Below are positions 1 through 63,805 of a stretch of DNA of 63,805 nt, in pieces (the stretch's first letter is position 1; each line of letters begins with the position of its first letter). The notes below the pieces were generated by a model that ran no database searches, was not told where the DNA came from, and worked only from the letters and a program-made list of their open reading frames with translations. Location: the NCBI GenBank assembly GCA_016235865.1, contig JACRIK010000002.1, forward strand, positions 71,520 through 135,324. Reading direction: 5' to 3'. Origin of the DNA: Planctomycetota bacterium. GTDB taxonomy: Bacteria > Planctomycetota > MHYJ01 > JACQXL01. Made by a program: the position numbers and the translations under genes.

Positions 1-152
1 GGTGCTTTTTTTATACGATACCATTCCATTACATCACTGCCACAAATACCGCTTGCTTCAATCCGCATAACTAATTCGTCTTTAGCCGGCTCAGGGTTGG
101 GCATTTCCTCTATACGGATATCATTATTATTATAATACATTGCCACGCGCAT
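1..152 (-). CDS. Zinc-dependent alcohol dehydrogenase family protein, N-terminal part only (cut by window edge)
   Basis: Reading the reverse strand from the ATG at 152 gives 50 in-frame codons up to the window edge. The peptide has the medium-chain dehydrogenase/reductase N-terminus: an acidic patch (IRIEEMPNPEP) and then the catalytic-zinc loop EASGICGSDVMEWY, in which the Cys of GICGSD is the first zinc ligand. Members oxidise alcohols or polyols with NAD(P). The substrate cannot be told from 50 residues; threonine, sorbitol or general alcohol dehydrogenase are all possible. A second ATG four codons in is an alternative start. No clear ribosome-binding site is visible upstream. Confidence 0.8.
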   Translation of the reverse strand, partial: MRVAMYYNNNDIRIEEMPNPEPAKDELVMRIEASGICGSDVMEWYRIKKA

Positions 153-230
153 AGGAGTTATTATTACATTATTACTGGATTGCCTATTCTAAAGGAAATC
201 TCATCGTTCTGGGTGTATTTAAGCTCTTGT

Positions 231-289
231 TTGACATACTTGAATATTTCCAGTATTTTATTTGACATACAGATGTAATATAGCATAAT
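231..289 (+). promoter_or_regulatory. Tandem sigma70-type promoters ahead of tRNA-fMet
   Basis: Two TTGACA boxes lie in a 10-bp direct repeat (TTTGACATAC). The first, at 231-236, has TATTTT at 254-259 (17-bp spacer). The second, at 262-267, has CATAAT at 284-289 (16-bp spacer). The second would start RNA near 296, about 25 bases before the mature tRNA at 321. Confidence 0.6.
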
Positions 290-320
290 AAGTAAAAATA
301 ATCAACTAAATGAAGATTAT

Positions 321-394
321 CGCGGGGTGGAGCAGCCTGGTAGCTCGCAAGGCTCATAACCTTGAGGTCGTGGGTTCAAATCCCACCCCCGCTA
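321..394 (+). tRNA. tRNA-fMet (initiator, anticodon CAT)
   Basis: A cloverleaf can be drawn from CGCGGGG (321-327) to the discriminator A at 394. The anticodon loop carries CAT within GGCTCATAACC, and the T arm is GTGGGTTCAAATCCCAC. The first acceptor base C cannot pair with the T at position 72; an unpaired 1:72 position is the hallmark of bacterial initiator tRNA. CCA is not encoded. It fits with fmt, the Met-tRNA formyltransferase, at 22 kb. Confidence 0.93.
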
Positions 395-397
395 GTT

Positions 398-432
398 ACT
401 GCCTCTTATAAACGTAGTGAGTTATAGGCAGT
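398..432. repeat. Hairpin between tRNA-fMet and nadE
   Basis: ACTGCC (398-403) pairs with GGCAGT (427-432), with an inner TATAA/TTATA pairing. It resembles the ACTGCCACT...AGTGGCAGT hairpin at 49521-49554 upstream of another gene. It may be a dispersed leader repeat or a tRNA 3' processing or termination structure. No T tract follows. Confidence 0.45.
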
Positions 433-443
433 TATCCCTATGA

Positions 444-2093
444 ATGTCGGAGTTGCAAACTTACATCCCTGAAATGCTTAAACTTGCCTTAGCCCAGATA
501 AACCCCACGGTTGGTGATATCAGGGGCAATACCGTTAAAATCATCTCATATATTAATAAGGCCAGAGTTAGGAAGGCCGATGTTGTCATTTTTCCAGAAC
601 TGGCTATGACTGGTTATCCACCCGAAGACCTGCTCGATATACCTGGATTTGTTAACTCTAATTTAGAAGCATTGGATAAAATAAAGCATCAAACAGGGGG
701 TATTACTGCCATTGTCGGATTTGCGGATAGAGACACAAAAGGTTTTCTTTATAATTCAGCCGCGTTATTATCAAACAAGAGAATGCTTGGTATTTACCAT
801 AAGATGCACCTGCCTAATTATGGTGTGTTTGACGAAAAGCGTTATTTTACGGCAGGAACACAATGCCCTGTATTTCGAGCAGCTAAAACAGCGTTAGGAA
901 TAAATATCTGCGAGGATATATGGATGGATAGGGGACCAGTAGATTATCAGGCAAAACAAGGTAAAGCAGAAATCATTATCAATATCAGTTCTTCGCCTTT
1001 TCATACCGGGAAATATTTTGAGCGCCAGCAAATCCTCAGGCGTCGCGCTAATGAAAACAAGATTTATATCGTTTATGTCAATCTTATTGGTGGGCAGGAT
1101 GAACTGGTTTTTGACGGACGGTCCATGGTATTTAATCCGGCGGGCGAACTTATTGCTCAGGCAAAGGCTTTTAAGGAGGACTTGCTCGTTGTGGACATAC
1201 CGCAAGAGATACAGAATACGGTATATAAGGTACAAGCGACAGGAGAGATAGGTGAGATATATGAGGCGCTAAAATTAGGCCTGAAAGATTACATCAGAAA
1301 GAACGGTTTTAAGAAGGTGCTGATTGGTTTAAGCGGTGGGATTGATTCAGCCCTGACTGCCCTGATTGCCGTGGATGCTCTGGGTAGGGGAAATGTTCAT
1401 GGGTTCTACTTGCCATCTGAATTCTCATCGCAATTGAGTAAGCAATGCACCCTCGAATTAGCACACAATTTGGGTATAAAATTAGTAACAGTGTCAATCA
1501 AGGATATCTATCAGAAATACCTGAAATCATTGGGGTTGTCCGGGAAAATTACCCTGACACACGAAAATCTGCAATCACGAATCAGAGGCACGATTCTTAT
1601 GGCGCTTTCCAACACGACCGGCGCGATTGTCCTGACTACCGGTAACAAGAGCGAGATGTCCACCGGTTATGCCACACTTTATGGCGATATGGCCGGTGGT
1701 TTTGCTCTTATTAAGGATGTGCCAAAAACCATGGTCTACAAATTATCATCTTATGGTAATGACTTGTTTTATAATAAGACAGGTAAGTATCCCATTTCTG
1801 CGGAAATAATCACCCGTCCGCCTACGGCTGAACTCAAGCCCAACCAGAAGGATTCTGATACGCTTCCCGATTATGAGGTTCTTGACCTGATTTTGCAGGC
1901 GTATATAGAAGAAAATCGAAGTTTGGATGAGATTATTCAATTAACCGGAGCGCCGTTAAAAGTAGTTGAACGGGTGATAAGGATGGTGAGTCTAAGTGAA
2001 TACAAACGTCGTCAATCTCCGCCCGGAGTAAAAATTACGCCGCGCGCCTTCGGCAAAGACCGCCGCTTCCCGATTACTAACAGGTTTTCATGA
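444..2093 (+). CDS. nadE: Glutamine-dependent NAD+ synthetase
   Basis: This enzyme catalyses the last step of NAD synthesis: amidation of deamido-NAD using ammonia from glutamine. Residues 1-260 are a nitrilase-type glutaminase with the expected triad: E52 (FPELAMTGYPPEDL), K120 (YHKMHLPNYGVFDEKRYF) and C156 (GINICEDIW). Residues about 270-549 are the synthetase with the PP-loop SGGIDS at 297-302 and the STGYATLYGDMAGG segment. At 549 residues it matches the shorter bacterial two-domain form. The start is uncertain: a second ATG at 474 begins MLKLALAQINPTVGDI, where most family members begin, and neither has a strong ribosome-binding site. It follows tRNA-fMet and precedes a separate kinase gene. 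Confidence 0.95.
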   Translation: MSELQTYIPEMLKLALAQINPTVGDIRGNTVKIISYINKARVRKADVVIFPELAMTGYPPEDLLDIPGFVNSNLEALDKIKHQTGGITAIVGFADRDTKGFLYNSAALLSNKRMLGIYHKMHLPNYGVFDEKRYFTAGTQCPVFRAAKTALGINICEDIWMDRGPVDYQAKQGKAEIIINISSSPFHTGKYFERQQILRRRANENKIYIVYVNLIGGQDELVFDGRSMVFNPAGELIAQAKAFKEDLLVVDIPQEIQNTVYKVQATGEIGEIYEALKLGLKDYIRKNGFKKVLIGLSGGIDSALTALIAVDALGRGNVHGFYLPSEFSSQLSKQCTLELAHNLGIKLVTVSIKDIYQKYLKSLGLSGKITLTHENLQSRIRGTILMALSNTTGAIVLTTGNKSEMSTGYATLYGDMAGGFALIKDVPKTMVYKLSSYGNDLFYNKTGKYPISAEIITRPPTAELKPNQKDSDTLPDYEVLDLILQAYIEENRSLDEIIQLTGAPLKVVERVIRMVSLSEYKRRQSPPGVKITPRAFGKDRRFPITNRFS

Positions 2094-2117
2094 GGGTTAT
2101 ATTCTCCTTCCAAACTC

Positions 2118-2149
2118 TTGACTAATCAGATGTTTTTTTGCAGTATAAT
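2118..2149 (+). promoter_or_regulatory. Possible promoter of the kinase gene
   Basis: TTGACT at 2118-2123 and a perfect TATAAT at 2144-2149 are separated by 20 bp, longer than the usual 17. The ATG at 2156 is only six bases past the -10 box, so a transcript from here would be leaderless. Confidence 0.45.
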
Positions 2150-2155
2150 AGCAAT

Positions 2156-3352
2156 ATGGAAAAAATCGGTCATATTTCATTCGGTGATATCGCTGTAAAT
2201 TTGGGCTATACCACGGCGGAAAAGGTCAATGAATGCCTTGAGATTCAGCGCAAAATCAGGGATATGGGAGTAGTGCCCAAGAAGCTCGGCGAGGTAATGA
2301 TTGATAAAGGGTATCTCACCGAAACCCAAGTCAGGGATATATTCCAGAAACAGGGCTTGGAAGGCGGTCATACCCAGATTATCGGATATAAAATAATTGC
2401 GCTAATAGGCCAGGGGGCCATGGGTGCGGTTTACAAGGCGGTCCAGTTGAGCATGGAGCGTGAAGTTGCGCTAAAGGTACTCTCGCCTCACTTGGTCGGC
2501 AACGAGAAATTCGTCATGCGGTTCTTCAAGGAGGCACGGGCCGTGGCTCGGCTCAATCATCCTAATATTATCCAAGGTATTGACGTAGGCGAATCTAACG
2601 GCATTCATTACTTTGCCATGGAATATGTCCAAGGCAAGGACATGGAAGACATCATTAAACAGCAGGGGCCAATGGAGGAAAAGAAACTGACCGAACTTAT
2701 TCTCCAGGTAGCCAGGGCATTGGAACACGCCTGCAAGAATAATATGGTGCACCGGGATGTTAAGCCCCGTAATATCATGATTACCAATAAAGATAATACC
2801 GTTAAATTATGTGACCTGGGTTTAGCGAGATTGGTGGTTGAAGGCGATACCTCGCAACAACAGAAGGTTCGAATGGGCACGCCGGCTTATATCTCGCCTG
2901 AACAAGCGCGCGGCGAGCCGGATATTGATATTCGCAGCGATATCTATTCGCTGGGCGTGACTTTTTATTTCTGCATTACCGGTGAGATTCCTTTTAAAGG
3001 CGAAACCGCTCTGGTTGTGATGAGTAAGCATATTAATGAACAGCCTATCCCGCCTAAGCAGAAGAATCCGCAGATTTCAAATATGGTGAATACCATCATT
3101 TTAAAGATGATGTCCAAGAAACGGGAGGGGCGTTATCAGACACCGGCTGAGTTAATCACTGACTTGGAGAGAGTATTGCAGGGGGGTGAAATAAAAATGG
3201 CTGCACCGATAACCGCTCAACCCATTGCTAAATCGATGCCTGTCAAAACGGCTCCTTTGGTTGGTAAAATTAGCGAGCAGACCGTGCAACGGCTTAAGGC
3301 GCGTCGGTTGGCCCGGATGGGTTATATTGCCAAGAGGCGGTTTAAGAGATAA
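2156..3352 (+). CDS. Hanks-type serine/threonine protein kinase with N-terminal helical domain
   Basis: A cytosolic eukaryotic-like protein kinase. Counting from an in-frame TTG at 2138, the glycine loop is GQGAMG (91-96), the ATP-binding Lys is K113 (VALKVL), the catalytic loop is HRDVKPRN (205-212), the metal-binding DFG appears as DLG (226-228), and TPAYISPEQARG is the activation segment. The first 80 residues (GDIAVNLGYTTAEKV..., KLGEVMIDKGYLTETQV) repeat a short helical pattern like the N-terminal domain of type II secretion ATPases, common before kinases in Planctomycetota-like genomes. The last 60 residues are basic, with no membrane segment, so this is a soluble kinase rather than a PASTA receptor. 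The ATG at 2156 is preferred because the TATAAT box sits just upstream. Substrates are unknown. Confidence 0.92.
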   Translation: MEKIGHISFGDIAVNLGYTTAEKVNECLEIQRKIRDMGVVPKKLGEVMIDKGYLTETQVRDIFQKQGLEGGHTQIIGYKIIALIGQGAMGAVYKAVQLSMEREVALKVLSPHLVGNEKFVMRFFKEARAVARLNHPNIIQGIDVGESNGIHYFAMEYVQGKDMEDIIKQQGPMEEKKLTELILQVARALEHACKNNMVHRDVKPRNIMITNKDNTVKLCDLGLARLVVEGDTSQQQKVRMGTPAYISPEQARGEPDIDIRSDIYSLGVTFYFCITGEIPFKGETALVVMSKHINEQPIPPKQKNPQISNMVNTIILKMMSKKREGRYQTPAELITDLERVLQGGEIKMAAPITAQPIAKSMPVKTAPLVGKISEQTVQRLKARRLARMGYIAKRRFKR

Positions 3353-3357
3353 TATCA

Positions 3358-3594
3358 ATGAAAATAAAAATTACGGCTTATGGAATATTAAGAAGCTATC
3401 TCGGACAAGGCAGTGTTACTACTCTGGAAAAGGAAATTAGTCGGCCTAAACCTATTAAAGAGATTGCCGGTGAAATGGGTATTCCGGACGGGATGATAAT
3501 GATGGTGGCAGTTAATGACCAGCAAAAAGATTTTGACTATGTTCCGCAGGATGGCGATGATATTAAACTTATTCCGCCCATTAGCGGCGGGTAA
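3358..3594 (+). CDS. MoaD/ThiS-family ubiquitin-like sulfur carrier
   Basis: This 78-residue protein has the beta-grasp pattern of MoaD/ThiS: a hydrophobic first strand (KIKITAYGIL), VAVNDQQKDFDYVPQDGDDIKLIPPISGG at the end, and the diagnostic C-terminal Gly-Gly. That tail is adenylated and thiocarboxylated before sulfur transfer to molybdopterin, thiazole or another acceptor. The DGDDIKLIPPISGG ending is closer to MoaD than ThiS, but no moaE, thiG or other partner is in the window. It begins 5 bases after the kinase stop and ends 15 bases before aspS, so all three may be co-transcribed. Confidence 0.8.
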   Translation: MKIKITAYGILRSYLGQGSVTTLEKEISRPKPIKEIAGEMGIPDGMIMMVAVNDQQKDFDYVPQDGDDIKLIPPISGG

Positions 3595-3609
3595 GGCATG
3601 GATTAAATT

Positions 3610-5439
3610 ATGAAACGATCTTATAAATGTAATGAACTGACAGAAAAAAACGTTTCTCAAGAGGTAATTCTGAGTGGTTGGGTTAAGAGCCGGCGCGACC
3701 ACGGCCCGATTATCTTCCTCGACTTGTCAGACCGTTTTGGCGTTATTCAACTGGTCTTTAATTCCCAGCAACGGTCGGATATCCATAAACAGGCTGAACT
3801 GCTCAAGCCCAATTATGTCATTACCGTAAAAGGCAAGGTTATTGCCCGGCTCAAAGGTTATGAGAATCCAAATCTGCCTACTGGCAAGATAGAGGTAAAT
3901 GTTACGAAAGTGGAAGTCTTGGCCAAGAGTGACCCCTTGCCGGTGGATATTGATTCGTCAGTCCAGACCGTATCAGGAACCAAGGAAGTAACCACGCTCA
4001 GTTCTTCAGAATTATTGCTCAAATACCGTTATCTTGACCTGAGGCGCCCGGAGATGATGAATAACCTGATTTTTCGCCATAAGATTGTTTATAAAATTAG
4101 GGAATATCTCAGTCACCAGGGTTTTACCGAGGTAGAAACACCGATTCTGACCAAGAGCACGCCGGAAGGCGCCAGGGATTATCTGGTGCCCAGCCGTATA
4201 TTCCCGGGTGATTTTTATGCTTTGCCCCAGTCGCCTCAACTATTCAAGCAGATTCTGATGATTGCTGGGCTGGATAAGTATTTCCAGATTGCCCGCTGCT
4301 TCCGTGACGAAGACCTCAGGGCTGACCGGCAACCGGAATTTACCCAGTTGGATGTTGAGATGTCTTTTGTTGATGAAACCGATGTTATGACCGCAATGGA
4401 AGGGATGCTTAAGGAACTCCTGCGCGATGTTCTGTCCGTAGAGATAAAAACGCCATTCCCGCGCCTGACCTATGACGATGCGATGAAATATTACGGAAGC
4501 GACAAGCCGGATTTGAGATTCGGGATGAAGCTGTTTGATATTACTGATTTGGTATCCAAGAGCGATTTCAAGGTGTTCCAGGAAACCGCCAAAAAGGGCG
4601 GAGTAATCAAAGGTATTGTTGCTCCGACCGAAGGGAGTCCCGTAGGGGCGGCGGCCAATGATTTCTCGCGCAGTGAAATAGACAAGCTCACGGCGCTAGT
4701 CAAGGAATTTGGCGCCCAGGGCTTGGTTTCATACAAAGTCCAGAATAATACGCTAACCGGCTCGGTGGCCAAGTACCTGACGGCTGATGTCCAGAAATCA
4801 GTAATCAGCGCGATGGATGCTAAAGAGGGTAATTTCATCTTTATTATCGCTGGTGATGTGAATATGGCCAATACGGCTTTGGGAAATCTCCGGGTTCATC
4901 TTTCTAATAAATTAGCCCAGGATATCAAGACCAAGGAACAATTCAATCTCTGCTGGATAGTGGAATTTCCGCTCTATACGTATAACCAGGAACTGAAGCG
5001 TCTCGATAGTGTTCATCACCCGTTCACTTCGCCCAGGATGGAAGATATGCCGCTTCTTAAGACCCAACCTCTTAAGGTCAAGGCGCGTGCCTATGACTTG
5101 GTGATGAATGGCGTAGAGGTCGGCGGTGGAAGTATCCGTATTCATTCCTCAGACCTACAAAAGGAAATATTTACGCTGCTTGGTATCAGTGAACAGGAAG
5201 CTCAGGACAGGTTTGGATTCTTGATAGAGGCATTGCGTTATGGCGCGCCGCCGCACGGCGGGATTGCCTTCGGCATAGACCGTCTGATAATGCTTCTGCT
5301 GGGACTGGACTCTATCCGCGATGTCATTGCCTTTCCCAAGACCACCAGCGCCGCCTGCCTGATGACCGGCGCTCCATCCGATGTCACCCCGGAACAGTTG
5401 AAAGAATTGAGTATTAGCGTTACTAGCAAGGAGAAGTAA
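3610..5439 (+). CDS. aspS: Aspartyl-tRNA synthetase
   Basis: This is the class II synthetase charging tRNA-Asp (or Asp/Asn if the organism uses transamidation). Order: an OB-fold anticodon-binding domain (residues 1-110, GWVKSRRDHGPIIFLDLSDR), the catalytic core with FRDEDLRADRQPEFTQLDVE as motif 2 and GGIAFGIDRL as motif 3, and a GAD insertion at about 290-420 that marks the bacterial type. Its 609 residues are normal for bacterial AspRS. Whether it is discriminating or not cannot be judged without seeing gatCAB. It starts 15 bases after the sulfur carrier gene, and a nitroreductase gene follows at 3 bases. Confidence 0.97.
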   Translation: MKRSYKCNELTEKNVSQEVILSGWVKSRRDHGPIIFLDLSDRFGVIQLVFNSQQRSDIHKQAELLKPNYVITVKGKVIARLKGYENPNLPTGKIEVNVTKVEVLAKSDPLPVDIDSSVQTVSGTKEVTTLSSSELLLKYRYLDLRRPEMMNNLIFRHKIVYKIREYLSHQGFTEVETPILTKSTPEGARDYLVPSRIFPGDFYALPQSPQLFKQILMIAGLDKYFQIARCFRDEDLRADRQPEFTQLDVEMSFVDETDVMTAMEGMLKELLRDVLSVEIKTPFPRLTYDDAMKYYGSDKPDLRFGMKLFDITDLVSKSDFKVFQETAKKGGVIKGIVAPTEGSPVGAAANDFSRSEIDKLTALVKEFGAQGLVSYKVQNNTLTGSVAKYLTADVQKSVISAMDAKEGNFIFIIAGDVNMANTALGNLRVHLSNKLAQDIKTKEQFNLCWIVEFPLYTYNQELKRLDSVHHPFTSPRMEDMPLLKTQPLKVKARAYDLVMNGVEVGGGSIRIHSSDLQKEIFTLLGISEQEAQDRFGFLIEALRYGAPPHGGIAFGIDRLIMLLLGLDSIRDVIAFPKTTSAACLMTGAPSDVTPEQLKELSISVTSKEK

Positions 5440-5442
5440 ATT

Positions 5443-5967
5443 ATGGATTTTTATGATGCGATAAAGAAGCGGCACAGTATCAGAAAATACAAGTCGGATG
5501 CCATCAGCGATGAAGTATTGAATCGCGTATTAGACGCAGCGCATCTAGCGCCGTCGGGCAAGAACGGCCAGCCGTGGCGTTTTATCGTAGTGCGTAATGC
5601 CGAACTGAAACAGAAGTTAGTCAAGCCCTGCCGGGACCAGATATATATTGCCGAAGCGCCGATAGTGATTGTCGGAGTTGCCAATGAGGATGAGTCATAC
5701 CAGAAGCAGGGGTGTTATATGAAAAGCTGGGCCATTGATTTGGCGATTGCCTTTGACCACCTGATATTAGCCGCGACTGCAGAGGGCTTAGGTACCTGTT
5801 GGATTGGCGCATTCGACGAAAAAGAGGTAAAGAAGGTGCTTAATATTCCTGATCACCTGAGGGTGGTATGCTTGACTCCGCTGGGTTATGCGGACGGCGA
5901 ACCCAAGCCCAAACCGCGCAAGGCGCTTGGCGAAATCGTGTTCTACGACCAGGCCCCCAAAAATTAG
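5443..5967 (+). CDS. Nitroreductase-family FMN oxidoreductase
   Basis: This 174-residue protein has the short nitroreductase layout: an FMN phosphate-binding start (AIKKRHSIRKYKSD), the APSGKNGQPWRFIVV loop, and LGTCWIGAFDEKEVKKVL with the closing LTPLGYADGEPKPKPRK segment. Family members are dimeric flavoproteins that reduce nitroaromatics, quinones or flavin with NAD(P)H, and some act in dehalogenation or cofactor chemistry; the substrate here is open. It starts three bases after the aspS stop, with GGAGAAG inside the aspS end serving as ribosome-binding site, so it is the tail of that operon. Confidence 0.88.
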   Translation: MDFYDAIKKRHSIRKYKSDAISDEVLNRVLDAAHLAPSGKNGQPWRFIVVRNAELKQKLVKPCRDQIYIAEAPIVIVGVANEDESYQKQGCYMKSWAIDLAIAFDHLILAATAEGLGTCWIGAFDEKEVKKVLNIPDHLRVVCLTPLGYADGEPKPKPRKALGEIVFYDQAPKN

Positions 5968-6050
5968 TTTATAAGTTGATAGGTTGATAAGAGATTAATT
6001 TATGTAATCATTATTTTATCAACTTATATACTTATCATCTTATCAGCAAT
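5968..6050. repeat. AT-rich inverted repeat of ATAAGTTGATA-type words
   Basis: The left half holds ATAAGTTGATAGGTTGATAAG (as two overlapping words) and the right half TTATCAACTTATATACTTATC. The arms are inverted copies with an 8-10 base internal period. It fills the space between the nitroreductase and thiL and could fold as a weak transcript-end hairpin. Confidence 0.5.
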
Positions 6051-6057
6051 ATTTTCT

Positions 6058-6975
6058 ATGAAAGAAACCGAGTTTGGTTATATCAACTGGCTGCAAAAAC
6101 ACCTGAAATATGGTAAGGAGGTTGTCATCGGATCAGGTGACGACTGCGCCGTGGTTAAGCTTGCTGACGGGAACTTCCTTTACGCGACGACAGATATTGT
6201 TGTAGAAGGCGTAGATTTCCGTATCTCCGGCGCCAGCCCAGAACAAATCGGACATAAATCGGTGGCGATTTCCCTGAGTGACTTAGCCGCAATGGGCGGC
6301 GGTTTTACTAAAATATACGCTCTGATTAGCGCTTCGTTGCCTAAGAAACGTACTAAACCGTCCTTTACCCATCCGTTATTCAAAGGGATGCATTCGGTTT
6401 GCAAGAGATTCGGGGTCCAGATTATCGGAGGGGATATCTCATCCACCCAAGGACCGGTTACTCTTACCTCAACGCTATTAGGTGTTAGCAAATCAAAGCC
6501 CGTAGTTCGCTCCGGCGCACGCGTCGGGGATGCAATTATGGTTACCGGCAAATTAGGCGGAAGTATTTTAGGCAGGCATCTTTCTTTTACTCCACGGTTG
6601 AGAGAATCAGCAGTGCTGAATCGCCATTACAAAATAAACTCTATGATAGACATATCAGACGGTTTATTAGCAGACCTAAGCCATATTCTGGAGGCAAGTA
6701 ATTCGGGGGCTATTTTGGATGAAGTGAGCATTCCGATTAGCCGGGATGCGTATAAACTAAAAGGCAGCCCGCTTCAGCGTGCCATGACTGATGGCGAGGA
6801 CTTTGAATTGCTCTTTACTGCGTCTTTAAAAGAGACGGTTAGGATTATTAACGACAGAGCGCTTAAAACGCCCATTCATATCATTGGAATGATAACCAAA
6901 CAAAAAGGCCTGTATTTGATTTCAAGGCAAGGCCAGATAAATAGAATTAAACCCGAAGGATATAGCCACTTTTGA
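6058..6975 (+). CDS. thiL: Thiamine-monophosphate kinase
   Basis: Phosphorylates thiamine monophosphate to the active cofactor thiamine diphosphate. The PurM-like fold is recognisable: GSGDDCAVV near residue 26, the metal-binding TTDIVVEGVDF, GHKSVAISLSDLAAMGG, IIGGDISST, VTGKLGGS, and SMIDISDGLLADL followed by TDGEDFELLF. At 305 residues it is normal size. The start ATG at 6058 follows the AT-rich repeat with no strong ribosome-binding site. Its last bases overlap the earliest possible start of tsaE. No other thiamine-synthesis gene is nearby. Confidence 0.95.
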   Translation: MKETEFGYINWLQKHLKYGKEVVIGSGDDCAVVKLADGNFLYATTDIVVEGVDFRISGASPEQIGHKSVAISLSDLAAMGGGFTKIYALISASLPKKRTKPSFTHPLFKGMHSVCKRFGVQIIGGDISSTQGPVTLTSTLLGVSKSKPVVRSGARVGDAIMVTGKLGGSILGRHLSFTPRLRESAVLNRHYKINSMIDISDGLLADLSHILEASNSGAILDEVSIPISRDAYKLKGSPLQRAMTDGEDFELLFTASLKETVRIINDRALKTPIHIIGMITKQKGLYLISRQGQINRIKPEGYSHF

Positions 6976-7010
6976 GCGTGGAGCGCTATATGCTTTACGC
7001 CAGATGCTCT

Positions 7011-7472
7011 ATGCTTAAAATTATTTCCAACAGCCCGTTCGAGACCGTTAAAATAGGCGGTAAATTGGCCTATCAACTCAGGGACGGAGATTTTGTGGCA
7101 CTCATCGGGATTCTGGGAGCCGGTAAAACCTGCTTTACCAAGGGCATTGCCCGGGGTTTGGGAGTGGCAAAGGCCGAGCAAATCACCAGTCCGAGTTTTG
7201 TCCTGGGGAATCTCTATAAGGGCAAGAAATTATCCTTATTCCACTTTGATGCTTATCGCTTGAATAAGCCCGAAGAATTATTCGGATTAGGACTGGATGA
7301 TTTGTTGTCGGAGAAAACCGTAACGGTCCTGGAATGGGCTGATAAGTTGCTGCCGCGTGTTTCCAGGCAGCTGCATCCTAAAAGGATTATTAAGGTTAGG
7401 TTCAAGGTCACAGGCAAGACCAAACGGCTATTGACAGTTAGCGGACTTCTAAATCAGGCAGGCCTCCATTAG
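7011..7472 (+). CDS. tsaE: tRNA threonylcarbamoyladenosine biosynthesis ATPase TsaE
   Basis: TsaE is the ATPase partner of TsaB/TsaD in making t6A37 on ANN-decoding tRNAs. The Walker A motif is GILGAGKTCFTKGIARGLG (the usual Asp after the first Gly is Ile here). It is followed by QITSPSFVLGNLY, the HFDAYRL strand that carries the conserved Asp, and VLEWADKL. An upstream TTG at 6972 would add 13 residues and overlap thiL; the ATG at 7011 (MLKIISNSPF) matches the family N-terminus better. It converges on pabB, and the two coding regions overlap tail to tail by 24 bases, so neither has room for a terminator. Confidence 0.9.
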   Translation: MLKIISNSPFETVKIGGKLAYQLRDGDFVALIGILGAGKTCFTKGIARGLGVAKAEQITSPSFVLGNLYKGKKLSLFHFDAYRLNKPEELFGLGLDDLLSEKTVTVLEWADKLLPRVSRQLHPKRIIKVRFKVTGKTKRLLTVSGLLNQAGLH

Positions 7473-8819
7473 GGCTTTGCCTTTTGTCAGCGTTTCTCCA
7501 TATTCGCTGGCCGGGTCAGAGTCAGCCACGATTCCGCCTCCCACCTGATAATATGCCTTATTGCCGTTGAGCATAATGATTCTGATGGCAATAGATAAAT
7601 CCATCGTGCCGTCAAATCCGATGTGTCCGATAGCGCCGGTATAGACATTGCGTCTGGTCGGTTCAAGTTCGTTGATGATTTCCATTGCCCTGATTTTAGG
7701 CGCGCCGGTAATGGAACCGCCCGGGAAGGAGGCCTTAATTACATCCACTAAGTCATATTTTTTATCCAGTCTGCCCTTTACCGTAGCTACCAGATGGTGT
7801 AGGGTCGGATAGGTCTCAAGCACCTTTTGTTGGGTCACTTTTACCGAACCGTATTTACAGATCCGGCCCAGATCATTGCGCTCCATATCCACTATCATCG
7901 CCAATTCGGCATTGTCCTTAATGCTGTTAAGCAGCTCCTTTTTCAGGCGTATATCTTGGTTTGGGGTTTTACCCCTTGGACACGTACCTTTTATAGGTCT
8001 GGTTTCTACATGGCCGTTTTCTACTTTAAGAAATCGTTCGGGCGATGAACTGATGATAACCCGGTTATTATCAGGTTTTAACAGGGCTGAGAATGGTGCC
8101 GGGTTAATCTGCTGCAAGGTTTGGAATAATTCCAGCGGATGTTTGTTGAGCGGTATCTCGAATCTCTGGGAAAGATTGGTCTGATAGATATCGCCGGCAG
8201 ATATGTATTTCTTAACGCGCCGGACAGCTCTGATATATTCCGGCTTGGTGAAGTTTGATTTTAATGAGTAGGTGCTTTTCTGGTCGGAGATTATCCAGTC
8301 AGTCGGACCACAGGCGCAGGAAGCAAGTAATAATTTACCTGGTTTAAGGTTACTCAATGTAATCTCCCACATCTTACGTGTAGTATGGTCTACGGCAATG
8401 AAACTATCGTAAAAAGCGAAGAAGATATCCGGGAATTTTAGGTCATCTTTCGTTGTGGACGGGAGTTTTTCTATGAAATGGCATAAGTCATATCCCAGGT
8501 AGCCGACTCCGCCGCCGAGAAATGGAATCGAGCTATTCTTTCTGTTGATACGATAGGATGAAAGTATTTTCCTTAACTCTTCTAACGGATCTCCTCTTTT
8601 ATGGACAATTTTCTCGTTTTCCTCAATAGAAATATCGCAGCCCTTGGCTTTGAGGACCAGAAACGGATCAGCGCCGAGAAAAGAGAATCTGCCCCATGCT
8701 TTGTGCCTCATTGCGCTGGTCAGGAAAAAGGGGTAGGGGCGGCCATAGAAATAATCAAGCAGATGACTGGACCACAAAGAATAAGGCATTTCTCTAAAAT
8801 GCGGAGTCAGTATTTTCAT
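7449..8819 (-). CDS. pabB: Aminodeoxychorismate synthase component I (anthranilate synthase I family)
   Basis: Converts chorismate and ammonia to 4-amino-4-deoxychorismate for folate. This 456-residue protein has the chorismate-binding domain in its C-terminal 260 residues. RPIKGT at 274-279 contains the Lys that PabB uses as nucleophile, where TrpE has Ala, which decides for PabB. PGGSITGAPKIRAMEII, TGAIGHIGFDGTMDLSIAIR and DPASEYGETLTKGKAL complete the active site. The glutaminase partner PabA and lyase PabC are not in the window. It starts two bases after the DUF2752 gene and ends overlapping tsaE. Confidence 0.92.
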   Translation of the reverse strand: MKILTPHFREMPYSLWSSHLLDYFYGRPYPFFLTSAMRHKAWGRFSFLGADPFLVLKAKGCDISIEENEKIVHKRGDPLEELRKILSSYRINRKNSSIPFLGGGVGYLGYDLCHFIEKLPSTTKDDLKFPDIFFAFYDSFIAVDHTTRKMWEITLSNLKPGKLLLASCACGPTDWIISDQKSTYSLKSNFTKPEYIRAVRRVKKYISAGDIYQTNLSQRFEIPLNKHPLELFQTLQQINPAPFSALLKPDNNRVIISSSPERFLKVENGHVETRPIKGTCPRGKTPNQDIRLKKELLNSIKDNAELAMIVDMERNDLGRICKYGSVKVTQQKVLETYPTLHHLVATVKGRLDKKYDLVDVIKASFPGGSITGAPKIRAMEIINELEPTRRNVYTGAIGHIGFDGTMDLSIAIRIIMLNGNKAYYQVGGGIVADSDPASEYGETLTKGKALMEACLI

Positions 8820-8821
8820 AG

Positions 8822-9301
8822 TTACGGCTTGCTTATGAATATTAGGTATGCCCAGTTAACTAAAAGGCCGCCCACAAGCAGGATAATCAGCAACCTTTTA
8901 CCGGGCAGGAGAAGTGTCATTGCCTTGGATTTATAGAAGGCGATGCTGATAAGCGATATTATTCCCCACGTCAATAATCCGACAAATCCGAGGAAAACCA
9001 TCGGGTTTATCAGCAGCGATTGTTTTAATTGCAGGTGTGACAAATAGAATGTCGAGCGTGTTCCGCCGCAGGTGGCGCAGGGCAGGCCGGTGATTTTCTT
9101 GAAGGTGCAGGTGAACATATTTAATGAAATCGGTTGTTGCAATAAGGGCAATTTCGTGGCTTGATGGTTTGAACGGAAGACCAGTTGTTTGGGAACTATC
9201 AGCATTGCGACTAAAAGTATAACCGCAATCCCGGCATAAATCAGCCCGTAAAAAGGGTTAAGGTTCAAAACAGCACATTTTGTTGATGGTTCATTCATCA
9301 T
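8822..9301 (-). CDS. DUF2752 membrane protein
   Basis: A 159-residue protein with about three or four membrane segments (AGIAVILLVAMLIVP, PMVFLGFVGLLTWGIISLI and a C-terminal pair). The central sequence TCTFKKITGLPCATCGGTRSTFYLSH, split by TGLPCxxCGGTR, is the DUF2752 signature with its paired cysteines, followed by the usual LLINPM. The biochemical role of this family is unknown; it is often encoded next to zinc-ribbon or Yip1-like membrane proteins, as here. Start and stop are fused with neighbours: its ATG overlaps the Yip1 gene stop in TAATG and pabB follows at two bases. Confidence 0.85.
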   Translation of the reverse strand: MMNEPSTKCAVLNLNPFYGLIYAGIAVILLVAMLIVPKQLVFRSNHQATKLPLLQQPISLNMFTCTFKKITGLPCATCGGTRSTFYLSHLQLKQSLLINPMVFLGFVGLLTWGIISLISIAFYKSKAMTLLLPGKRLLIILLVGGLLVNWAYLIFISKP

Positions 9302-10107
9302 TAATATGGATAGGATGGCGGAGCGCTGCCAAAGGAGCCTATCAGCGTAAGTGCAAAAAACGCTATACCGCAGCCACAGCAGAAGATTAGTGGCAATATC
9401 CAGGCAACAACTGCCTTACCGGTGGAAATGCCATGAGTTTCTCTTAACCCGATAATTATTATTACGATATACCAAACTATGGCAAAAGGTATGCCAAGGC
9501 AGAAAGGTACAAGGTAAAGCAAGTAAGTGCTCATCGCATACGCGGCGGTCCTGAAGGTTGCCTCAAATCCTTGTTCATTTCCCTTGATAATCATCAGCGA
9601 CACATGCAAGACAGCGGCGTAGATAAAAACATAGATAACAACCTGAACAGGAGCAAGTATGATCTGGAAGAATATCGATATCGCAGAAAATGACATTAAA
9701 AACATGTTGCTTTGCTCCGGTGGTTGGGGAAGCATTGGTATTAACATCATTATCCAAAGATTGGAAACGATTAAACCTACCGATCCGACAATTATGGCGT
9801 ATAACAGCGGTTTGCCGATTCCAGCATCTGTCGGGGTGCTACTAAAGAACTTTCCGGGATGGAACATTGAGGCGACGAATGTATTCCAAATCCGGCTGAA
9901 GAACGGTCCTTCGTCATCCCAGGTCGGTGGTCCTTCCGGGTCTTCGGTAATAGTTACAGATGGAGAGGATGGCCCGGAAGAAGGAGGCTGTAACCCTTCA
10001 GGGACTTTTTTTATAACGGTATCCGTGCCGACCATTTCGCCGCAGTGGGGGCATTTATCTTGTCCATAGTCTAAACTTATTGCCCGGCTACATTTAGGAC
10101 ACAGCAT
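9301..10107 (-). CDS. Zinc-ribbon Yip1-family membrane protein
   Basis: This 268-residue protein starts with a zinc ribbon (CPKCSRAISLDYGQDKCPHCG, ligands C3, C6, C19 and C22), then a proline-rich linker to about residue 75. Five hydrophobic segments then follow in the Yip1 pattern (IIVGSVGLIVSNLWIMMLI, VQVVIYVFIYAAVLHVSLMII, YLLYLVPFCLGIPFAIVWYIV, VVAWILPLIFCCGCGIAFF). Bacterial Yip1 proteins are integral membrane proteins of unknown function. It is the first gene of a leftward operon with DUF2752 and pabB. A TTGACC box at the edge of the MITE-like element at 10212 with TAAAAT 15 bases on could supply its promoter. Confidence 0.85.
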   Translation of the reverse strand: MLCPKCSRAISLDYGQDKCPHCGEMVGTDTVIKKVPEGLQPPSSGPSSPSVTITEDPEGPPTWDDEGPFFSRIWNTFVASMFHPGKFFSSTPTDAGIGKPLLYAIIVGSVGLIVSNLWIMMLIPMLPQPPEQSNMFLMSFSAISIFFQIILAPVQVVIYVFIYAAVLHVSLMIIKGNEQGFEATFRTAAYAMSTYLLYLVPFCLGIPFAIVWYIVIIIIGLRETHGISTGKAVVAWILPLIFCCGCGIAFFALTLIGSFGSAPPSYPY

Positions 10108-10217
10108 AATATATCCTTTCGGTTGGGATTATTTGCTATTACGGCCAATTTCGTATATAAATATTAGCTGATTCGTTTAAATAACTGGTTATTTTATGGT
10201 AATATTTATTGGGTCAA

Positions 10218-10312
10218 CCCCGCACATAATGACGCCGTCCGGCGCTACGGTACAAATAAATAATGAGTAACTGTCTTCTATGAGAGATTGTTAACATCAT
10301 TTATGTGCGGGG
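10218..10312. mobile_element. MITE-like element, copy 1
   Basis: The ends are perfect 12-bp inverted repeats, CCCCGCACATAA (10218-10229) and TTATGTGCGGGG (10301-10312), flanked on both sides by TCAA (10214-10217 and 10313-10316), a likely 4-bp target duplication. It is 95 bp long with no open reading frame. A second element with identical ends and flanks but a different interior lies at 57515-57608. Confidence 0.65.
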
Positions 10313-10404
10313 TCAACATAAATTCTTGAAATTTATAGTGTTAAATATATAGTTAGCGGTGTGTCATGCGGGCACAGAGATATTGATAAATATTTATGGT
10401 ATTG

Positions 10405-10460
10405 TCCCGACATTCGTCGGGATCTAACTTACTGTAACGCCCATGCGGGCTAACAGTAAG
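10405..10460 (+). promoter_or_regulatory. Double hairpin in the leader of the zinc-ribbon gene
   Basis: TCCCGACATTCGTCGGGA (10405-10422) is a tight hairpin. It is followed by a second inverted repeat, CTTACTGT... to ...ACAGTAAG (10428-10460), whose loop contains GCCCATGCGGGC. The ribosome-binding site of the gene at 10476 comes a few bases later. The first hairpin belongs to the TCCCGA family described in the findings. Confidence 0.5.
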
Positions 10461-10475
10461 CAAGAGAGGACTAAA

Positions 10476-11768
10476 ATGCCAGTAAGTTTCAAGTGTCAAT
10501 GCGGCAAAGCCCTGAAAGTAAAGGACGAGTTCGCAGGTAAAAAAGTTAAATGCCCATCCTGCAGCCGCGTTATGGTTACTCCGGAAATCACCGCTCAAGA
10601 CCTTATTTCTGCTGATGGGATAGGTAATCCTGAAGAGTCTTCGTTGCAGGTAAAATGCCTGACCTGCGGGGCGGAGCTAAAAGAGGAAGACCCGGTTTGC
10701 ATGAAGTGCGGGACCATCAGGCAGGTGGCGATGAAAACCAATAAGGGCGCCCGGGAGAAAAATCAGGTATCAGCCGAAAAGCCGTTTTATATGAAGCCGG
10801 CAACCTGGATTGTTGTAGCGATACTTATAATCTTGGGTTTCGTCTATAATAACTATAGCAACCAAACGGAAGAGGCACCCGGAGCTAATGGCGAAACGAT
10901 AAAATCAGATATGGGAGCCGATACGAATACCGTTAAAGAACCGGCGCCCAGACAAAATACCCCTGAAAAACTGTTCACCGCAGAGTTGCAGAATAAGAAT
11001 GTGGCCAATCTTGATAAGATGGTTGAATATATTATCAAGATGCGCGAGAAGTCGGCGCCTGTCCTGGGGAAAATGGCTATTGATAAGGAAAGGGCGGTGC
11101 AACTGAAGTCATTACTCGGTTTGTATATTATGTCTTATTTCAAATGTTATCGTTCCCAGGTGCAAACGGCAGTCAGAAATATTCCCAGCCGTGTAAGCAA
11201 AGATGAGGAACTCAGTCAGATTACCATGGAAACAGGTTATCTCCTGGCGACTGATAACCCGGATCCGGTGTTTCTGAAGTTTACCGATATAGCCGCGAAA
11301 TATACCGAGCAGTTCAAGGAGATGGAAAAATCGCCCGTGTCCGGGCTGGCCCGGGATAGTATCATTAAGCCATTCACCCAGAACCAGAGCAGTTTAGTCA
11401 AGGCAAATGCGTTTGCCTATCTTATCCTTCTTGGTGACAGGTGGAATATTAGGCAGATTATCAATATAGCCAAAGACTCTTCAGGGGAAGCGATTACCTT
11501 TACCAAGGCCGCGCTGGTTGAATTTACCGGTTGCTCTTTTGAGAAGCAGGAGGAATGGAATAAATGGTATGCGGACAATAAGAATTTCCCGCCGGCACGC
11601 TGGCTCATCAATAGCTTGGAACAGGCGACTGAAGAGCAAAGGCAGAAGACTATAAAAAAACTGGTGCGTATCACCGGGAAGGATTTCTCGTACCCTGAGA
11701 ATGCCACTGATGAACAGAGGAAGGAAGCAATCAATAAGTGGAAAGAATTCGGTAAGACGCTTAAATAA
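10476..11768 (+). CDS. Zinc-ribbon, single-pass membrane protein of unknown function
   Basis: The protein starts with a zinc ribbon (FKCQCGKALKVKDEFAGKKV then KCPSC) of the type found at the start of many Planctomycetota proteins. About residue 60 there is a second ribbon (CLTCGAELKEEDPVCMKCG followed by TIRQ). One membrane helix (ATWIVVAILIILGFVYNNY) follows at about 110-128, then about 300 helical residues with no recognised catalytic motif. The second ribbon is nearly repeated in the PQQ protein at 18718. The ATG at 10476 is chosen because AGAGGA lies eight bases before it; an upstream ATG at 10443 lies inside the leader hairpin. The HEAT-repeat gene follows after 12 bases. Function is unknown. 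Confidence 0.8.
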   Translation: MPVSFKCQCGKALKVKDEFAGKKVKCPSCSRVMVTPEITAQDLISADGIGNPEESSLQVKCLTCGAELKEEDPVCMKCGTIRQVAMKTNKGAREKNQVSAEKPFYMKPATWIVVAILIILGFVYNNYSNQTEEAPGANGETIKSDMGADTNTVKEPAPRQNTPEKLFTAELQNKNVANLDKMVEYIIKMREKSAPVLGKMAIDKERAVQLKSLLGLYIMSYFKCYRSQVQTAVRNIPSRVSKDEELSQITMETGYLLATDNPDPVFLKFTDIAAKYTEQFKEMEKSPVSGLARDSIIKPFTQNQSSLVKANAFAYLILLGDRWNIRQIINIAKDSSGEAITFTKAALVEFTGCSFEKQEEWNKWYADNKNFPPARWLINSLEQATEEQRQKTIKKLVRITGKDFSYPENATDEQRKEAINKWKEFGKTLK

Positions 11769-11780
11769 GGAGAATATTAT

Positions 11781-13028
11781 ATGAGACGCAGATTATTCGC
11801 TGTTTCGGCAACCATTTTACTGATATATTTGTCGGTTGTCGGCATTTCGGCTGAGACGTTTTCCGAGACGCTCAACAAGAGAATAACCGAGCTTATCCGG
11901 CAGTTAGGCAGTGATGACTGGCAGGCCAGGGAAAAAGCCAGCGAGGAACTGATAGAGATTGGTCTTCCGGCCAGGGAGTCACTCCAGCAGGCGCTTAACA
12001 GCCCGGATGCCGAAATCCGCGAACGCGCCGGCAGGATTGTTCCGCTTATCCAGTGGAAAGAGGCGTTTGTCAGGCGGCTCAACCGTTTTATCAGCCAGCT
12101 GCGGGCCGGAAAGTTCGATGACCCGGTTTTGTTCCAGGATGTAACCGCATTTCTCAGCCGTGATGAGTCGATTTTTATTATGCTGGACCTCTTAAAAGAT
12201 TCCGGCCAAGCAACTGCCTCCAGGCAGCAGATTGCTGCGGCGCTGGGCAATGTTACGGCCATCAGTTTCAAACCGGTTATAAATAACCTCCTGGAGCTGA
12301 TTCAGAAAGAGAAAGACGAGCAGGTTCGCGCCGGGTTATTGAGGATTTTGGGCCGAAGCGGCAGGGATGAGCGTTCTGCGGCTGTTGCCTTGCAAGTTCT
12401 TAAGGAGGGGCCGCCTAATCTGAAATTAATTGCCGTCAATACCCTGGCAGATATGGGCGAAACGGCAGCCGTGCCTGAGATAGCAAAGGTAATTAAAGAT
12501 GGCGACCCTAACCTCAAAAATACGGCTATTTACGCCTTGAATCGCCTTAAGACAGAAGAATCAACCAGGGAGTTGGTCAGGTTTATGAAGGAAGAGCCGA
12601 CCGGCTGGCTCAGGGCCCAGGCCGTGGCCATACTGGCTAACTATAACGATGCCAAGTTAATACCGGAATTTCTGGTTGTCCTGAAGAGCGACAAGGACTT
12701 TGATGTTCAGCGTAATTGTCTTTATGCCCTGCAGAGATTCAGGGGCGATAAGACCATACCTCCGGCGCTGCTGGATTTTATGAAGACCGCGTCACCGCAG
12801 GTCCAGCCCAATATTTTGAGTACATTCCAGGCGCTGGGTGACCGCTCGGTCATACCGGAATTGATTAAAATGCTTGAAAAAGAGACGGATTATGGTAACT
12901 TCCATAGCTTGGTTGGGACATTGCAGTCATTTACCGGCAACCAGAAATTTACGCCTAAGACAATGCCGGATGGCTTGAAAAACGATATTATTGCGCGCTG
13001 TAAAGAATGGGCGGAGAAAAATAAATAG
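11781..13028 (+). CDS. Secreted HEAT-repeat protein
   Basis: This 415-residue protein has a signal peptide (RRRLFAVSATILLIYLSVVGISA, split at AETF). It then has at least seven HEAT/PBS-lyase-type helical repeats, for example SDDWQAREKASEELIEIG, GPPNLKLIAVNTLADMG, GDPNLKNTAIYALNRL and DKDFDVQRNCLYALQRF. Such solenoids serve as protein-binding scaffolds; no enzymatic motif is seen. AAGGAG lies nine bases before the ATG, 12 bases after the zinc-ribbon gene, so they are probably one operon. It ends seven bases before tRNA-Ser. Confidence 0.87.
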   Translation: MRRRLFAVSATILLIYLSVVGISAETFSETLNKRITELIRQLGSDDWQAREKASEELIEIGLPARESLQQALNSPDAEIRERAGRIVPLIQWKEAFVRRLNRFISQLRAGKFDDPVLFQDVTAFLSRDESIFIMLDLLKDSGQATASRQQIAAALGNVTAISFKPVINNLLELIQKEKDEQVRAGLLRILGRSGRDERSAAVALQVLKEGPPNLKLIAVNTLADMGETAAVPEIAKVIKDGDPNLKNTAIYALNRLKTEESTRELVRFMKEEPTGWLRAQAVAILANYNDAKLIPEFLVVLKSDKDFDVQRNCLYALQRFRGDKTIPPALLDFMKTASPQVQPNILSTFQALGDRSVIPELIKMLEKETDYGNFHSLVGTLQSFTGNQKFTPKTMPDGLKNDIIARCKEWAEKNK

Positions 13029-13035
13029 TATATAC

Positions 13036-13128
<93 letters not shown>

Positions 13129-13134
13129 TATTTG

Positions 13135-14379
13135 TTAGTGACCCAACTGTTCAATAAACGCTTCAATCGCCGTTTTGGTCTGCTCCTCGGAATAACACCT
13201 CAAATCATTCAAATCGCCTGAGATGACGATATTCGGGATGTCCAATCTCTGTTGCAGCCGTTGGGGCATGCCGTAGCGGCTGTTGGTGTTATTGGCGCAG
13301 CTCTTGGCCTCGTGGAAGATAATGCCGTTGACCTTGAACTTATTGACCATATTCTCGATATAGCGTTCCTTGGCCTCGTCCGAACGCACGATAAAGAGTT
13401 CGATATACGCCCGGGCCATGCTGTTAAACGGGTCGTCAGGATTGAAGGCATCAAATACCCATGAGTTACAATAGGTGGACGCCACCACGCAGGTCTTTAA
13501 GGATGTAAATAGTTCCGACATCGGCCGCAATTTACCCCAGATGGGCATGCCGTCCCAATAGAGCCGGAACTTTTCGCCATCGACCGCGGCTTCTTTGCTC
13601 TTGACCTTTTCTTCCAGTTCGGCCAGGAGCAGTTTGTAGTAATCCACGGCCTGCTGGGTGCCGCGCATGACCACAGCCGGTCCCATCTGAATCGTGCCGT
13701 CAAAGAAATTCAGGGGCGAAGGCACGGCCGAGGCGGTTTCCAGCACCTTTTTCCAGAGCACTGAACATTCCTTGGACAAGGCCAGCACCCGTTTCATTTC
13801 GTTCTCGTCGTATTTCCGGCCGGATATTTTCTCCAGTTGCGGAATCAATGACTTCATTTGGTCAGCCACGCTCCTGATATGCGCCTCGGTTACTTCCCCG
13901 ACCCCGCGATGGGTCTGGATTCCGACCAAGGGCTTTTTGAATTCCTGGCTGTAAAAGGCGAACCAGTCCTGGACATCCCGGCACTGGTTGGTGTTATAGA
14001 CCAGCACATCCGGCTTGGGGATGGAATCAATACCCGGATATGCCCTTGAAAGTGGGGTCTGCTTCTTTAAGTAGGCGCCCACATCGCTGGTCAGATATGA
14101 GCAGATTTCCGGGGAATAACCGATGGCATTGGCTACCGGGATAAAGTCGGTTGACATCCGGGTAGCGCCCAGCATGGCCCCGTGATTCTCCGGGAAATAG
14201 ACCACGAACCCCATGGCCCTGAGCAGTTCGGCCGGCCCGACGCTGGTGCACCAGGCGATTTTGGGACTGCCTGCCTTCATCGCATTATCTAATTCGTAGA
14301 AATGGTCCGCCATTATCTTCTTCATCTGGCCGGTGGCCTTGATTTCTTTTCTGGGCGCTTTGGTGGTCGGTGCTGGCAT
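13135..14379 (-). CDS. 2-hydroxyacyl-CoA dehydratase / benzoyl-CoA reductase family subunit (HgdB/BcrC/BadD type)
   Basis: This 414-residue protein has the conserved start KIAWCTSVGPAELLRAMGFVVYFPENHGAMLGA, the YNTNQCRDVQDWF segment and GIIFHEAKSCANNTNSRYG. The cysteines in WCTS, NQC and KSC are at the places where family members bind a [4Fe-4S] cluster that passes a low-potential electron to the thioester. Known members dehydrate 2-hydroxyacyl-CoA, reduce benzoyl-CoA, or make small organic metabolites. No second subunit, ATP-dependent activator or CoA-transferase is adjacent, so the substrate is unknown. AGGAGATAAGCTT precedes the ATG at 14379; the open frame runs 34 codons further but overlaps a promoter. 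Confidence 0.85.
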   Translation of the reverse strand: MPAPTTKAPRKEIKATGQMKKIMADHFYELDNAMKAGSPKIAWCTSVGPAELLRAMGFVVYFPENHGAMLGATRMSTDFIPVANAIGYSPEICSYLTSDVGAYLKKQTPLSRAYPGIDSIPKPDVLVYNTNQCRDVQDWFAFYSQEFKKPLVGIQTHRGVGEVTEAHIRSVADQMKSLIPQLEKISGRKYDENEMKRVLALSKECSVLWKKVLETASAVPSPLNFFDGTIQMGPAVVMRGTQQAVDYYKLLLAELEEKVKSKEAAVDGEKFRLYWDGMPIWGKLRPMSELFTSLKTCVVASTYCNSWVFDAFNPDDPFNSMARAYIELFIVRSDEAKERYIENMVNKFKVNGIIFHEAKSCANNTNSRYGMPQRLQQRLDIPNIVISGDLNDLRCYSEEQTKTAIEAFIEQLGH

Positions 14380-14474
14380 AAGCTTATCTCCTGATACTAA
14401 TAAGCGATTAAGCGGTAGATTATATGAATATTTAGTCGGCTTGTCTATAAAATTAGGAATATAGAGCTTGGCTC

Positions 14475-14502
14475 TTGACAAGCATTTATAGAAAACTATA
14501 AT
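14475..14502 (+). promoter_or_regulatory. Sigma70-type promoter with near-leaderless output
   Basis: TTGACA at 14475-14480 and TATAAT at 14497-14502 (16-bp spacer) are both perfect hexamers. The ATG at 14513 is ten bases beyond the -10 box, leaving a leader of roughly three to five bases. Confidence 0.8.
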
Positions 14503-14512
14503 AAACTAAGAT

Positions 14513-15349
14513 ATGAATAGTATTCATAAGCATTTACTGAAATATTTTTTCTTTGTTGTTATTATATTTGGCACTCCTTCAGTTGCTTCTGCCTGCAGTC
14601 ATTGTATAAATGATCCTTTGTTATGGGTTTTTCCCTCTGCATTATTTGCCTTCCCGTTTTATATAATATGGCTTATAATCCTTACTATTTTTGTTTTTAT
14701 CTATAAACGACCTGATGCTGATGTAGCACAAACATCGTATCCCATAAAGCATAATATATTAAAAAGTTGGCTGCTTGTTTTACTTTTGGTTTGGATGTGG
14801 CAAGTATATATGTTTCCGTCGCTTATTATCAGTATCATATGGATAATTTACTTGATAAGACAGTGGGTGAAAGGGGCTAAGATTAAAGAACAATCAAAGG
14901 AAGGGCTCATATTTTTAAAATTACACCGGGCCACTCTTATAATATTACTTGTTTTAGGGGTTGGTATTTTCATCTTTTCTCGCACACCACCGGGCTTGAT
15001 GCTTTACTTCAAAGAAGGTGTTCAGTATGCCAAGCAATCATTTAGTAATGAAGAGGTTGTAAAATTATTAGAGCATAAGGATGATGATATTCGTTGGCAG
15101 GCAATTATAGAATTAGATCTTTACCGAAACCGTGAAGAGATTAAAAGGTTCGCTTCAGATATTGCCAGAGCATTAGGTGATAAAGACAGGAGCGTTCGCA
15201 TTTTCTCTGCTGAATTATTGGGTAAATTAAAAGTAAGGGAAACATTAGAGCCACTTAAAAAACAATTGTTAATAGAAAAAGATGAAAGTGTTCGTCGAAA
15301 TATCCAGGAGGCAATTTATGATATTGATGCGGCAGAGAATAATCATTAA
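14513..15349 (+). CDS. Membrane protein with C-terminal HEAT repeats
   Basis: This 278-residue protein has a signal-like N-terminus (FFFVVIIFGTPSVASA) followed by CSHCINDP. Further membrane segments are ALFAFPFYIIWLIILTIFVF, ILKSWLLVLLLVWMWQV with SLIISIIWIIYLI, and ATLIILLVLGVGIFIF. The last 90 residues (NEEVVKLLEHKDDDIRWQAI, ALGDKDRSVRIFSAELLGKL) are two HEAT-type repeats, probably exposed from the membrane. No known family is recognised. The gene is AT-richer than its neighbours. The start directly behind a strong promoter implies leaderless translation. Confidence 0.75.
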   Translation: MNSIHKHLLKYFFFVVIIFGTPSVASACSHCINDPLLWVFPSALFAFPFYIIWLIILTIFVFIYKRPDADVAQTSYPIKHNILKSWLLVLLLVWMWQVYMFPSLIISIIWIIYLIRQWVKGAKIKEQSKEGLIFLKLHRATLIILLVLGVGIFIFSRTPPGLMLYFKEGVQYAKQSFSNEEVVKLLEHKDDDIRWQAIIELDLYRNREEIKRFASDIARALGDKDRSVRIFSAELLGKLKVRETLEPLKKQLLIEKDESVRRNIQEAIYDIDAAENNH

Positions 15350-15388
15350 TTCTTAGAGAAACATTATAAATTACTCCAAATCTCCCCC

Positions 15389-15417
15389 TTGACGAATGCC
15401 GGGGCATGTTATATAAT
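15389..15417 (+). promoter_or_regulatory. Strong sigma70-type promoter
   Basis: TTGACG (15389-15394) and TATAAT (15412-15417) with an optimal 17-bp spacer. It drives the gene starting at 15472 with a leader of about 47 bases that includes AAGGAG. Confidence 0.8.
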
Positions 15418-15471
15418 TGTTCCGTAATAGTTTTCGGTTACTGATTGGCGCTCAGCAGAAAAGGAGTTGTT

Positions 15472-15966
15472 ATGCCGCTTGATAATATGGTTGCAATTTC
15501 GTTCACCCCGCAGGAGTTGGCCGATTTAAACAACGCCCTGACTTCTATCGAAGCAACCCTTAAGGCCAAGATGGTCAACCTGACCCCGGAGGAAAGAAAT
15601 CGTTATGCCGCGGTGTCGGTTTCAACCGAGCGCGCTCCCTGGATAGAAAAATGCCGGAGTTATATGAACCAAACCCCTAATCTGGTGCCCGGTTATATTA
15701 ACCTGCCCCGGCTGGATGCTGACATCCGAGCCCGCAATGATATTATCCCGGTCCTCAACCGGGTAAAATCAATCTGGGAAGGTCTTGACGACACCAATGT
15801 TCTTATCGGGGTGGATGTTTATACCAATTGCCTGTCTTTTTACCGGAGTGTCAAGGCGGCTGCGCAGGCAAATGTGCCCGGGTCAACCACTATTTATGAG
15901 GATTTAGCCCGGCAATTTCCCGGGAAAAATACTGCTGAGCGGCCTGAACCAAGCTCAACTGAGTAA
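15472..15966 (+). CDS. Conserved hypothetical cytosolic protein
   Basis: A 164-residue, mostly helical protein with no signal peptide or membrane segment. Recognisable stretches are FTPQELADLNNALTSIEATL, LTPEERNRYAAVS, WIEKCRSYMNQTPNLVPGYI, and ESLDD-like VKSIWEGLDDTNVLIGVDVY ending in DLARQFPG. This pattern recurs in small proteins of unknown function in several environmental bacteria (from memory, not checked). The ATG at 15472 is favoured over one at 15445 because AAAAGGAG sits eight bases before it. Its consensus promoter suggests high expression. A 21-bp repeat array follows its stop. Confidence 0.75.
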   Translation: MPLDNMVAISFTPQELADLNNALTSIEATLKAKMVNLTPEERNRYAAVSVSTERAPWIEKCRSYMNQTPNLVPGYINLPRLDADIRARNDIIPVLNRVKSIWEGLDDTNVLIGVDVYTNCLSFYRSVKAAAQANVPGSTTIYEDLARQFPGKNTAERPEPSSTE

Positions 15967-16010
15967 ATATGGTCTTGATATCAGGTATTTTGAGGCATTG
16001 AGGCGCTAAA

Positions 16011-16178
16011 TTGCGGCTCAAAGGTAGAAACTTGCGGCTCAAAGCCAGAATGTTGCGGCTCAAATGTAGAAACTTGAGGCTCAAAGGCAGAAGCTTATGG
16101 CTTAAAGCAAGAAGCGAGTGGCTCAAAGCCGGAAGATTGCACCTTTTAGGTAGAAAATGGCACATTTGAGGTGCCTAA
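16011..16178. repeat. Degenerate 21-bp tandem array (TTGCGGCTCAAAG type), about 8 units
   Basis: Units begin every 21 bases at 16011, 16032, 16053, 16074, 16095, 16116, 16137 and 16158. The best conserved core is TTGCGGCTCAAAGxxAGAA; the last two units are strongly diverged. The open frame crossing it on the reverse strand is a by-product of the 21-base period. The 290-bp space between the genes at 15966 and 16256 holds nothing else. Confidence 0.85.
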
Positions 16179-16255
16179 AAGCACTTTTTATGAGGTTGTT
16201 AGCTAATCACCGATTCGGCCATGGAGACCGATAAGGCATAAATTTAGATATCTAG

Positions 16256-17389
16256 TTACTTCTTTATATACTGCCGGTGGATGACCTCTTTTGACTTATC
16301 CATCAGGTCAGAGGCCAGGCCTTTTTCGTTCTCAAGACGGATGACCTTGTTGTCGTTATAGGTATTCTCAGTGCCTTTGCCTTTTTCCATTTCTGCGATA
16401 AACATTTTTATCTCATCGATGCCTACGGCTTTTCCGCCCGAGGCGGATCCGCCTTTGGCGGAGGTTTCCTTCTTTGAAGGGTTGGCAATGGATTCCAGAG
16501 ACCAGCTCTTGAGGAGTTTGGATGAGACCTTCTGGAATAGTTTCGGTGTTTGGAATATTTCTATGGTATTGATTTCCCCGTTAAGCGCGAATGCCATACC
16601 GATTGCATTAGGATGGTTTTTGAGGAGCGGCGCGAGCGCCTTTTCGTATTCGGCGATGGTTTCCTTTACCTTGGGATTCTCCAGTTCCTCGTTGACGCTG
16701 GAGGTTGCTGATCTGGCGAGAACCAGATTCTCTGACACCTGGGATTTTAAAGCTGAGACTGAAGCCCATTGATAACTCTGGTCGCCCTTCTGGGCCGCCA
16801 TACGCATTCCCTTGGATGGCGCATTTTGGCAGGTTGATTCAAATTTTGCTCCGCCATCCCATTCGGTCCATCGGCTTTGTTCCACGCACAGGGACGGGAT
16901 ATCTATTTTGCCCGAATGAGGCGGGATGGTGATGCTTACCTGAATGGTCCGGTCCTGTTGGCCGCCTTTGACAATGTCGCCTGACTGTAGAAATAGCGGC
17001 AGGTCGGAGTTATTTTCCAGCTCCAGCCGCTCTACCTCAGCGTTCTCTTTTTCTGATATCTTCACCTTTCCTTGAGTTATGCCTTCATCTAATGTGATAT
17101 AATTAGCGGTTGGTTTATTGTCCGGCGGTTTGGAAATGACAAAGAGGGTCATATTTTTGTGGATATAGGGTGGGGATATTTCAATATTGCCTAAGTTAGC
17201 CAGGTTAAGAGGGATTTGCGGAGACAAGACCTGGTTGGTGCTAATGTTGTTAACCCATCTCTGTTGAGTCATACGGGAATTATCTGTTTGAGAAACGGGC
17301 CGGTTATGCATAATATTTGCGCACATCAACAGCGCCGCAACAAATGCCGATATCAGTATTAGTATCGCTATTTGGGTTATCGGTTTCAT
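16256..17389 (-). CDS. ARPP-1 (DUF6569) domain protein, membrane-anchored or exported
   Basis: This 377-residue protein begins with an uncleaved or signal-type hydrophobic segment (ITQIAILILISAFVAALLMC). The central 150 residues show the ARPP-1 pattern: ITLDEGITQGKVKISE, EVERLELENNSDLPLFLQSG, DIVKGGQQDRTIQVS, and IPSLCVEQSRWTEWDGG. The domain name refers to association with rhodanese and phosphatase-like proteins in comparative genomics; its function is not established. The C-terminal third is helical, with ANPSKKETSAKGGSASGGK as a flexible linker. GGAGGT lies eight bases before the ATG at 17389, behind a leader hairpin. Confidence 0.72.
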   Translation of the reverse strand: MKPITQIAILILISAFVAALLMCANIMHNRPVSQTDNSRMTQQRWVNNISTNQVLSPQIPLNLANLGNIEISPPYIHKNMTLFVISKPPDNKPTANYITLDEGITQGKVKISEKENAEVERLELENNSDLPLFLQSGDIVKGGQQDRTIQVSITIPPHSGKIDIPSLCVEQSRWTEWDGGAKFESTCQNAPSKGMRMAAQKGDQSYQWASVSALKSQVSENLVLARSATSSVNEELENPKVKETIAEYEKALAPLLKNHPNAIGMAFALNGEINTIEIFQTPKLFQKVSSKLLKSWSLESIANPSKKETSAKGGSASGGKAVGIDEIKMFIAEMEKGKGTENTYNDNKVIRLENEKGLASDLMDKSKEVIHRQYIKK

Positions 17390-17404
17390 AAAACACCTCC
17401 TTTT

Positions 17405-17459
17405 AGAGCCTCGCATTGCGCGGGGGTCTTATCCCGACGTTTTTGCCGGGATTAGCGCG
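17405..17459 (-). promoter_or_regulatory. Leader hairpin element upstream of the ARPP-1 gene
   Basis: On the reverse strand TAATCCCGGC, a short A-rich loop, and GTCGGGATAAG form a hairpin (17428-17454). A GCGC-rich segment and GGCTCTAAAA lead directly into the GGAGGT ribosome-binding site. The same arrangement precedes the small membrane protein gene at 44771. Confidence 0.5.
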
Positions 17460-17624
17460 TTACAATATTTACCCATCTGCCTACAAGGGCGGTCGGCCGG
17501 CAGTCAAGGCAAGAGGGTTAATTATATAAACGAAAATTCATCCCTTGCGGCTCAATAAATCTAATATTTTTCTCTATAATATTAGATTATCAACCACCGG
17601 TAATTTGCGGGCAAAAATGATATT

Positions 17625-18611
17625 TTAACTAATTACTGATTCTGCCAGTGATGCTAATATGTCTTTGTAGGTGGAACTCTTTAAGGCAGACATGTTTTTA
17701 ACAGCCAGATTGACATAGCGTTTTGCCTGTTGCAAGGTGTAATCCAAAGAGCCATCTTGTTGCAGGAGTTTATGGAGCTCTTTTTTATGGGCTGATAAAT
17801 CGCGTCCGTTACTGGTCACTGAAGACAGGATGTCTTTCATCCGGTTGCGTATTTTTTCAGGTGAGTTCCGGGCTGTTCGGATAATCGGCAGGGTAATCTT
17901 GCCCTTAAACAGGTCGTTGCCGGTGGACTTACCGCTGGTCTGGTCCGATTCGGCAATGTCCTTATAATCATCCATAATTTGGTAGGCCATTCCGAAATTC
18001 TGACCATACGATTTCAGGGCTGCAATAGTTTTTTTATTATTAGTTGAAGCCACAGCGCCTAAATAGGCGGCCAGCGTGAAAAGCGACGCGGTTTTGTTAT
18101 CTATAATCTCCAGATACTCCTGCTCCGAAAGCCCGTGTGGGTTGAATCGTTTCATCAGGTGCTTAAGTTCGCCCAGGCATATCCGGTTACTGGTGGCTGA
18201 GATAATCTCAATTAATCCGGCTGATTGGACCGTGGTAATATGGGAGAATAATCGGGCAAACAGGTAATCGCCGAACATGACAGCCATCTCATTGCCCCAG
18301 CGCTGGTTATAGGTCTGGACATTGCGCCGGAGTTTGGCCTCGTCTAAGACGTCGTCGTGCACCAGCGCGGCGTTGTGGATTAATTCCACGGTTACGGCTA
18401 AATTGAAATGATTGGCCTCAAGGGGTTTTCCGGGCGCCACGGCCTTGGCCGCCAGCATAGTCAGAATCGGCCTGAGGTGCTTGCCCTGGAAGTCCGTAAA
18501 ATGCTCGGTCAACGGCGAGATGCCGTTGGAAGACGCCACCACCTTTTTAAGGCAGGACTTGAATGTCTTCAGCTCGCTTTTGAGGATTTTTTCTATTTTC
18601 CATGATAACAT
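17625..18611 (-). CDS. Polyprenyl synthetase (trans-isoprenyl diphosphate synthase)
   Basis: Elongates allylic diphosphates with isopentenyl diphosphate to make the isoprenoid chain of quinones or undecaprenyl-like lipids. Both aspartate-rich motifs are present: HNAALVHDDVLDEAKLRR (first) and AYQIMDDYKDIAESDQ (second), with GKHLRPILTMLAAKA and LFKGKITLPII around them. At 328 residues it matches octaprenyl/heptaprenyl synthases. The chain length cannot be read by eye. The reading frame extends 40 codons upstream of the ATG at 18611, but a promoter lies there and the family begins near LSWKIEKIL. Confidence 0.9.
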   Translation of the reverse strand: MLSWKIEKILKSELKTFKSCLKKVVASSNGISPLTEHFTDFQGKHLRPILTMLAAKAVAPGKPLEANHFNLAVTVELIHNAALVHDDVLDEAKLRRNVQTYNQRWGNEMAVMFGDYLFARLFSHITTVQSAGLIEIISATSNRICLGELKHLMKRFNPHGLSEQEYLEIIDNKTASLFTLAAYLGAVASTNNKKTIAALKSYGQNFGMAYQIMDDYKDIAESDQTSGKSTGNDLFKGKITLPIIRTARNSPEKIRNRMKDILSSVTSNGRDLSAHKKELHKLLQQDGSLDYTLQQAKRYVNLAVKNMSALKSSTYKDILASLAESVIS

Positions 18612-18619
18612 ATTTATGA

Positions 18620-18648
18620 AATATACATTATTGTCCGGGCTGTGACAA
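18620..18648 (-). promoter_or_regulatory. Promoter of the polyprenyl synthetase gene
   Basis: On the reverse strand TTGTCA (18643-18648) and TATATT (18620-18625) are separated by 17 bp. The ATG at 18611 is eight bases beyond the -10 box, so the message would be leaderless. It is back-to-back with the rightward promoter at 18682. Confidence 0.68.
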
Positions 18649-18681
18649 GTAATTTGCGAATTATAAATAAGATAGAGGTGC

Positions 18682-18710
18682 TTGACCCGGCCGGGGATAT
18701 TTGCTATAAT
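18682..18710 (+). promoter_or_regulatory. Promoter of the PQQ-propeller gene
   Basis: TTGACC (18682-18687) and TATAAT (18705-18710) with a 17-bp spacer. Seven bases separate the -10 box from the ATG at 18718, which predicts a leaderless transcript. The TTG of the -35 box could be mistaken for a start codon because it is in frame. Confidence 0.8.
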
Positions 18711-18717
18711 TCGGGCC

Positions 18718-20868
18718 ATGCGAAATATCACAATTTTATTCGCTGCAGGCGTGATGGTTCTTATTTCCCCCGGCCTGCCCGGCCTGATATTCGGCCAGGC
18801 GGACTTACGCGCAAAGGTAGAACCGAGCCGGGCTCATATCCGCTTTAGCCCCGAAGCCGAGGCGCTGGTCAAAACCGCCGCCAAGGCCGAGCAAGAGCGG
18901 AACTGGCGTATGGCCGTGGAAAATTACCAAAAGGCAATTGAATTATACTCCCCATACCTGATAAACGCATCCATAGTTAATAATAAGACCGAGGCAGGCA
19001 ATACCGGCTTATATTGGGGCGTTCAGCACTTCTGCGGTAATGTCTTGCGGGATATGCCGCCGGAAGGCAAGAAGGCGTATAACGATATGTTCGAGCCCGT
19101 GGCCAGACACGCCCTTGAGGATGCAATTAAAGGATTTCTTGATATGGACAAATTAGAGCAGATTGCCTGGCGCTATGGGCTTACCGAGCCGGGACGGCAG
19201 TCACTGCTTATTCTTGTATGCTATTACCTGGAGAAGGGAGAGGTTTATAAAGCCACTGGTTTTTACAGGCAATTGCAGTTGAATCACCCTGAGGCCGTAA
19301 ATAATATTCCGGAATCCAGAATAATTAATGGGATTTTAGAAAAGAAATATCCGGAGGTGGAATGGCAGACCTATGCGGGCAGCAACACCCGCGAAAAGAC
19401 AATGACTAACCGGATGGTCGGTGGCTCATCAGACGGATTGAGTGTTTCGTCTGCGTTTACCTGGGTTGGATATTTCAAAATGCCGGAACATGTTATTAAA
19501 TTATTCCACCATCCTGATAAATGCCAAGTTTGCGGCATGAAGTTAAAAGAAGAGGAAACGATTTGTGCGAATTGTAGAGCCATCCGGCAGTACGGGCCCA
19601 TTCCTTATTTTCCCGTCGTAGGTAACAGGGTGATCTACCTGCCCACCGGCTCCGGTATCTATGCCTTTGAGCTACCCGAATCCAAGGAAAACCAGGTTTC
19701 TCAAGAGATTAAGTTGAAATGGAAGGCGGAATACGAGACGTCGGTCACGAAATTCCAGGAAGAGCGAGTAATTAATACAGCTACTTTATCATCGGACGGC
19801 AGGCGAGTGTATGTTCCGCTGATTAGTTCTTTTGAGAAACACGAGGAACGACTGGGGTTTCTTGATGTCAAATATCCTTTCCCCAGGCGATTGTTGTTTT
19901 GCTTCGACACCGCGACCGCCAAGGCATTATGGAAGAGTGATCGGGTTACATACTCTGACAATGGTAATAATCCTTGCGATGACATTATTTTCCCGATTGC
20001 GCCGGCTGAAGAAGGCGGCGTGCTTTATAGTACCGGCATACGCATGCCTAATCAGGTCGATATCCCGGAGCATTATCTATTTGCGATGAATGCCCGCAGC
20101 GGCGCGGTATATTTCAAGACCTTTATTTGTTCCGGCATCCTGGAGTCGAATCTTTTTAATAACCCCAGCCGCGAGTCGATTGCTTCGGCTGTTACAGTGG
20201 ACAAAGATAATATTTATTATTGCTCGCAGATGGGCGTGATTACAGCCGTGGATAAATATAGCGGAATAGTTAAATGGCTGAAGAAATACGATGAGTATCT
20301 CATTTCTCCCACCTGGCCCAACCCTACACCGCCCCGATTACCTTTAAGATGGGCCAATAACCCCATTATATATATGGATGAATCGCCTGCAGGCAAGGTA
20401 AAGGGGCAGATTATCGTAACGGCTATTGATGCGCCGTTTCTTTATATACTTTCATCAGGTAACGGCACAGAATTGTGGCGTTGGAATAGTGATGATGCTC
20501 CTTTGGGAAATGTCAGGTACCTGGTGGGCGTCAAAAACGGATTCCTGGTGGTTTCCGGCGAATCCTGCCTGATATGCCTTAATCTTAATAAGGGCGGCAA
20601 AATGGAATGGAAAGTGGAAGGCGGCAGATTCAACGGCAAAAGTGCAATTACCGATGACCGGGTCTATATTACCTCTGATTATACACTGATGGAAATAGCG
20701 CTCAAGACCGGTAAATTAATCAGCCGGAATATCCTCCAGGGTAAAGATGATTTCCAACCCCTTGCCAACCTGCTTATCGTGGGCGATTTGCTTATTAGGA
20801 ATTCCATCGGCCAGATGAATATATACCGGATAGAGGATAAAAAGGAAACTATAAACTCGCCCCGTTAG
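18718..20868 (+). CDS. Exported PQQ-type beta-propeller protein with TPR-like N-terminus and zinc ribbon
   Basis: This 716-residue protein starts with a signal peptide (NITILFAAGVMVLISPGLPG). A helical TPR-like part follows (AEQERNWRMAVENYQKAIELYSPY), then a zinc ribbon at about 260-285 (CQVCGMKLKEEETICANCR followed by AIRQYG). Several PQQ/BamB-type blades come next (LFCFDTATAKALWKSDRV, ITAVDKYSGIVKWLKK, LYILSSGNGTELWRWNS, LMEIALKTGKLISR). Such propellers act as binding scaffolds at the cell surface or, with PQQ, as dehydrogenases; no dehydrogenase signature is seen. It is followed by the cyclase-repeat protein 50 bases on. The start is set by the promoter just upstream. Confidence 0.85.
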   Translation: MRNITILFAAGVMVLISPGLPGLIFGQADLRAKVEPSRAHIRFSPEAEALVKTAAKAEQERNWRMAVENYQKAIELYSPYLINASIVNNKTEAGNTGLYWGVQHFCGNVLRDMPPEGKKAYNDMFEPVARHALEDAIKGFLDMDKLEQIAWRYGLTEPGRQSLLILVCYYLEKGEVYKATGFYRQLQLNHPEAVNNIPESRIINGILEKKYPEVEWQTYAGSNTREKTMTNRMVGGSSDGLSVSSAFTWVGYFKMPEHVIKLFHHPDKCQVCGMKLKEEETICANCRAIRQYGPIPYFPVVGNRVIYLPTGSGIYAFELPESKENQVSQEIKLKWKAEYETSVTKFQEERVINTATLSSDGRRVYVPLISSFEKHEERLGFLDVKYPFPRRLLFCFDTATAKALWKSDRVTYSDNGNNPCDDIIFPIAPAEEGGVLYSTGIRMPNQVDIPEHYLFAMNARSGAVYFKTFICSGILESNLFNNPSRESIASAVTVDKDNIYYCSQMGVITAVDKYSGIVKWLKKYDEYLISPTWPNPTPPRLPLRWANNPIIYMDESPAGKVKGQIIVTAIDAPFLYILSSGNGTELWRWNSDDAPLGNVRYLVGVKNGFLVVSGESCLICLNLNKGGKMEWKVEGGRFNGKSAITDDRVYITSDYTLMEIALKTGKLISRNILQGKDDFQPLANLLIVGDLLIRNSIGQMNIYRIEDKKETINSPR

Positions 20869-20918
20869 AGATAACGATCAGTAATAATAGTGCTAATAAA
20901 AGTTATAGGAATGGAATT

Positions 20919-22028
20919 ATGAAGACTAATGACAATAACACTAACAAAATCTCTAACGGGGTGAAAAGACGAAATAATAATCTTATTATAATTCTTATAG
21001 TAGCCTGGTTTTTGCCGATGCTTCTTTCTCCGGCCCGGGGTGAGGATAAAAAGATGCAACCGGACAAGAATCGCGTCAATAGCGCAATAGAAAAAGGCCT
21101 GGATTATCTGGCGCGCACCCAGAATCCCAATGGTTCCTGGACCTGCACGGTCGGTTATAAATTAAATGATACTTATGATGGCGAACAAAAAGAGAATGTC
21201 GGCGTTACGGCTATTGCCGGCATTGCCTTTCTGGCCCAGGGCAGTGTTCCGGGCAAGGGGAAATACGGGACCAACGTGGAAAAGGCCGTTCAGTTTGTCT
21301 TAAGTTGCGCCCGTGAAACCGATGGCTATATCACCAAACACGGCACGCGGATGTATGAACACGGATTTGCCACTCTGTTTCTGGCAGAGGTGTACGGCAT
21401 GACCAAGCGGGAGGACATCAAAAGCCGGTTAAAGAAAAGCGCCCAACTAATTATTAATAGCCAGGATTCCAAGGGCGGCTGGCGTTACCAGCCTTATCCG
21501 CATGATTCGGACATCTCGGTGACAGTAACCACATTGCAGGCTCTGAGGGCCTGCCGTAATGTCGGCATTGCCGTTCCCAAGGAAGTGATTGATAAGGCCG
21601 TCAGTTATGTCAAGAAATCCTATGTCGCGCTGCCGGGATCAACCGGCGCCTTTAATTATCAGTTAATCCCGCCCAGCCGCATTTCCTTTGCCCTGACCGC
21701 GGCCGGCGTTACCTCGTTGATGAGCGCCGGAGAATACAATATTCCTGAGGTGCAGAACGGGATAAACCACATCCTGAAAAATCTGCCTACAATATACGGC
21801 GATTATCATTACTACTATGGGCATTACTATTCGGTTCAGGCCCTGTTTCAGGCCGGCGGCAAGAATTGGGAGCCGTATTTCAGCCGGATCAGGAATGAAA
21901 TCATCATTCACCAGGAGCAGGACGGCTCCGGTTCCTGGACAGATGAAGTCGGGCCGGTCTATGCCACGGCAATGGCTTGCATAATTCTGCAGATACCCAA
22001 CGACTATTTACCGATATTCCAAAGATGA
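20919..22028 (+). CDS. Exported prenyltransferase/squalene-cyclase-repeat protein
   Basis: A 369-residue protein with an N-terminal hydrophobic segment (NNLIIILIVAWFLPMLLSPA). It then has alpha-toroid repeats of the squalene cyclase type: IEKGLDYLARTQNPNGSW, SRLKKSAQLIINSQDSKGGW, VDKAVSYVKKSY-like IDKAVSYVKKSYVA and HQEQDGSGSWTDEVG. It lacks the DxDD motif of squalene-hopene cyclases, so terpene cyclisation is not supported. Planctomycetota encode many such secreted repeat proteins of unknown role. Its stop overlaps the fmt start (ATGA). Confidence 0.85.
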   Translation: MKTNDNNTNKISNGVKRRNNNLIIILIVAWFLPMLLSPARGEDKKMQPDKNRVNSAIEKGLDYLARTQNPNGSWTCTVGYKLNDTYDGEQKENVGVTAIAGIAFLAQGSVPGKGKYGTNVEKAVQFVLSCARETDGYITKHGTRMYEHGFATLFLAEVYGMTKREDIKSRLKKSAQLIINSQDSKGGWRYQPYPHDSDISVTVTTLQALRACRNVGIAVPKEVIDKAVSYVKKSYVALPGSTGAFNYQLIPPSRISFALTAAGVTSLMSAGEYNIPEVQNGINHILKNLPTIYGDYHYYYGHYYSVQALFQAGGKNWEPYFSRIRNEIIIHQEQDGSGSWTDEVGPVYATAMACIILQIPNDYLPIFQR

Positions 22029-22993
22029 AAATAATATTTATCGGTTCCTCTGCATTTGGGGTTCCGACACTCCGGATGTTGGCCAAACAGCCAAAGCATC
22101 AACTAATGGGGGTGATTACCCAGCCGGATGGCAGAAAAGGCCGGGGACTTAAAGAAGCCGCCATATCGCCGGTCAAGGAAGAGACCCTAAAGCACCGGAT
22201 AGAAATATGGCAACCTGAATCCATAAACGAACCGGTTTTTATCGGGCAGTTAAAGAATAAAAATCCCGATTTGATTATCGTGGCTGCCTATGGCCAGAAA
22301 CTCGGCAGGGAAATACTGAATCTGCCGCCATACGGCTGCATTAATATCCATCCCTCGCTATTGCCCAAATACCGCGGTTCGGCGCCGGTGAATTATGCTA
22401 TCCTTAATGGGGATGGCCAGACCGGCATCAGCATTATCAGGATGGTGGAAAAGATGGATGCCGGTCCTGTCTTGAAGCAGGCAGTAGTAGCAATAAAGGA
22501 TGATGAAACTGCGGCTGAATTAGAAGACCGTTTGGCGATAGAATCAGCCGGAATAATCCAGGGGCTATTGGCTGATGTAGAAAATAAAAACGCCGGGCAT
22601 ACAGCGCAGGATGAGGCGAAAGTAACCTTTGCGCCCAAACTCAAAAAATCAGACGGCGAGCTCGACTGGTCCGGGCCGGCCCGGAAAATTCTTAACCGGA
22701 TACGGGCCATGCAACCCTGGCCCGGGGCTTATACCTACCTTAATCAAAAAGGAAAACCGCCTTTGAAAATAGATATTTTGGAAGCAAAAATATATGCTTT
22801 ATCTCACGATGTTCTGCCGGTGGGTGCTATTGCAGAAACCAATGCCGAAGGAATCGGTATTGTCTGCGCCGGGACAGAACTAATTGCGATTACCAGGCTC
22901 AAGCCGGCCGGCGGCAGGGCGCTGACCGTAAGAGAGTTTATTAACGGCTATCGCCTGAAGATTGGAGACAGATTTGGGAAAGAAACTGAATAA
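22025..22993 (+). CDS. fmt: Methionyl-tRNA formyltransferase
   Basis: Formylates Met-tRNA-fMet for initiation. FIGSSAFGVPTLRML is the start, and the formyl-tetrahydrofolate site is INIHPSLLPKYRGSAPVNYA with GISIIRMVEKMDAGPVL. The C-terminal OB domain starts near residue 205 (VTFAPKLKKSDGELDW). Its 322 residues are normal. The ATG at 22025 overlaps the preceding stop as ATGA and places the FIGSSAFG motif correctly; a longer frame starting at 21977 lies within the upstream gene. Deformylase is not in the window. Confidence 0.96.
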   Translation: MKIIFIGSSAFGVPTLRMLAKQPKHQLMGVITQPDGRKGRGLKEAAISPVKEETLKHRIEIWQPESINEPVFIGQLKNKNPDLIIVAAYGQKLGREILNLPPYGCINIHPSLLPKYRGSAPVNYAILNGDGQTGISIIRMVEKMDAGPVLKQAVVAIKDDETAAELEDRLAIESAGIIQGLLADVENKNAGHTAQDEAKVTFAPKLKKSDGELDWSGPARKILNRIRAMQPWPGAYTYLNQKGKPPLKIDILEAKIYALSHDVLPVGAIAETNAEGIGIVCAGTELIAITRLKPAGGRALTVREFINGYRLKIGDRFGKETE

Positions 22994-23432
22994 CATTATT
23001 ATCGGGGTGAACAACTTCCTGCGGGTCAGAAAGCAGAAGCGTTTGGTGCCTGGCAAGGTGATGCTTCTTTTTTCGCATTGTCTCCAGAATTCCAAATGCC
23101 TTCAGAAGATAATCAATGACCTGGCTGAATGCAAGCGCTGTGGCAAATGCACGGTCAAGGATATCCTGGAAATAAGCGAGCGCTATGGCGTAAAATGCGC
23201 CGTGGCTTCAGGCAGTGAAATGGCTCTGGAAAAGGTTAATGCCGCCAATGTAAATACAGTCATCGCGATTGCCTGTGAAAAGGAGCTGGCCGGCGGCATC
23301 AAGGCCATCTTCCCCAAGAAGGTCCTGGCTGTGCCCAATACCCGCCCGCACGGGCCCTGCAAGGATTGCGGTGTGGACATAAAGAACATCGAGGCTTTTC
23401 TTGAAAAGATCATACCGAATCAGCAAATATAA
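22974..23432 (+). CDS. DUF116 family protein
   Basis: This protein (152 residues from the TTG at 22974, 156 from TTG at 22962) has clustered cysteines of the DUF116 family: FSHCLQNSKCLQKI, LAECKRCGKCTVKDI, CAVASGSEMA and GPCKDCGVDIKNIEAF. The CxxCGxC arrangement suggests iron-sulfur or zinc binding, but no activity is established. GGAG six bases before 22974 favours that start. It overlaps the end of fmt by 20 bases. In many genomes DUF116 genes sit near fmt and def, which fits here (recalled, not checked). It ends at a hairpin terminator shared with the convergent OmpA gene. Confidence 0.85.
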   Translation: MGKKLNNIIIGVNNFLRVRKQKRLVPGKVMLLFSHCLQNSKCLQKIINDLAECKRCGKCTVKDILEISERYGVKCAVASGSEMALEKVNAANVNTVIAIACEKELAGGIKAIFPKKVLAVPNTRPHGPCKDCGVDIKNIEAFLEKIIPNQQI

Positions 23433-23439
23433 AAAGTGA

Positions 23440-23477
23440 AATAAAAAACCCCCTCATCCTTGGCAGAATGAGGGGGT
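23440..23477 (-). terminator. Rho-independent terminator of the OmpA-type gene
   Basis: ACCCCCTCAT (23448-23457) pairs with ATGAGGGGGT (23468-23477) over a ten-base loop. On the reverse strand the stem is followed by TTTTTTA, so it ends transcription of the leftward OmpA gene (stop at 23490). It may also slow the rightward fmt/DUF116 transcript. Confidence 0.85.
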
Positions 23478-23489
23478 GTTAAACCTGAT

Positions 23490-24251
23490 TTACTTGGATG
23501 GCTCTTTGGAAACCGGTACGGTTTCCTCGGTTTTGTCTTCCGGCGTAGTAGTTTCTTCCTTTGCCTCGGCTTCGTTGCCGATAAAGGAAATTTCTACCCT
23601 CCGGTTCTCGGATTTCTTGGCGCCTTTGGGACGGTGTTCGCCAAAGCTTGCCAGGAACATCCGGGCCGGGTCAACCCCCTGGTCTTCAAGTTGGAGAAGG
23701 ACTGTCAGGGCGCGCCAGGCGCCTAATTCAAAATTAGAACCTGTTTTATAGAGGTCTTTGGTCTGAACTATCGGGTCGCTGTCCGTATGACCGGATATCT
23801 GAACTAAACAAGAGTCCTTTTTTATAATCTCCGCTACCTTATTGAGTATTTCCTTGCCTCTCTGTTTGAGTTCGCTTCTGCCGGGTGAGAAAAGAACCTC
23901 ACCCTGGATTTCCACGCCCTTATCCGTGATAATCACACCTTCTTCTCCCGCCAGTCCCTGGAGTTTTCGGATGATTTTTTCCTTCATTCTGGTCAGGGTT
24001 TCTTCGTCCACCTTGGCCTTATGCTTTAGCGCCTCATTTTCCAGTTTAGCTGCCTGAAGTTTAAAGCCCAGGTCCTCGTTATCCTTGCCAACGGCTTTAT
24101 TAGATTCACCCAGGTCTTTGATATGGGCTGACATTGCTGTAACATCGGTGTTATATTTTGTCTCCAGCTTGCGATAGTTCGCTTGGGATACACATCCGGT
24201 TATTAATAACCCGGCAGTTATCACCACAGCTATTTTCTTAAGGTTTACCAT
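23490..24251 (-). CDS. OmpA-family peptidoglycan-binding lipoprotein
   Basis: This 253-residue lipoprotein has a signal peptide with lipobox LITGC (Cys20). A coiled coil covers about residues 25-105 (KLETKYNTDV, LENEALKHKAKVDEETL), followed by an OmpA/MotB domain (VLFSPGRSELKQRGKEIL, QISGHTDSDPI, LGAWRALTVLLQLEDQGV, KSENRRVEISF). The Asp and Arg of the NRRVEI region bind diaminopimelate in peptidoglycan. Likely role: tethering the outer membrane to the wall. GGAAAGGAG precedes the ATG. The acidic tail (EETTTPEDKTEETV) is unusual and may be a flexible extension. Confidence 0.9.
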   Translation of the reverse strand: MVNLKKIAVVITAGLLITGCVSQANYRKLETKYNTDVTAMSAHIKDLGESNKAVGKDNEDLGFKLQAAKLENEALKHKAKVDEETLTRMKEKIIRKLQGLAGEEGVIITDKGVEIQGEVLFSPGRSELKQRGKEILNKVAEIIKKDSCLVQISGHTDSDPIVQTKDLYKTGSNFELGAWRALTVLLQLEDQGVDPARMFLASFGEHRPKGAKKSENRRVEISFIGNEAEAKEETTTPEDKTEETVPVSKEPSK

Positions 24252-24301
24252 TTTTATTGACTCCTTTCCGGTTTTTTAACCGATAGATTAATATCGGCAA
24301 T

Positions 24302-25108
24302 TTATTCTTCTTTCTTGAATTTGTCAAGATTTACGTCTTTTATTCCGACGATATCCAAAATCAATTGCCCGAATTCACGGGTGATGCCGATAGGATGTTT
24401 CCCGCGGTCGGAGCTGACCCGCAGGGCATCAGCCATAAAAGAGCCGATGAGGACTAAAAACAGCATAATTACGCCGAGGCAGGCGATAAATACCACCGGT
24501 GTCTTGAATTTGGGGACAGGCATTGATACTGAGACTGGCATCTCCGGATAAGCCATTTCCTTGGATGGTGCCGGCGCGGCAAACTTGGATATTCTGGATT
24601 TGGATTTTACCGGCGGGGCCTTTTCCGCTATGGTCTCCACTATCTCCTCGGGAATGGTTTCCACAGCACCTTCTTCGGCAATGGTCTCGGCCACCTCGAT
24701 TTCTTCTTCAGGGACGGTTGCTCCGATATCGTCAGGGACCGATTCTATGGGCGTGGTTACATCGGCTTCCTCTACCAGGCCCGGTAAATGGACATCGGTA
24801 TCGCTGCCGACCGGCACTTCCTCTTCGGCGCCGATGCTGCTGGTGGTGTCTTCCTCGATAAAAGTGGCGTCATTGCTGGTGGCCGGTATTTCTTCTTCGC
24901 CGGGTGGCAGGATGACCGTAGGTTCGGTGATGTGTTCGGCCCGCTTGCCTTCCACATCCACCTTCTTGAATTTCATCCGGTCTTCGTCCTTAAAGGCGCG
25001 TATCTCGCCTTCCGAGACCAGTTTCTTGAGCTCGTCCTCGCTGAGTTTTAGTTCTTTGAGGACTTCGTCAAATGTAAAGAATTCATCGGACTTGGATGAT
25101 TTAGCCAT
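24302..25108 (-). CDS. Helix-turn-helix domain protein with C-terminal membrane segment
   Basis: This 268-residue protein starts with an excisionase/MerR-like winged helix (FFTFDEVLKELKLSEDEL, KKLVSEGEIRAFKDEDRMKF). About 130 residues of acidic, proline-rich linker follow. One membrane helix (PVVFIACLGVIMLFLVLIGS) near residues 210-230 and a short C-terminal helix (FGQLILDIVGIKDVNL) complete it. The DNA-binding-like head fixed to the membrane by a disordered arm is seen in Planctomycetota proteins of unknown function; the head may bind protein rather than DNA. A 131-residue membrane protein gene lies 14 bases downstream in the opposite sense of numbering, i.e. it precedes this gene in the operon. 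Confidence 0.75.
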   Translation of the reverse strand: MAKSSKSDEFFTFDEVLKELKLSEDELKKLVSEGEIRAFKDEDRMKFKKVDVEGKRAEHITEPTVILPPGEEEIPATSNDATFIEEDTTSSIGAEEEVPVGSDTDVHLPGLVEEADVTTPIESVPDDIGATVPEEEIEVAETIAEEGAVETIPEEIVETIAEKAPPVKSKSRISKFAAPAPSKEMAYPEMPVSVSMPVPKFKTPVVFIACLGVIMLFLVLIGSFMADALRVSSDRGKHPIGITREFGQLILDIVGIKDVNLDKFKKEE

Positions 25109-25122
25109 ATAGGATTTATTTT

Positions 25123-25518
25123 CTATCTTTTTTCTTGTCGTTTCCTTATATCGTCATAGATCTTTTTTATCTCAATTGGCGGTGGTCCCTCATCTAACTT
25201 AGGTGAAGCAGGCATTGCTACCCCGTCCGGGATGTTGAGATCGTATTGAATATCGCGTGCGGCTCTTACTCTAATCAGATAATCCTGGGCATATTCATAG
25301 ACTAACAGTTTTTTATTGGCGGTATCTATTAACCAGAGAAGGTTGTTGTCTGTTCTGGTCATTGAGCCGATGGCGATATAGTTGTTGTTTGCTGAAGTTT
25401 CGCTTGCCTTGTCCGGAGCCGCAAAGATGTTATTGTTGAATGCTGATTTTTCCGTGGCCAGGACGGCAATAACTCCGACCAGAATTCCGATTATGAGATA
25501 CAATGCTTTATTCGTCAT
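25123..25518 (-). CDS. Small membrane-anchored protein of unknown function
   Basis: A 131-residue protein with one N-terminal membrane helix (ALYLIIGILVGVIAVLATEK). A predicted periplasmic region has the strand-like segment YIAIGSMTRTDNNLLWLIDT and AQDYLIRVRAARDIQYDLNI. The C-terminus is basic. No family is recognised. AAAAGGAGG precedes the start. It is 14 bases upstream of the winged-helix membrane protein gene, and both are transcribed leftward, so they may work together. Confidence 0.75.
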   Translation of the reverse strand: MTNKALYLIIGILVGVIAVLATEKSAFNNNIFAAPDKASETSANNNYIAIGSMTRTDNNLLWLIDTANKKLLVYEYAQDYLIRVRAARDIQYDLNIPDGVAMPASPKLDEGPPPIEIKKIYDDIRKRQEKR

Positions 25519-25641
25519 AAAAGGCCTCCTTTTTAGATAAGTTCATAAGTTACAATAACATGAAAATAGTATCGCTGTCAAGAAAAATAGCCACAGATTT
25601 CACAGATTAAATCCTTGCTTTCCCGCAGCCCGGCAATTGGT

Positions 25642-26025
25642 TTATTTCTTGGATTTTTTCGGTTTCTTGACTTTTGGGGCGTTCTCGCAACTAATCTGGT
25701 CCAGCAGTTTGTAGACCTGCAGTTCTTCTTCAACTGATTCATCAAAATGAAACGAGAGTTTGGGGATGTAGCGCATTTTGATTCTTTTAAGTAAGAGTTT
25801 ATGGACGTGATTAGCCGCATTATTCAGCAGGGTGATGGATGTTTTGCGAGCATCTTCATTGCCCAGGACGGTTACGAATACCTTGGATGACTGCAGGTCG
25901 GGCGAGGGTTCGGTTCTGGTAACCGTGATGAATCCCAGCCGCGGGTCGCTGAGTTCGTAAAGGATTATCTGGCTGATTTCCCGCTGCAGTTCCTTGGCCA
26001 CCCGGCCCATTCGATTGTTGCTCAT
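25642..26025 (-). CDS. rbfA: Ribosome-binding factor A
   Basis: A 30S maturation factor with a KH-like fold acting on 16S rRNA. The motif NRMGRVAKELQREISQIILYEL opens it (given in part: RVAKELQREISQII). DPRLGFITVTRTEPSPDLQ and KVFVTVLGNE follow, then LLLKRIKMRYIPKLSFHFDES. There is a lysine-rich tail. From the ATG at 26025 it has 127 residues; an ATG six codons earlier at 26043 is possible, but GGAG lies 12 bases before the later one. Last gene of nusA-infB-rbfA. Confidence 0.93.
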   Translation of the reverse strand: MSNNRMGRVAKELQREISQIILYELSDPRLGFITVTRTEPSPDLQSSKVFVTVLGNEDARKTSITLLNNAANHVHKLLLKRIKMRYIPKLSFHFDESVEEELQVYKLLDQISCENAPKVKKPKKSKK

Positions 26026-26089
26026 AGTGGTTTCGCTCCGCATCGTCCGCTGGGCGATTACTTGCGGTTCCCGCTTTGGGCGGGATTCT

Positions 26090-28636
26090 TTAGGAGGAAG
26101 CCGTCAGCTTTTTCAGGTATTTTTCTATCTGGAACGCCTCGATTATATCGCCGGTATTGAGGTTATCAAATCCGTCTATTCTTAACCCGCATTCGAATCC
26201 GGTATTGACCTCGCGGACGTCATCCTTGAAGCGTTTCAGGGAAGACAGTTTGCCTTCGTAAATGACATTCTTATCGCGGTAGACCCGGACTAATGAAGAC
26301 CGTTCTATTTTTCCCTCTATGACCGTGCACCCGGCAATCGTGCCGAGGCGGGAAATCTTGAACAGGTCCTTGACAGTCAGTTTGCCAATGGACACTTCCC
26401 GCTTTTCTGGTTCCAGCATTCCTTCTAGGGCCAGTTTGATGTTTTCCACGATGTCATAGATGACATTATATATTTTCACGTCCACGCCGTGATCGGTCAC
26501 CAGCGTTTTAGCGCGGTCCTCCACCGAGGTGTTAAATCCGATGATAAGCGCATCGGAGACATGGGCCAGTAACACGTCGGATTCGTTAATTTGCCCCACG
26601 CCCCGGTGAATGATTTTTACCTTGGCTTCCTTGTAGGCAAAGTTATTAAGCAACTGGGTAATTACTTCCAATGAACCCTGAACATCGGTTTTGAGAATAA
26701 CCTTTATTTCTTTCAGCTGCGATGTGGCGATTTTATCATAAAGGTTTTCCAGCGTGGTATGCTGTTGCGGGCCGGCCAGGGCGGTTTTTTTGCGCTCAAT
26801 ATATGTCTGGGCCATTTCCGAGGCGGTCTGGATGCTGTCCATCACATAAAATTTATCTCCGGCCATCGGCAGGTCAGAGAGCCCGCTTATTCTGACCACG
26901 GTTGACGGGGGTGTTTCCGTCACACTTTCGGAGCGGCTGTTGAGCATTGAGCGGACCTTGCCGGAAGCGCCGCCGCAGAAGATGATATCGCCTATTTTCA
27001 GGGTGCCGTTCTGGACCAGAATCGTGGTCAGCGGTCCCTGTGATTCGGTGAGTTTGGCTTCCATAACCGTTCCGTAGGCCCGGCGGTTGGGATTGGCCTT
27101 TAATTCCATCATATCCGATTGCAGCAGGATCATTTCCAGCAGATGGTCAATACCCTGGCCGGTCAGGGCCGAAACCTCGGCGAATATGGTCTTGCCGCCC
27201 CAATCCTCGGGCGTCAGGTCCATGGAACTTAGCTGCTGGCGGACCTTGTGGAGATTAGCTTCCTTTTTATCCACCTTATTTATGGCCACGATAATCGGCA
27301 GGTTGGCCGCCCGGGCATGGCTGATGGCCTCCTCGGTCTGGGGCATCACGCCGTCGTCCGCCGCCACCACAATGACCACGATATCCGTAACGTTTGCCCC
27401 GCGGGAGCGCATCTGGGTAAATGCCTCGTGGCCCGGGGTATCAAGGAATACAATCTTTCTATTATTGATTTCCGCTTCATAGGCGCCCAGGTGCTGGGTA
27501 ATCGCCCCGTGTTCCGAAGCCGCCACATTGGCCGACCTGATTTTATCCATCAATGAAGTCTTGCCGTGGTCCACGTGGCCCATAAATGTCACTACCGGCG
27601 GACGGGATTTGAGGTCTTCGGGCTTGTCAGATGTTGTATGCACCAATTGGCTGTCAATATCCTTGGTTTTCTCAAATATGATTTCGTAATTAAACTCCAA
27701 GCCGATAAGCACCAGCGCATCTTCGCTCAAAGGGTCGTTGATGCCGGTCATTATGTTATGCTCCATTAATTTCTTGATGATGATGTTTGCCTTAACGCCC
27801 ATCTTTTCGCAGAGTTCCTTTAGGGTAATCCGGCCGCTTATCGTGACTTTTCTTTCAACGGGCTTATTGATTATTTGCTGATGGGGTTGTCCGCTTGATT
27901 TCTTTTTGAAGAAGAAGGTCTTCTTGATGAATGGTTTCTGTTTGCCGAATGTTGCCGGCATACTGATAACCTTGCCCCGGATGCCTTTTGACTCGTCGGT
28001 GGTTCCTTTGGAATATAAATCCAACTCCTTGGCATGCATCGCTCGGATGTCCTTGTCATCGGATTCTTTAGCCAGAGTCGGGATAATGGGGGTTGACTTG
28101 GAAATGTCGTCCTTGGGCAGCGGGGTTTTCGGATGGGGTATTCCAGGTTTAGCGGTCGGTTTAGCTACCGGTTCAGAATGTTTGCCTATTGTTATAGGCG
28201 CAATCGGGGTTTCCTTAGTAGCTGGGTGTTTTCCTGCCGCTGGTTTGGTATGGGCCGGAACGGGTTTCTCGTGCGAAACCGGTTTTTTCTCTGTTTTATG
28301 TGTTATTGGCTTGGCTGGCTGGACCGGCGCTTTCGGCTCGACTGGTTTTGCCTTGGGCAGGGCAGGTTCAATTGTTTCTGCCGGTTCGGGTACAGCCGTT
28401 TCCTCGGCCTTTTCTTTTTCCTTGAGAGCCGCCGCCTTTTTTTCAGCCCTCAATGCGGCGGCCTGTTTGGCCGCTGCGGCTTTCTGGTCTTTTTCTATTT
28501 CCTTGCGCAGTTTGGCGATGGCTTTCGGATCCAAACTGGAGATGTCGCTCTTGACCTGAATCTTCAGTCCATTGGCTTTTTGGATTAATTCATCCGGAGT
28601 AACCTTTAATTCCTCGGCTAATTGATAAACTCTCAT
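26090..28636 (-). CDS. infB: Translation initiation factor IF-2
   Basis: The GTPase that recruits fMet-tRNA to the 30S subunit. The protein (848 residues) has the IF2N-type head ([20 protein letters not shown]), a long Ala/Lys/Pro-rich linker to about 240, a second IF2N module ([21 protein letters not shown]), and the G domain with [29 protein letters not shown] and INKVDKK. Domains II-IV follow, ending in the C2 domain that binds formyl-Met. It lies 17 bases after nusA and 64 bases before rbfA, in the conserved operon order. Confidence 0.97.
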
Positions 28637-28653
28637 TATTGATTAAACTTCAG

Positions 28654-29706
28654 TTACTCTGCAGCAGCATTGCCTTCCGGCGTCTTGCCGGCTGAATCCG
28701 GAGTCGCCGCAGGTTTCTGTTTTTCGTCTTTCTTCTTGTTCTTTGCCTTTTTTATTTCTTCTTCCTCAGCCGGCAACTGGTCGGATGACATAACGTCTAT
28801 CTCCCATCTGGTTAGTTTGCAGGCCAGCCGGATATTCTGTCCTTTTCGTCCGATGGCCAGGGCCAGCTGGTCCGTGCTGACAAAGACCTTGGCGCGCTTG
28901 GCTTCGGTGTCTATCTCGATGGCCTGGACCTCGGCCGGTTTCATGGCCGCGGCAATGAATAATTCCGGCTGTTCGCTCCACTTAATCACGTCTATCTTCT
29001 CGTCGCCCAGTTCCTCGACGATATTCTTTATGCGCACGCCCCGGACGCCCACGCAGGCGCCGACCGCATCGATATTGGGCTTGTCCGAAAAGACCGCCAT
29101 CTTGGTCCGGAATCCGGGTTCGCGGGCTATGCCCCTGACTTCAATCAGTTTCTCGGCCAGTTCCGGTACCTCGACATCAAAGAGTTTCCGGACGAATTCC
29201 GGATGGGTCCGGGAGATGATCACCCTGATGCCGCCATCCTGTCTTTTCACGGTCAGGATAATTCCCTTGACAATACTGCCCAGCCGGTAGGTCTCGCCCG
29301 GCACTTGTTCCTTGCGTTCCAGGATGGTCTCCACGCCTTCCACCAGGACAATTACGTCATTGCCTTCGTGCCGCAAGGCCGTGCCGCTGACCAGGGCGTA
29401 TAATTTATTGCTCAGGGTGGCGTAGATAACCTCGGATTCGGCTTCCTTGAGTTTTTGGGAGATGGCTTTTTTGGTGGTCTGGGCCGCCACCCGCCCCCAT
29501 AAGGTCGGGTCGATGATGCCTTCTTTGCTTTCAGCCGTGATTTTACCGCTCTGGCGGTCAATCGTCACCTTAACCGGCTCGTTCAGTTTAAGATGGCTGC
29601 TCACCTCGGATGAGATAGCCGATTCTATGGCCGCAAACAGGGCATCCGGCTTGATCTTCTTTTCCCGGTGCAGGCTGTCAATTAATCTCAATAATTCACC
29701 GTTCAT
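28654..29706 (-). CDS. nusA: Transcription termination/antitermination factor NusA
   Basis: Binds RNA polymerase and nascent RNA. The RNAP-binding N-terminal domain covers about residues 1-125. An S1 domain follows (GSIVKGIILTVKRQDGGIRVI), then KH1 (VGACVGVRGVRIKNIVEEL) and KH2 (LAIGRKGQNIRLACKLTRWEID). The protein stops soon after KH2 with a low-complexity Lys/Glu tail (350 residues), lacking the C-terminal acidic repeats of E. coli NusA, as in many phyla. rimP, often first in this operon, is not upstream. A promoter is visible near 29.8 kb. Confidence 0.96.
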   Translation of the reverse strand: MNGELLRLIDSLHREKKIKPDALFAAIESAISSEVSSHLKLNEPVKVTIDRQSGKITAESKEGIIDPTLWGRVAAQTTKKAISQKLKEAESEVIYATLSNKLYALVSGTALRHEGNDVIVLVEGVETILERKEQVPGETYRLGSIVKGIILTVKRQDGGIRVIISRTHPEFVRKLFDVEVPELAEKLIEVRGIAREPGFRTKMAVFSDKPNIDAVGACVGVRGVRIKNIVEELGDEKIDVIKWSEQPELFIAAAMKPAEVQAIEIDTEAKRAKVFVSTDQLALAIGRKGQNIRLACKLTRWEIDVMSSDQLPAEEEEIKKAKNKKKDEKQKPAATPDSAGKTPEGNAAAE

Positions 29707-29805
29707 AAATAATAATTTTAGTAAGCTGATTGAACGGATGAACTATCGCCTAAGTGTCCGACAAATCCGCTTACGTTTTGAATATTAGCATAACACGAAA
29801 TATCG

Positions 29806-29834
29806 ATATTATATTTATCCGTGCGATATGTCAA
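29806..29834 (-). promoter_or_regulatory. Likely promoter of nusA-infB-rbfA
   Basis: On the reverse strand TTGACA (29829-29834) is followed by TAATAT (29806-29811) at 17 bp; an overlapping TATAAT lies at 15 bp. Transcription would begin near 29799, giving a leader of about 93 bases. The box lies at the start of the longest possible hflX frame, another reason to start hflX later. Confidence 0.5.
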
Positions 29835-29883
29835 TTTATTATTGACTTTATCAGAAATTGCTGGTAGCTTCAGTAATAATACA

Positions 29884-31164
29884 GTGAAAGACACGATTCT
29901 AACCGTTCAGAATAAAAAGGCTATCCTGGTTGATGTGGCCATTCAGGCCAAGGGCAAGCACCGCGATAACATTAATTCATTGGCCGAGTTAGCGCTCTTG
30001 GCATCCACCGCCGGGGCCATTGTAGTCGGAACCGCCGGTCAGAACCGCGACAAGCCTGATAACGCCTATTATGTCGGTCAGGGCAAGGCCGGAGAATTGG
30101 CCGTCCTGGCCCGGGAAAAGGAAGCCGAATACGTCATCTTTGATAACGACCTGTCGCCGGCCCAAATCAGGAATCTGGAGGAGGTGGTCGGAGTATCGGT
30201 GATTGACCGGACCGAGGTGATACTGGCCATATTCGGCACCCATGCCCGAACCACCCAATCAAGACTGCAACTGGAATTAGCCAATCTGGAATATGCCTTG
30301 CCGCGCCTGAAACATCTCTGGAGCCACCTGTCGCGTATCGGCGGCGGCGTCCGAGGCGACCGGGGACCGGGCGAGAAACAGCTTGAGGTGGACCGCCGGC
30401 TGGCCTTTGACCGCATCACCACCTTGAAGCGGGAACTCAAGAAAATCCAGGCGCGCCGGGAAGAAGAAGTGGCCACCCGGGCCGAGGATTTTAACGTGGC
30501 TCTGGTCGGATATACTAATGCCGGAAAGTCCACCCTGATGAATACCCTGACCGACCTGGACCAGCTGGTCGAGGACAAACTCTTTTCCACGCTCGATACC
30601 AAGACCCACATCTGGGAATTCGCCAGTGGGCAAAAGGTGCTCCTGAGCGACACGGTCGGCTTTATCCGGAACCTGCCCCATAACCTGGTCGAATCGTTCC
30701 ACGCCACGCTGGAAGAGGTGCGCCAGGCGGATTTGTTGCTCCATATCGTGGATGCGGCCTCGCCCGATGCCGAAAGCCAGATTGACGCGGTTAATAAGGT
30801 CCTGAAGGAAATCGGATGCGATAACAAAGATATTATCATCGTCTTTAACAAGATTGACCAAGCGGATAAGATTGAGGTGGAAATACTCAGGAAGAATGTC
30901 CCTGATGCCTCGATGATTTCCGCGCTGAAAGGGACGGGTATCGGGGAACTGGAAGAGCGGCTGGAAAAGATTATCAGCGTCCGGCAGGTGGTGTTAACCG
31001 TTAAGGTGCCGATGGAAAACGGACGGCTCCTGGCCTATCTGCACCAACATGGGGTGATTCTGGATAAGAAGATAGCTGATTCACATTTTAAGATACGCCT
31101 GCGACTGGGCCGCAGGGATTTGTTTAAGGCGAAAGAATTAGGATTGAAAACTAAGAAGGGGTAA
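29884..31164 (+). CDS. hflX: Ribosome-associated GTPase HflX
   Basis: HflX splits stalled or hibernating ribosomes. The N-terminal domain holds GTAGQNRDKPDNAYYVGQGK and VIFDNDLSPAQIRNLEEVVG. The helical hairpin contains RTTQSRLQLELANLEYALPR and GGGVRGDRGPGEKQLEVDRR (split after RGPG). The G domain carries GYTNAGKSTLMN, DTVGFIRNLP and FNKIDQ. An open frame continues upstream to 29821, but the GTG at 29884 (VKDTILTVQ) matches the family start and avoids the divergent promoter. From there it has 426 residues. Confidence 0.93.
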   Translation: MKDTILTVQNKKAILVDVAIQAKGKHRDNINSLAELALLASTAGAIVVGTAGQNRDKPDNAYYVGQGKAGELAVLAREKEAEYVIFDNDLSPAQIRNLEEVVGVSVIDRTEVILAIFGTHARTTQSRLQLELANLEYALPRLKHLWSHLSRIGGGVRGDRGPGEKQLEVDRRLAFDRITTLKRELKKIQARREEEVATRAEDFNVALVGYTNAGKSTLMNTLTDLDQLVEDKLFSTLDTKTHIWEFASGQKVLLSDTVGFIRNLPHNLVESFHATLEEVRQADLLLHIVDAASPDAESQIDAVNKVLKEIGCDNKDIIIVFNKIDQADKIEVEILRKNVPDASMISALKGTGIGELEERLEKIISVRQVVLTVKVPMENGRLLAYLHQHGVILDKKIADSHFKIRLRLGRRDLFKAKELGLKTKKG

Positions 31165-31223
31165 TTCGCCACTGGCGCCGAAACGCCATGGCGCCCTTAT
31201 GGCGCCAAAAGACACTAAAAGAG

Positions 31224-31302
31224 AACACGAATCAGACGAATACTACGAATAAGACGAATAGGAATTATTCGTGTGATTCGTTCCATTCGTAATATTCGTG
31301 TT
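31224..31302. repeat. CGAAT-type inverted repeat
   Basis: The left arm is built of AACACGAAT, CAGACGAAT and similar 9-10 base words; the right arm holds ATTCGTGTGATTCGTTCC and ATTCGTGTT, its inverted counterpart. Related copies are at 35837-35917, 37516-37570, 38071-38110 and 58498-58581. Just before it (31169-31207) is a small GGCGCC-rich palindrome. Confidence 0.7.
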
Positions 31303-31333
31303 AAAGTATTTATGGTGAAAGAAAGGTGTGTTT

Positions 31334-32200
31334 ATGCATAATTTTGCTGATAGATTGATTGATGCCATCCGCCGGAAAAAGTCCTGCGTCTGCGTGGGTT
31401 TAGACCCGCGCCTGGACCTGATTCCGGCTGAGATTACTTCAAAGAACAGCGCGCCGGCTGACGCCATCTACCAATTCAATAAGGCCATTATTGATATTAT
31501 CAAGGATGATGTTGTGGCGGTCAAACCCCAATCAGCTTTCTATGAACAATACTACGCCGCCGGCGTCAAGTGTTTCTTTGATACCATGGACTATGCGCGC
31601 CAAAAAGGACTGATAGTCGTGGCCGATGTTAAGCGTTCTGACATTGCTTCGACTGCCGAGGCATACGCCCGGACCTTTCTCAAGGATTCGCCGGCTGATG
31701 CGATTACGGTCAATCCATATCTGGGCATTGACTCGCTTGAGCCGTTTATCAAACTCTGTGATGAGCAGGGACGGGGATTGTTCGTGCTGGTCAAGACCTC
31801 GAATCCCGGGTCAAAGGACTTCCAGGATGCGCTTCTCAAGGACAACCGGAAACTCTACGAACTGGTGGCGGAAAAAGTAGGGGACGCCGGCCGGAAATTA
31901 ACAGGCAATGAGGGCTATTCATCCGTCGGCGCCGTGGTCGGCGCGACATTCCCGGCCGAGGCCAAGGCCATCAGGCAAATAATGCCAAAATCCATCTTCC
32001 TGGTGCCGGGCTATGGAGCCCAGGGCGCCAAGGCGGCCGACCTCAAGGATTATTTCAACAAGGGCGGCTTAGGCGCCATCATCAACGCCGCCAGAAGCAT
32101 CACCTATGCATATAAAGACCCAAAGGCAACTAATTGGCAGGACGCAGTCAAACAGGCGGTTAAGGAAATGAACAAAGAGATTAATGGGGTGATTCGCTAA
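31334..32200 (+). CDS. pyrF: Orotidine 5'-phosphate decarboxylase
   Basis: Makes UMP, the last step of pyrimidine synthesis. VGLDPRLDLIP, AVKPQSAFYEQYY, VVADVKRSDIASTAEAYA (the catalytic Asp-Lys-Asp set) and LVPGYGAQGAKAADL identify the group with longer (270-290 residue) PyrF. AAAGGTG lies just before a GTG at 31328 and six bases before that the spacing suits ATG at 31334; both are plausible. It is preceded by the CGAAT repeat and followed by a convergent gene at 27 bases, with no clear terminator. Confidence 0.94.
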   Translation: MHNFADRLIDAIRRKKSCVCVGLDPRLDLIPAEITSKNSAPADAIYQFNKAIIDIIKDDVVAVKPQSAFYEQYYAAGVKCFFDTMDYARQKGLIVVADVKRSDIASTAEAYARTFLKDSPADAITVNPYLGIDSLEPFIKLCDEQGRGLFVLVKTSNPGSKDFQDALLKDNRKLYELVAEKVGDAGRKLTGNEGYSSVGAVVGATFPAEAKAIRQIMPKSIFLVPGYGAQGAKAADLKDYFNKGGLGAIINAARSITYAYKDPKATNWQDAVKQAVKEMNKEINGVIR

Positions 32201-32227
32201 GCTTTATAAGGCGTCAGTGGTGAGAAT

Positions 32228-33973
32228 TTACTTCTTTTCCTTGGCCTGTTTAGCCATATCATTAATGGCGTCGGAGTGGCCCTTGGTCAGAGCGTCAAGC
32301 GCCCCCTTTTTGGACTGTAATTTCTTTAGCAGGGCGTCCTTTTGCGGGTCGATGGACTGGTTGAGTTTCTGGCGCACGGATTTTTTAACCTCTTCGGACT
32401 GGGCGCCAATCATGTTTTTGACTACATTGGCCATAATGTCATCAGCCGTGGAATTAATCTTGAATTTCATCCGGCCTTTTTCCATGGTGATAATTCCGGT
32501 TATCTTCAAGTCCTTGGTGGTGGAGATGGTCTGGGCAATCTGCCTGGCCATTTCATCCTGCTTGATGTCCTCCGGCGCGAAGACCAGATTCTTGGGCAGG
32601 ATGTTCATGACTATTACCATCTTGTCGCCTTCACTGGTGAGCGTTGCCTCAACATTAGCCGTGCCTGAAGCCACCTGGGACGGCAGGAGCGACGATGATG
32701 ACCGGGTCAGCCGCACGCCTTTGATATCCAGATTCCGGATATTGAGTATGGCGCTGTCGTGGCTGATGGATTTGGTATGGTCCAGGACCGCCTCAAGGTC
32801 AAAGTCAGGGACCGTGCCTTTCATGGAAATAGTGGCCGGCTTGCCGTAGAGCCGGGGATTGGATGAAAATCCTTCTGCCTTGCCTGAGAATTTCAGTTCG
32901 TCAGAGCTGGTTGAGATGGATGCGACCTTGAGCAGGAATCCCGGGTAACTGTGGTCCCTGGGGAATTCCACGTCAATGCCCTTGAATCTCTGCTTCTTAA
33001 GCAGCGCCTGTTTCTCATCATCCGAAACCGAAGGCACGGGCATATAACTCTTGGCGATATTCAGCCAGTAAAGCACGCTGGTCATCCGGCCCAGCCAGAC
33101 CTCGCCGAAGAGCATCTTGGCGATGTCGTCCTTGTTGAGGTCCTTGGCGCCGGGTATGGAATTGACGATGTTGAGATAGTCCTGTTCCTTGAGATTGTCG
33201 ATATTCTTGATGGCGCCGGAGATGTTATTGAAATCCGTTTGGGTGGTTTTGTCGGTCTTGGCCAGTTCGTCCTTTAACTGGTCCACATCCTTTTTGATAT
33301 CAACCAGTTTCTTCAGTTCCTTCTTGAGCTTGGTTGGGTTCTTTTCCTTCAGGTCCACCGAATCCAGTTGTTTCTTTATCTCGGCCAGCCGGGGCGTGAC
33401 ATTGAGATTATTGATGGCCTGTTCGTCGGCCAGGCTTCTGGTATCCAGTTCGGCCTCGGTTTTAGTGATATGGGGCGGTGTGGCCAGCTTGGCAGAATTG
33501 ACCGCTTCATCCACATTGACCTTTTCCTTGGACATCTGGACAATCGGGATGGAGTTGATTTCGTCCTGAATCATCTTGGCCGTGGCTGATTGCTCTTCGG
33601 TCTGGGGTATTGGTTCTGCGGCGATTTTGCCTGAGGTGGTCCGTTTAGTATTGCGCATGATGCAGTCCACGGCCATTTCGTTGATGACTATCTTCTTCTC
33701 CAGCAAAGCCGGCCAGTCCATCTTAAACCGGATGTCCTTGATTTCAATCAGGTTCTGGAACTCGTTATCAGAGCTGGCTACCTGCAGGCCGCCGGCCCGG
33801 AGGAAGAGTTTCAGGAAGCTCAGCTGAAAACGGGCTATCTCAACCTGGGCGCCGATAATCTTGCTGCCGACCGACTCAATGACGTTCTTTATCAGCCCGT
33901 CCGCGAAGACGAATCCGAATACGGCTATGATAATGAAGATAACCCCAAAAACAATGATGCCTCTCCAACGCAT
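32228..33973 (-). CDS. TIGR03545 family protein (AsmA-like membrane-anchored)
   Basis: This 581-residue protein has one N-terminal membrane helix (GIIVFGVIFIIIAVFGFVFA). A long periplasmic part resembles AsmA-type start sequences (GAQVEIARFQLSFLKLFLRA, GLQVASSDNEFQNLIEIKDI). The middle, about residues 200-260, is a charged coiled coil, and the C-terminus is a helical Gln/Lys-rich segment. It matches my knowledge of TIGR03545, a family found next to TIGR03546; the adjacent upstream gene here is exactly that partner. Function is unknown; lipid or envelope transport is a guess. A TCCCGA hairpin lies just before its start. Confidence 0.82.
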   Translation of the reverse strand: MRWRGIIVFGVIFIIIAVFGFVFADGLIKNVIESVGSKIIGAQVEIARFQLSFLKLFLRAGGLQVASSDNEFQNLIEIKDIRFKMDWPALLEKKIVINEMAVDCIMRNTKRTTSGKIAAEPIPQTEEQSATAKMIQDEINSIPIVQMSKEKVNVDEAVNSAKLATPPHITKTEAELDTRSLADEQAINNLNVTPRLAEIKKQLDSVDLKEKNPTKLKKELKKLVDIKKDVDQLKDELAKTDKTTQTDFNNISGAIKNIDNLKEQDYLNIVNSIPGAKDLNKDDIAKMLFGEVWLGRMTSVLYWLNIAKSYMPVPSVSDDEKQALLKKQRFKGIDVEFPRDHSYPGFLLKVASISTSSDELKFSGKAEGFSSNPRLYGKPATISMKGTVPDFDLEAVLDHTKSISHDSAILNIRNLDIKGVRLTRSSSSLLPSQVASGTANVEATLTSEGDKMVIVMNILPKNLVFAPEDIKQDEMARQIAQTISTTKDLKITGIITMEKGRMKFKINSTADDIMANVVKNMIGAQSEEVKKSVRQKLNQSIDPQKDALLKKLQSKKGALDALTKGHSDAINDMAKQAKEKK

Positions 33974-34017
33974 AAGAATTCTTTACAACCCCGAAATTAT
34001 CGGGACTCCGTTGCGAC

Positions 34018-34088
34018 TCCGCGGGATTAAACAACCCCCTTTTATTCCCCCTTTGTTAAGGGGGACTGCGGGGGTTGTTACTCAGTTT
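34018..34088. repeat. Nested palindrome between the TIGR03545 and TIGR03546 genes
   Basis: The outer arms CGGGATTAAACAACCCCC and GGGGGTTGTTACTCAGTTTAATCCCG enclose an inner hairpin TTCCCCCTTTGTTAAGGGGGAC. It fills most of the intergenic space and could fold in the joint transcript. Confidence 0.7.
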
Positions 34089-34103
34089 AATCCCGTTAGC
34101 TAC

Positions 34104-34694
34104 TTATCCTTTAGTTCCGCCGCCGGTCAGGGTATTGATTTTATCTCCGGCGGACTTGACCTTGTTAACCAGCGCATTGGCCTTGGTTATTTTAATATAC
34201 CAGTTATAGGGCCGGCTGGCCTTTACGCCCTTAACGAATCTGGTGTTCTCCAGTTTGGGTATCAGTTGAGCCCGATAATAGATGATGCCCTTTTCCGAAA
34301 ACCGCAGGTTCGGATAGAATAATGCCAGCGAGATAGTAACGCTGCCTAATAACACGGTGTTATTGAATCCGGTCAGCGGCACCAGCGGCATATTATAGAG
34401 CATGGTCCAGAGCGGCCTGAGGAATTCCATCTGGACCAGGAGCAGATATCCGAGCATATGCGCGGCCGGGTCAACCAGGAATGACAGCAGTCCGAACACG
34501 ACCGATGAGAAGATAAATGCCGAGACATTGACCCGGATGATGCAGATTAACAGCAGCACCAGCAGGTTGTGGAGCGAGAAGGTCGGGGTCAGGCCGACAA
34601 TCATCCCGAAGGCGATTCCGCCGGCTATCTGCTTGGGCGAGATTTCGCCGTTGAGTAGCTTGTATAAACGATTGAGTATCTTCCAGGTGAACAT
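34104..34694 (-). CDS. TIGR03546 family membrane protein
   Basis: A 196-residue protein with several membrane segments: QIAGGIAFGMIVGLTPTFSL (DUF2062-like), NLLVLLLICIIRVNVSAFIF and AHMLGYLLLVQM, and NNTVLLGSVTISLALFYP. The closing part is basic and soluble. The opening WKILNRLYKLLNGEISPKQI is characteristic of TIGR03546, whose genes are usually next to TIGR03545. The ATG at 34694 is preferred, with GGAG ten bases upstream; a TTG two codons earlier is the alternative. The pair probably forms one inner-membrane complex. Confidence 0.82.
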   Translation of the reverse strand: MFTWKILNRLYKLLNGEISPKQIAGGIAFGMIVGLTPTFSLHNLLVLLLICIIRVNVSAFIFSSVVFGLLSFLVDPAAHMLGYLLLVQMEFLRPLWTMLYNMPLVPLTGFNNTVLLGSVTISLALFYPNLRFSEKGIIYYRAQLIPKLENTRFVKGVKASRPYNWYIKITKANALVNKVKSAGDKINTLTGGGTKG

Positions 34695-34719
34695 ATGCAA
34701 AATTCTCCGACAGAATCTA

Positions 34720-34807
34720 TTCCCCTCCCTTGATGGGAGGGGTTAGGGGAGGGTGATTACCTTGCTACCCCTCACCCTGTCCTCTCCCACAAGGGGAGAG
34801 GGGGGAT
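34720..34807. repeat. Two palindromes of the CCCCTC / GAGGGG dispersed repeat type
   Basis: TCCCCTCCCTTGATGGGAGGGG is followed by CCCCTCACCCTGTCCTCTCC ... AAGGGGAGAGGGG. The second is the same family as the palindrome found inside the zincin gene at 38259-38306. Confidence 0.7.
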
Positions 34808-34888
34808 GTTTCTTTTAATAGTTTTGTTAGATTTTCTAAATATAGATTCAAATGCCATTCCTGTCAAACATATAGCAGCGAGAATATC

Positions 34889-34917
34889 TTGACAGGCAGT
34901 CCGGAGCCAGGTAATAT
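34889..34917 (+). promoter_or_regulatory. Promoter of the diguanylate cyclase gene
   Basis: TTGACA (34889-34894) and TAATAT (34912-34917) with a 17-bp spacer. RNA would start near 34924 and include the ACAGGAGAC ribosome-binding site before the ATG at 34941. Confidence 0.72.
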
Positions 34918-34940
34918 TTTAGCCAACAGGAGACGCTTTT

Positions 34941-35831
34941 ATGATTGGCACAAAATTCCTAAGTCGGCAGCCCAAATGGCTGGTGTTCATCTTAGGACTG
35001 TTGGTTATTGCCGTAATCCATATAATTGATTATTCTTCAGTGAAGGGAATGGTCTTCTCGCCCTTTTATCTCCTGCCGATTTATTTGGCCACCTGGTTTG
35101 TTGGCACCTGGGCCGGCATTGTTATGTCCGTGGTCAGCAGTATTTCCTGGCTGGTGCACGATGTGAACGAGGGCTATGCTTACGCGGGCCCGGTTATTAC
35201 TTACTGGAATATGGTGGCCCGGCTCCTGCTATATTTTATTGTGACCCATATCCTGTCGGCGCTCAAGGCATCTTTGCATCATGAGAGAAGATTAGCCCGT
35301 TCCGATAACCTGACTGGGGTGTCCAACAACCTCGACTTCACCGAAATTACCGCTAATATGATGGCCAGGGCCAATCAGGAAAAGAAACCATTGAGCGTGG
35401 CGTTTCTGGATGTGGATGATTTCAAATCCATCAATGACCGGTTCGGCCACAGCGCCGGTGATAAACTATTGCGACTGGCAGCTGAGGCCATCAGGAAGAA
35501 TATCCGGCCGACCGACCTGGTCTCCCGCAACGGCGGGGATGAATTCGTGATACTCATTGCCGACAGCGGGGCTGACGAGGCGCGCGAGATTGTCCAGCGG
35601 GTCAACCGCGGCCTGTTGTCCGCAATGAAAGAGAATAAATTTGATACCACCTTCAGCATCGGACTGGTCACCTGCAATACCATGCCCTGTTCTCTCGACG
35701 AGATGCTTAAATTAGCCGATAACCTGATGTATCAGGCCAAGGCCGGCGGTAAGAATTCTATTAAGAGCGATGTCTTCGGGGATAAATCTTGCGCGCCGGA
35801 AAAGGCAATTGTAACCACGGGTAAGAATTAG
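34941..35831 (+). CDS. Membrane-bound diguanylate cyclase (GGDEF)
   Basis: This 296-residue protein has four predicted membrane helices in the first 110 residues (WLVFILGLLVIAVIHIIDY, MVFSPFYLLPIYLATWFVG, TWAGIVMSVVSSISWLV, YWNMVARLLLYFIVTHILSA). The catalytic domain starts at RSDNLTGVSNN and carries GGDEF intact (SRNGGDEFVIL) with FLDVDDFKSINDRFGHSAGD. An RPTD sequence five residues before GGDEF is a proper inhibitory I-site, so product feedback by c-di-GMP is expected. No sensory ligand domain is recognised beyond the membrane part. Confidence 0.93.
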   Translation: MIGTKFLSRQPKWLVFILGLLVIAVIHIIDYSSVKGMVFSPFYLLPIYLATWFVGTWAGIVMSVVSSISWLVHDVNEGYAYAGPVITYWNMVARLLLYFIVTHILSALKASLHHERRLARSDNLTGVSNNLDFTEITANMMARANQEKKPLSVAFLDVDDFKSINDRFGHSAGDKLLRLAAEAIRKNIRPTDLVSRNGGDEFVILIADSGADEAREIVQRVNRGLLSAMKENKFDTTFSIGLVTCNTMPCSLDEMLKLADNLMYQAKAGGKNSIKSDVFGDKSCAPEKAIVTTGKN

Positions 35832-35836
35832 AAGGC

Positions 35837-35917
35837 AACCACGAATAGACACGAATAAACACCAATAATTAATTATATCAAGGTATTTTTCGTGTGTATT
35901 AGTGTTAATTCGTGGTT
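35837..35917. repeat. CGAAT-type inverted repeat
   Basis: AACCACGAATAGACACGAAT with AAACACC on the left and GTGTATTAGTGTTAATTCGT followed by GGTT on the right. It lies between the convergent cyclase and tldD genes; the rest of the gap (to 35983) shows nothing recognisable. Confidence 0.65.
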
Positions 35918-35983
35918 ACGAAGTTTTTCTGTGGTTAGAAGTTCTTCCCGCATCCGGTATCTTGCATCTGGTATCTCCTCGAC

Positions 35984-37426
35984 TTATTTTACCCCGACAT
36001 TGACATTCCTGAACCGGGTCGGCGCGCAGCCGTGCGACATCTCAGCCGTCTGCATCGGTTCGCCCTTGCCGCAATTGGGCACGCCCCAAAGCACCCAGTG
36101 CCTGTCATTGCAGATGGCGTCGCAGGAGTTCCAGAATTCCGGCGTGATGCCCTGGTAATTCGGATGTTTTACCATCCGGGTCTTCTTGCCGTTCTTTATT
36201 TCCCAGCCGATTTCGCAGCCGAACTGGAAATTCAGGCGCATCTGGTCGATGCTCCAGGACTTGTTGAAATCCATATAGATGCCGTCCTTGGTGTCTTTTA
36301 TCAGGTCGTCCAGTTCCCAACTGCCCGGCATCAGCGAGATATTATTGTTCCGGGTCATCGGGATGCGGCTGAACCCGTCAGCCCGGCAGCAGCCGTTGCT
36401 CTTGTTCTCGGCGTTCTTGCCGGCCAGTTCGCGCGTGGTCTGGTATCCGCAGAACAGTCCGTTATGGACCAGATGCCATCTCTGGGCCCGGACCGCGTCA
36501 TCGTCATAACCCACCGTGGCCAATCCGCCCGGCACTGTGCCGTCCGCCACCAGATTGACAATCTCAGAACCGTATTTCAGCTTGCCGAACTTCTCCTGGG
36601 TCAAAAAGCTCCGGCCGGCGAAACTCTCTTCCATGCCCAGCACCCGGTCCAGCTCGGTCGGATGCCCGGTTGATTCGTGAATCTGGAGGGCCAGTTGCGA
36701 GCCGCCCAGAATCAGGTCCTTTTTGCCGGACGGGCAGACCGGCGCCTTGAGCAGGGCCACGGCCTCCTTGCGGATGCGCTCGGCGTTGTCCACCAGATGC
36801 AGGGAATTTATCAGTTCATAACCCATGGTGCAATACTGCCCGCCGAATGAAGACGGGAACGACCGGACCTGGTTATCGCCGTTGCCCACGGCCGTGACCG
36901 AATAACCCGCGCCGGAACGCAGGAGAATCTGCTCAATGAAACTGCCTTCTGAGGTGGCCAGGTATTGGTGTTCCTTCTTGAACCCCATTCCGCAAAATGC
37001 CTGGCGGATGGCCTTGTCCTTGCGCAGGATGGCGTCTATCTTGAACAGCAGTTCCAGCTTCTCGTCCTTATTAACCGCGAACGGGTCAATCACAAATGGC
37101 GTCTGCCAGAAATCCACATAGGTCTTTTCCTTGGTCAGTTGGATATCGTCCTTCTTGAGCATCGCCGAGGCCAGGGCGATTTCAACGGCAATAGCCGCGG
37201 TCCGGGCGATGTCTTCTTTGTTGACTTTGGAAGTGGAAGCGAATCCCCAGGCGCCGTTGGCAATGACCCGGATACCCGCGCCCAGCGACTCGGCCTGGTC
37301 GAAATTAGCCACTTTGCCGTTACGGACATTGATATTCTCGTTCTTGGTCTCGATGATTCTGATATCAGCGTAGGTCGCGCCCCGGCTGTGCGCGGCTTCT
37401 AAGGCGACATTGCATAGATTTTTCAT
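35984..37426 (-). CDS. tldD: TldD-family metalloprotease
   Basis: TldD/TldE proteases cleave small peptides and unfolded proteins and mature some RiPPs. The zinc motif is QIHESTGHPTELDR (HExxxH), with GMEESFAGRSFL and the later ATVGYDDDAVRAQRW and RMPMTRNNN-like FSRIPMTRNNNISLMPG. From the ATG at 37426 it has 480 residues, the normal TldD size. AGAAGGAGA is nine bases before this ATG, whereas the ATG at 37435 touches it. The usual partner TldE/PmbA is not in the window. Confidence 0.9.
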   Translation of the reverse strand: MKNLCNVALEAAHSRGATYADIRIIETKNENINVRNGKVANFDQAESLGAGIRVIANGAWGFASTSKVNKEDIARTAAIAVEIALASAMLKKDDIQLTKEKTYVDFWQTPFVIDPFAVNKDEKLELLFKIDAILRKDKAIRQAFCGMGFKKEHQYLATSEGSFIEQILLRSGAGYSVTAVGNGDNQVRSFPSSFGGQYCTMGYELINSLHLVDNAERIRKEAVALLKAPVCPSGKKDLILGGSQLALQIHESTGHPTELDRVLGMEESFAGRSFLTQEKFGKLKYGSEIVNLVADGTVPGGLATVGYDDDAVRAQRWHLVHNGLFCGYQTTRELAGKNAENKSNGCCRADGFSRIPMTRNNNISLMPGSWELDDLIKDTKDGIYMDFNKSWSIDQMRLNFQFGCEIGWEIKNGKKTRMVKHPNYQGITPEFWNSCDAICNDRHWVLWGVPNCGKGEPMQTAEMSHGCAPTRFRNVNVGVK

Positions 37427-37515
37427 ATCAAGCATCTCCTTCTATAAATAAATAAAACATTAACACGTTGACAAACAAAGTCAAGCAATATTCAATACAA
37501 AGGCGTAGAGAAGAT

Positions 37516-37570
37516 AACACGAATGACACGAATACGGCGAATGGCACGAATAAATCAATATAATTATTCG
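37516..37570. repeat. CGAAT-type repeat, left arm
   Basis: AACACGAATGACACGAATAC and GGCGAATGGCACGAATAAA precede a short AT-rich stretch and ATTATTCG. The matching right arm type appears after the next gene, at 38071-38110. Confidence 0.6.
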
Positions 37571-37616
37571 CTATGCGCGGTCCCTCAGTGTCTCAGTAGT
37601 TAAAAGGTATTGAATT

Positions 37617-38018
37617 ATGGACCACAAGATGACATACAAGCAAGCCCTGATACGCAGTTTGATAGTGGGCGTACTAATTTCTGTCTGCTATATTATATTA
37701 TCATTTACATTGAAAGGTAAACTTGAAAGTCTATGGATTGCACTCAATGGAATCGGTATGTTTCTATCCATTGTTTGTCATATTATACCGAAATATGAGG
37801 GCGTTTTAACAACAGTAAGTCTTTGTTCTTTACCGATAATTGTCTGTCCATTATTTGGGAGTATTATCTTTTTGCTATTACGGAATAAGAAATGGCTGAC
37901 CTCGTGGAGGTTTATGTCTATTTTAGCCGGGAGTTATTTGGTCGTTAATATAGTTATGACAATAATTATGTTCATACATATTTTTAATATAATGAGTCGG
38001 AATTACCCAAAGGATTAA
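37617..38018 (+). CDS. Small multi-pass membrane protein
   Basis: A 133-residue protein with four predicted membrane helices: LIRSLIVGVLISVCYIILSF, SLWIALNGIGMFLSIVCHII, VSLCSLPIIVCPLFGSIIFL and SILAGSYLVVNIVMTIIMFI. It has no recognised family or functional motif. The gene is AT-rich compared with the flanking tldD and gyrA genes, and is framed by CGAAT-type repeats on both sides, which suggests insertion or local gain. The ribosome-binding site is weak (AGGT). Confidence 0.65.
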   Translation: MDHKMTYKQALIRSLIVGVLISVCYIILSFTLKGKLESLWIALNGIGMFLSIVCHIIPKYEGVLTTVSLCSLPIIVCPLFGSIIFLLLRNKKWLTSWRFMSILAGSYLVVNIVMTIIMFIHIFNIMSRNYPKD

Positions 38019-38019
38019 A

Positions 38020-38110
38020 TTTGTGTGAATCTGTGCTAATCTGTGTCCATCTGTGGTTAAAAAGTATTAAATTATTCGTGTGATTCGTTCTATTCGTGAT
38101 ATTCGTGTTA
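38020..38110. repeat. CTGTG-type and CGAAT-type repeats
   Basis: TTGTGTGAATCTGTGCTAAT with CTGTGTCCATCTGTGGTTA (38021-38059) is followed by ATTATTCGTGTGATTCGTTC and ATTCGTGATATTCGTGTTA (38071-38110). Both have short 9-11 base internal periods. They lie directly upstream of the zincin gene. Confidence 0.6.
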
Positions 38111-38120
38111 AGTATTTATA

Positions 38121-38546
38121 ATGAAACGAGACGAGTTTGAGAAATTGGTGATAGACGCCATAGACAACCTGCCGGAGCAATTCAGGTCCAAGATTAAAAA
38201 CCTGGCCGTGGTCATAGAAGACAAACCCAGTGAGCGGACGCATCGGATTTTGGGTTTGCCCCCTCACCCAACCTCTCCCCAGAGGGGAGAGGAGAAAGGT
38301 GAGGGGTTTAATCCGCACAGACACGATATTATATTAGGGCTGTATGAAGGCGTGCCGCTGTCCGAACGGACCCATATGTATGGCATGGTCATGCCGGACA
38401 AGATTACCATCTACAAGAAGAACATAGAGCAGGTCTGTAGCAATGATGACCAGATAAAGCAGGCCGTTATTCATACGGTCCAGCACGAGGTAGCGCACCA
38501 TTTCGGCATTTCGGATGAGGAACTACGCAAGGGCGGAGTGTACTAA
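38121..38546 (+). CDS. Minimal zinc metallopeptidase (Zincin_1/MMP_TTHA0227 type) with repeat-derived insertion
   Basis: A 141-residue cytosolic protein matching the small family with the motif HEVAHHFGISDEEL (residues about 118-131), where HExxH binds zinc. The lead-in GLYEGVPLSERTHMYGMVMP with PDKITIYKKNIE is typical. Between about residues 46 and 62 there is a stretch PPHPTSPQRGEEKGEG encoded by a palindromic repeat (38259-38306, 48 bp, 16 codons) that does not belong to the family. The frame is kept. It would sit in a loop before the third strand. Biological substrate unknown. Confidence 0.82.
   Translation: MKRDEFEKLVIDAIDNLPEQFRSKIKNLAVVIEDKPSERTHRILGLPPHPTSPQRGEEKGEGFNPHRHDIILGLYEGVPLSERTHMYGMVMPDKITIYKKNIEQVCSNDDQIKQAVIHTVQHEVAHHFGISDEELRKGGVY
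38259..38306. repeat. Palindromic repeat inside the zincin coding region
   Basis: CCCCCTCACC ... GGTGAGGGG, with inner CCTCTCCCC/GGGGAGAGG. It is 48 bp, exactly 16 codons. The same family occurs in non-coding DNA at 34770-34807. Confidence 0.8.
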
Positions 38547-38660
38547 CCACAGATTTCGCTTCGCTATCTGCGGATTTAGCTTCGCGGTCTCTGCGGAGTT
38601 CACAGATTACACAGAGGAATCCAAAGGATAAACCCTCACACCAATATATTGGTGTGGGGG
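38547..38660. repeat. CTGTG/CTGCGG repeats and a perfect CACACCAATATATTGGTGTG palindrome
   Basis: CCACAGATTT, TTCGCTTCGCTATCTGCGG and CACAGATTACACAGAGG belong to the CTGTG-type dispersed repeats. The palindrome at about 38638-38657 is a 20-base perfect inverted repeat. The rest of the gap to 38735 is purine-rich with no clear promoter. Confidence 0.6.
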
Positions 38661-38734
38661 TAAACCTTGCCCAAGCCAGAGAGAAATGGTAGGGTAAGAG
38701 GTAAGAGAAAGGGAATTGAAACATGAACTAATTA

Positions 38735-39229
38735 ATGCCTATTGAGAAAATAGAGAATAAAATATTACACTTAAGGGGTAAAAAGGTAATGATTGATGAA
38801 GACCTGGCATTGCTCTACGGCGTGCCGACCAAGCAGTTAAAAAGGCAGGTCAAAAGAAATATAGAAAGATTCCCTGATGACTTTATGTTTGAATTAACCA
38901 AGCAGGAATATCGTAGCTTTTTAAGGTGCCAAATTGGCACCTCAAGTTGGGGCGGACGCAGATACCTTCCTTATGCATTTACAGAACAGGGTGTGGCGAT
39001 GCTATCAAGTGTGTTAAACAGCAAGAAAGCCATACTGGTTAATATCCAGATTATGCGGGCTTTCACCAATCTCAGGCGGGAAATATTAACTTATACCGCC
39101 TTAAAACGCAAGATAGACGGAATGGAAAGGGACTATGACAGCAAGTTTAAGGTTGTATTCGTGGCCCTCAGGCAACTGATGGCGGAAGAAACCAAGCCTA
39201 AACCAAGAATCGGATTCCATAGACAGTAG
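38735..39229 (+). CDS. ORF6N domain-containing protein
   Basis: This 164-residue protein has the ORF6N domain (ENKILHLRGKKVMIDEDLAL, LYGVPTKQLKRQVKRNIERF, FMFELTKQEY, LPYAFTEQGVAMLSSVLNS). The domain occurs in phage anti-repressor/KilA-N-like proteins and in many solitary bacterial genes. It is a likely DNA-binding protein. The C-terminal quarter is helical (LTYTALKRKIDGMERDYDSK) and may multimerise. There is no phage gene around it. The three 21-bp arrays begin 100 bases downstream. No ribosome-binding site is obvious. Confidence 0.87.
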   Translation: MPIEKIENKILHLRGKKVMIDEDLALLYGVPTKQLKRQVKRNIERFPDDFMFELTKQEYRSFLRCQIGTSSWGGRRYLPYAFTEQGVAMLSSVLNSKKAILVNIQIMRAFTNLRREILTYTALKRKIDGMERDYDSKFKVVFVALRQLMAEETKPKPRIGFHRQ

Positions 39230-39328
39230 TCAAAGCCCAAGGGGAAATAATAGGGTGTCAGTAACCGCAAAGCGAGCACAAAGGTTTGAGTCCTAATATC
39301 CACGGCCTGTCTTAATACCGGCTGAAGG

Positions 39329-39475
39329 TTTTCGCTATATAGCGGAAGGTTCCCGCTAACAAGCGCAAAGAAAGCGCTAACAAGCGGAAAGTTCCCGCTA
39401 ATAAGCGCAAAGAAATCGCTATATAGCGCAAAGTTCCCGCTAACAAGCGGAAAGTTTTCGCCAACGGGCTGATTT
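39329..39475. repeat. 21-bp tandem array A (CGCTATATAGCG / CGCTAACAAGCG units), 7 units
   Basis: Units start at 39329, 39350, 39371, 39392, 39413, 39434 and 39455. Each carries a 12-base inverted repeat (CGCTATATAGCG or CGCTAACAAGCG) and a GAAAG or CAAAG spacer, preceded alternately by TTCC, AAA or TTTT. Units are similar but none is identical throughout. Confidence 0.9.
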
Positions 39476-39515
39476 TAACATAACCTTCTAAAACTATAGC
39501 AGTTATGCTAATAAA

Positions 39516-39880
39516 TACCCCCTGGGGCGGAAACCTTCATCCCTGGGTCTGAACCAGTCATCCCTAGGGCTGAACCGGTCATCCCTGGGTCTGAGCCGTT
39601 CATCCCTTGGTCTGAGCCGTTCATCCCTTGGTCTGAGTCGTTCATCCCTGGGTCTGAACCAGTCATCCCTGGGTCTGAGCCAGTCATCCCTTGGGCTGAA
39701 CCAGTCATCCCTGAGGCGGAACCTTTCATCCCTGGGCGGAAACTTTCATCCCTTGGGCTGAACCGGTCATCCCCCAGTCCAAGTCGTTCATCCCTGGGGA
39801 CATCCCGGTCATCCTTAGGGCTGAAACTTTCATCCCTTAGTCCAATCCTTCATCCTGTGGGCTGACTCTTTCATCCCCAG
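39516..39880. repeat. 21-bp tandem array B (TCATCCCTGGGTCTGAACCA units), about 16-17 units
   Basis: From 39537 TCATCCC recurs every 21 bases (two units are 20). The core is TCATCCCTGGGTCTGAACC with variable last bases (AG, GG, GT, TT). The first nine units are well conserved and the later ones decay. In one reverse frame it would read as a seven-residue repeat (GMTGSDP), which is a consequence of the period. Confidence 0.9.
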
Positions 39881-40069
39881 GACCTCTGGATAGTCATCCG
39901 GGACTTCTGGATATACATCCAAAACCTCTGGATATACATCCGGGACCTCTGTATATATATCCGAAACCTCTGGATATATATCCGAAACTCCTGGATATAC
40001 ATCCGGAACATCTGGCTATATAGCCGGGACTTCTGGATATACATCCAAAACCTCTGGATAGGTATTCAA
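39881..40069. repeat. 21-bp tandem array C (GACCTCTGGATATACATCCG units), 9 units
   Basis: Units start at 39881, 39902, 39923, 39944, 39965, 39986, 40007, 40028 and 40049. Each contains CTGGATATACATCC, an imperfect palindrome (GGAT...ATCC). It continues array B in the same register, and a hybrid unit marks the junction (CATCCCCAGGACCTCTGG). A final diverged unit ends near 40090. Confidence 0.9.
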
Positions 40070-40118
40070 AACCATCGGAAACTGTGGCGCAAAGAAATCA
40101 GGACGGCGTTAGCGTAAT

Positions 40119-40721
40119 TTACTTTATGCTATTTGGCAGGGCACTGTATGCCCAAATCAATGAATCAATGACTTTTTCGTCCGTAAAGTGTTTGGGTATA
40201 AATTTCTCACGGAATGCTTTGATAGATTTAGTCAATAACCCATTCTTGATAATCTTTGCGTACTCTTGACAAAGAAAAGAGTGGAAACCAGCCAATTCAT
40301 CAATTTTTTGTTGGAGGGAACCACTTTTAGGTCCACTGAAAAGATAGAATTTCTTAACCAAAGAATCATAAATTGGGGATTGACGATTGATCATATGAAC
40401 TAATTTTGTGACGAATGAAAACTGAAGTGACTTACGCCCATTCTTATTAGTAGGAGTATTATGTAAGGCGATTGCGAGGTCTCCAATACTTGGAAGATTG
40501 GTCAACGCCTGATGCAACGATTGAAAATAGACATTACAATATTCTTTGGACAGATGAGCGGCATTCATTCTCCAGTAATTACGGTACCTTTTTTGAAACG
40601 GGTCAGTAGTGACTCGGTCAAGGTTGTCAACTAGCCAGTCGTATTCTGTCACATGCTCTACTAGGTCTGGTCTCTGTAAAACAACACTAATGCGCTCATT
40701 GATAAGGTCATATTCATACAT
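40119..40721 (-). CDS. Hypothetical protein of the accessory region
   Basis: A 200-residue, mainly helical soluble protein without a recognised domain. A noticeable block is LQFSFVTKLVHMINRQSPIYDSLV (as FSFVTKLVH and SPIYDSLVKKF). A similar SF..K...H...PIYDS pattern occurs in uncharacterised accessory-genome proteins I recall, so the block may be a conserved core. The gene is AT-rich relative to gyrA. It lies five bases upstream in numbering from the zinc-ribbon gene and is transcribed leftward after it. The start ATG at 40721 has no clear ribosome-binding site. Confidence 0.65.
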   Translation of the reverse strand: MYEYDLINERISVVLQRPDLVEHVTEYDWLVDNLDRVTTDPFQKRYRNYWRMNAAHLSKEYCNVYFQSLHQALTNLPSIGDLAIALHNTPTNKNGRKSLQFSFVTKLVHMINRQSPIYDSLVKKFYLFSGPKSGSLQQKIDELAGFHSFLCQEYAKIIKNGLLTKSIKAFREKFIPKHFTDEKVIDSLIWAYSALPNSIK

Positions 40722-40725
40722 GTTC

Positions 40726-41058
40726 TTATAGTTTCATCTTACATGCTGGACATTGCTTGTTATAACTATGCCATATTGCATATATAATCCCAGGGACAAT
40801 AAAAAAACATAGAAGAATAAGTGTTATCAAACAACCCTGAGCATCTATATCTCGGTTTTGAGGTGTTACTAATCTATGACAATAGGGGCATTCAACCATA
40901 CCTGCTACAGGGATTATTTTATGCTGGACATTGTCTTGTTGGTTTAAAATATGGTTAGAATCTGGTGTTTCCTTGGACTTATTCAGGAATTCCCCACAGT
41001 GCTTACATTTTACCGCTTCTTCTTGAATTTCCTCAGCACAATAAGGACATTTTTTCAT
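40726..41058 (-). CDS. Zinc-ribbon membrane protein
   Basis: A 110-residue protein with an N-terminal zinc ribbon (CPYCAEEIQEEAVKCKHCGEF, C4/C7 and C18/C21 region). A second CPYCHR motif follows near residue 57. One membrane helix (GCLITLILLCFFIVPGIIYAI) comes before a final CPAC. The split ribbon around a membrane helix is like LITAF-type or superinfection-immunity-like small proteins, but the match is not strong. Its start at 41058 is five bases after the gyrA stop and on the same strand, so it may be co-transcribed with gyrA. Its composition is AT-richer. Confidence 0.75.
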   Translation of the reverse strand: MKKCPYCAEEIQEEAVKCKHCGEFLNKSKETPDSNHILNQQDNVQHKIIPVAGMVECPYCHRLVTPQNRDIDAQGCLITLILLCFFIVPGIIYAIWHSYNKQCPACKMKL

Positions 41059-41063
41059 CTTTC

Positions 41064-43580
41064 TTACTCCACATCTTCCGGCGCGACGGTGGCGACCGAG
41101 ACAAGTTTGTCACCCGGTTGCAACTTTATCAGCCGGACGCCCTGGGTATTGCGGCCAATAGTCCTGATGTCGGTCACCGGCATACGCATGGCTGTGCCTT
41201 TGATGGTGATGAGAATCAGTTCGTCTTTGTCGGTGACGGTCTTGAGGCCGATGACCTTGCCGTTGCGGTCTGAGGCCTTGATGTTCCTGACTCCGGTGCC
41301 GCCCCGGCGCTGTAAGCGATATTCCTCAAACGGGGTGCGCTTGCCGTATCCGTTTTCGCAGGTGGTCAGTAATGAGCCGTCTTTTTCAATCAGAATCATA
41401 TCCTTGACCACGTCGCCTTTGCGGAGTTTGATGCCCTGAACTCCGTAGGTGGCCCGGCCGGTGGCGCGGACGTTTTCCTCGGCGAACCGGATGGACATGC
41501 CTTCCTGGGTGCCCAGGATGATGTGGTCCTTGCCGGATGAGACCCGGACGCCGATGAGGCGGTCCCCGCCCGAACGACCGGAGTCATTCGGTCGGGCGGG
41601 CTTGTCATCTAATTTCAATGCGATGATGCCGCCTTTTTGCGGGTTGCCGTAGTCCTTGAGTTCGGTTTTCTTGACCAGCCCGGATTCGGTGGCCATGACC
41701 AGGAATCCCTTGGTAAAGTCATTGACCGGGATGGCGTCGGTAATCTTTTCGTTCTGGTTGAAGCGGATGATGTTGACGATAGAGCGGCCCTTGGCCGTCC
41801 GGGCCATCTCTGGCAGGTCATAGACCTTGACCCAGTGGACCTTGCCGATGGAGGTGAAGAACAGGATATAGTCGTGGGTCGAGGCGATGAAGATATGTTC
41901 GGTAAAATCGCCTTCTTTCGTCTCGGCGCCGATAACGCCCTTGCCGCCCCGGGCCTGTTTCCGGTAGCTGGTCAGCGGCACGCGCTTGACATAGCCCTCG
42001 TGGCTGATGACCACGGCCACATCTTCCTTGGTGATGAGTTCCTCCAGGACGAACTCCTTGACATCGCGTTTGAGGATTTCGCTCCGGCGCTTGTCGGCGT
42101 ATTTTTCTTTGAGTTCGTAGAGGTCTTCCTTGATGATGTCCAAGACCAGGTCGTTGTCGGCCAGGATGGCTTTGTAGTCGGTGATTTCTTCCTTGTGCTT
42201 TTTGATGTCGGCTTCCAGTTTCTCCCGTTCCAGTCCGGTCAGTTTCTGCAGGCGCATCTGGAGGATGGCCTCGGCTTGGATTTCACTGAGCGAGTATTTT
42301 TCTATGAGTTTGACTCGGGCCTCGTCCGGGGACTTGGAGCGCTTGATTAATTTGATGATGTCGTCGATATTATCCACCGCGATGTACAGGCCTTCTAAAA
42401 TGTGCAACTCGGCTTCGGCCTTGTCCAGGAGATACTTGGTCCGGCGGCGGATGATTTCTATTCTATGGTCTTTGTAGGCCACTAATATCTGCTTGAGGTT
42501 AAGCAGCAGCGGCCGGCTGTTGACCAGGGCAATCATGATGATGCTGAAATTGTCCTGCAAGGGCGTGTTTTCATAGAGCTGGTTGATGGTAATCTGGGGC
42601 TCTTCGCCGCGCTTGATTTCCACCACGATGCGCATGCCGTCCCGGTCGCTTTCGTCACGGATGTCCGAGACGCCCTGGATGCGGTTGTCCTTGACTAATT
42701 GGGCGATGCGTTCGATAATCTTGTTCTTTTCCTGGTTGTAGGGGATTTCGGTCACGACCACATTGGTCCGGCCGCCCTTGACTTCTTCGGTGCTGATTTT
42801 AGCCCGGACCGTGATGATGCCCCGGCCGGTTTTATAGGCGTCGATGATGCCTTTGTTGCCGCAGATGGTGCCGCCGGTCGGGAAGTCCGGCCCTTTGACG
42901 ATTTCCATCAGCTCTTCTATTTCCACCTCGGGTTTTTCGATGACCTTGACAATGCCGTCCACCACCTCGCCTAAATTATGGGGCGGGATGCTGGTGGCCA
43001 TGCCGACGGCGATGCCGGATGAGCCGTTGCAGAGCAGGTTCGGGAACGCCGAGGGCAGGACGGTCGGCTCTTCGCGGGTCTCGTCGTAGTTGGGCACCAT
43101 GTCAACCGTGTTCTTGTCCAGGTCTTCCAGCATCTTGGACGAGAAATCGGTCAGCCGGGCCTCGGTGTAACGCATAGCGGCCGGCGGGTCGCCGTCAATC
43201 GAACCGAAGTTGCCCTGGCCGTCCACTAATATGTATCGGCAGGCAAAGTCCTGGGCCATTCTGACCAGGGTCGGATAGACCACCTGTTCGCCGTGTGGGT
43301 GGTAGTTGCCCGAGGTATCGCCGGCAATCTTAGCGCACTTGCGGTGTTTGGAGCGCGGGCCGAGATTGAGGTCGTTCATGGCGATGAGGATGCGGCGCTG
43401 GGAGGGTTTCAGGCCGTCGCGCACATCCGGCAGGGCCCGGGAAACGATGACGCTCATGGCGTAGGTGAGATAGGAATTCTTCATCTCATCTTCGATGCCG
43501 ATGTCCACGACCGAGGTCGGGTTGGGAAGGGCATTCTTGTCAACTGCATCCGATTCTGGCTTTTTGGAATCTTTAGACAT
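41064..43580 (-). CDS. gyrA: DNA gyrase subunit A
   Basis: The breakage-reunion subunit of gyrase; 838 residues. The DNA-gate start has [29 protein letters not shown] and the catalytic Tyr138 in MRYTEARL. The C-terminal beta-pinwheel carries a GyrA-box-like QARGGKGV (about residue 560) and further repeats up to [13 protein letters not shown], which supports gyrase over topoisomerase IV. The positions equal to E. coli Ser83 and Asp87 are Gln and Pro here. CGGAGAATGATTA precedes the ATG. gyrB is not in the window. Three hairpins lie upstream. Confidence 0.95.
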
Positions 43581-43605
43581 TAATCATTCTCCGTTCTAAC
43601 TACCA

Positions 43606-43758
43606 GATAGGCACTCGCTTCGCTCGTGCAACTATCTCCCTTCGGGCAGCACTCAAAATTTCTTGAGTGCTGGGTCGTATCTTTTCTTTAGCATATCGTA
43701 GTCCAGTACTTAACCCGAAAGGTTAAGTGCTGTCGGAATTTCATTATTGAAATTCCGA
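43606..43758. repeat. Series of hairpins between gmhB and gyrA
   Basis: Three strong inverted repeats: CAGCACTCAAAATTTCTTGAGTGCTG (as CAGCACTCAA and TTGAGTGCTG), AGTACTTAACC/GGTTAAGTGCT, and TCGGAATTTCA/TGAAATTCCGA (43733-43758), the last overlapping the end of gmhB. A fourth, weaker one (GATAGGCAC...GTGCAACTATC) lies nearest gyrA. None has a T tract. Confidence 0.65.
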
Positions 43759-44313
43759 TACGACAAATTTACACGCCTTTAATAAGCTGCCACTGATAAA
43801 GGCAGGTTCTTTTCTGTTTATTTCTTTTAAGGTCTTCCGTCCGTAACCGGTCAACAATAATATAAATCTGATGCGCATCTTCCGGGCCGCGCCCATATCG
43901 CGCCGGGTATCGCCGATAAAGAACGACTGTTTCGGGTCCACCCGGAAATCCCTTATCGCCTTTTTGAGCATTCCGGGCTCTGGTTTCCGGCAGTCGCAGG
44001 CCTTAGTAAAACGTTTGACAGTCCCTCTGGTCGGATGATGCGGGCAATAATAAATCCCGTCCAGCCGGACGCCATTTTTAGCCAGCAGGCCTTTTAGTTT
44101 CCGGTGGATAAGATGCAGCCCTGTTTCCGGAATCAGGCCGCGGGCAATCAGCGACTGGTTGGTTACGACAATTAATTTATATCCGGCCTGCCGGAGCAGT
44201 TTCAATGCCTCGGGGACATTTTTATACAGCCGCAACTGGGCCGGCCGGGTCAGGTCTCCTTTAATTTCGTAGTTGAGGGTGCCATCGCGGTCCAGAAAAA
44301 CGGCTTTGGTCAT
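43744..44313 (-). CDS. gmhB: HAD-family D-glycero-D-manno-heptose-1,7-bisphosphate phosphatase type
   Basis: A 189-residue histidinol-phosphatase-like HAD phosphatase. HAD motif I is FLDRDGTLN, motif II VVTNQS, motif III RKPEPGMLKKAI and motif IV FIGDTRRDM. The zinc loop CPHHPTRG...CDCRKPEP (CxH...CxC) marks the GmhB subgroup, which removes the C7 phosphate in ADP-heptose synthesis for LPS. Some relatives act on other sugar phosphates. The ATG at 44313 (MTKAVFLDRDGT) is preferred over an upstream ATG at 44337, since motif I is normally near the start. Confidence 0.88.
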   Translation of the reverse strand: MTKAVFLDRDGTLNYEIKGDLTRPAQLRLYKNVPEALKLLRQAGYKLIVVTNQSLIARGLIPETGLHLIHRKLKGLLAKNGVRLDGIYYCPHHPTRGTVKRFTKACDCRKPEPGMLKKAIRDFRVDPKQSFFIGDTRRDMGAARKMRIRFILLLTGYGRKTLKEINRKEPAFISGSLLKACKFVVSEFQ

Positions 44314-44368
44314 AGATAAAAGTTGACAAACCCTCAAGTAATTAGTAAATCCCTTTAGTCAAAAATAA

Positions 44369-44442
44369 GCCAGGGTAGCTCAGCCCGGTAGAGCAGGAGA
44401 TTCATAAGCTCCTGGTCGTGGGTTCAAATCCCACCCCTGGCA
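44369..44442 (+). tRNA. tRNA-Met (anticodon CAT; elongator Met, or Ile2)
   Basis: Acceptor GCCAGGG (44369-44375) pairs with CCCTGGC (44435-44441), discriminator A at 44442. The anticodon arm is GGAGATTCATAAGCTCC with CAT; its inner pair is A-G. The T arm is GTGGGTTCAAATCCCAC. All seven acceptor pairs are present, unlike the initiator. A lysidine-modified Ile tRNA has the same anticodon and cannot be excluded. Confidence 0.92.
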
Positions 44443-44467
44443 TTGCCATAATCACGATAAAAAATCA

Positions 44468-44574
44468 ATAAGCTCCTGGTCGTGGGTTTCCCGAAATAAT
44501 TCCCGACATTCGTCGAGGCGGAGTTTATCCAGCTTCGGCGGGACTGCGGCTTCGCAAATCCCACCCCTGGCATT
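44468..44574 (+). pseudogene. Duplicated 3' half of tRNA-Met, split by a 66-bp insertion
   Basis: Bases 44468-44488 repeat the tRNA from ATAAGCTCC to GGGTT, and 44555-44574 repeat CAAATCCCACCCCTGGCATT. The offset to the real tRNA is 64 bases. The 66 bases between (44489-44554) contain CCCGACATTCGTCG and CGGCGGGAC, like the dispersed TCCCGA hairpins, and fall exactly in the T loop. Confidence 0.85.
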
Positions 44575-44582
44575 TTACCTTT

Positions 44583-44771
44583 CTACTTCGTCTCGCCGCC
44601 CTTGAAGATTGACAGCGCGATAGAGAACAGCAGGCAGACGATGGTGAATTCAATAAACGACCTGGCCGGTATATGTCCCAGCGGGAAGACCACGTCCAGT
44701 ACCCCCATAATCATGGCCAGAAATAGTCCCAGTCCGGCGGCCACCATAAACAACAGTGCTAATGCCTTCAT
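44583..44771 (-). CDS. Small membrane protein
   Basis: A 62-residue protein with two hydrophobic segments, ALALLFMVAAGLGLFLAMIM and FIEFTIVCLLFSIALSIF, joined by a short polar stretch (PLGHIPARS). GGAGGT lies six bases before the ATG, a strong signal for a real gene. No family recognised. Behind it lies the leader element at 44781-44915 with two copies of the TAATCCCG hairpin, like the leader of the ARPP-1 gene. Possible role: membrane accessory peptide; not established. Confidence 0.7.
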   Translation of the reverse strand: MKALALLFMVAAGLGLFLAMIMGVLDVVFPLGHIPARSFIEFTIVCLLFSIALSIFKGGETK

Positions 44772-44780
44772 TGCATACCT

Positions 44781-44915
44781 CCTTAGAGCCAGTTAGAAGC
44801 GCAGCGACTTACTGGCTCTTATCCCGACAGTTTTTGTCGGGATTAGAGCATCGCGCGTTATCTGGTTCTTATCCCGACAGATTCGTTTCGCTCACTGCGA
44901 GCGAATGCCGGGATT
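44781..44915 (-). promoter_or_regulatory. Two TAATCCCG...GTCGGGATAAG hairpins in the leader of the small membrane protein gene
   Basis: Copy one at 44818-44845 and copy two at 44868-44915 (with a nested CGCTCGCAGTGAGCG loop). On the reverse strand each is TAATCCCG...GTCGGGATAAGA. They are joined by ATAACGCGC. A further AGCCAGT...ACTGGCT hairpin adjoins the GGAGGT ribosome-binding site. Confidence 0.55.
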
Positions 44916-45009
44916 ACATATACTGAATAATCATATATTTCTTTGATAAAATCAAGTTTTTGTATACATAATGTAGCGCTTAAAATAGCAGTCAAGGAAG
45001 AATAAATAT

Positions 45010-46017
45010 ATGGAACTGTTTAATGTATTGCCGCCGGCGTCAATTCTGGTTATTATTGTCGGGCTGCTTATCCTGAGCGCCTGCTTTTCGGCCACCGAGA
45101 TTGCCATGTTTTCGTTCCGCAAGACCAAGCTGGCCATGATGGTGAAACAGCAGAATAAAACCGCGATATTAATCCAGAAGATTCTGTCCGAGCCGGATAA
45201 GCTGCTGGGCACGATTTTAATCGGCAATAACATCGTCAATACCAGCGCCTCGGTCCTGGCCACGGCCCTGGCCCTGTATTTCTTCGGGGAAAACGGTATC
45301 TTTGTCGCCATGGTGGTCATGACCGTTATCCTGATACAATTCGGGGAGGTCATGCCCAAGGTCCTGGCTAGCCAGTACTGGGAGCGGTTCTCGTTCGCCA
45401 CGGCCCGGCCGATAAGAATTCTCTATTATGTTTTTTATCCGATAAACATGCTCATCTCGGCCATCAGCCGGCTGGCATTAATGCCCTTTAATATAAAAAT
45501 CCAGCACCGCAAGCCGATGATTACCAAGGAGGAGCTCAAGCACATCGTTTCGTTATCCACGGAAAGCGGGCATCTCCAGGAGTCCGAGACGTTCCTGCTG
45601 ATGAATGTCTTTGAGTTTACCGACCGGCTGGTCAGCGAGGTAATGATTCCCAGGGAGAAGATGGTGGCGCTTGACATAGCTCTTCCGCCTGATAAGATAA
45701 CGGAATTTATTATGGAAAGACATTATACCCGAATACCGGTTTACGAGAATGACGTGGATAACATCATCGGGGTGTTGCATATAAAAGATTATTTTAATGT
45801 GGTCTGCTATAAGGATATTATTGCCACGATTGACCTGCTGAGGAAGCCGTTCTTCGTTTCCGAGAAGGCCCGGATTAGCGAGCTCCTGAAAGAATTCCAG
45901 AAGAGACATGTGCACCTGGCGATTGTCCGGGACGACGACAATAAGACGGTCGGCCTGATTACCCTGGAAAACATCATGGAACAGATAGTCGGGGAAATCA
46001 GGGACGAACATAAGTAA
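45010..46017 (+). CDS. CNNM/CorC-HlyC family membrane protein with CBS domains
   Basis: A 335-residue protein of the DUF21 + CBS architecture, linked to magnesium/cation transport or resistance. The DUF21 part has membrane helices SILVIIVGLLILSACFSATE, IGNNIVNTSASVLATALAL and FVAMVVMTVILIQFGEVMPK. VMIPREKMVALD leads into two CBS domains (RIPVYENDVDNIIGVLHIKD; HLAIVRDDDNKTVGLITLEN). The C-terminal CorC_HlyC domain found in many relatives is absent, ending at IVGEIRDEH. A TTGATA...CATAAT pair at 44943-44972 (18-bp spacer) is a possible promoter. Confidence 0.88.
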   Translation: MELFNVLPPASILVIIVGLLILSACFSATEIAMFSFRKTKLAMMVKQQNKTAILIQKILSEPDKLLGTILIGNNIVNTSASVLATALALYFFGENGIFVAMVVMTVILIQFGEVMPKVLASQYWERFSFATARPIRILYYVFYPINMLISAISRLALMPFNIKIQHRKPMITKEELKHIVSLSTESGHLQESETFLLMNVFEFTDRLVSEVMIPREKMVALDIALPPDKITEFIMERHYTRIPVYENDVDNIIGVLHIKDYFNVVCYKDIIATIDLLRKPFFVSEKARISELLKEFQKRHVHLAIVRDDDNKTVGLITLENIMEQIVGEIRDEHK

Positions 46018-46094
46018 AAACTTGATTTATTATGGTAAATCGTGTAAATAGTTTATTCTAAACATTCGTTTAATTTAATAGCAGGGAGAGATTA

Positions 46095-47384
46095 ATGCAG
46101 ACAGAAGTAAAAGAAATCGGTCCGTGCAAGGTGCAGATTAAAATCGAGATGCCGCCGGACAAGATTAAGGAAAAGCTGGAGGCCAAGTATACGGATTTTG
46201 TGGCCTCGGCCACGGTGCCGGGATTCCGCAAAGGCCTGGCGCCCCGCAGTTTGATTGAACGCAAGTTCGGCAAGGATATCCGGGACGAGGTCAAGAACGA
46301 CCTGATAATTTCTTCCTGCGCCGATGCCTTCAAGGAGAAAAACCTCAAGCCGGTGGCTGACCCGGAAATAGATTTTGACAAGATTGTGTTTGACGAGACC
46401 AAGCCGCTGTCCTTTGACGTGGTGGTGGAGGTCGAGCCGACCATCAATCTGACCGAATACGCCGGCATCAAGGTCAAGAAAGTGCCGGTAGAAGTAACCG
46501 AGAAGGATATTGATACCGCGCTGGAGGCAATCCGCCAGCAGAACGGCGAATGGCAGGTGCTGGCCAAAGAGAAAGCCAAAAAAGGCGATATGCTGGTCTT
46601 CAGCCAGGAGACCTTCGTGGACGGCAAGCATGTTCATCAGAACGAGAATTCCACTATGATTATCGGCCAGGATGTGAAATTCTTCGGCAAGCCCTCGGCT
46701 GATATCGGCAATTCCCTGAATGATATGAAGGCGGGCGATTCCAAGGAAATCAAGATGAAGGTGCCGGATGACGCCGAGAAGGCCGAATACCGCGGTAAGG
46801 ATGCCACCCTGAAAATCACGGTCAAGGAAGTCAAGCGGATTAATATTCCCAAACTGACCGAGGAATGGGCCAAGCAAATCGGATTTGAGTCCGTTAGCAA
46901 GATGAAGGAAGAGGTCAAGAAGCGGCTGCTGGTCCAGAAGGCCAAGGACGCCGAGTATAAAGTCGAGAGCCAGGTGCTGGATGCGATTCTGGAAAAGACG
47001 CCGTTCCAGTTACCGGCCAGTCTGGTTAATGAAGGCGTAAATTACACGCTACGGCGCTGGACCACCCAGATGCTCATGGAAGGGCATCCGGAAAAGGAAG
47101 TCGCGGCCGACCTGGAAAACCTGAAAGCCAAGGCCAAGGATGCGGCCGAAAGGGATATCCGAATCCAGTTTATCAGCGACCATATCGCCAAGAAAGAAAA
47201 GATATTTGTTACCGAGGACGAGGTCAGCCAGCGGATAAACGAACTGGCCGGCCGCTACCGCAAATGGCCCAATGAAATCAGGAAATATTACGAGGAGAAC
47301 CATATGATGGGCCAGTTACGCACCGACATCCGCGAGGAGAAGGTCCGGAAACTGTTGAGGGAAAAAGCGGTTATTACGGATTAG
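46095..47384 (+). CDS. tig: Trigger factor
   Basis: A ribosome-associated chaperone binding at the polypeptide exit. The ribosome-binding motif GFRKGLAPRSLIERKFG lies near residue 45. A PPIase-like middle domain (GDMLVFSQETFVDGKHVHQN ... GKDATLKITVKEVKRINIP) follows. The C-terminal arms start at LTEEWAKQIGFESVSKMKEE. Its 429 residues are normal size. It precedes clpP and clpX in the common tig-clpP-clpX order; the gap to clpP holds a palindromic repeat. GCAGGGAGAG precedes the ATG. Confidence 0.94.
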   Translation: MQTEVKEIGPCKVQIKIEMPPDKIKEKLEAKYTDFVASATVPGFRKGLAPRSLIERKFGKDIRDEVKNDLIISSCADAFKEKNLKPVADPEIDFDKIVFDETKPLSFDVVVEVEPTINLTEYAGIKVKKVPVEVTEKDIDTALEAIRQQNGEWQVLAKEKAKKGDMLVFSQETFVDGKHVHQNENSTMIIGQDVKFFGKPSADIGNSLNDMKAGDSKEIKMKVPDDAEKAEYRGKDATLKITVKEVKRINIPKLTEEWAKQIGFESVSKMKEEVKKRLLVQKAKDAEYKVESQVLDAILEKTPFQLPASLVNEGVNYTLRRWTTQMLMEGHPEKEVAADLENLKAKAKDAAERDIRIQFISDHIAKKEKIFVTEDEVSQRINELAGRYRKWPNEIRKYYEENHMMGQLRTDIREEKVRKLLREKAVITD

Positions 47385-47407
47385 TTATTAAGAGTACGTA
47401 ACAAAAT

Positions 47408-47496
47408 GAGATTGCTTCGCTTACGCTCGCAATGACAGTCATTGCGAGGAGCGAACAATGTGAGCGACGAAGCAATCTCGACATTCATTCTGTCGA
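47408..47496. repeat. Palindromic dispersed repeat between tig and clpP
   Basis: GAGATTGCTTCG (47408) to CGAAGCAATCTC (ends 47479) form the arms, with CTCGCAATGACAGTCATTGCGAG in the middle. A small hairpin TCGACATTCATTCTGTCGA follows (47478-47496). A relative with the same core (CTCGCAATGATGTCATTGCGAG) is at 63361-63470. Confidence 0.8.
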
Positions 47497-47523
47497 ACGT
47501 TCTAAGTAAAAGGAGTTGTTATT

Positions 47524-48132
47524 ATGAGTTATCTGACGCCAATCGTGATTGAAAAGAGCGGCAAGGGCGAGCGCGCCTATGACATCTGGTCGCGCCTGCT
47601 AAAAGACCGGATCGTCTTTATCGGCGGGCCGATTGACGACTATGTGGCTAATCTGATTATCGCCCAGATTCTGTTCCTCCAGATGGAGAACAAGAATCAG
47701 AGTATCGACCTGTATATCAATTCGCCGGGCGGTTCGGTCACGGCCGGGTTAGCCATTTATGATACGATGCAGTTCGTCCAGTGTGACGTGGCCACCTATT
47801 GCATCGGCCAGGCCTCGAGCATGGGCGCGGTATTGCTGGCCGCCGGCACCAAAGGCAAGCGCAGCTGCCTGCCGCACGCCCGGGTGATGATTCACCAGCC
47901 CTGGGGCGGCGTCCAGGGCACGGCTCAGGATATCAAAATCCAGGCCGAAGAAATCATCAAACTCAAGCAAAAAATAAATCTGATTCTGGCCAAACATACC
48001 GGTCAATCCCTGGAGAAGATAGAAAAAGACACGGACCGCGATTATTTTATGTCGGGTGATGAAGCCAAGAAATACGGATTGATTGACGAGGTTGTGGAAT
48101 CAATGAGAACCAAGCCGGAAGCAAAATCGTAA
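47524..48132 (+). CDS. clpP: ATP-dependent Clp protease proteolytic subunit
   Basis: A serine peptidase that forms a double heptamer working with ClpX. It has 202 residues. Catalytic Ser99 lies in [14 protein letters not shown], His124 in [10 protein letters not shown] and Asp173 in [11 protein letters not shown], all present. [20 protein letters not shown] and [19 protein letters not shown] are typical. AAAAGGAG precedes the ATG at 47524. The stop overlaps the clpX start (TAATG), implying translational coupling. Confidence 0.97.
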
Positions 48133-49430
48133 TGAAGAAGTCCAAAAAACAGGGCAGCGACAAGACAGTCCGGCCTCCGATAGACGAGAAATGTTCTTTC
48201 TGCGGGCAGACATACCATCCGTCCAATCTGATCCAGGGCCAGTCCGGAACCACTATTTGTTCCGGCTGCGTGGCGGTCTGCGCCCAGATGAACGGCAAGT
48301 CCGCCAAGATCGGGCGCCGTGAGCCGTTCCAAAAGGAAGAACTTTTTAAGAAACTGCTCAGCCCGGCGGAAATCAAGAAGAAACTGGATGAGTACGTGGT
48401 CGGCCAGGACCGGACCAAAAAGATCGTGTCGGTGGCGGTCAACCACCATTACAAGCGGATTCTTAATCCGGTCCATAAGGACGTGGAACTGGAGAAGAGC
48501 AATATCCTGCTGATCGGTCCGACCGGCTGCGGCAAGACGCTGATTGCCCAGACCCTGGCCAAGATTCTTGATGTGCCCTTTGCCATCGGCGATGCCACCA
48601 CATTAACCGAGGCCGGTTACGTGGGCGAGGACGTGGAGAATCTCCTGTTGCGCCTGATCCGGGCCGCGGATTTTGACCTGACCCGGGCCGAACGGGGCAT
48701 TATCTACATCGACGAGATAGACAAAATCGCCCGGACCCACAATAATCCCTCCATCACCCGCGATGTCTCCGGCGAAGGCGTCCAGCAGGGACTGCTTAAG
48801 ATGCTGGAAGGCACGCTTTCCAACGTTCCGCCGCAAGGGGGTCGCAAACATCCGGAACAGGAATACATCCAGATTGACACCAAGCATATCCTGTTTATCG
48901 CCGGCGGCACTTTTGACGGCATAGAAAATTCCGTTTCCCGGCGCATCGGCCGCAAGCAAATCGGTTTTAACGCCGAAACCAAAAACCTGGACGAACTCGG
49001 CTTGGGTGAAATCCTGGCCCATATCGAGCCCGAAGACCTGATGGAGTTCGGAATGATTCCGGAATTCATCGGGCGCTTCCCGGTCAACTGCATCGTCAAG
49101 CCGCTGGATTTGGAGGCCATGATAAGGGTCCTGACCGAACCGCGCAACGCGCTGCTCAGGCAATACCAGACATTTTTCCAGATGGAGAATTCCCGTCTGG
49201 AATTTACCCGCCCGGCGCTGGAGGAGATATCCAAGAAAGCGCTGGCCAAGAAGACCGGGGCCCGGGCTTTGCGGGCTATTATCGAGCAACTCCTGCTGGA
49301 TACGATGTTTGAACTGCCGGATTGCGCCAAGCAGGGCAATTACGTGATTACGCCGGAAATGGTCAAAGGGACCGAGCCGATAAAAGCGCTGGAAGATAAG
49401 GTTTCCACGGCACATAAAAAGGCGTCGTAG
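48132..49430 (+). CDS. clpX: ATP-dependent Clp protease ATP-binding subunit ClpX
   Basis: An AAA+ unfoldase feeding substrates to ClpP. The N-terminal zinc domain has CSFCG and CSGC (about residues 19-44). Walker A is GPTGCGKTLIAQTLAKIL, Walker B IIYIDEIDKIA, and the pore region GYVGEDVENLLLRL. The ClpP-binding IGF loop appears as KQIGFNAETK. The C-terminal sensor 2 segment has AKKTGARALRAIIEQLLLD. It has 432 residues. It starts overlapping the clpP stop. Confidence 0.97.
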   Translation: MKKSKKQGSDKTVRPPIDEKCSFCGQTYHPSNLIQGQSGTTICSGCVAVCAQMNGKSAKIGRREPFQKEELFKKLLSPAEIKKKLDEYVVGQDRTKKIVSVAVNHHYKRILNPVHKDVELEKSNILLIGPTGCGKTLIAQTLAKILDVPFAIGDATTLTEAGYVGEDVENLLLRLIRAADFDLTRAERGIIYIDEIDKIARTHNNPSITRDVSGEGVQQGLLKMLEGTLSNVPPQGGRKHPEQEYIQIDTKHILFIAGGTFDGIENSVSRRIGRKQIGFNAETKNLDELGLGEILAHIEPEDLMEFGMIPEFIGRFPVNCIVKPLDLEAMIRVLTEPRNALLRQYQTFFQMENSRLEFTRPALEEISKKALAKKTGARALRAIIEQLLLDTMFELPDCAKQGNYVITPEMVKGTEPIKALEDKVSTAHKKAS

Positions 49431-49457
49431 ATTTTCTATAATATTCTCTCTACGCTA

Positions 49458-49485
49458 TTGACAAGCAGATAAAATATTGTATAAG
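49458..49485 (+). promoter_or_regulatory. Promoter of the HEAT/macro-domain gene pair
   Basis: TTGACA (49458-49463) and TATAAG (49480-49485) with a 16-bp spacer. Transcription would start near 49492 and leave a leader of about 80 bases with the hairpins at 49500-49554. Confidence 0.7.
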
Positions 49486-49499
49486 AGGGAATAATGAAG

Positions 49500-49554
49500 T
49501 TCCGATATGCATCGGGATAACTGCCACTAATTCGTTATAGGCATAAGTGGCAGT
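49500..49554 (+). promoter_or_regulatory. Leader hairpins upstream of the HEAT-repeat gene
   Basis: TTCCGATATGCATCGGGA is a small hairpin. ACTGCCACT ... AGTGGCAGT (49521-49554) is a second, larger one. AAAGGGATAAATAAAG then leads to the ATG at 49571. The architecture is like the leaders at 10405 and 17405. Confidence 0.5.
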
Positions 49555-49570
49555 AAAGGGATAAATAAAG

Positions 49571-50503
49571 ATGGACGAACCCGGAGGGTCTACGGGTGTA
49601 AATCCCGTTGCGCAAACCGATTCCGCAGAACAGGCCTCGCAACTCAATCTGCCGCTTTGGAACAGCGCCAACCAGAAATTGGACGGCGCCAAAACCCTGA
49701 CCGATTCCGAGATTCAGATCGTACTGCAGAATCTCTTTTCCGAGGATTACACTACCCGGCAGAAGATTATCGCCTACCTCAATATCAACCAGCACGTGAT
49801 TACCAGGCCGCTGGTGGAAATGCTGGTCAAGAACACCACTCATCACACCCTGATTTTCCAGGTGACCTATGCCTTGGAGGTCATCGGCAAATCAGCCGTG
49901 CCGGTCTTGCTGGAGGCATTGGCGAAAATTGGCGAGATAAAAACGCCGCTGGACGTGGCCCGGATGGAAAACATCTCCGAGACCCTGGTTCGGATAAACG
50001 ACAAAAGCGGGGCAGCTGTCCTGGCCGATTACCTGCGCGACATCAAGGCCCGGATAGACGAAATCAACAAGAACGTCAATCATAATAATTCGCATACCCC
50101 GCAGGATGAATGCTGGTGGTCGTCTGACCTGGGCAAGAAGATGGAATTCTACCAGATGGCCCGGATGAAGATACACTGCCTCTTGGGCGAGATGAATTCA
50201 CCCATCGGTTTTGACGACCTGCTGGCCCTGCTGGGCGACGGCACCAAAAGGGTGCCGGGCGATATCATCGAGACCCTGGCCAAGGTCGGCAACAAGCATG
50301 CCCTGATACCGCTGGTCCGGATGTATCCGGTAGAATCGGAAATCTCGGAATTAGGCGCCCGTTATATCAAGGAAACCTGCCGGGCTATTATCAGGCGGGA
50401 AAAACTCTCCAAATCAGACCCGCTCTTTGATAAACTCACCGAGGCGGAAAAGGACAACCTCAGTAAAATCCTGTCCGGATATAAGAATGGCAATAAAACC
50501 TGA
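49571..50503 (+). CDS. HEAT-repeat-like cytosolic protein
   Basis: A 310-residue protein without signal peptide. After a polar N-terminus it has helical pairs like HEAT repeats: SEDYTTRQKIIAYLNINQHV, PLVEMLVKNTTHHTLIFQVT, YALEVIGKSAVPVLLEALAK and DDLLALLGDGTKRVPGDIIE with TLAKVGNKHALIPLVRM. It has no catalytic motif; a role as binding scaffold is the most that can be said. The last 17 bases overlap the macro-domain gene, so the two are coupled and may work on the same target. Confidence 0.78.
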   Translation: MDEPGGSTGVNPVAQTDSAEQASQLNLPLWNSANQKLDGAKTLTDSEIQIVLQNLFSEDYTTRQKIIAYLNINQHVITRPLVEMLVKNTTHHTLIFQVTYALEVIGKSAVPVLLEALAKIGEIKTPLDVARMENISETLVRINDKSGAAVLADYLRDIKARIDEINKNVNHNNSHTPQDECWWSSDLGKKMEFYQMARMKIHCLLGEMNSPIGFDDLLALLGDGTKRVPGDIIETLAKVGNKHALIPLVRMYPVESEISELGARYIKETCRAIIRREKLSKSDPLFDKLTEAEKDNLSKILSGYKNGNKT

Positions 50504-51020
50504 AACTCTAGCCCGCATCCAACTGCTCCAGGGCGATATCACCGCAATGGAAGTGGATGCCATAGTCAATGCGGCTAATAATGATTTGATATTAGGCGGC
50601 GGCGTAGCTGGGGCCATCCGGGCCAAGGGCGGTCCGGCTATCCAGCAGGAATGCAACAAAATCGGGACGATTCGGGTGGGCGAGGCGGCCGTAACCTCAG
50701 CCGGGACTCTTAAGGCGAAATATGTCATTCACGCGGCCAGTATGTCATTGGGCAGTGATACCACAGCCGTGACACTCAGGAATTCAGTCCGCAACTCCCT
50801 TCTCAAGACCGAGCAATACAAGATAACCACGATTGCCTTTCCGGCTATAGGCACGGGCGTAGCCGGGTTTCCGGTGGCCGGCTGTGCCCGGATAATGCTG
50901 GATGAGGTCATTTCATATCTGGGTGTCAAGGCGCATCTGACCAAGGTCTATTTCGTGCTCTACGACAAAATAACTCTTCAGGCGTTCAAGGATGAGTTTG
51001 AGACGATGGTTAAATTATAG
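50487..51020 (+). CDS. Macro-domain protein
   Basis: A 177-residue macro domain that binds or hydrolyses ADP-ribose and derivatives such as O-acetyl-ADP-ribose. GDITAMEVDAIVNAANNDLI with LGGGVAGAIRAKGGPAIQ is the conserved ligand-binding loop. TAVTLRNSVRNSL and IAFPAIGTGVAGFPVAGCAR are the second loop. The Asn of NAAN and the GGGV loop are kept, in line with hydrolase-competent members. The ATG at 50487 is inside the end of the upstream gene; longer frames reach 50427 but lack family similarity. A 22-bp array begins 79 bases after its stop. Confidence 0.9.
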   Translation: MAIKPETLARIQLLQGDITAMEVDAIVNAANNDLILGGGVAGAIRAKGGPAIQQECNKIGTIRVGEAAVTSAGTLKAKYVIHAASMSLGSDTTAVTLRNSVRNSLLKTEQYKITTIAFPAIGTGVAGFPVAGCARIMLDEVISYLGVKAHLTKVYFVLYDKITLQAFKDEFETMVKL

Positions 51021-51098
51021 GATTTTTCGACACACCGTATTCTTTTATAAACCGATATGGATTAGGTTGATAACATTCGGCGCTCCTTATGTACTGTG

Positions 51099-51317
51099 CA
51101 TTTTAGTAAGTTTACAAGAAATGGCGCTTGTTCGTATTTCGGATGCCGTTCGTTCAGTAATCAAATGGCATCCCTTTGCTAATCAGATGCCATTTCTTTG
51201 CCCATCAAATACCATCTCTTATATACTGTGCATTTTGGCAAGTTTACAAGGGATGGCGTTTGTTTACCATACTGATGCCGTTTCTTGGCACAACAGATGC
51301 CATTTCTCGGGAACAGG
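51099..51317. repeat. 22-bp tandem array (ATGCCATTTCTTTGCCCATC units), 10 units
   Basis: Units begin at 51099, 51121, 51143, 51165, 51187, 51209, 51231, 51253, 51275 and 51297, mostly starting ATG(C/G)C. A six-unit block is itself repeated at 132 bases: TGTGCATTTTAGTAAGTTTA at 51095 and TGTGCATTTTGGCAAGTTTA at 51227. The stretch from 51318 to 51479 contains a GGGGGGTGGGGGGACTCCCCCC hairpin region and nothing coding that I can support. Confidence 0.88.
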
Positions 51318-51479
51318 ATGGGAATGTAACCCTGTAAGGGGGGTGGGGGGACTCCCCCCTGCTTACGTAAGAGATTGATTTATAAGGGGATAAATTAACG
51401 GAAATAGTCGAAAATGTCTATTCCCTAGTCAATTTTATCCAGTTTTTCGCCCTACTTCTTCCTTTGCAACACCGTCTGT

Positions 51480-54200
51480 CTACCTCAGGCAGGCATGGGC
51501 CGCGGCCAGACGGGCTATGGGCACCCGGAACGGCGATGCCGAGACATAGTTCAGCCCGGCTGAATGGCAGAAGATGACGGATTCAGGGTCGCCCCCGTGC
51601 TCACCGCAAATCCCCACCTTCAGATCCGGCCTGGTCGTCCGGCCTTTTTCCGTTGCCATCCTGATTAGTTTGCCCACGCCGCCCTGGTCAATAGTAACAA
51701 AGGGGTCATTGGCCAGAATCTTGTTGTCCACATAGTAGTGCAGGAATTTCCCGGCATCGTCCCGGGAAAATCCGAAGGTCATCTGGGTCAGGTCATTGGT
51801 GCCGAATGAGAAGAATTGGGCCTGAGTGGCAATCTCGTCAGCCGTAATCGCGGCCCGCGGTATCTCTATCATGGTGCCGACCAGATATTTGATTTTGATG
51901 CCGGTTTTCTTGGCTACCTCTGACGCCACCCGGTGGACAATCATTGCCTGATTGGTAAATTCGTTGATGTGACCGACCAAGGGTATCATTATTTCCGGGA
52001 CTACAGTCTTGCCGGCCTTGGCTACCTCGCTGGCCGCTTCAAGTATGGCCCGGACCTGCATCTCGGTGATTTCCGGATAGACAATGCCCAGCCGGCAGCC
52101 CCGGTGTCCCATCATCGGATTGAATTCGTGGAGCTCGTTGACCCGGGCTAAGAGACGCTCTTTCTGCGTAAGAATAGCTGACCTGTCATGCTGAACTTGT
52201 TTCAGCATCTCATTAGACCCTGAACCAAGTTCACTGTCGTGGTCACTGCGGTGTTCAGGGTGACAATTTTGCGCCTTTAACGTGGCCACCTCGACCATGA
52301 GTTCCTCGCGTTTGGGCAGGAATTCGTGCAGAGGCGGGTCTATGGTGCGGATGGTGACCGGATAGCCCTTCATGGTTTCGAAGAGTCCCTTGAAATCGCT
52401 CCTCTGGAGCGGGAGCAGTTTATTGAGCGCCTTGACCCGGTCTTCTTTGTTGGTTGCCAGAATCATTTCCTGGACAATGGGCAGGCGGTCTTCGGCAAAG
52501 AACATATGTTCGGTCCGGCACAGGCCGATGCCCTCAGCCCCGAATTTCATGGCGTATTCGGCATCGAGCGGGATATCGGCATTGGCCCTGACTTTCAAGT
52601 GCCTGATTTTATCAGCCCAGGCCAGCAGGGTGGCGAAATACTGGTAGAGCGGTGCCTGGTCCGGCGATAACTTGCCCTTGATTACCTGCATGACCTCGGA
52701 TTCCATAGTGGGCACGTCGCCCATCATGACCTCGCCGGTGGCGCCGTCAATAGAGAGATAGTCGCCCTCCCTGACAATAACATTGCCTACCGAGAACAAC
52801 TTTTTCTCTTCGTCCACCTTAAGGGCCGAGCAGCCGACCACGCTGGGTTTGCCCATCTGGCGGCCGACCACAGCCGCGTGCGAGGTCATTCCGCCGGTGG
52901 CGGTCAGGACTCCCTTTGCTTTGTACATTCCGGAGATATCGTCCGGAGAGGTTTCCTTGCGGACCAGGATGGTGCGTTCGCCTTTAGCAGCCTGTTCCAC
53001 AACCTTATCCGGCGAGAAGTAGACCTTGCCTGATGCGGCGCCGGGCGAGGCGTTCAGGCCCTTGGCAATGACCTTGAATCTGGGGCGTTCAACCGGATTG
53101 AACATCGGATGCAGGAGCTGGTTGAGTTGGAGCGGTTCCACGCGTCTGACGGCTTCGTCCGGTTTAATCAGTTTCTCCTTGACCATATCCACGGCAATCC
53201 GGATAGCGGCCAGGCCGGTGCGTTTGCCGCTCCGGGTCTGGAGCATATAGAGCTTGGCGCGTTCGATGGTGAACTCAAAGTCCTGGATGTCTTTGTAATG
53301 GAGTTCCAGCCGCGAGGTGATGTCCTTTAGTTGCTTGAATGCCGCCGGCATATCCTGGCCTAATTCGGTGATGGGCTTGGGGGTGCGGATGCCGGCGACC
53401 ACGTCTTCGCCCTGGGCATTGGTCAGATATTCGCCGTAGAACATCTTTTCTCCGGTAGCCGGGTTGCGGGTGAATCCCACGCCGGTAGCCGAGTCGTTGC
53501 CCATATTGCCGAAGACCATCATCTGGATATTGACGGCTGTGCCGATGTCGTGCGAGATTTTATAGAGGTTGCGGTAGGTAATGGCCCGCTGGTTGTTCCA
53601 GGAGCGGAAGACCGCATCGCGCGCCATCTCTAATTGCTTTATCGGGTCCTGGGGAAACGGCTGGCCGGAATGCTTGAGGATAATATCTTTGTATCGGGCG
53701 ATAGTTGACGGCCCGTCTGATTTCACGGTCTCGAATATCTTGCGTTCGATATCCAGGACCACGTCGCCGAACATCATCAGCAGGCGTTTGTAACAGTCAT
53801 AGACAAATGATTCGTTTTTGGTCAGTTTGATTAATGTCTGGACCGTGGCGTCATTCAATCCCAGGTTGAGGATGGTGTCCATCATCCCGGGCATGGAGAA
53901 TTTGGCGCCGGAGCGGACCGAGACCAGCAGGGGATTGACGGTATCGCCGAATTTCTTGCCTGATGCGGTTTCCAGTTTACGGACGTAGTTGATGAATTCT
54001 TTTTGCAGGGTAGCCGGGAATTTCATCTTGTTTTCGTAGAAGATGCGGCAGAGTTCGGTGGAGACGGTGAATCCGGGCGGGACGGGTAGTCCCAGACGGG
54101 CCATTTCAGCCAGGTTGGCGCCCTTGCCGCCCAGGATGTCTTTCAGTTTGCCGTTGCCTTCGGTCTTCTTGCCGCCAAAGAAATACAGATACTTTTTCAT
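51480..54200 (-). CDS. ppdK: Pyruvate, phosphate dikinase
   Basis: Interconverts pyruvate, ATP and phosphate with phosphoenolpyruvate, AMP and PPi, in glycolysis or gluconeogenesis. The N-terminal nucleotide-binding domain starts FFGGKKTEGNGKLKDILGGK. The swivelling domain has the catalytic His in TATGGMTSHAAVVGRQMGK. The C-terminal PEP domain has GLCRTEHMFF and MMGHRGCRLGI. From the ATG at 54200 it has 906 residues. Some 27-30 residues (about 652-680 counted from 54224), including CHPEHRSDHDSELGSG and EMLKQVQHD, come from a palindromic repeat inserted in frame. The pathway role in this organism is not decidable here. Confidence 0.95.
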   Translation of the reverse strand: MKKYLYFFGGKKTEGNGKLKDILGGKGANLAEMARLGLPVPPGFTVSTELCRIFYENKMKFPATLQKEFINYVRKLETASGKKFGDTVNPLLVSVRSGAKFSMPGMMDTILNLGLNDATVQTLIKLTKNESFVYDCYKRLLMMFGDVVLDIERKIFETVKSDGPSTIARYKDIILKHSGQPFPQDPIKQLEMARDAVFRSWNNQRAITYRNLYKISHDIGTAVNIQMMVFGNMGNDSATGVGFTRNPATGEKMFYGEYLTNAQGEDVVAGIRTPKPITELGQDMPAAFKQLKDITSRLELHYKDIQDFEFTIERAKLYMLQTRSGKRTGLAAIRIAVDMVKEKLIKPDEAVRRVEPLQLNQLLHPMFNPVERPRFKVIAKGLNASPGAASGKVYFSPDKVVEQAAKGERTILVRKETSPDDISGMYKAKGVLTATGGMTSHAAVVGRQMGKPSVVGCSALKVDEEKKLFSVGNVIVREGDYLSIDGATGEVMMGDVPTMESEVMQVIKGKLSPDQAPLYQYFATLLAWADKIRHLKVRANADIPLDAEYAMKFGAEGIGLCRTEHMFFAEDRLPIVQEMILATNKEDRVKALNKLLPLQRSDFKGLFETMKGYPVTIRTIDPPLHEFLPKREELMVEVATLKAQNCHPEHRSDHDSELGSGSNEMLKQVQHDRSAILTQKERLLARVNELHEFNPMMGHRGCRLGIVYPEITEMQVRAILEAASEVAKAGKTVVPEIMIPLVGHINEFTNQAMIVHRVASEVAKKTGIKIKYLVGTMIEIPRAAITADEIATQAQFFSFGTNDLTQMTFGFSRDDAGKFLHYYVDNKILANDPFVTIDQGGVGKLIRMATEKGRTTRPDLKVGICGEHGGDPESVIFCHSAGLNYVSASPFRVPIARLAAAHACLR
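52185..52264. repeat. Palindromic dispersed repeat inside ppdK
   Basis: The arms GTCATGCTGAACTTGTTTCAGCAT form one hairpin (ATGCTGAA/TTTCAGCAT). CCCTGAACCAAG... to ...GTGTTCAGGGTGAC forms a second. It is about 80 bp. The type is a well-known intergenic repeat of environmental bacteria (GTCA..CTGAACTTG), here translated as part of the enzyme. Confidence 0.8.
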
Positions 54201-54258
54201 AAATACACTTTCTAATGCAACCACAGATTACACAGATTTCGCAGATTAAATTAAAGTT

Positions 54259-55545
54259 CTACTTCCTTCTTTTTGCTCGTTCAATTTCTGGTAACAATTG
54301 TCTTTCATATGCAGGTTTAAGTTTTATGGCCTGTTCCCAGTCGGTAATAGCTCCGGTGTAGTCATCATTTTTAAACTTATCATTCCCACGATAATAATAA
54401 ATGTCAGCAAATGGACCCCTTAGTTCTTTTTCATACGCAGGTTTAAGTTTTATGGCCTGTTCCCAATCGGCAATAGCACCGTTATAATCTTTTTTCTTGT
54501 ATTTGGTTAATCCACGACTTTGATATGCTTCAGCATATTTGGGGTTGAGTTTAACAGATTTGTCCAATGCTTTGAGTGATTCATCAAAATCTTCCATCTT
54601 GCCTAAAACACATCCTTTGTTAAGCCATGCTTCAGCTAAATTGGGGTTAAGTTCTATGGCTTCGTTAAAAGCAATAAGCGCTTTATTATCCTTGCCTAAA
54701 GTGACTAAAACGGCTCCTTTATTATACCACGAGTTGGCATCGTTCCTGTTAAGTTTTATAGCCATATCAAATGCTTCAATTGCATTGTCAAATCTATTTA
54801 AACTGATTAACACAACTCCTTTATTATACCATACCATATTGTCTTTTAAGCCAAATTCTATGGTCTTATCTAATGCATCCAATGATTCATTCCATTTACT
54901 AAGTTTTGCCAAAACCAATCCTTTAATTTTCCATGCTTGAGCCAGATTGGAGTTAAGTATCAATGCTTTTTCGCAGTACTTAAGTGACTCGTCAAATCTG
55001 TTTATATGGAGTAGAACGTCTCCTTGATCACACCATATCAAGGCATCATCTGGAATAAGTTCTAATGCCTTATTCAAACATTTAAGCCCATCGTTAATCT
55101 GTCCCGAAGCAACTAATGCGTATCCTTTGCTATGCCATGCTTTACCATAATTCGGGTTAATCGTTATTGCTCTATCAAAAACTTCAACGGCTTCGTTATA
55201 TTTCTTTAATCCTGTTAAAGCAACACCTTTATTGCATAGTAACATCACGTTATCAGGAATAAGCTCTAAAGATTTATTTGTAAATGTTAACGCCTCTTCA
55301 AGTCGACCCAAAAGAATTAATAGATATCCTTTATTATTCAATGCATTAAGATTGTTTGGGGCAATCTCTATAGCTCTATTATATGCGTTGATTGCCTCTT
55401 CCAGTTTGCCTGATTCAAGCAGGGAATTTCCTTTTTTACACAATTCCTCGGATAAGTTATTTTTATCCGTCTCTATTTGATTAGACGGGGTGTTGCATCC
55501 GATTAGTAATGCTATTGCGAATAAAAGGGTAATTATTTTGCGCAT
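54259..55545 (-). CDS. TPR-repeat lipoprotein
   Basis: This 428-residue lipoprotein has a signal peptide and lipobox LLIGC (about Cys17). About eleven or twelve tetratricopeptide repeats follow, for example GKLEEAINAYNRAIEIAPNN, KKYNEAVEVFDRAITINPNY, NRFDNAIEAFDMAIKLNRND and KKDYNGAIADWEQAIKLKPA; the last motif occurs twice nearly identically. TPR solenoids mediate protein contacts at the inner or outer membrane. The gene is AT-rich compared with ppdK and tnaA around it. Function unknown. Confidence 0.88.
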   Translation of the reverse strand: MRKIITLLFAIALLIGCNTPSNQIETDKNNLSEELCKKGNSLLESGKLEEAINAYNRAIEIAPNNLNALNNKGYLLILLGRLEEALTFTNKSLELIPDNVMLLCNKGVALTGLKKYNEAVEVFDRAITINPNYGKAWHSKGYALVASGQINDGLKCLNKALELIPDDALIWCDQGDVLLHINRFDESLKYCEKALILNSNLAQAWKIKGLVLAKLSKWNESLDALDKTIEFGLKDNMVWYNKGVVLISLNRFDNAIEAFDMAIKLNRNDANSWYNKGAVLVTLGKDNKALIAFNEAIELNPNLAEAWLNKGCVLGKMEDFDESLKALDKSVKLNPKYAEAYQSRGLTKYKKKDYNGAIADWEQAIKLKPAYEKELRGPFADIYYYRGNDKFKNDDYTGAITDWEQAIKLKPAYERQLLPEIERAKRRK

Positions 55546-55593
55546 ATTTTTAATCCGTGTCCTTACAGGTGGAATAATCTGTGAAATCTGTGG

Positions 55594-56115
55594 CTACTTT
55601 ACTTCTTTCTTCTTACTCGGTGGTGGGGCGATGGCGTCCTCGTCTTCCTGGGGTACGCCGACTATCCCGGCCAGGGTAAAATCTATGCGCCAGCCGTCTT
55701 CTTCATATATAAATACAAATTCCTTCTGGTATTCCGGGTATTTCCAGTGCCTCAGGCGCACCCGGGCCTTTTCGATGGTTTTAGGCGTTTCATTCGGCTC
55801 GGTGGCAGCCGCGGTTTCCTGGAAATATTTTATGTCCTCAACCTCCCAGTAAGTCAGGATGCTCCTGATAAGGATGCCGAAGATGGTATATTCCAGCATC
55901 AGCTTGAAATCCCCGTATTTATAGCGGCCCCGGGTATCCTGGCTTAAGCAGTAGTAGGCCGTGGAGTAATCGGATTTGGCCAGCGCCTCGCGCATGACCT
56001 TAAGATTCTTGGCCGGCGAGGTTCTCTTGACTAAGGTATCATGAGGCGGGCAGGATGCGCCGTAGGAAAGGATGGCAATTACGGCTGTTAAGAGGATATA
56101 TTTTATGTATCGCAT
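55594..56115 (-). CDS. Exported protein of unknown function
   Basis: A 173-residue protein with an N-terminal hydrophobic segment (YIKYILLTAVIAILSYGASC) that may be a lipoprotein signal (YGASC). The following part is helical (NLKVMREALAKSDYSTAYYC), then strands (FVFIYEEDGWRIDFTLAGIV) like DUF4878/NTF2-type small exported domains. The fold guess is weak. Its ATG directly follows the tnaA stop (no spacer), so it is co-translated with tnaA, although a metabolic connection is not evident. Confidence 0.72.
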   Translation of the reverse strand: MRYIKYILLTAVIAILSYGASCPPHDTLVKRTSPAKNLKVMREALAKSDYSTAYYCLSQDTRGRYKYGDFKLMLEYTIFGILIRSILTYWEVEDIKYFQETAAATEPNETPKTIEKARVRLRHWKYPEYQKEFVFIYEEDGWRIDFTLAGIVGVPQEDEDAIAPPPSKKKEVK

Positions 56116-57480
56116 TTATATCGGTTTAAAGGTTGATTGGAAGTGCCGCATGATGGGTGACTCGAAGTCAAATCGCACGCCCCGGACCAGCTTGCGGCGT
56201 TGCCAGATTCTGGTTGCGCATTCGGCCACGTAATCCAGGTGTTCCTTCATATAGACCCGTCTGGGGATAGCCAACCGAACCAGTTCCAGTTCCGGGAATA
56301 CATTTTTCCCCGTGTCAGGGTCGCGGCCGGCCAGGACCGCGTCGATTCCCACCACCCGGATTCCGCCTTCAATATAGAATTCTATGACTAATGCCTGGCC
56401 CGGGAAATGCTCCCGCTTGATGTGCGGGAAGAATTTCTTGGCGTCAATATAGACCGCGTGGCCGCCGAAGGGCACTAAGACCGGGATGTTGCTTTTCTTC
56501 ATCTGCTCGCCGAGATTGGCTACCTGGCCGGTCCGGTGCCGGAGGTAATTCTCGTCAATGCCTTCATTGAGTCCGATGGCAATGGCCTCCATATCCCGGC
56601 CGTTCATGCCGCCGTAGGTGGGGAATCCTTCCAGCAGGACGCACAGCGGGACCATTTTCTGGTAGAGTGCCTTGCTCTTGAGGCCGATGAATCCGCCGAT
56701 ATTGACCAGGGCGTCCTTCTTGGCGCTCATGGTGCAGCCGTCCACCACGGAAAATATCTCGTGGGCAATCTGCTTGACGGTCCATTTTTTGTATCCGTTT
56801 TCCCGCTCCCTGATGAAATGCGCGTTCTCGGCAAAACGGGCCGCGTCAATGAAGATCAGGCAGTTGTATCTCCGGGCGATGCGCGCCACGGCCTTGATAT
56901 TAGCCAGTGATACGGGTTGTCCGCCGCCTGAGTTGCAGGTGATGGTAATCAGGACGTAGGCCACGTTGGCCGGGTCCTGCTTGATGGCGGTTTCCAGTTT
57001 ATCCAGGTCGATATTGCCCTTGAAGGGATAGGTGGATTGTGAATCGTAGATTTCTTTTATGGTGCAGTCCACAGCCCGGCCGCCCACGTCTTCGATATGG
57101 GCCTTGGTGGTATCAAAGTGCATATTACCCGGGATAATCTGGCCTCTTTTAACCAATGCCCGGTCCAGGATTTTCTCGGCCCCGCGTCCCTGATGGGCCG
57201 GAATGGTGTAGGGGAAACCCATGATGTCCTGGACCGCGTCTTTGAGGTGCTTGAAGTTGGAACTACCGGCGTAACTCTCGTCGCCCATCATCAGCCCGGC
57301 CCACTGGCGGTCGGACATGGCGCTGGTGCCGCTGTCGGTTAAGAGGTCAATGGTGATATCCGTGGCCGGCAGGAGGAACGGGTTGTAGCCGACCTGTTTG
57401 ATTCTCTTGATGCGGTAATCGCGGGTGGTGGTGTAAACCGGCTCCACGCTTTTAATCTTGAAAGGAGGTAACATAGACAT
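56116..57480 (-). CDS. tnaA: Tryptophanase (beta-eliminating lyase family)
   Basis: A PLP enzyme splitting L-tryptophan into indole, pyruvate and ammonia. This 454-residue protein has the family marks: IDLLTDSGTSAMSD, PAHQGRGAEKIL, TSNSxGGQ-like ITCNSGGGQPVSLANIKA, and the PLP Lys in TMSAKKDALVNIGG. Two positions separate it from tyrosine phenol-lyase: the FDTT motif has Asp (TPL has Thr), and GIRVVGID has Ile where TPL has the substrate-binding Arg. Both point to tryptophan. No tnaC leader or tnaB permease is seen. An outward TTGACC at the edge of the MITE-like element and TAAGAT next to the ATG might drive it, without leader. Confidence 0.87.
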   Translation of the reverse strand: MSMLPPFKIKSVEPVYTTTRDYRIKRIKQVGYNPFLLPATDITIDLLTDSGTSAMSDRQWAGLMMGDESYAGSSNFKHLKDAVQDIMGFPYTIPAHQGRGAEKILDRALVKRGQIIPGNMHFDTTKAHIEDVGGRAVDCTIKEIYDSQSTYPFKGNIDLDKLETAIKQDPANVAYVLITITCNSGGGQPVSLANIKAVARIARRYNCLIFIDAARFAENAHFIRERENGYKKWTVKQIAHEIFSVVDGCTMSAKKDALVNIGGFIGLKSKALYQKMVPLCVLLEGFPTYGGMNGRDMEAIAIGLNEGIDENYLRHRTGQVANLGEQMKKSNIPVLVPFGGHAVYIDAKKFFPHIKREHFPGQALVIEFYIEGGIRVVGIDAVLAGRDPDTGKNVFPELELVRLAIPRRVYMKEHLDYVAECATRIWQRRKLVRGVRFDFESPIMRHFQSTFKPI

Positions 57481-57514
57481 AGTTATAATCTTAACTAATA
57501 GCTAACAGGGTCAA

Positions 57515-57608
57515 CCCCGCACATAACGATAGTGGTTTAATTACGGGGGAAATATTACGGCACATTAACAATAAAAGGTTTTTTATTATCACTACTTATG
57601 TGCGGGGT
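57515..57608. mobile_element. MITE-like element, copy 2
   Basis: CCCCGCACATAA (57515-57526) and TTATGTGCGGGG (57597-57608) are the same 12-bp inverted ends as in copy 1, flanked by TCAA on both sides (57511-57514, 57609-57612). It is 94 bp long; the interior is unrelated to copy 1. Confidence 0.65.
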
Positions 57609-57666
57609 CAAGGAAAAATCCACATATTATAGAAATGCCGGACCGACATATTTAGGCTGATATTGC

Positions 57667-57696
57667 TTGACATTTATAGAGAAATTGGTATTTAAT
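57667..57696 (+). promoter_or_regulatory. Promoter of the lipoprotein-caspase operon
   Basis: TTGACA (57667-57672) and TTTAAT (57691-57696, 5 of 6 matches) with an 18-bp spacer. RNA would start near 57703, leaving a leader of about 109 bases. Confidence 0.65.
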
Positions 57697-57716
57697 AAAC
57701 AAATTAAATTAATCCT

Positions 57717-57795
57717 TTGCTATCCTTGGGTTGTCGTAGCAAGGTAGTCCCTAACGGGATGGTCTGCTGACCTTAACATCTGAGGCGACCCATTA
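57717..57795 (+). ncRNA. Candidate structured 5' leader (possible cis-regulatory RNA)
   Basis: Helix 1 pairs TTGCTA (57717-57722) with TAGCAA (57737-57742). Its loop (57727-57735, TGGGTTGTC) can pair over nine positions with 57784-57792 (GGCGACCCA), including two G-U pairs, forming a pseudoknot-like or alternative closure. Two small hairpins lie between: TCCC-TAAC-GGGA (57748-57759) and GGTC-TGCT-GACC (57761-57772). AAGGAG follows at about 57800. It does not resemble a riboswitch class known to me. Paired by eye only. Confidence 0.4.
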
Positions 57796-57811
57796 AATAA
57801 GGAGAAATGGT

Positions 57812-58480
57812 ATGAAAAAGATGATATTGGCCGGGGTGGTCCTGACCGCAATAAGCGGGATGATATTGGGGTGCAAGTCCGCGCCGCCGGAAGCCAAGCC
57901 GATTGACGTGGCGCCGCAGGTGGGCGAGAAAATGATTTGGTCCTCACACGACCAGAGGCCGGGCTGGACCGTTAATGAGCCGGCGACCAAGGAGGGCAAT
58001 TTCTATTTTGTCGGCCTGTCCGGTAAATATGCCACGGAGAAAGAAGGCCGGGATGACGCCCAGCGCAGCGCGGTCAATAACGTGGTTAAATATATCGGTA
58101 CATTCGCCCAGGATAAATTCCAGCAGATAACCACCTCGCACGGGCTGACCTCTGAAATCGTTGACCCGACCAGGGCAGTGCGCGATTTCCAGGAGCAACT
58201 CTCGGCCGCCTTTGCCTCGCACGTCCGGACCAAGGAATGGTATATCGAAAAATGGCAGGATAAAAAGACCAAAGAGACATATCATTTGGTATATCTTTTG
58301 GTAGAAGTACCGCAAACATCGGTTGAAAAGGCATATGAGGATACCTTAAACGGTAATATCGAAGATCTGAAGAAGAAGCGCGATGCGGCTAATGACGAGA
58401 AGGCCAAAGCCCAGTATGAGGATGCTATGAAGGCCTTTGAGGATGCCAAAAAGCAGGGTTTCGGTCTGGAAAAGAAATAA
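57812..58480 (+). CDS. LPP20-like lipoprotein
   Basis: This 222-residue lipoprotein has the lipobox MILGC (Cys21). The domain at about residues 45-180 (IWSSHDQRPGWTVNEPATKE, FYFVGLSGKYATEKEGRDDA, AVNNVVKYIGTFAQDKF, VRTKEWYIEKWQDKKTKETY, LVYLLVEVPQTSVEKAYED) resembles LPP20-type lipoproteins. The C-terminal 45 residues are a charged helix. The next gene starts with the same domain, so they are paralogues. AAGGAG precedes the ATG. It is the first gene of the caspase-containing operon. Confidence 0.82.
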   Translation: MKKMILAGVVLTAISGMILGCKSAPPEAKPIDVAPQVGEKMIWSSHDQRPGWTVNEPATKEGNFYFVGLSGKYATEKEGRDDAQRSAVNNVVKYIGTFAQDKFQQITTSHGLTSEIVDPTRAVRDFQEQLSAAFASHVRTKEWYIEKWQDKKTKETYHLVYLLVEVPQTSVEKAYEDTLNGNIEDLKKKRDAANDEKAKAQYEDAMKAFEDAKKQGFGLEKK

Positions 58481-58497
58481 CAAGTTCGTAAATACTA

Positions 58498-58581
58498 AAC
58501 ACGAATAGGACGAATACGACGAATGGCACGAATATAATTTATTATTTGTGTGATTCGCGTCCTACTCGTATGATTCGTGTT
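58498..58581. repeat. CGAAT-type inverted repeat
   Basis: AACACGAATAGGACGAATAC and GACGAATGGCACGAAT on the left; ATTTGTGTGATTCGCGTCC and ATGATTCGTGTT on the right. It lies between the two lipoprotein genes and may fold in the transcript. Confidence 0.65.
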
Positions 58582-58601
58582 CCTCTTTTTCTTGATGGCA
58601 T

Positions 58602-60311
58602 ATGAAAATATACATCTCACTTCTTGTGTTATTATTCATGGTTCTTCTGGGTTGTTCCAGCACCAACGGCAAGACATTGCCCATAGACGAGAAGAAGGTC
58701 TGGGCATCCCAGGAGCAGAAGCCGGACTGGACCGTTAAGGAACCCGGTGTAAAAGATGGTAACCAGTTTTTTATCGGGCTTTCGGATAAGTTTGAGACCG
58801 AAAAAGAAGCCCGCGATAATGCCTACAGCCACGTCCTGAATAACGTGGTTAAATACATATCGACTGATATCAAGACCAAGACCGAACGCCTGATTGCCTC
58901 AACCGGCCTGAGCAGTAAGATTATTGATCCGACTGTGACGGTCCGGGGGCTGGAGGAGCAGTTGTCTTCAGCCGTGGCCCGCCGGGTCAAGCCCCAGGAA
59001 TGGTATATAGAAAAATGGGAACGAAAACAAGGCGGCGAGAAGCGGACATATTATATGATATACCTGCTGGCTGATGTGCCTCAGGCAGAAGTGGAGCGGG
59101 TGATTGCCGAGCAGATTAGCTACCAGAATGAGATGATTAATGCCGTAAAGGCAGCCCAGGAACATCTGGTTAAGGCAAATAGTTTGATACTCGATGCGGA
59201 TAACCAGTCATCCGGCCAGCCGGTCCAGTCGATTGGTAAGTATCAAGAAGCAATTAAACAGGCAGAACAAGCCAAGGTAATACTTGCAGTGTTCCCGGAA
59301 CTTAAGGCAATGATTGCAGAAATAAAAATGATTATTGCTGTGACTAATAAGAAGACTAACGAGATAGGCGCCAATCCGGACACTGTTTTAACCAATGGCG
59401 TTTTAAACTTAGTTAAGAACGCTGATAAGCCTGTTACGGTGGCCATTGCCAAGGCTAATTATCAGGATACGGATTTGAGCAGTGAATTCGGTGGATATCT
59501 GATACAGAAGATAGAAACCATCATGGGCCAGGAAAAGGCGTTATATAATGTCATAGCCCAAAAGGTATTCCAGGATGAACTCAAGAAAGCCCAGAGTCCG
59601 ATTGAGGACTGTCTGGCCGGTAAATTTGTGCCCTTAAGCGACACTGTTATTTCCCGGGTTAACGGGCTGGTCTTTGTCCGTTACTGGGATAAGGGCGATA
59701 AAGTCGAGATAAAGATGGAGTTGATTGAGGTGGGCAAGGGGACGATACTCGGCTCGACCTCGCTGGAACTGCCCAAAGGCATGTTCCCGAAAGAGATAGC
59801 ATACAAGCCGGGCAATGACTTGATTGCCGGTGAAGGGCTGAAGGCATTCGGTTCCGGCGCGTCATCCGGAGACTTAAAGATAAAGGTCTGGGCGGACAAG
59901 GGCGAGGGCAGTGTTTACAAGAAGGACGAGTCGGTCCAATTCCATTTCCGTTCCAACAAGGACTGTTATATTTATCTCTATCATATGGACGCGGCCGGTT
60001 CGGTGAAACTGCTTTTCCCAAATAGTTTTAATAAGGATAACCGGGTCAAGGCCAATCAGGTCTACAGCATTCCGGACGAGACCATGAACTTTGACTTGAA
60101 GATAACCGAGCCGCTGGGCGCGGAGATGGTCAAGGCCTTTGCCAGCCTGCAGCCGGTCAAGGATTTGGAAATCAAGCCGGATGAGGTTGGTTTCCGTGAT
60201 ATCGGCAAGATTATGGATGCCAAAACCAGGGGCATCATCACCCGTTCTATCGAAGCCGTGGCCAAAGAGGGATTTGCAGAAAACACTTGCATTATTACGA
60301 CAATAAGATAG
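58602..60311 (+). CDS. Lipoprotein with LPP20-like, CsgG/LpoB-like and DUF4384 domains
   Basis: This 569-residue lipoprotein has lipobox VLLGC (Cys18). An N-terminal LPP20-like domain follows (VWASQEQKPDWTVKEPGVKD, FFIGLSDKFETEKEARDNAY, EWYIEKWERKQGGEKRTYYM), then a helical part (about 180-250). A CsgG/LpoB/FlgO-like alpha/beta domain covers about 260-400 (KPVTVAIAKANYQDTDLSSE, ALYNVIAQKVFQDELKKAQS, VEIKMELIEVGKGTILGSTS). A DUF4384 domain follows at about 425-520 (SVQFHFRSNKDCYIYLYHMD, AGSVKLLFPNSFNKDNRVKA). DUF4384 often occurs with caspase-like peptidases; such a protein is encoded next, so a complex at the membrane is plausible. Substrate unknown. Confidence 0.8.
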   Translation: MKIYISLLVLLFMVLLGCSSTNGKTLPIDEKKVWASQEQKPDWTVKEPGVKDGNQFFIGLSDKFETEKEARDNAYSHVLNNVVKYISTDIKTKTERLIASTGLSSKIIDPTVTVRGLEEQLSSAVARRVKPQEWYIEKWERKQGGEKRTYYMIYLLADVPQAEVERVIAEQISYQNEMINAVKAAQEHLVKANSLILDADNQSSGQPVQSIGKYQEAIKQAEQAKVILAVFPELKAMIAEIKMIIAVTNKKTNEIGANPDTVLTNGVLNLVKNADKPVTVAIAKANYQDTDLSSEFGGYLIQKIETIMGQEKALYNVIAQKVFQDELKKAQSPIEDCLAGKFVPLSDTVISRVNGLVFVRYWDKGDKVEIKMELIEVGKGTILGSTSLELPKGMFPKEIAYKPGNDLIAGEGLKAFGSGASSGDLKIKVWADKGEGSVYKKDESVQFHFRSNKDCYIYLYHMDAAGSVKLLFPNSFNKDNRVKANQVYSIPDETMNFDLKITEPLGAEMVKAFASLQPVKDLEIKPDEVGFRDIGKIMDAKTRGIITRSIEAVAKEGFAENTCIITTIR

Positions 60312-60355
60312 AATATATAATACAAGTTACGCAATTACGAATAAACAGTCTCTTG

Positions 60356-60427
60356 TGTCATTCCCGCGAAGGCGGGAATCCAGTAATTCCCAAGCGGTCT
60401 GGATTCCGTGTCAAGCACGGAATGACA
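60356..60427. repeat. Palindromic repeat of the GTCATTCCCGCGAAGGCGGG type
   Basis: TGTCATTCCCGCG opens and CGGAATGACA closes it, with GGAATCCAG/CTGGATTCC in between. This is a common dispersed repeat. Part of it stays in frame upstream of the caspase gene, mimicking a longer N-terminus (MSFPRRRESSNSQAVWI). Confidence 0.8.
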
Positions 60428-60474
60428 GTGAGTGCGTAAGTCATATTAATAAATTAGAGAAAAAGGAGTTAGTT

Positions 60475-63363
60475 ATGACAAAGAGAATATTGGGCGCGGC
60501 AATGGTAATGGGTTTGTTCTTGGCGGTTTCCTGCGTCAGTTCGGAGCGGAGTTTACGCCAGTTCGACGAGAAGATGACCAGCGAACGCAGGGTTAAGACC
60601 GAGGACGCCTTGGGCGAACCCAGGATAGAAATAGTCCAGAGGCCGATTTCCTCGAGTCCTGATGTCAGGTTCACCGTGATGGCCGATATGGTCAAGCGTG
60701 ATTCCTTCCTTCAGCAATATCAAAAGACCGAGAAATTCGAGCAGGTTCAGAGCGGCGAAGGACTGATGATAGCCGGCGGTATAATGTGGGGCTGGGGCCT
60801 GCTGGAATGGATGTTCGGGGCTATTTTTGGCATAGAAGACCCGGCCAGCGGTTATACCCTAACGCCGGCGGAAAAAGCCCAGTATGCCAGATGGGAAAGC
60901 CAGGGCGCGACGCTTTTTGTCCTTGGTTTGATTCCTTTCATAGTCGGCGCTTCTATGGAGCAACAGGTCACCTATGCGGACAAGCCGGTCGGCACATTTG
61001 AACGTAATGTCTCCAAGGACACCGCGCTCGGCAAGGCCGTGCCCATGCCCAACCTGATGGTTACGGCCTCGGCCAAGAACGACACCGGCACCCTGAATAT
61101 CTCAGGCACCACGGACCAGGACGGCAAGGCGGCTCTGGCCATGGATCGGTTGATGTCAGATGTCATTGCCACGGCTCGGGAACTGCCCCAGAATACCAGC
61201 GTGGAAATCAAGGCGGCCAACGGCCAGCCGACCTATCTGTATTATAATATCACGGAGGCCATAGACATTATGTCGCGCGGCGTGATTGACTGGAACACGG
61301 CGCCCGAGGGGTTAACTCCTTATCTCGAGGCGCGGATGGAAATCGGCGGTTCGACCAAGGCCAGCGAAACCGTGGAACTGAAATTCCATGTCTCCAACCA
61401 GAAGGGCAAGGGCGATTGCTACCGGCTCCAGGCCATGCTGAAAAGCGAGGAGCCGCTGTTTAATCGGCGCATCCTGATCGGGCACATCAAGGCCGGGCAG
61501 GAGATTTCGGTCAGCAACAAGGTGGAAATCCCCCGGCTCTGGCAGGACCGGGTCATTCCGCTGACGGTCACATTCGAGGAATTATACAAAAATATTCCGG
61601 ATAATATAGAAGCCCGGCTGGTCATCGAAGGCCTGCCCAGGCCGGCACTGGCCTATTCATACCAGATTGTGGACGACGGCTCAGGCAACTCGGTCGGCAA
61701 CAGCGACGGCGTGGCCCAGAAAGGCGAGGCGCTGGATATCGAAGTGACGGTCAATAACACCGGTGCGGTGGCGGCCCGGGATGTCCAGGCCCGGATATCG
61801 TTTGCTTCAGAGGTGGGCGAGGGCGTCATTTTACAGCGCAATAGTTTATCACTGGGTGACCTGGCCCCGAACGAGAGCAAGAAGGGCCGGTTTACTTTGG
61901 TGGTTAAAAAGGTGGCCCAGATAAATGACATAAACATCAATCTCAATATAGATGAAAAGAATCTTAACGTTGCCACGGCCGATACCATCGCCGTAAAAAT
62001 CGGCGCCCAGACCGAGACCAAGGCCATTGTCATGAATCCCAAGCCGGCCTATGTCACGGTGGACGAGATTACCGTGCGCGGCGGCGCCAGCCCGGACAGC
62101 ATTGCCCGGTTCCGGCTCAAAAAGGATATGGCCCTGACCATCACCGGCCAGATGGGCGATTGGTATCGGGTGGACCTGGGTAGCGGCCGGAATGGCTGGG
62201 TATCCAAGAATGAGATTGGCATGACCGAGCCCAAGCGGGACGCCACCGCAGTAGCTGCCCCGGCAGCCGCGGCCACGGTTATTGAGGTGATGCAAAAGGC
62301 CCCGCCGCTGATTGTCCTGGCCCAGCCCCAGAAGAGCGCGGTCGAGACCTTCGACGACTCTATTAAGATTGTCGGTACGGCCGGCGACGACCGCTCGGTG
62401 GAAAAGGTGGATATCCTGGTTAATAATAACCTGGCCAAGAGTTTGAGCACCCGGGGCATCAGTGTGGTCGAGCGTCCCAAATCATCGGACGAGAAAACGC
62501 CCAGTTACTCCTTTGAGCAGATTGTTTCGCTTAATATGGGCAATAATGAAATCAAAATCATTGCCTATGACGATGAAGGCCTGACCCGGCACCAGACCAT
62601 CAGGGTTACCCGCGTCCCGCAAAGAGGCGAGACGTATATGCTGTCTATCGGCATCAGCAACTATGACGACCAGAGCATCAAGAAATTGCCCTTTGCCGAA
62701 GAGGACGCCAAATCCATGGCTGATTTCTACCGTAATAATCCGGCCTCGCCCATGAAACCGGAAAATATCACCACCCTTTACGGCAAACAGGCCACCAGCC
62801 GGAATATCAGGAAAGCCATCGGAGACATGAGTAAGAAAGCCAAGGAATACGATACGGTCATTCTCTATTACGCCGGGCATGGCGATGTCGGCAAGCATCC
62901 CAACAAAAACACTGAATATTATCTGATACCGGTGGATGCGGAGAAAGAGGACCTGTTCTCCACGGCTATCGAGTTAAGCGAGGCCCAGCGGCTCTGGAGC
63001 GCGGTCACCTCCAAGCGCAAGGTCTTTATTGCTGATGCCTGCAACTCCGGCGGATTCAGCGACCTGAGAGGCGATGTGGACGGCTTTGAAAAAGGCATGG
63101 GCGAAGGCACTATCGTCATGACCGCATCATCCCGGGGCCAAAAGGCCATCGAAGAGCCCAAACTCAAGCACGGCCTGTTTACTTATTTTCTGTTGCAGGG
63201 CTTGGCCGGCGCGGCCGATACAGACGGCGACAAGCGGGTCAGCATCAGCGAATTGAAGAAATTCCTGGACAAAGAAGTGCCCAATAAGGCCAAGGAACTG
63301 GGCTCGGCCCAGACGCCGGTGATTAAGATTGAGACCAGCGGCGAGATATACCTGACCCGTTAG
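60475..63363 (+). CDS. Exported or lipid-anchored caspase-like (peptidase C14) protein with SH3b domain
   Basis: This 962-residue protein has a signal peptide with possible lipobox LAVSC. Two hydrophobic segments follow (MIAGGIMWGWGLLEWMFGAI and TLFVLGLIPFIVGASM), then CARDB/Ig-like strands (about 395-480, DIEVTVNNTGAVAARDVQAR), an SH3b domain (VTVRGGASPDSIARF-like start, WYRVDLGSGRNGWVS) and a second Ig-like domain (IKIVGTAGDDRSVEKVDILV). The caspase p20 domain begins at YMLSIGISNYDDQSIKKLPF. His802 (YYAGHGD) and Cys856 (DACNSGG) form the catalytic dyad. The likely substrates are Arg/Lys or Asp sites, not decidable. AAAAAGGAG precedes the ATG at 60475; the frame upstream is repeat DNA. Confidence 0.9.
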   Translation: MTKRILGAAMVMGLFLAVSCVSSERSLRQFDEKMTSERRVKTEDALGEPRIEIVQRPISSSPDVRFTVMADMVKRDSFLQQYQKTEKFEQVQSGEGLMIAGGIMWGWGLLEWMFGAIFGIEDPASGYTLTPAEKAQYARWESQGATLFVLGLIPFIVGASMEQQVTYADKPVGTFERNVSKDTALGKAVPMPNLMVTASAKNDTGTLNISGTTDQDGKAALAMDRLMSDVIATARELPQNTSVEIKAANGQPTYLYYNITEAIDIMSRGVIDWNTAPEGLTPYLEARMEIGGSTKASETVELKFHVSNQKGKGDCYRLQAMLKSEEPLFNRRILIGHIKAGQEISVSNKVEIPRLWQDRVIPLTVTFEELYKNIPDNIEARLVIEGLPRPALAYSYQIVDDGSGNSVGNSDGVAQKGEALDIEVTVNNTGAVAARDVQARISFASEVGEGVILQRNSLSLGDLAPNESKKGRFTLVVKKVAQINDININLNIDEKNLNVATADTIAVKIGAQTETKAIVMNPKPAYVTVDEITVRGGASPDSIARFRLKKDMALTITGQMGDWYRVDLGSGRNGWVSKNEIGMTEPKRDATAVAAPAAAATVIEVMQKAPPLIVLAQPQKSAVETFDDSIKIVGTAGDDRSVEKVDILVNNNLAKSLSTRGISVVERPKSSDEKTPSYSFEQIVSLNMGNNEIKIIAYDDEGLTRHQTIRVTRVPQRGETYMLSIGISNYDDQSIKKLPFAEEDAKSMADFYRNNPASPMKPENITTLYGKQATSRNIRKAIGDMSKKAKEYDTVILYYAGHGDVGKHPNKNTEYYLIPVDAEKEDLFSTAIELSEAQRLWSAVTSKRKVFIADACNSGGFSDLRGDVDGFEKGMGEGTIVMTASSRGQKAIEEPKLKHGLFTYFLLQGLAGAADTDGDKRVSISELKKFLDKEVPNKAKELGSAQTPVIKIETSGEIYLTR

Positions 63364-63470
63364 AGATAGAGATTGTTTCGGTCGTTTCTCTTCCTCGCAA
63401 TGATGTCATTGCGAGTGGTCCCGCTGAAGCGGAGTCACGTGGCAATCTCATCCCTCACGACCTATCTCTA
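63361..63470. repeat. Palindromic repeat after the caspase gene
   Basis: TAGAGATAGAGATTG (including the caspase stop TAG) pairs with CAATCTC... and CTATCTCTA. The centre has CTCGCAATGATGTCATTGCGAG, the core shared with the repeat at 47408. Confidence 0.75.
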
Positions 63471-63510
63471 ACGGGGACTGACCAAATAGGTCTGAAACAA
63501 AATAACCCCC

Positions 63511-63547
63511 GCCCCGATGTTACATCTGGACGGGGCTATTTTTTACC
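63511..63547 (+). terminator. Rho-independent terminator of the lipoprotein-caspase operon
   Basis: GCCCCG (63511-63516) pairs with CGGGGC (63531-63536) across a 14-base loop that contains ATGT/ACAT, followed by TATTTTTTA. Confidence 0.85.
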
Positions 63548-63668
63548 AATAAAACCACCATTTTCGGCTATCTCCTCTTTTCTAACCCCTTATTTCTCAA
63601 CCCCTTACGCCGGCAGGGGGGGAGGTACCCCCTACCCCTCATTCCCATACTCCATACCCTAATAATAT

Positions 63669-63805
63669 ATGGGCGCCGAGTTGGCATTAGATGGGGGCTA
63701 AGCTGGCATTACATGGGCGCCGAGTTGGCATTAGATGGGGGCTAAGCTGGCATTACATGGGCGCCGAGTTGGCATTAGATGGGGGCTAATCTGGCATTAC
63801 ATGGA
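63669..63805. repeat. 22-bp tandem array of two alternating unit types, at least 6 units, running off the window
   Basis: Type a (ATGGGCGCCGAGTTGGCATT then AG) at 63669, 63713 and 63757; type b (ATGGGGGCTAAGCTGGCATT then AC) at 63691, 63735 and 63779. Type a copies are identical; the third b has one change (AATCTGG). A new unit begins at 63801. The stretch between 63547 and 63668 shows only C/G-rich runs. Confidence 0.92.

Follow-up and report, generated by a model that had tools for sequence, protein, structure and literature searches.

A partial tRNA-Met copy split in its T loop by palindromic pieces, and similar inserts in tRNA copies of related planctomycetes

Beside an intact tRNA-Met(CAT) gene of a planctomycete lies a tandem copy of the gene's 3' half, split at one exact position in the T loop by an insert of palindromic pieces that are dispersed elsewhere in the genome. 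The same arrangement recurs at other tRNAs and in other genomes of the order, with inserts enriched in hairpin loops, and palindromes nested in one another occur outside the tRNA copies as well. The best reading, to which we give a probability of about two in three, is that these tRNA copies are dead products of tandem duplication and that palindromic mini-elements able to enter hairpin loops have colonised them. The recurrence beside many tRNAs in related species suggests that very small palindromic elements are resident in these bacteria and lodge in the loops of other hairpins.

By what means short palindromes spread through bacterial genomes has long been an open question, because insertions in neutral DNA rarely reveal the site as it was before insertion. 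When a dead copy of a tRNA lies next to the intact gene, the exact empty site can be read off and the secondary structure is known, so that target choice based on structure becomes directly measurable. The window (the whole stretch of DNA analysed here, 63,805 nucleotides) is part of a 2.67-Mb metagenome-assembled genome (MAG) from the Planctomycetota, 'Candidatus Brocadiia', whose gyrA shares 80% identity with the gyrA of 'Candidatus Brocadiia bacterium DeMMO4_16'. This genome is called G000 below, and its relatives are numbered likewise.

The tRNA-Met locus

The features of the locus are listed in Table 1. A preliminary description, made from the letters of the window, had proposed that the 3' half of tRNA-Met is duplicated as 21 plus 20 matching bases at an offset of 64 bases. 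This is confirmed: all 39 tRNA bases of the copy (gene bases 36-74) are identical to those of the intact gene, and the copied stretch starts in the anticodon loop and ends at the last base of the tRNA. In standard tRNA numbering the insert lies exactly between T55 and C56 (gene bases 36-56 on one side, 57-74 on the other), with no target duplication and no loss from the T loop, and the T-stem pairing persists around it. The split score of the copy is 39, against at most 20.5 for mismatched pairs of tRNA and flank in the window genome, so the match is well outside what chance would give. Beyond the copy the DNA reads TTTTACC.., unlike the spacer (TTGCCAT..); a simple recent tandem duplication would have repeated the spacer there, and the sequence thus speaks against one. 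Housekeeping genes are the neighbours of the locus, which sits in the middle of a 135-kb contig; a search with Rfam matched the intact tRNAs only. The copy is probably a passive pseudogene.

Table 1. Features of the tRNA-Met locus, with positions in the window
Feature	Position	Strand	Remarks
Intact tRNA-Met(CAT), source of the copy	44369..44442	+	ARAGORN; Rfam RF00005, 66.3 bits
Spacer between tRNA-Met and copy, 25 bp	44443..44467	+	No significant similarity to the tRNA 5' half
Copy, left part ATAAGCTCCTGGTCGTGGGTT, 21 nt	44468..44488	+	Gene bases 36-56, anticodon loop to T55; 21/21 identical
Insert, 66 nt	44489..44554	+	Between left and right parts of the copy
Outer palindromic element, left part TCCCGAAATAAT	44489..44500	+	Compare the insert at the same site in G008, CCCCGAAATAATCGGGACTCACTGCGGTTCG, and dispersed copies
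Nested pieces in the loop of the outer element	44501..44538	+	TCCCGACATTCGTCG 44501-44515, AGGCGGAGTTTATCCAGCTTCGG 44516-44538; dispersed in the genome, not present in the insert of G008
Outer palindromic element, right part CGGGACTGCGGCTTCG	44539..44554	+	G008 insert and dispersed copies
Copy, right part CAAATCCCACCCCTGGCA plus TT	44555..44574	+	C56 to the discriminator base; 18 nt identical (44555-44572), then TT

The insert had been described as a 66-bp repeat in the T loop that bears the CCCGACATTCGTCG motif. Its length, its position and the motif (three matches in the window at up to two mismatches, against 0.37 expected) stand, but the 66-mer is a mosaic that comprises pieces of at least three dispersed palindromic units and not one repeat. 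An outer CCCGAAATAAT..CGGGACT..GCGGCTTCG element carries more hairpin pieces in its loop. Uniqueness of the insert, together with absence of the duplication from raw reads, had been named as grounds for abandoning the earlier description; the full 66-mer is indeed unique in the window genome, yet its pieces are dispersed there, as TCCCGACATTCGTCG(GGA), GGAGTTTATCC(C)GCTTCGGCGGGA and CCCCGAAATAATCGGGACT..GCGGCTTCGCA, and the arrangement recurs in a relative, so the objection does not hold. Units of the same sequence recur many times with sharp ends, in the manner of dispersed elements. The 66-mer folds modestly better than its shuffles (z of -1.5 to -1.7).

The same locus in relatives

In G008, which belongs to another family of the same order, a copy of tRNA-Met is split at the same T-loop site. 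The insert there consists of CCCCGAAATAATCGGGACTCACTGCGGTTCG only, that is, the outer element without nested pieces, and TTATGG is the sole flanking repeat after the copy. By this comparison the window insert reads as an outer element of the G008 type whose loop holds two more hairpin units, 38 nt in all. A third, more diverged tRNA-Met copy, also in G008 and split at the same place, was left out of the statistics. The window copy has no differences from its own tRNA-Met and four from that of G008, and the G008 copy has one difference from its own and five from that of the window genome. Since each copy thus tracks the tRNA of its own species where the two tRNAs differ, the sequences would imply either independent duplications or a conversion that keeps the copies alike. 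In G001 and G002, of the window's own family, tRNA-Met has no copy.

Partial tRNA copies across the order

Every tRNA from six genomes of the order was compared with its own flanks (226 tRNAs, 452 flanks) by a dynamic-programming alignment in which long insertions carry a fixed cost, and as a control each tRNA was paired with flanks of tRNAs of other isotypes. At a score of at least 28, a threshold chosen after the first genomes had been seen and kept at the same settings for G002, G003 and the outgroups, which were run later, a partial copy of the tRNA's own sequence was found in 36 of the 452 flanks, compared with 13 of 2400 mismatched pairs (Fisher 1.6e-19). Three outgroup genomes, one of them from the same class, gave by the same procedure one case in 182 flanks, a weak one that looks spurious (p = 4e-5 for the difference from the order, all of whose genomes are MAGs).

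The copies lie within about 120 bp of their tRNA and are nearly identical to it except for the insert; most tRNAs have none. Of 17 downstream copies, 15 stop no more than 4 nt short of the 3' end of the tRNA; of 19 upstream copies, 15 begin within 4 nt of the 5' end. The two kinds are about equally frequent. The window copy belongs to the same class, as a same-strand partial copy of the adjacent tRNA that keeps the end lying away from the intact gene. Retention of these ends is exactly what a tandem duplication with one break inside the gene would predict: only duplications that keep one intact tRNA would survive, and downstream copies would therefore hold the 3' end and upstream copies the 5' end.

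A common layout is seen in four upstream 5'-end copies, three in G008 (L186, L129 and L184) and one in G005 (L150): tRNA bases 1-16 come first, then a hairpin CCCGAAAGGTCGGG, roughly bases 4-10 of the same tRNA in inverted form, a promoter-like GGACTCATTATTTAT and the intact tRNA. An example of the inverted tRNA end is GCCGTAG..CTACGGC at a tRNA-Ala. Such copies could be fold-back palindromes or a leader structure.

Position of the inserts

Loops and stems of the copies were assigned by rule from the positions of the anticodon and the T loop. Well-supported inserts fall in the D, anticodon or T loop in 20 of 30 cases, against 35% of positions (p = 3.5e-4), and in 16 of 25 (p = 0.003) when likely shared or split events are merged. 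The exact junction 55/56 accounts for 7 of the 10 T-loop inserts (p = 4e-5), two pairs of which may share ancestry, and for 5 of 7 after merging (p = 5e-4). It is occupied in tRNA-Met of G000 and G008, Pro-GGG of G008 and G002, Gln-CTG and Leu-CAA of G008, and Leu-GAG of G005; in G008 each of the three loops of the tRNA-Gln copy carries an insert. A scan of 23 genomes of the class for GGTTTCC..GGACAAATCC gave one match, the Pro-GGG copy of G002, and among the 134 TCCCG..CGGGA units described below none had a GGTT target outside tRNA copies. The earlier suggestion that the split might reflect direct movement of the repeat fares well: movement or copying of the dispersed hairpins is the most likely origin.

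The inserts are mostly hairpins, and their predicted folding is stronger than that of shuffled sequences (mean z -2.5, n = 24). Some sit in stems rather than loops, and certain copies have an arm that is not interrupted but replaced or inverted; plain insertion leaves these cases unexplained. Thus TCCCGA..TCGGGA hairpins replace the anticodon and T arms of the Pro-TGG copy in G005, TGGCGCCTAAGGCGCCA stands in place of the T arm in the Val-GAC copy of the window genome, and CCCCGAATGCTTTCGGGG in place of the anticodon arm in the Ala-GGC copy of G008. About 40 nt downstream of a tRNA-Ala(GGC) gene of G000 (L090) lies a 3'-end copy whose T arm looks inverted (GTCAGGGATTTGAACCCCTGAC) and whose acceptor end CTCCACCA is direct.

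Palindromes elsewhere in the genomes

Should hairpin loops be a general point of entry, one would expect complementary DNA on the two sides of palindromes outside the tRNA copies. Flanks complementary over at least 8 nt were found at 4.7% of 534 distinct palindromes of the order sample, compared with 0.7% when left and right flanks were exchanged between palindromes (Mann-Whitney 1.3e-6); the sample is biased to tRNA neighbourhoods, and composites copied as a unit would count as nested, which may inflate the figure. Among outgroup palindromes the count was 0 of 242. A clear nested case is ATCCCGAC[ACCTGCCTGCAGCAGGCAGGT]tcGTCGGGAT.

About 0.72 Mb sampled from the order, again with a bias to tRNA flanks, contains 134 distinct TCCCG..CGGGA units. 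These are short palindromes in high copy number, mostly intergenic; GGAG and GTAG are each enriched 2.7-fold within 14 nt of them, CGTC is not, and most units are untagged.

Other palindromic sequences were also observed. A composite of the form TTA-X-TTA-loop-TTA-X'-TTA-TCCCG..CGGGA occurs at 44786-44920 of the window and in the flanks of about half of the G000 tRNAs; its stem X varies from place to place yet stays perfectly paired. In a long secreted-type protein (L077 1423-3030; G000:C3:583838-585445), a CCCCGAAATAATCGGGACTCCGCTGCGGCTCCGCA unit occupies an in-frame position directly behind the signal peptide. It was seen once in such a position; the relative's gene begins at a contig edge, and no empty site was found. 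Degenerate tandem arrays with periods of 21 or 22 nt, several with self-complementary units, are located at 39332-40091, 15990-16136 and 63666-63804 of the window.

Genes of the Y1 type are present in 8 of 9 genomes. One of the two in G000 was inspected (L159 1370-2160, G000:C27); this transposase gene is flanked by a 17-bp inverted repeat, GGGGACAGACCACATAT..ATATGTGGTCTGTCCCC, and no CCCG units were found at its flanks. A RAYT link through Y1 gene flanks was thus not found at that gene, which has its own inverted repeats instead.

Interpretation

In the sequence of events that we favour, a stretch from the anticodon loop of tRNA-Met to just past the gene would have been duplicated in tandem, leaving, to judge from the layout, one functional tRNA and a superfluous 3' half. 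Next, the T loop of this dead half would have taken up, between T55 and C56, a small palindromic element of the dispersed CCCCGAAATAATCGGGACT..GCGGCTTCGC type, with no target bases duplicated or lost; that the element entered the copy follows from comparison with the intact sister tRNA. Further hairpin pieces appear to have entered the loop of the outer element afterwards; the comparison with G008 reveals the nesting, and the direction, like the order of duplication, outer element and nested pieces as a whole, is inferred. The tRNA-Met copy would in this way reveal the site preference of the elements, which seem to settle in the loops of hairpin-forming DNA by structure rather than sequence. 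A broader proposition, that palindromic mini-elements of the order recognise hairpin structure itself and insert in loops, including the fixed T55/C56 site, with redundant tRNA copies as natural traps that record the landings, is put forward tentatively, and we would set the odds somewhat against it.

Entry into loops might be driven by an HUH single-strand transposase or by polymerase template switching at hairpins. Loop targeting, if true, would suggest either that insertion takes place in folded single-stranded DNA or that templates are switched at hairpins; both would become testable. A Y1/HUH transposase acting on single strands, as in the IS200/IS605 group, would fit the lack of target duplication. 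If such a transposase is the mover, the single-stranded T-arm, CCCGAAATAATCGGG and the nested sequences are candidate substrates for the Y1 proteins.

Template switching could also make copy and insert together, with no mobile element needed: a nascent strand would jump at a hairpin such as the T arm, copy another palindrome and return upstream, and a partial repeat whose loop contains a foreign hairpin would result. The arms swapped for other hairpins at arm boundaries (Pro-TGG in G005, Val-GAC in G000, Ala-GGC in G008), the inverted-looking T arm of Ala-GGC in G000, those upstream 5' copies after which the same end of the tRNA recurs in inverted orientation, and the near identity of copies to their tRNA apart from the insert all agree with it, and template switching is a documented source of hairpins (PMC8794818). 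We nevertheless judge it unlikely, given the many sharp-ended units of the same sequence, which behave as dispersed elements, and the single exact junction shared by most T-loop inserts. A role for the split copies as functional RNAs (transcribed together with the tRNA as decoys, leaders or processing signals, with arms that need only hairpin form) is very unlikely. The preserved T-stem pairing, the presence of the arrangement in two families and the hairpin layout common to the tRNA-Arg leaders of G005 and G008 are what it would expect; against this, most tRNAs, including tRNA-Met in G001 and G002 of the window's family, have no copy, the inserts vary freely in number, length and sequence, and just one tRNA end is kept.

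The preliminary description had also raised an excised element at this tRNA, in which case the 3'-half copy would be an attachment site displaced by an integrative element since excised or nearly lost. The extent of the copy, from the anticodon loop to the last base of the tRNA, does match that of attachment sites, and partial tRNA genes from integration are well documented (PMC9897764). This origin has nonetheless become hardly tenable: neither of the genome's two Phage_integrase genes is near a tRNA copy, no mobile DNA lies between the repeats in the short spacer, upstream copies of the 5' end occur as often as downstream copies, inserts are found in the D and anticodon loops as well as in the T loop, the neighbouring genes are housekeeping genes, and the pattern occurs at many tRNAs per genome, tens of bp away. 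An element integrated at or excised from tRNA-Met was rejected on the integrase locations, the short distances and the 5' copies. The chance of an assembly or binning artefact, finally, is close to negligible. All the genomes are MAGs and repeats can mislead assemblers; the locus, however, is in mid-contig, and six genomes assembled separately show the same class of structure, which the outgroups, put through the same procedure, do not.

Comparison with known systems

In the open-access literature searched, we found no report of tRNA copies with palindromic elements in their loops or of a recurrent T55/C56 site. Integrative elements also leave a direct repeat of the 3' part of a tRNA, beyond the gene (PMC9897764), but those repeats come with kilobases of mobile DNA and an integrase, compared with tens of bp, no integrase, 5' copies and loop palindromes here. 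Among short dispersed palindromes of bacteria, the REP, BIME and REPIN sequences (GTAG- or CGTC-tagged and associated with RAYT) are alike, and some REP families lie inside other palindromes (PMC3733652); the tag signal near the present units is equivocal, with mild enrichment of GGAG and GTAG. The units described here differ: several sequence types occur, their arms vary and they are nested into composites; no RAYT gene flanked by them was found, and tRNA-loop sites are not described for REPs in the literature examined. Rickettsia palindromic elements are likewise palindromic units, and one unit here lies in frame inside a protein gene, although the present units are shorter and of several types. 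In the mitochondria and plastids of Volvox carteri, palindromes have inserted in one another many times and some of the composites are tRNA-like (PMC2670323); that system differs in belonging to algal organelles, and tRNA copies split in loops are not reported there.
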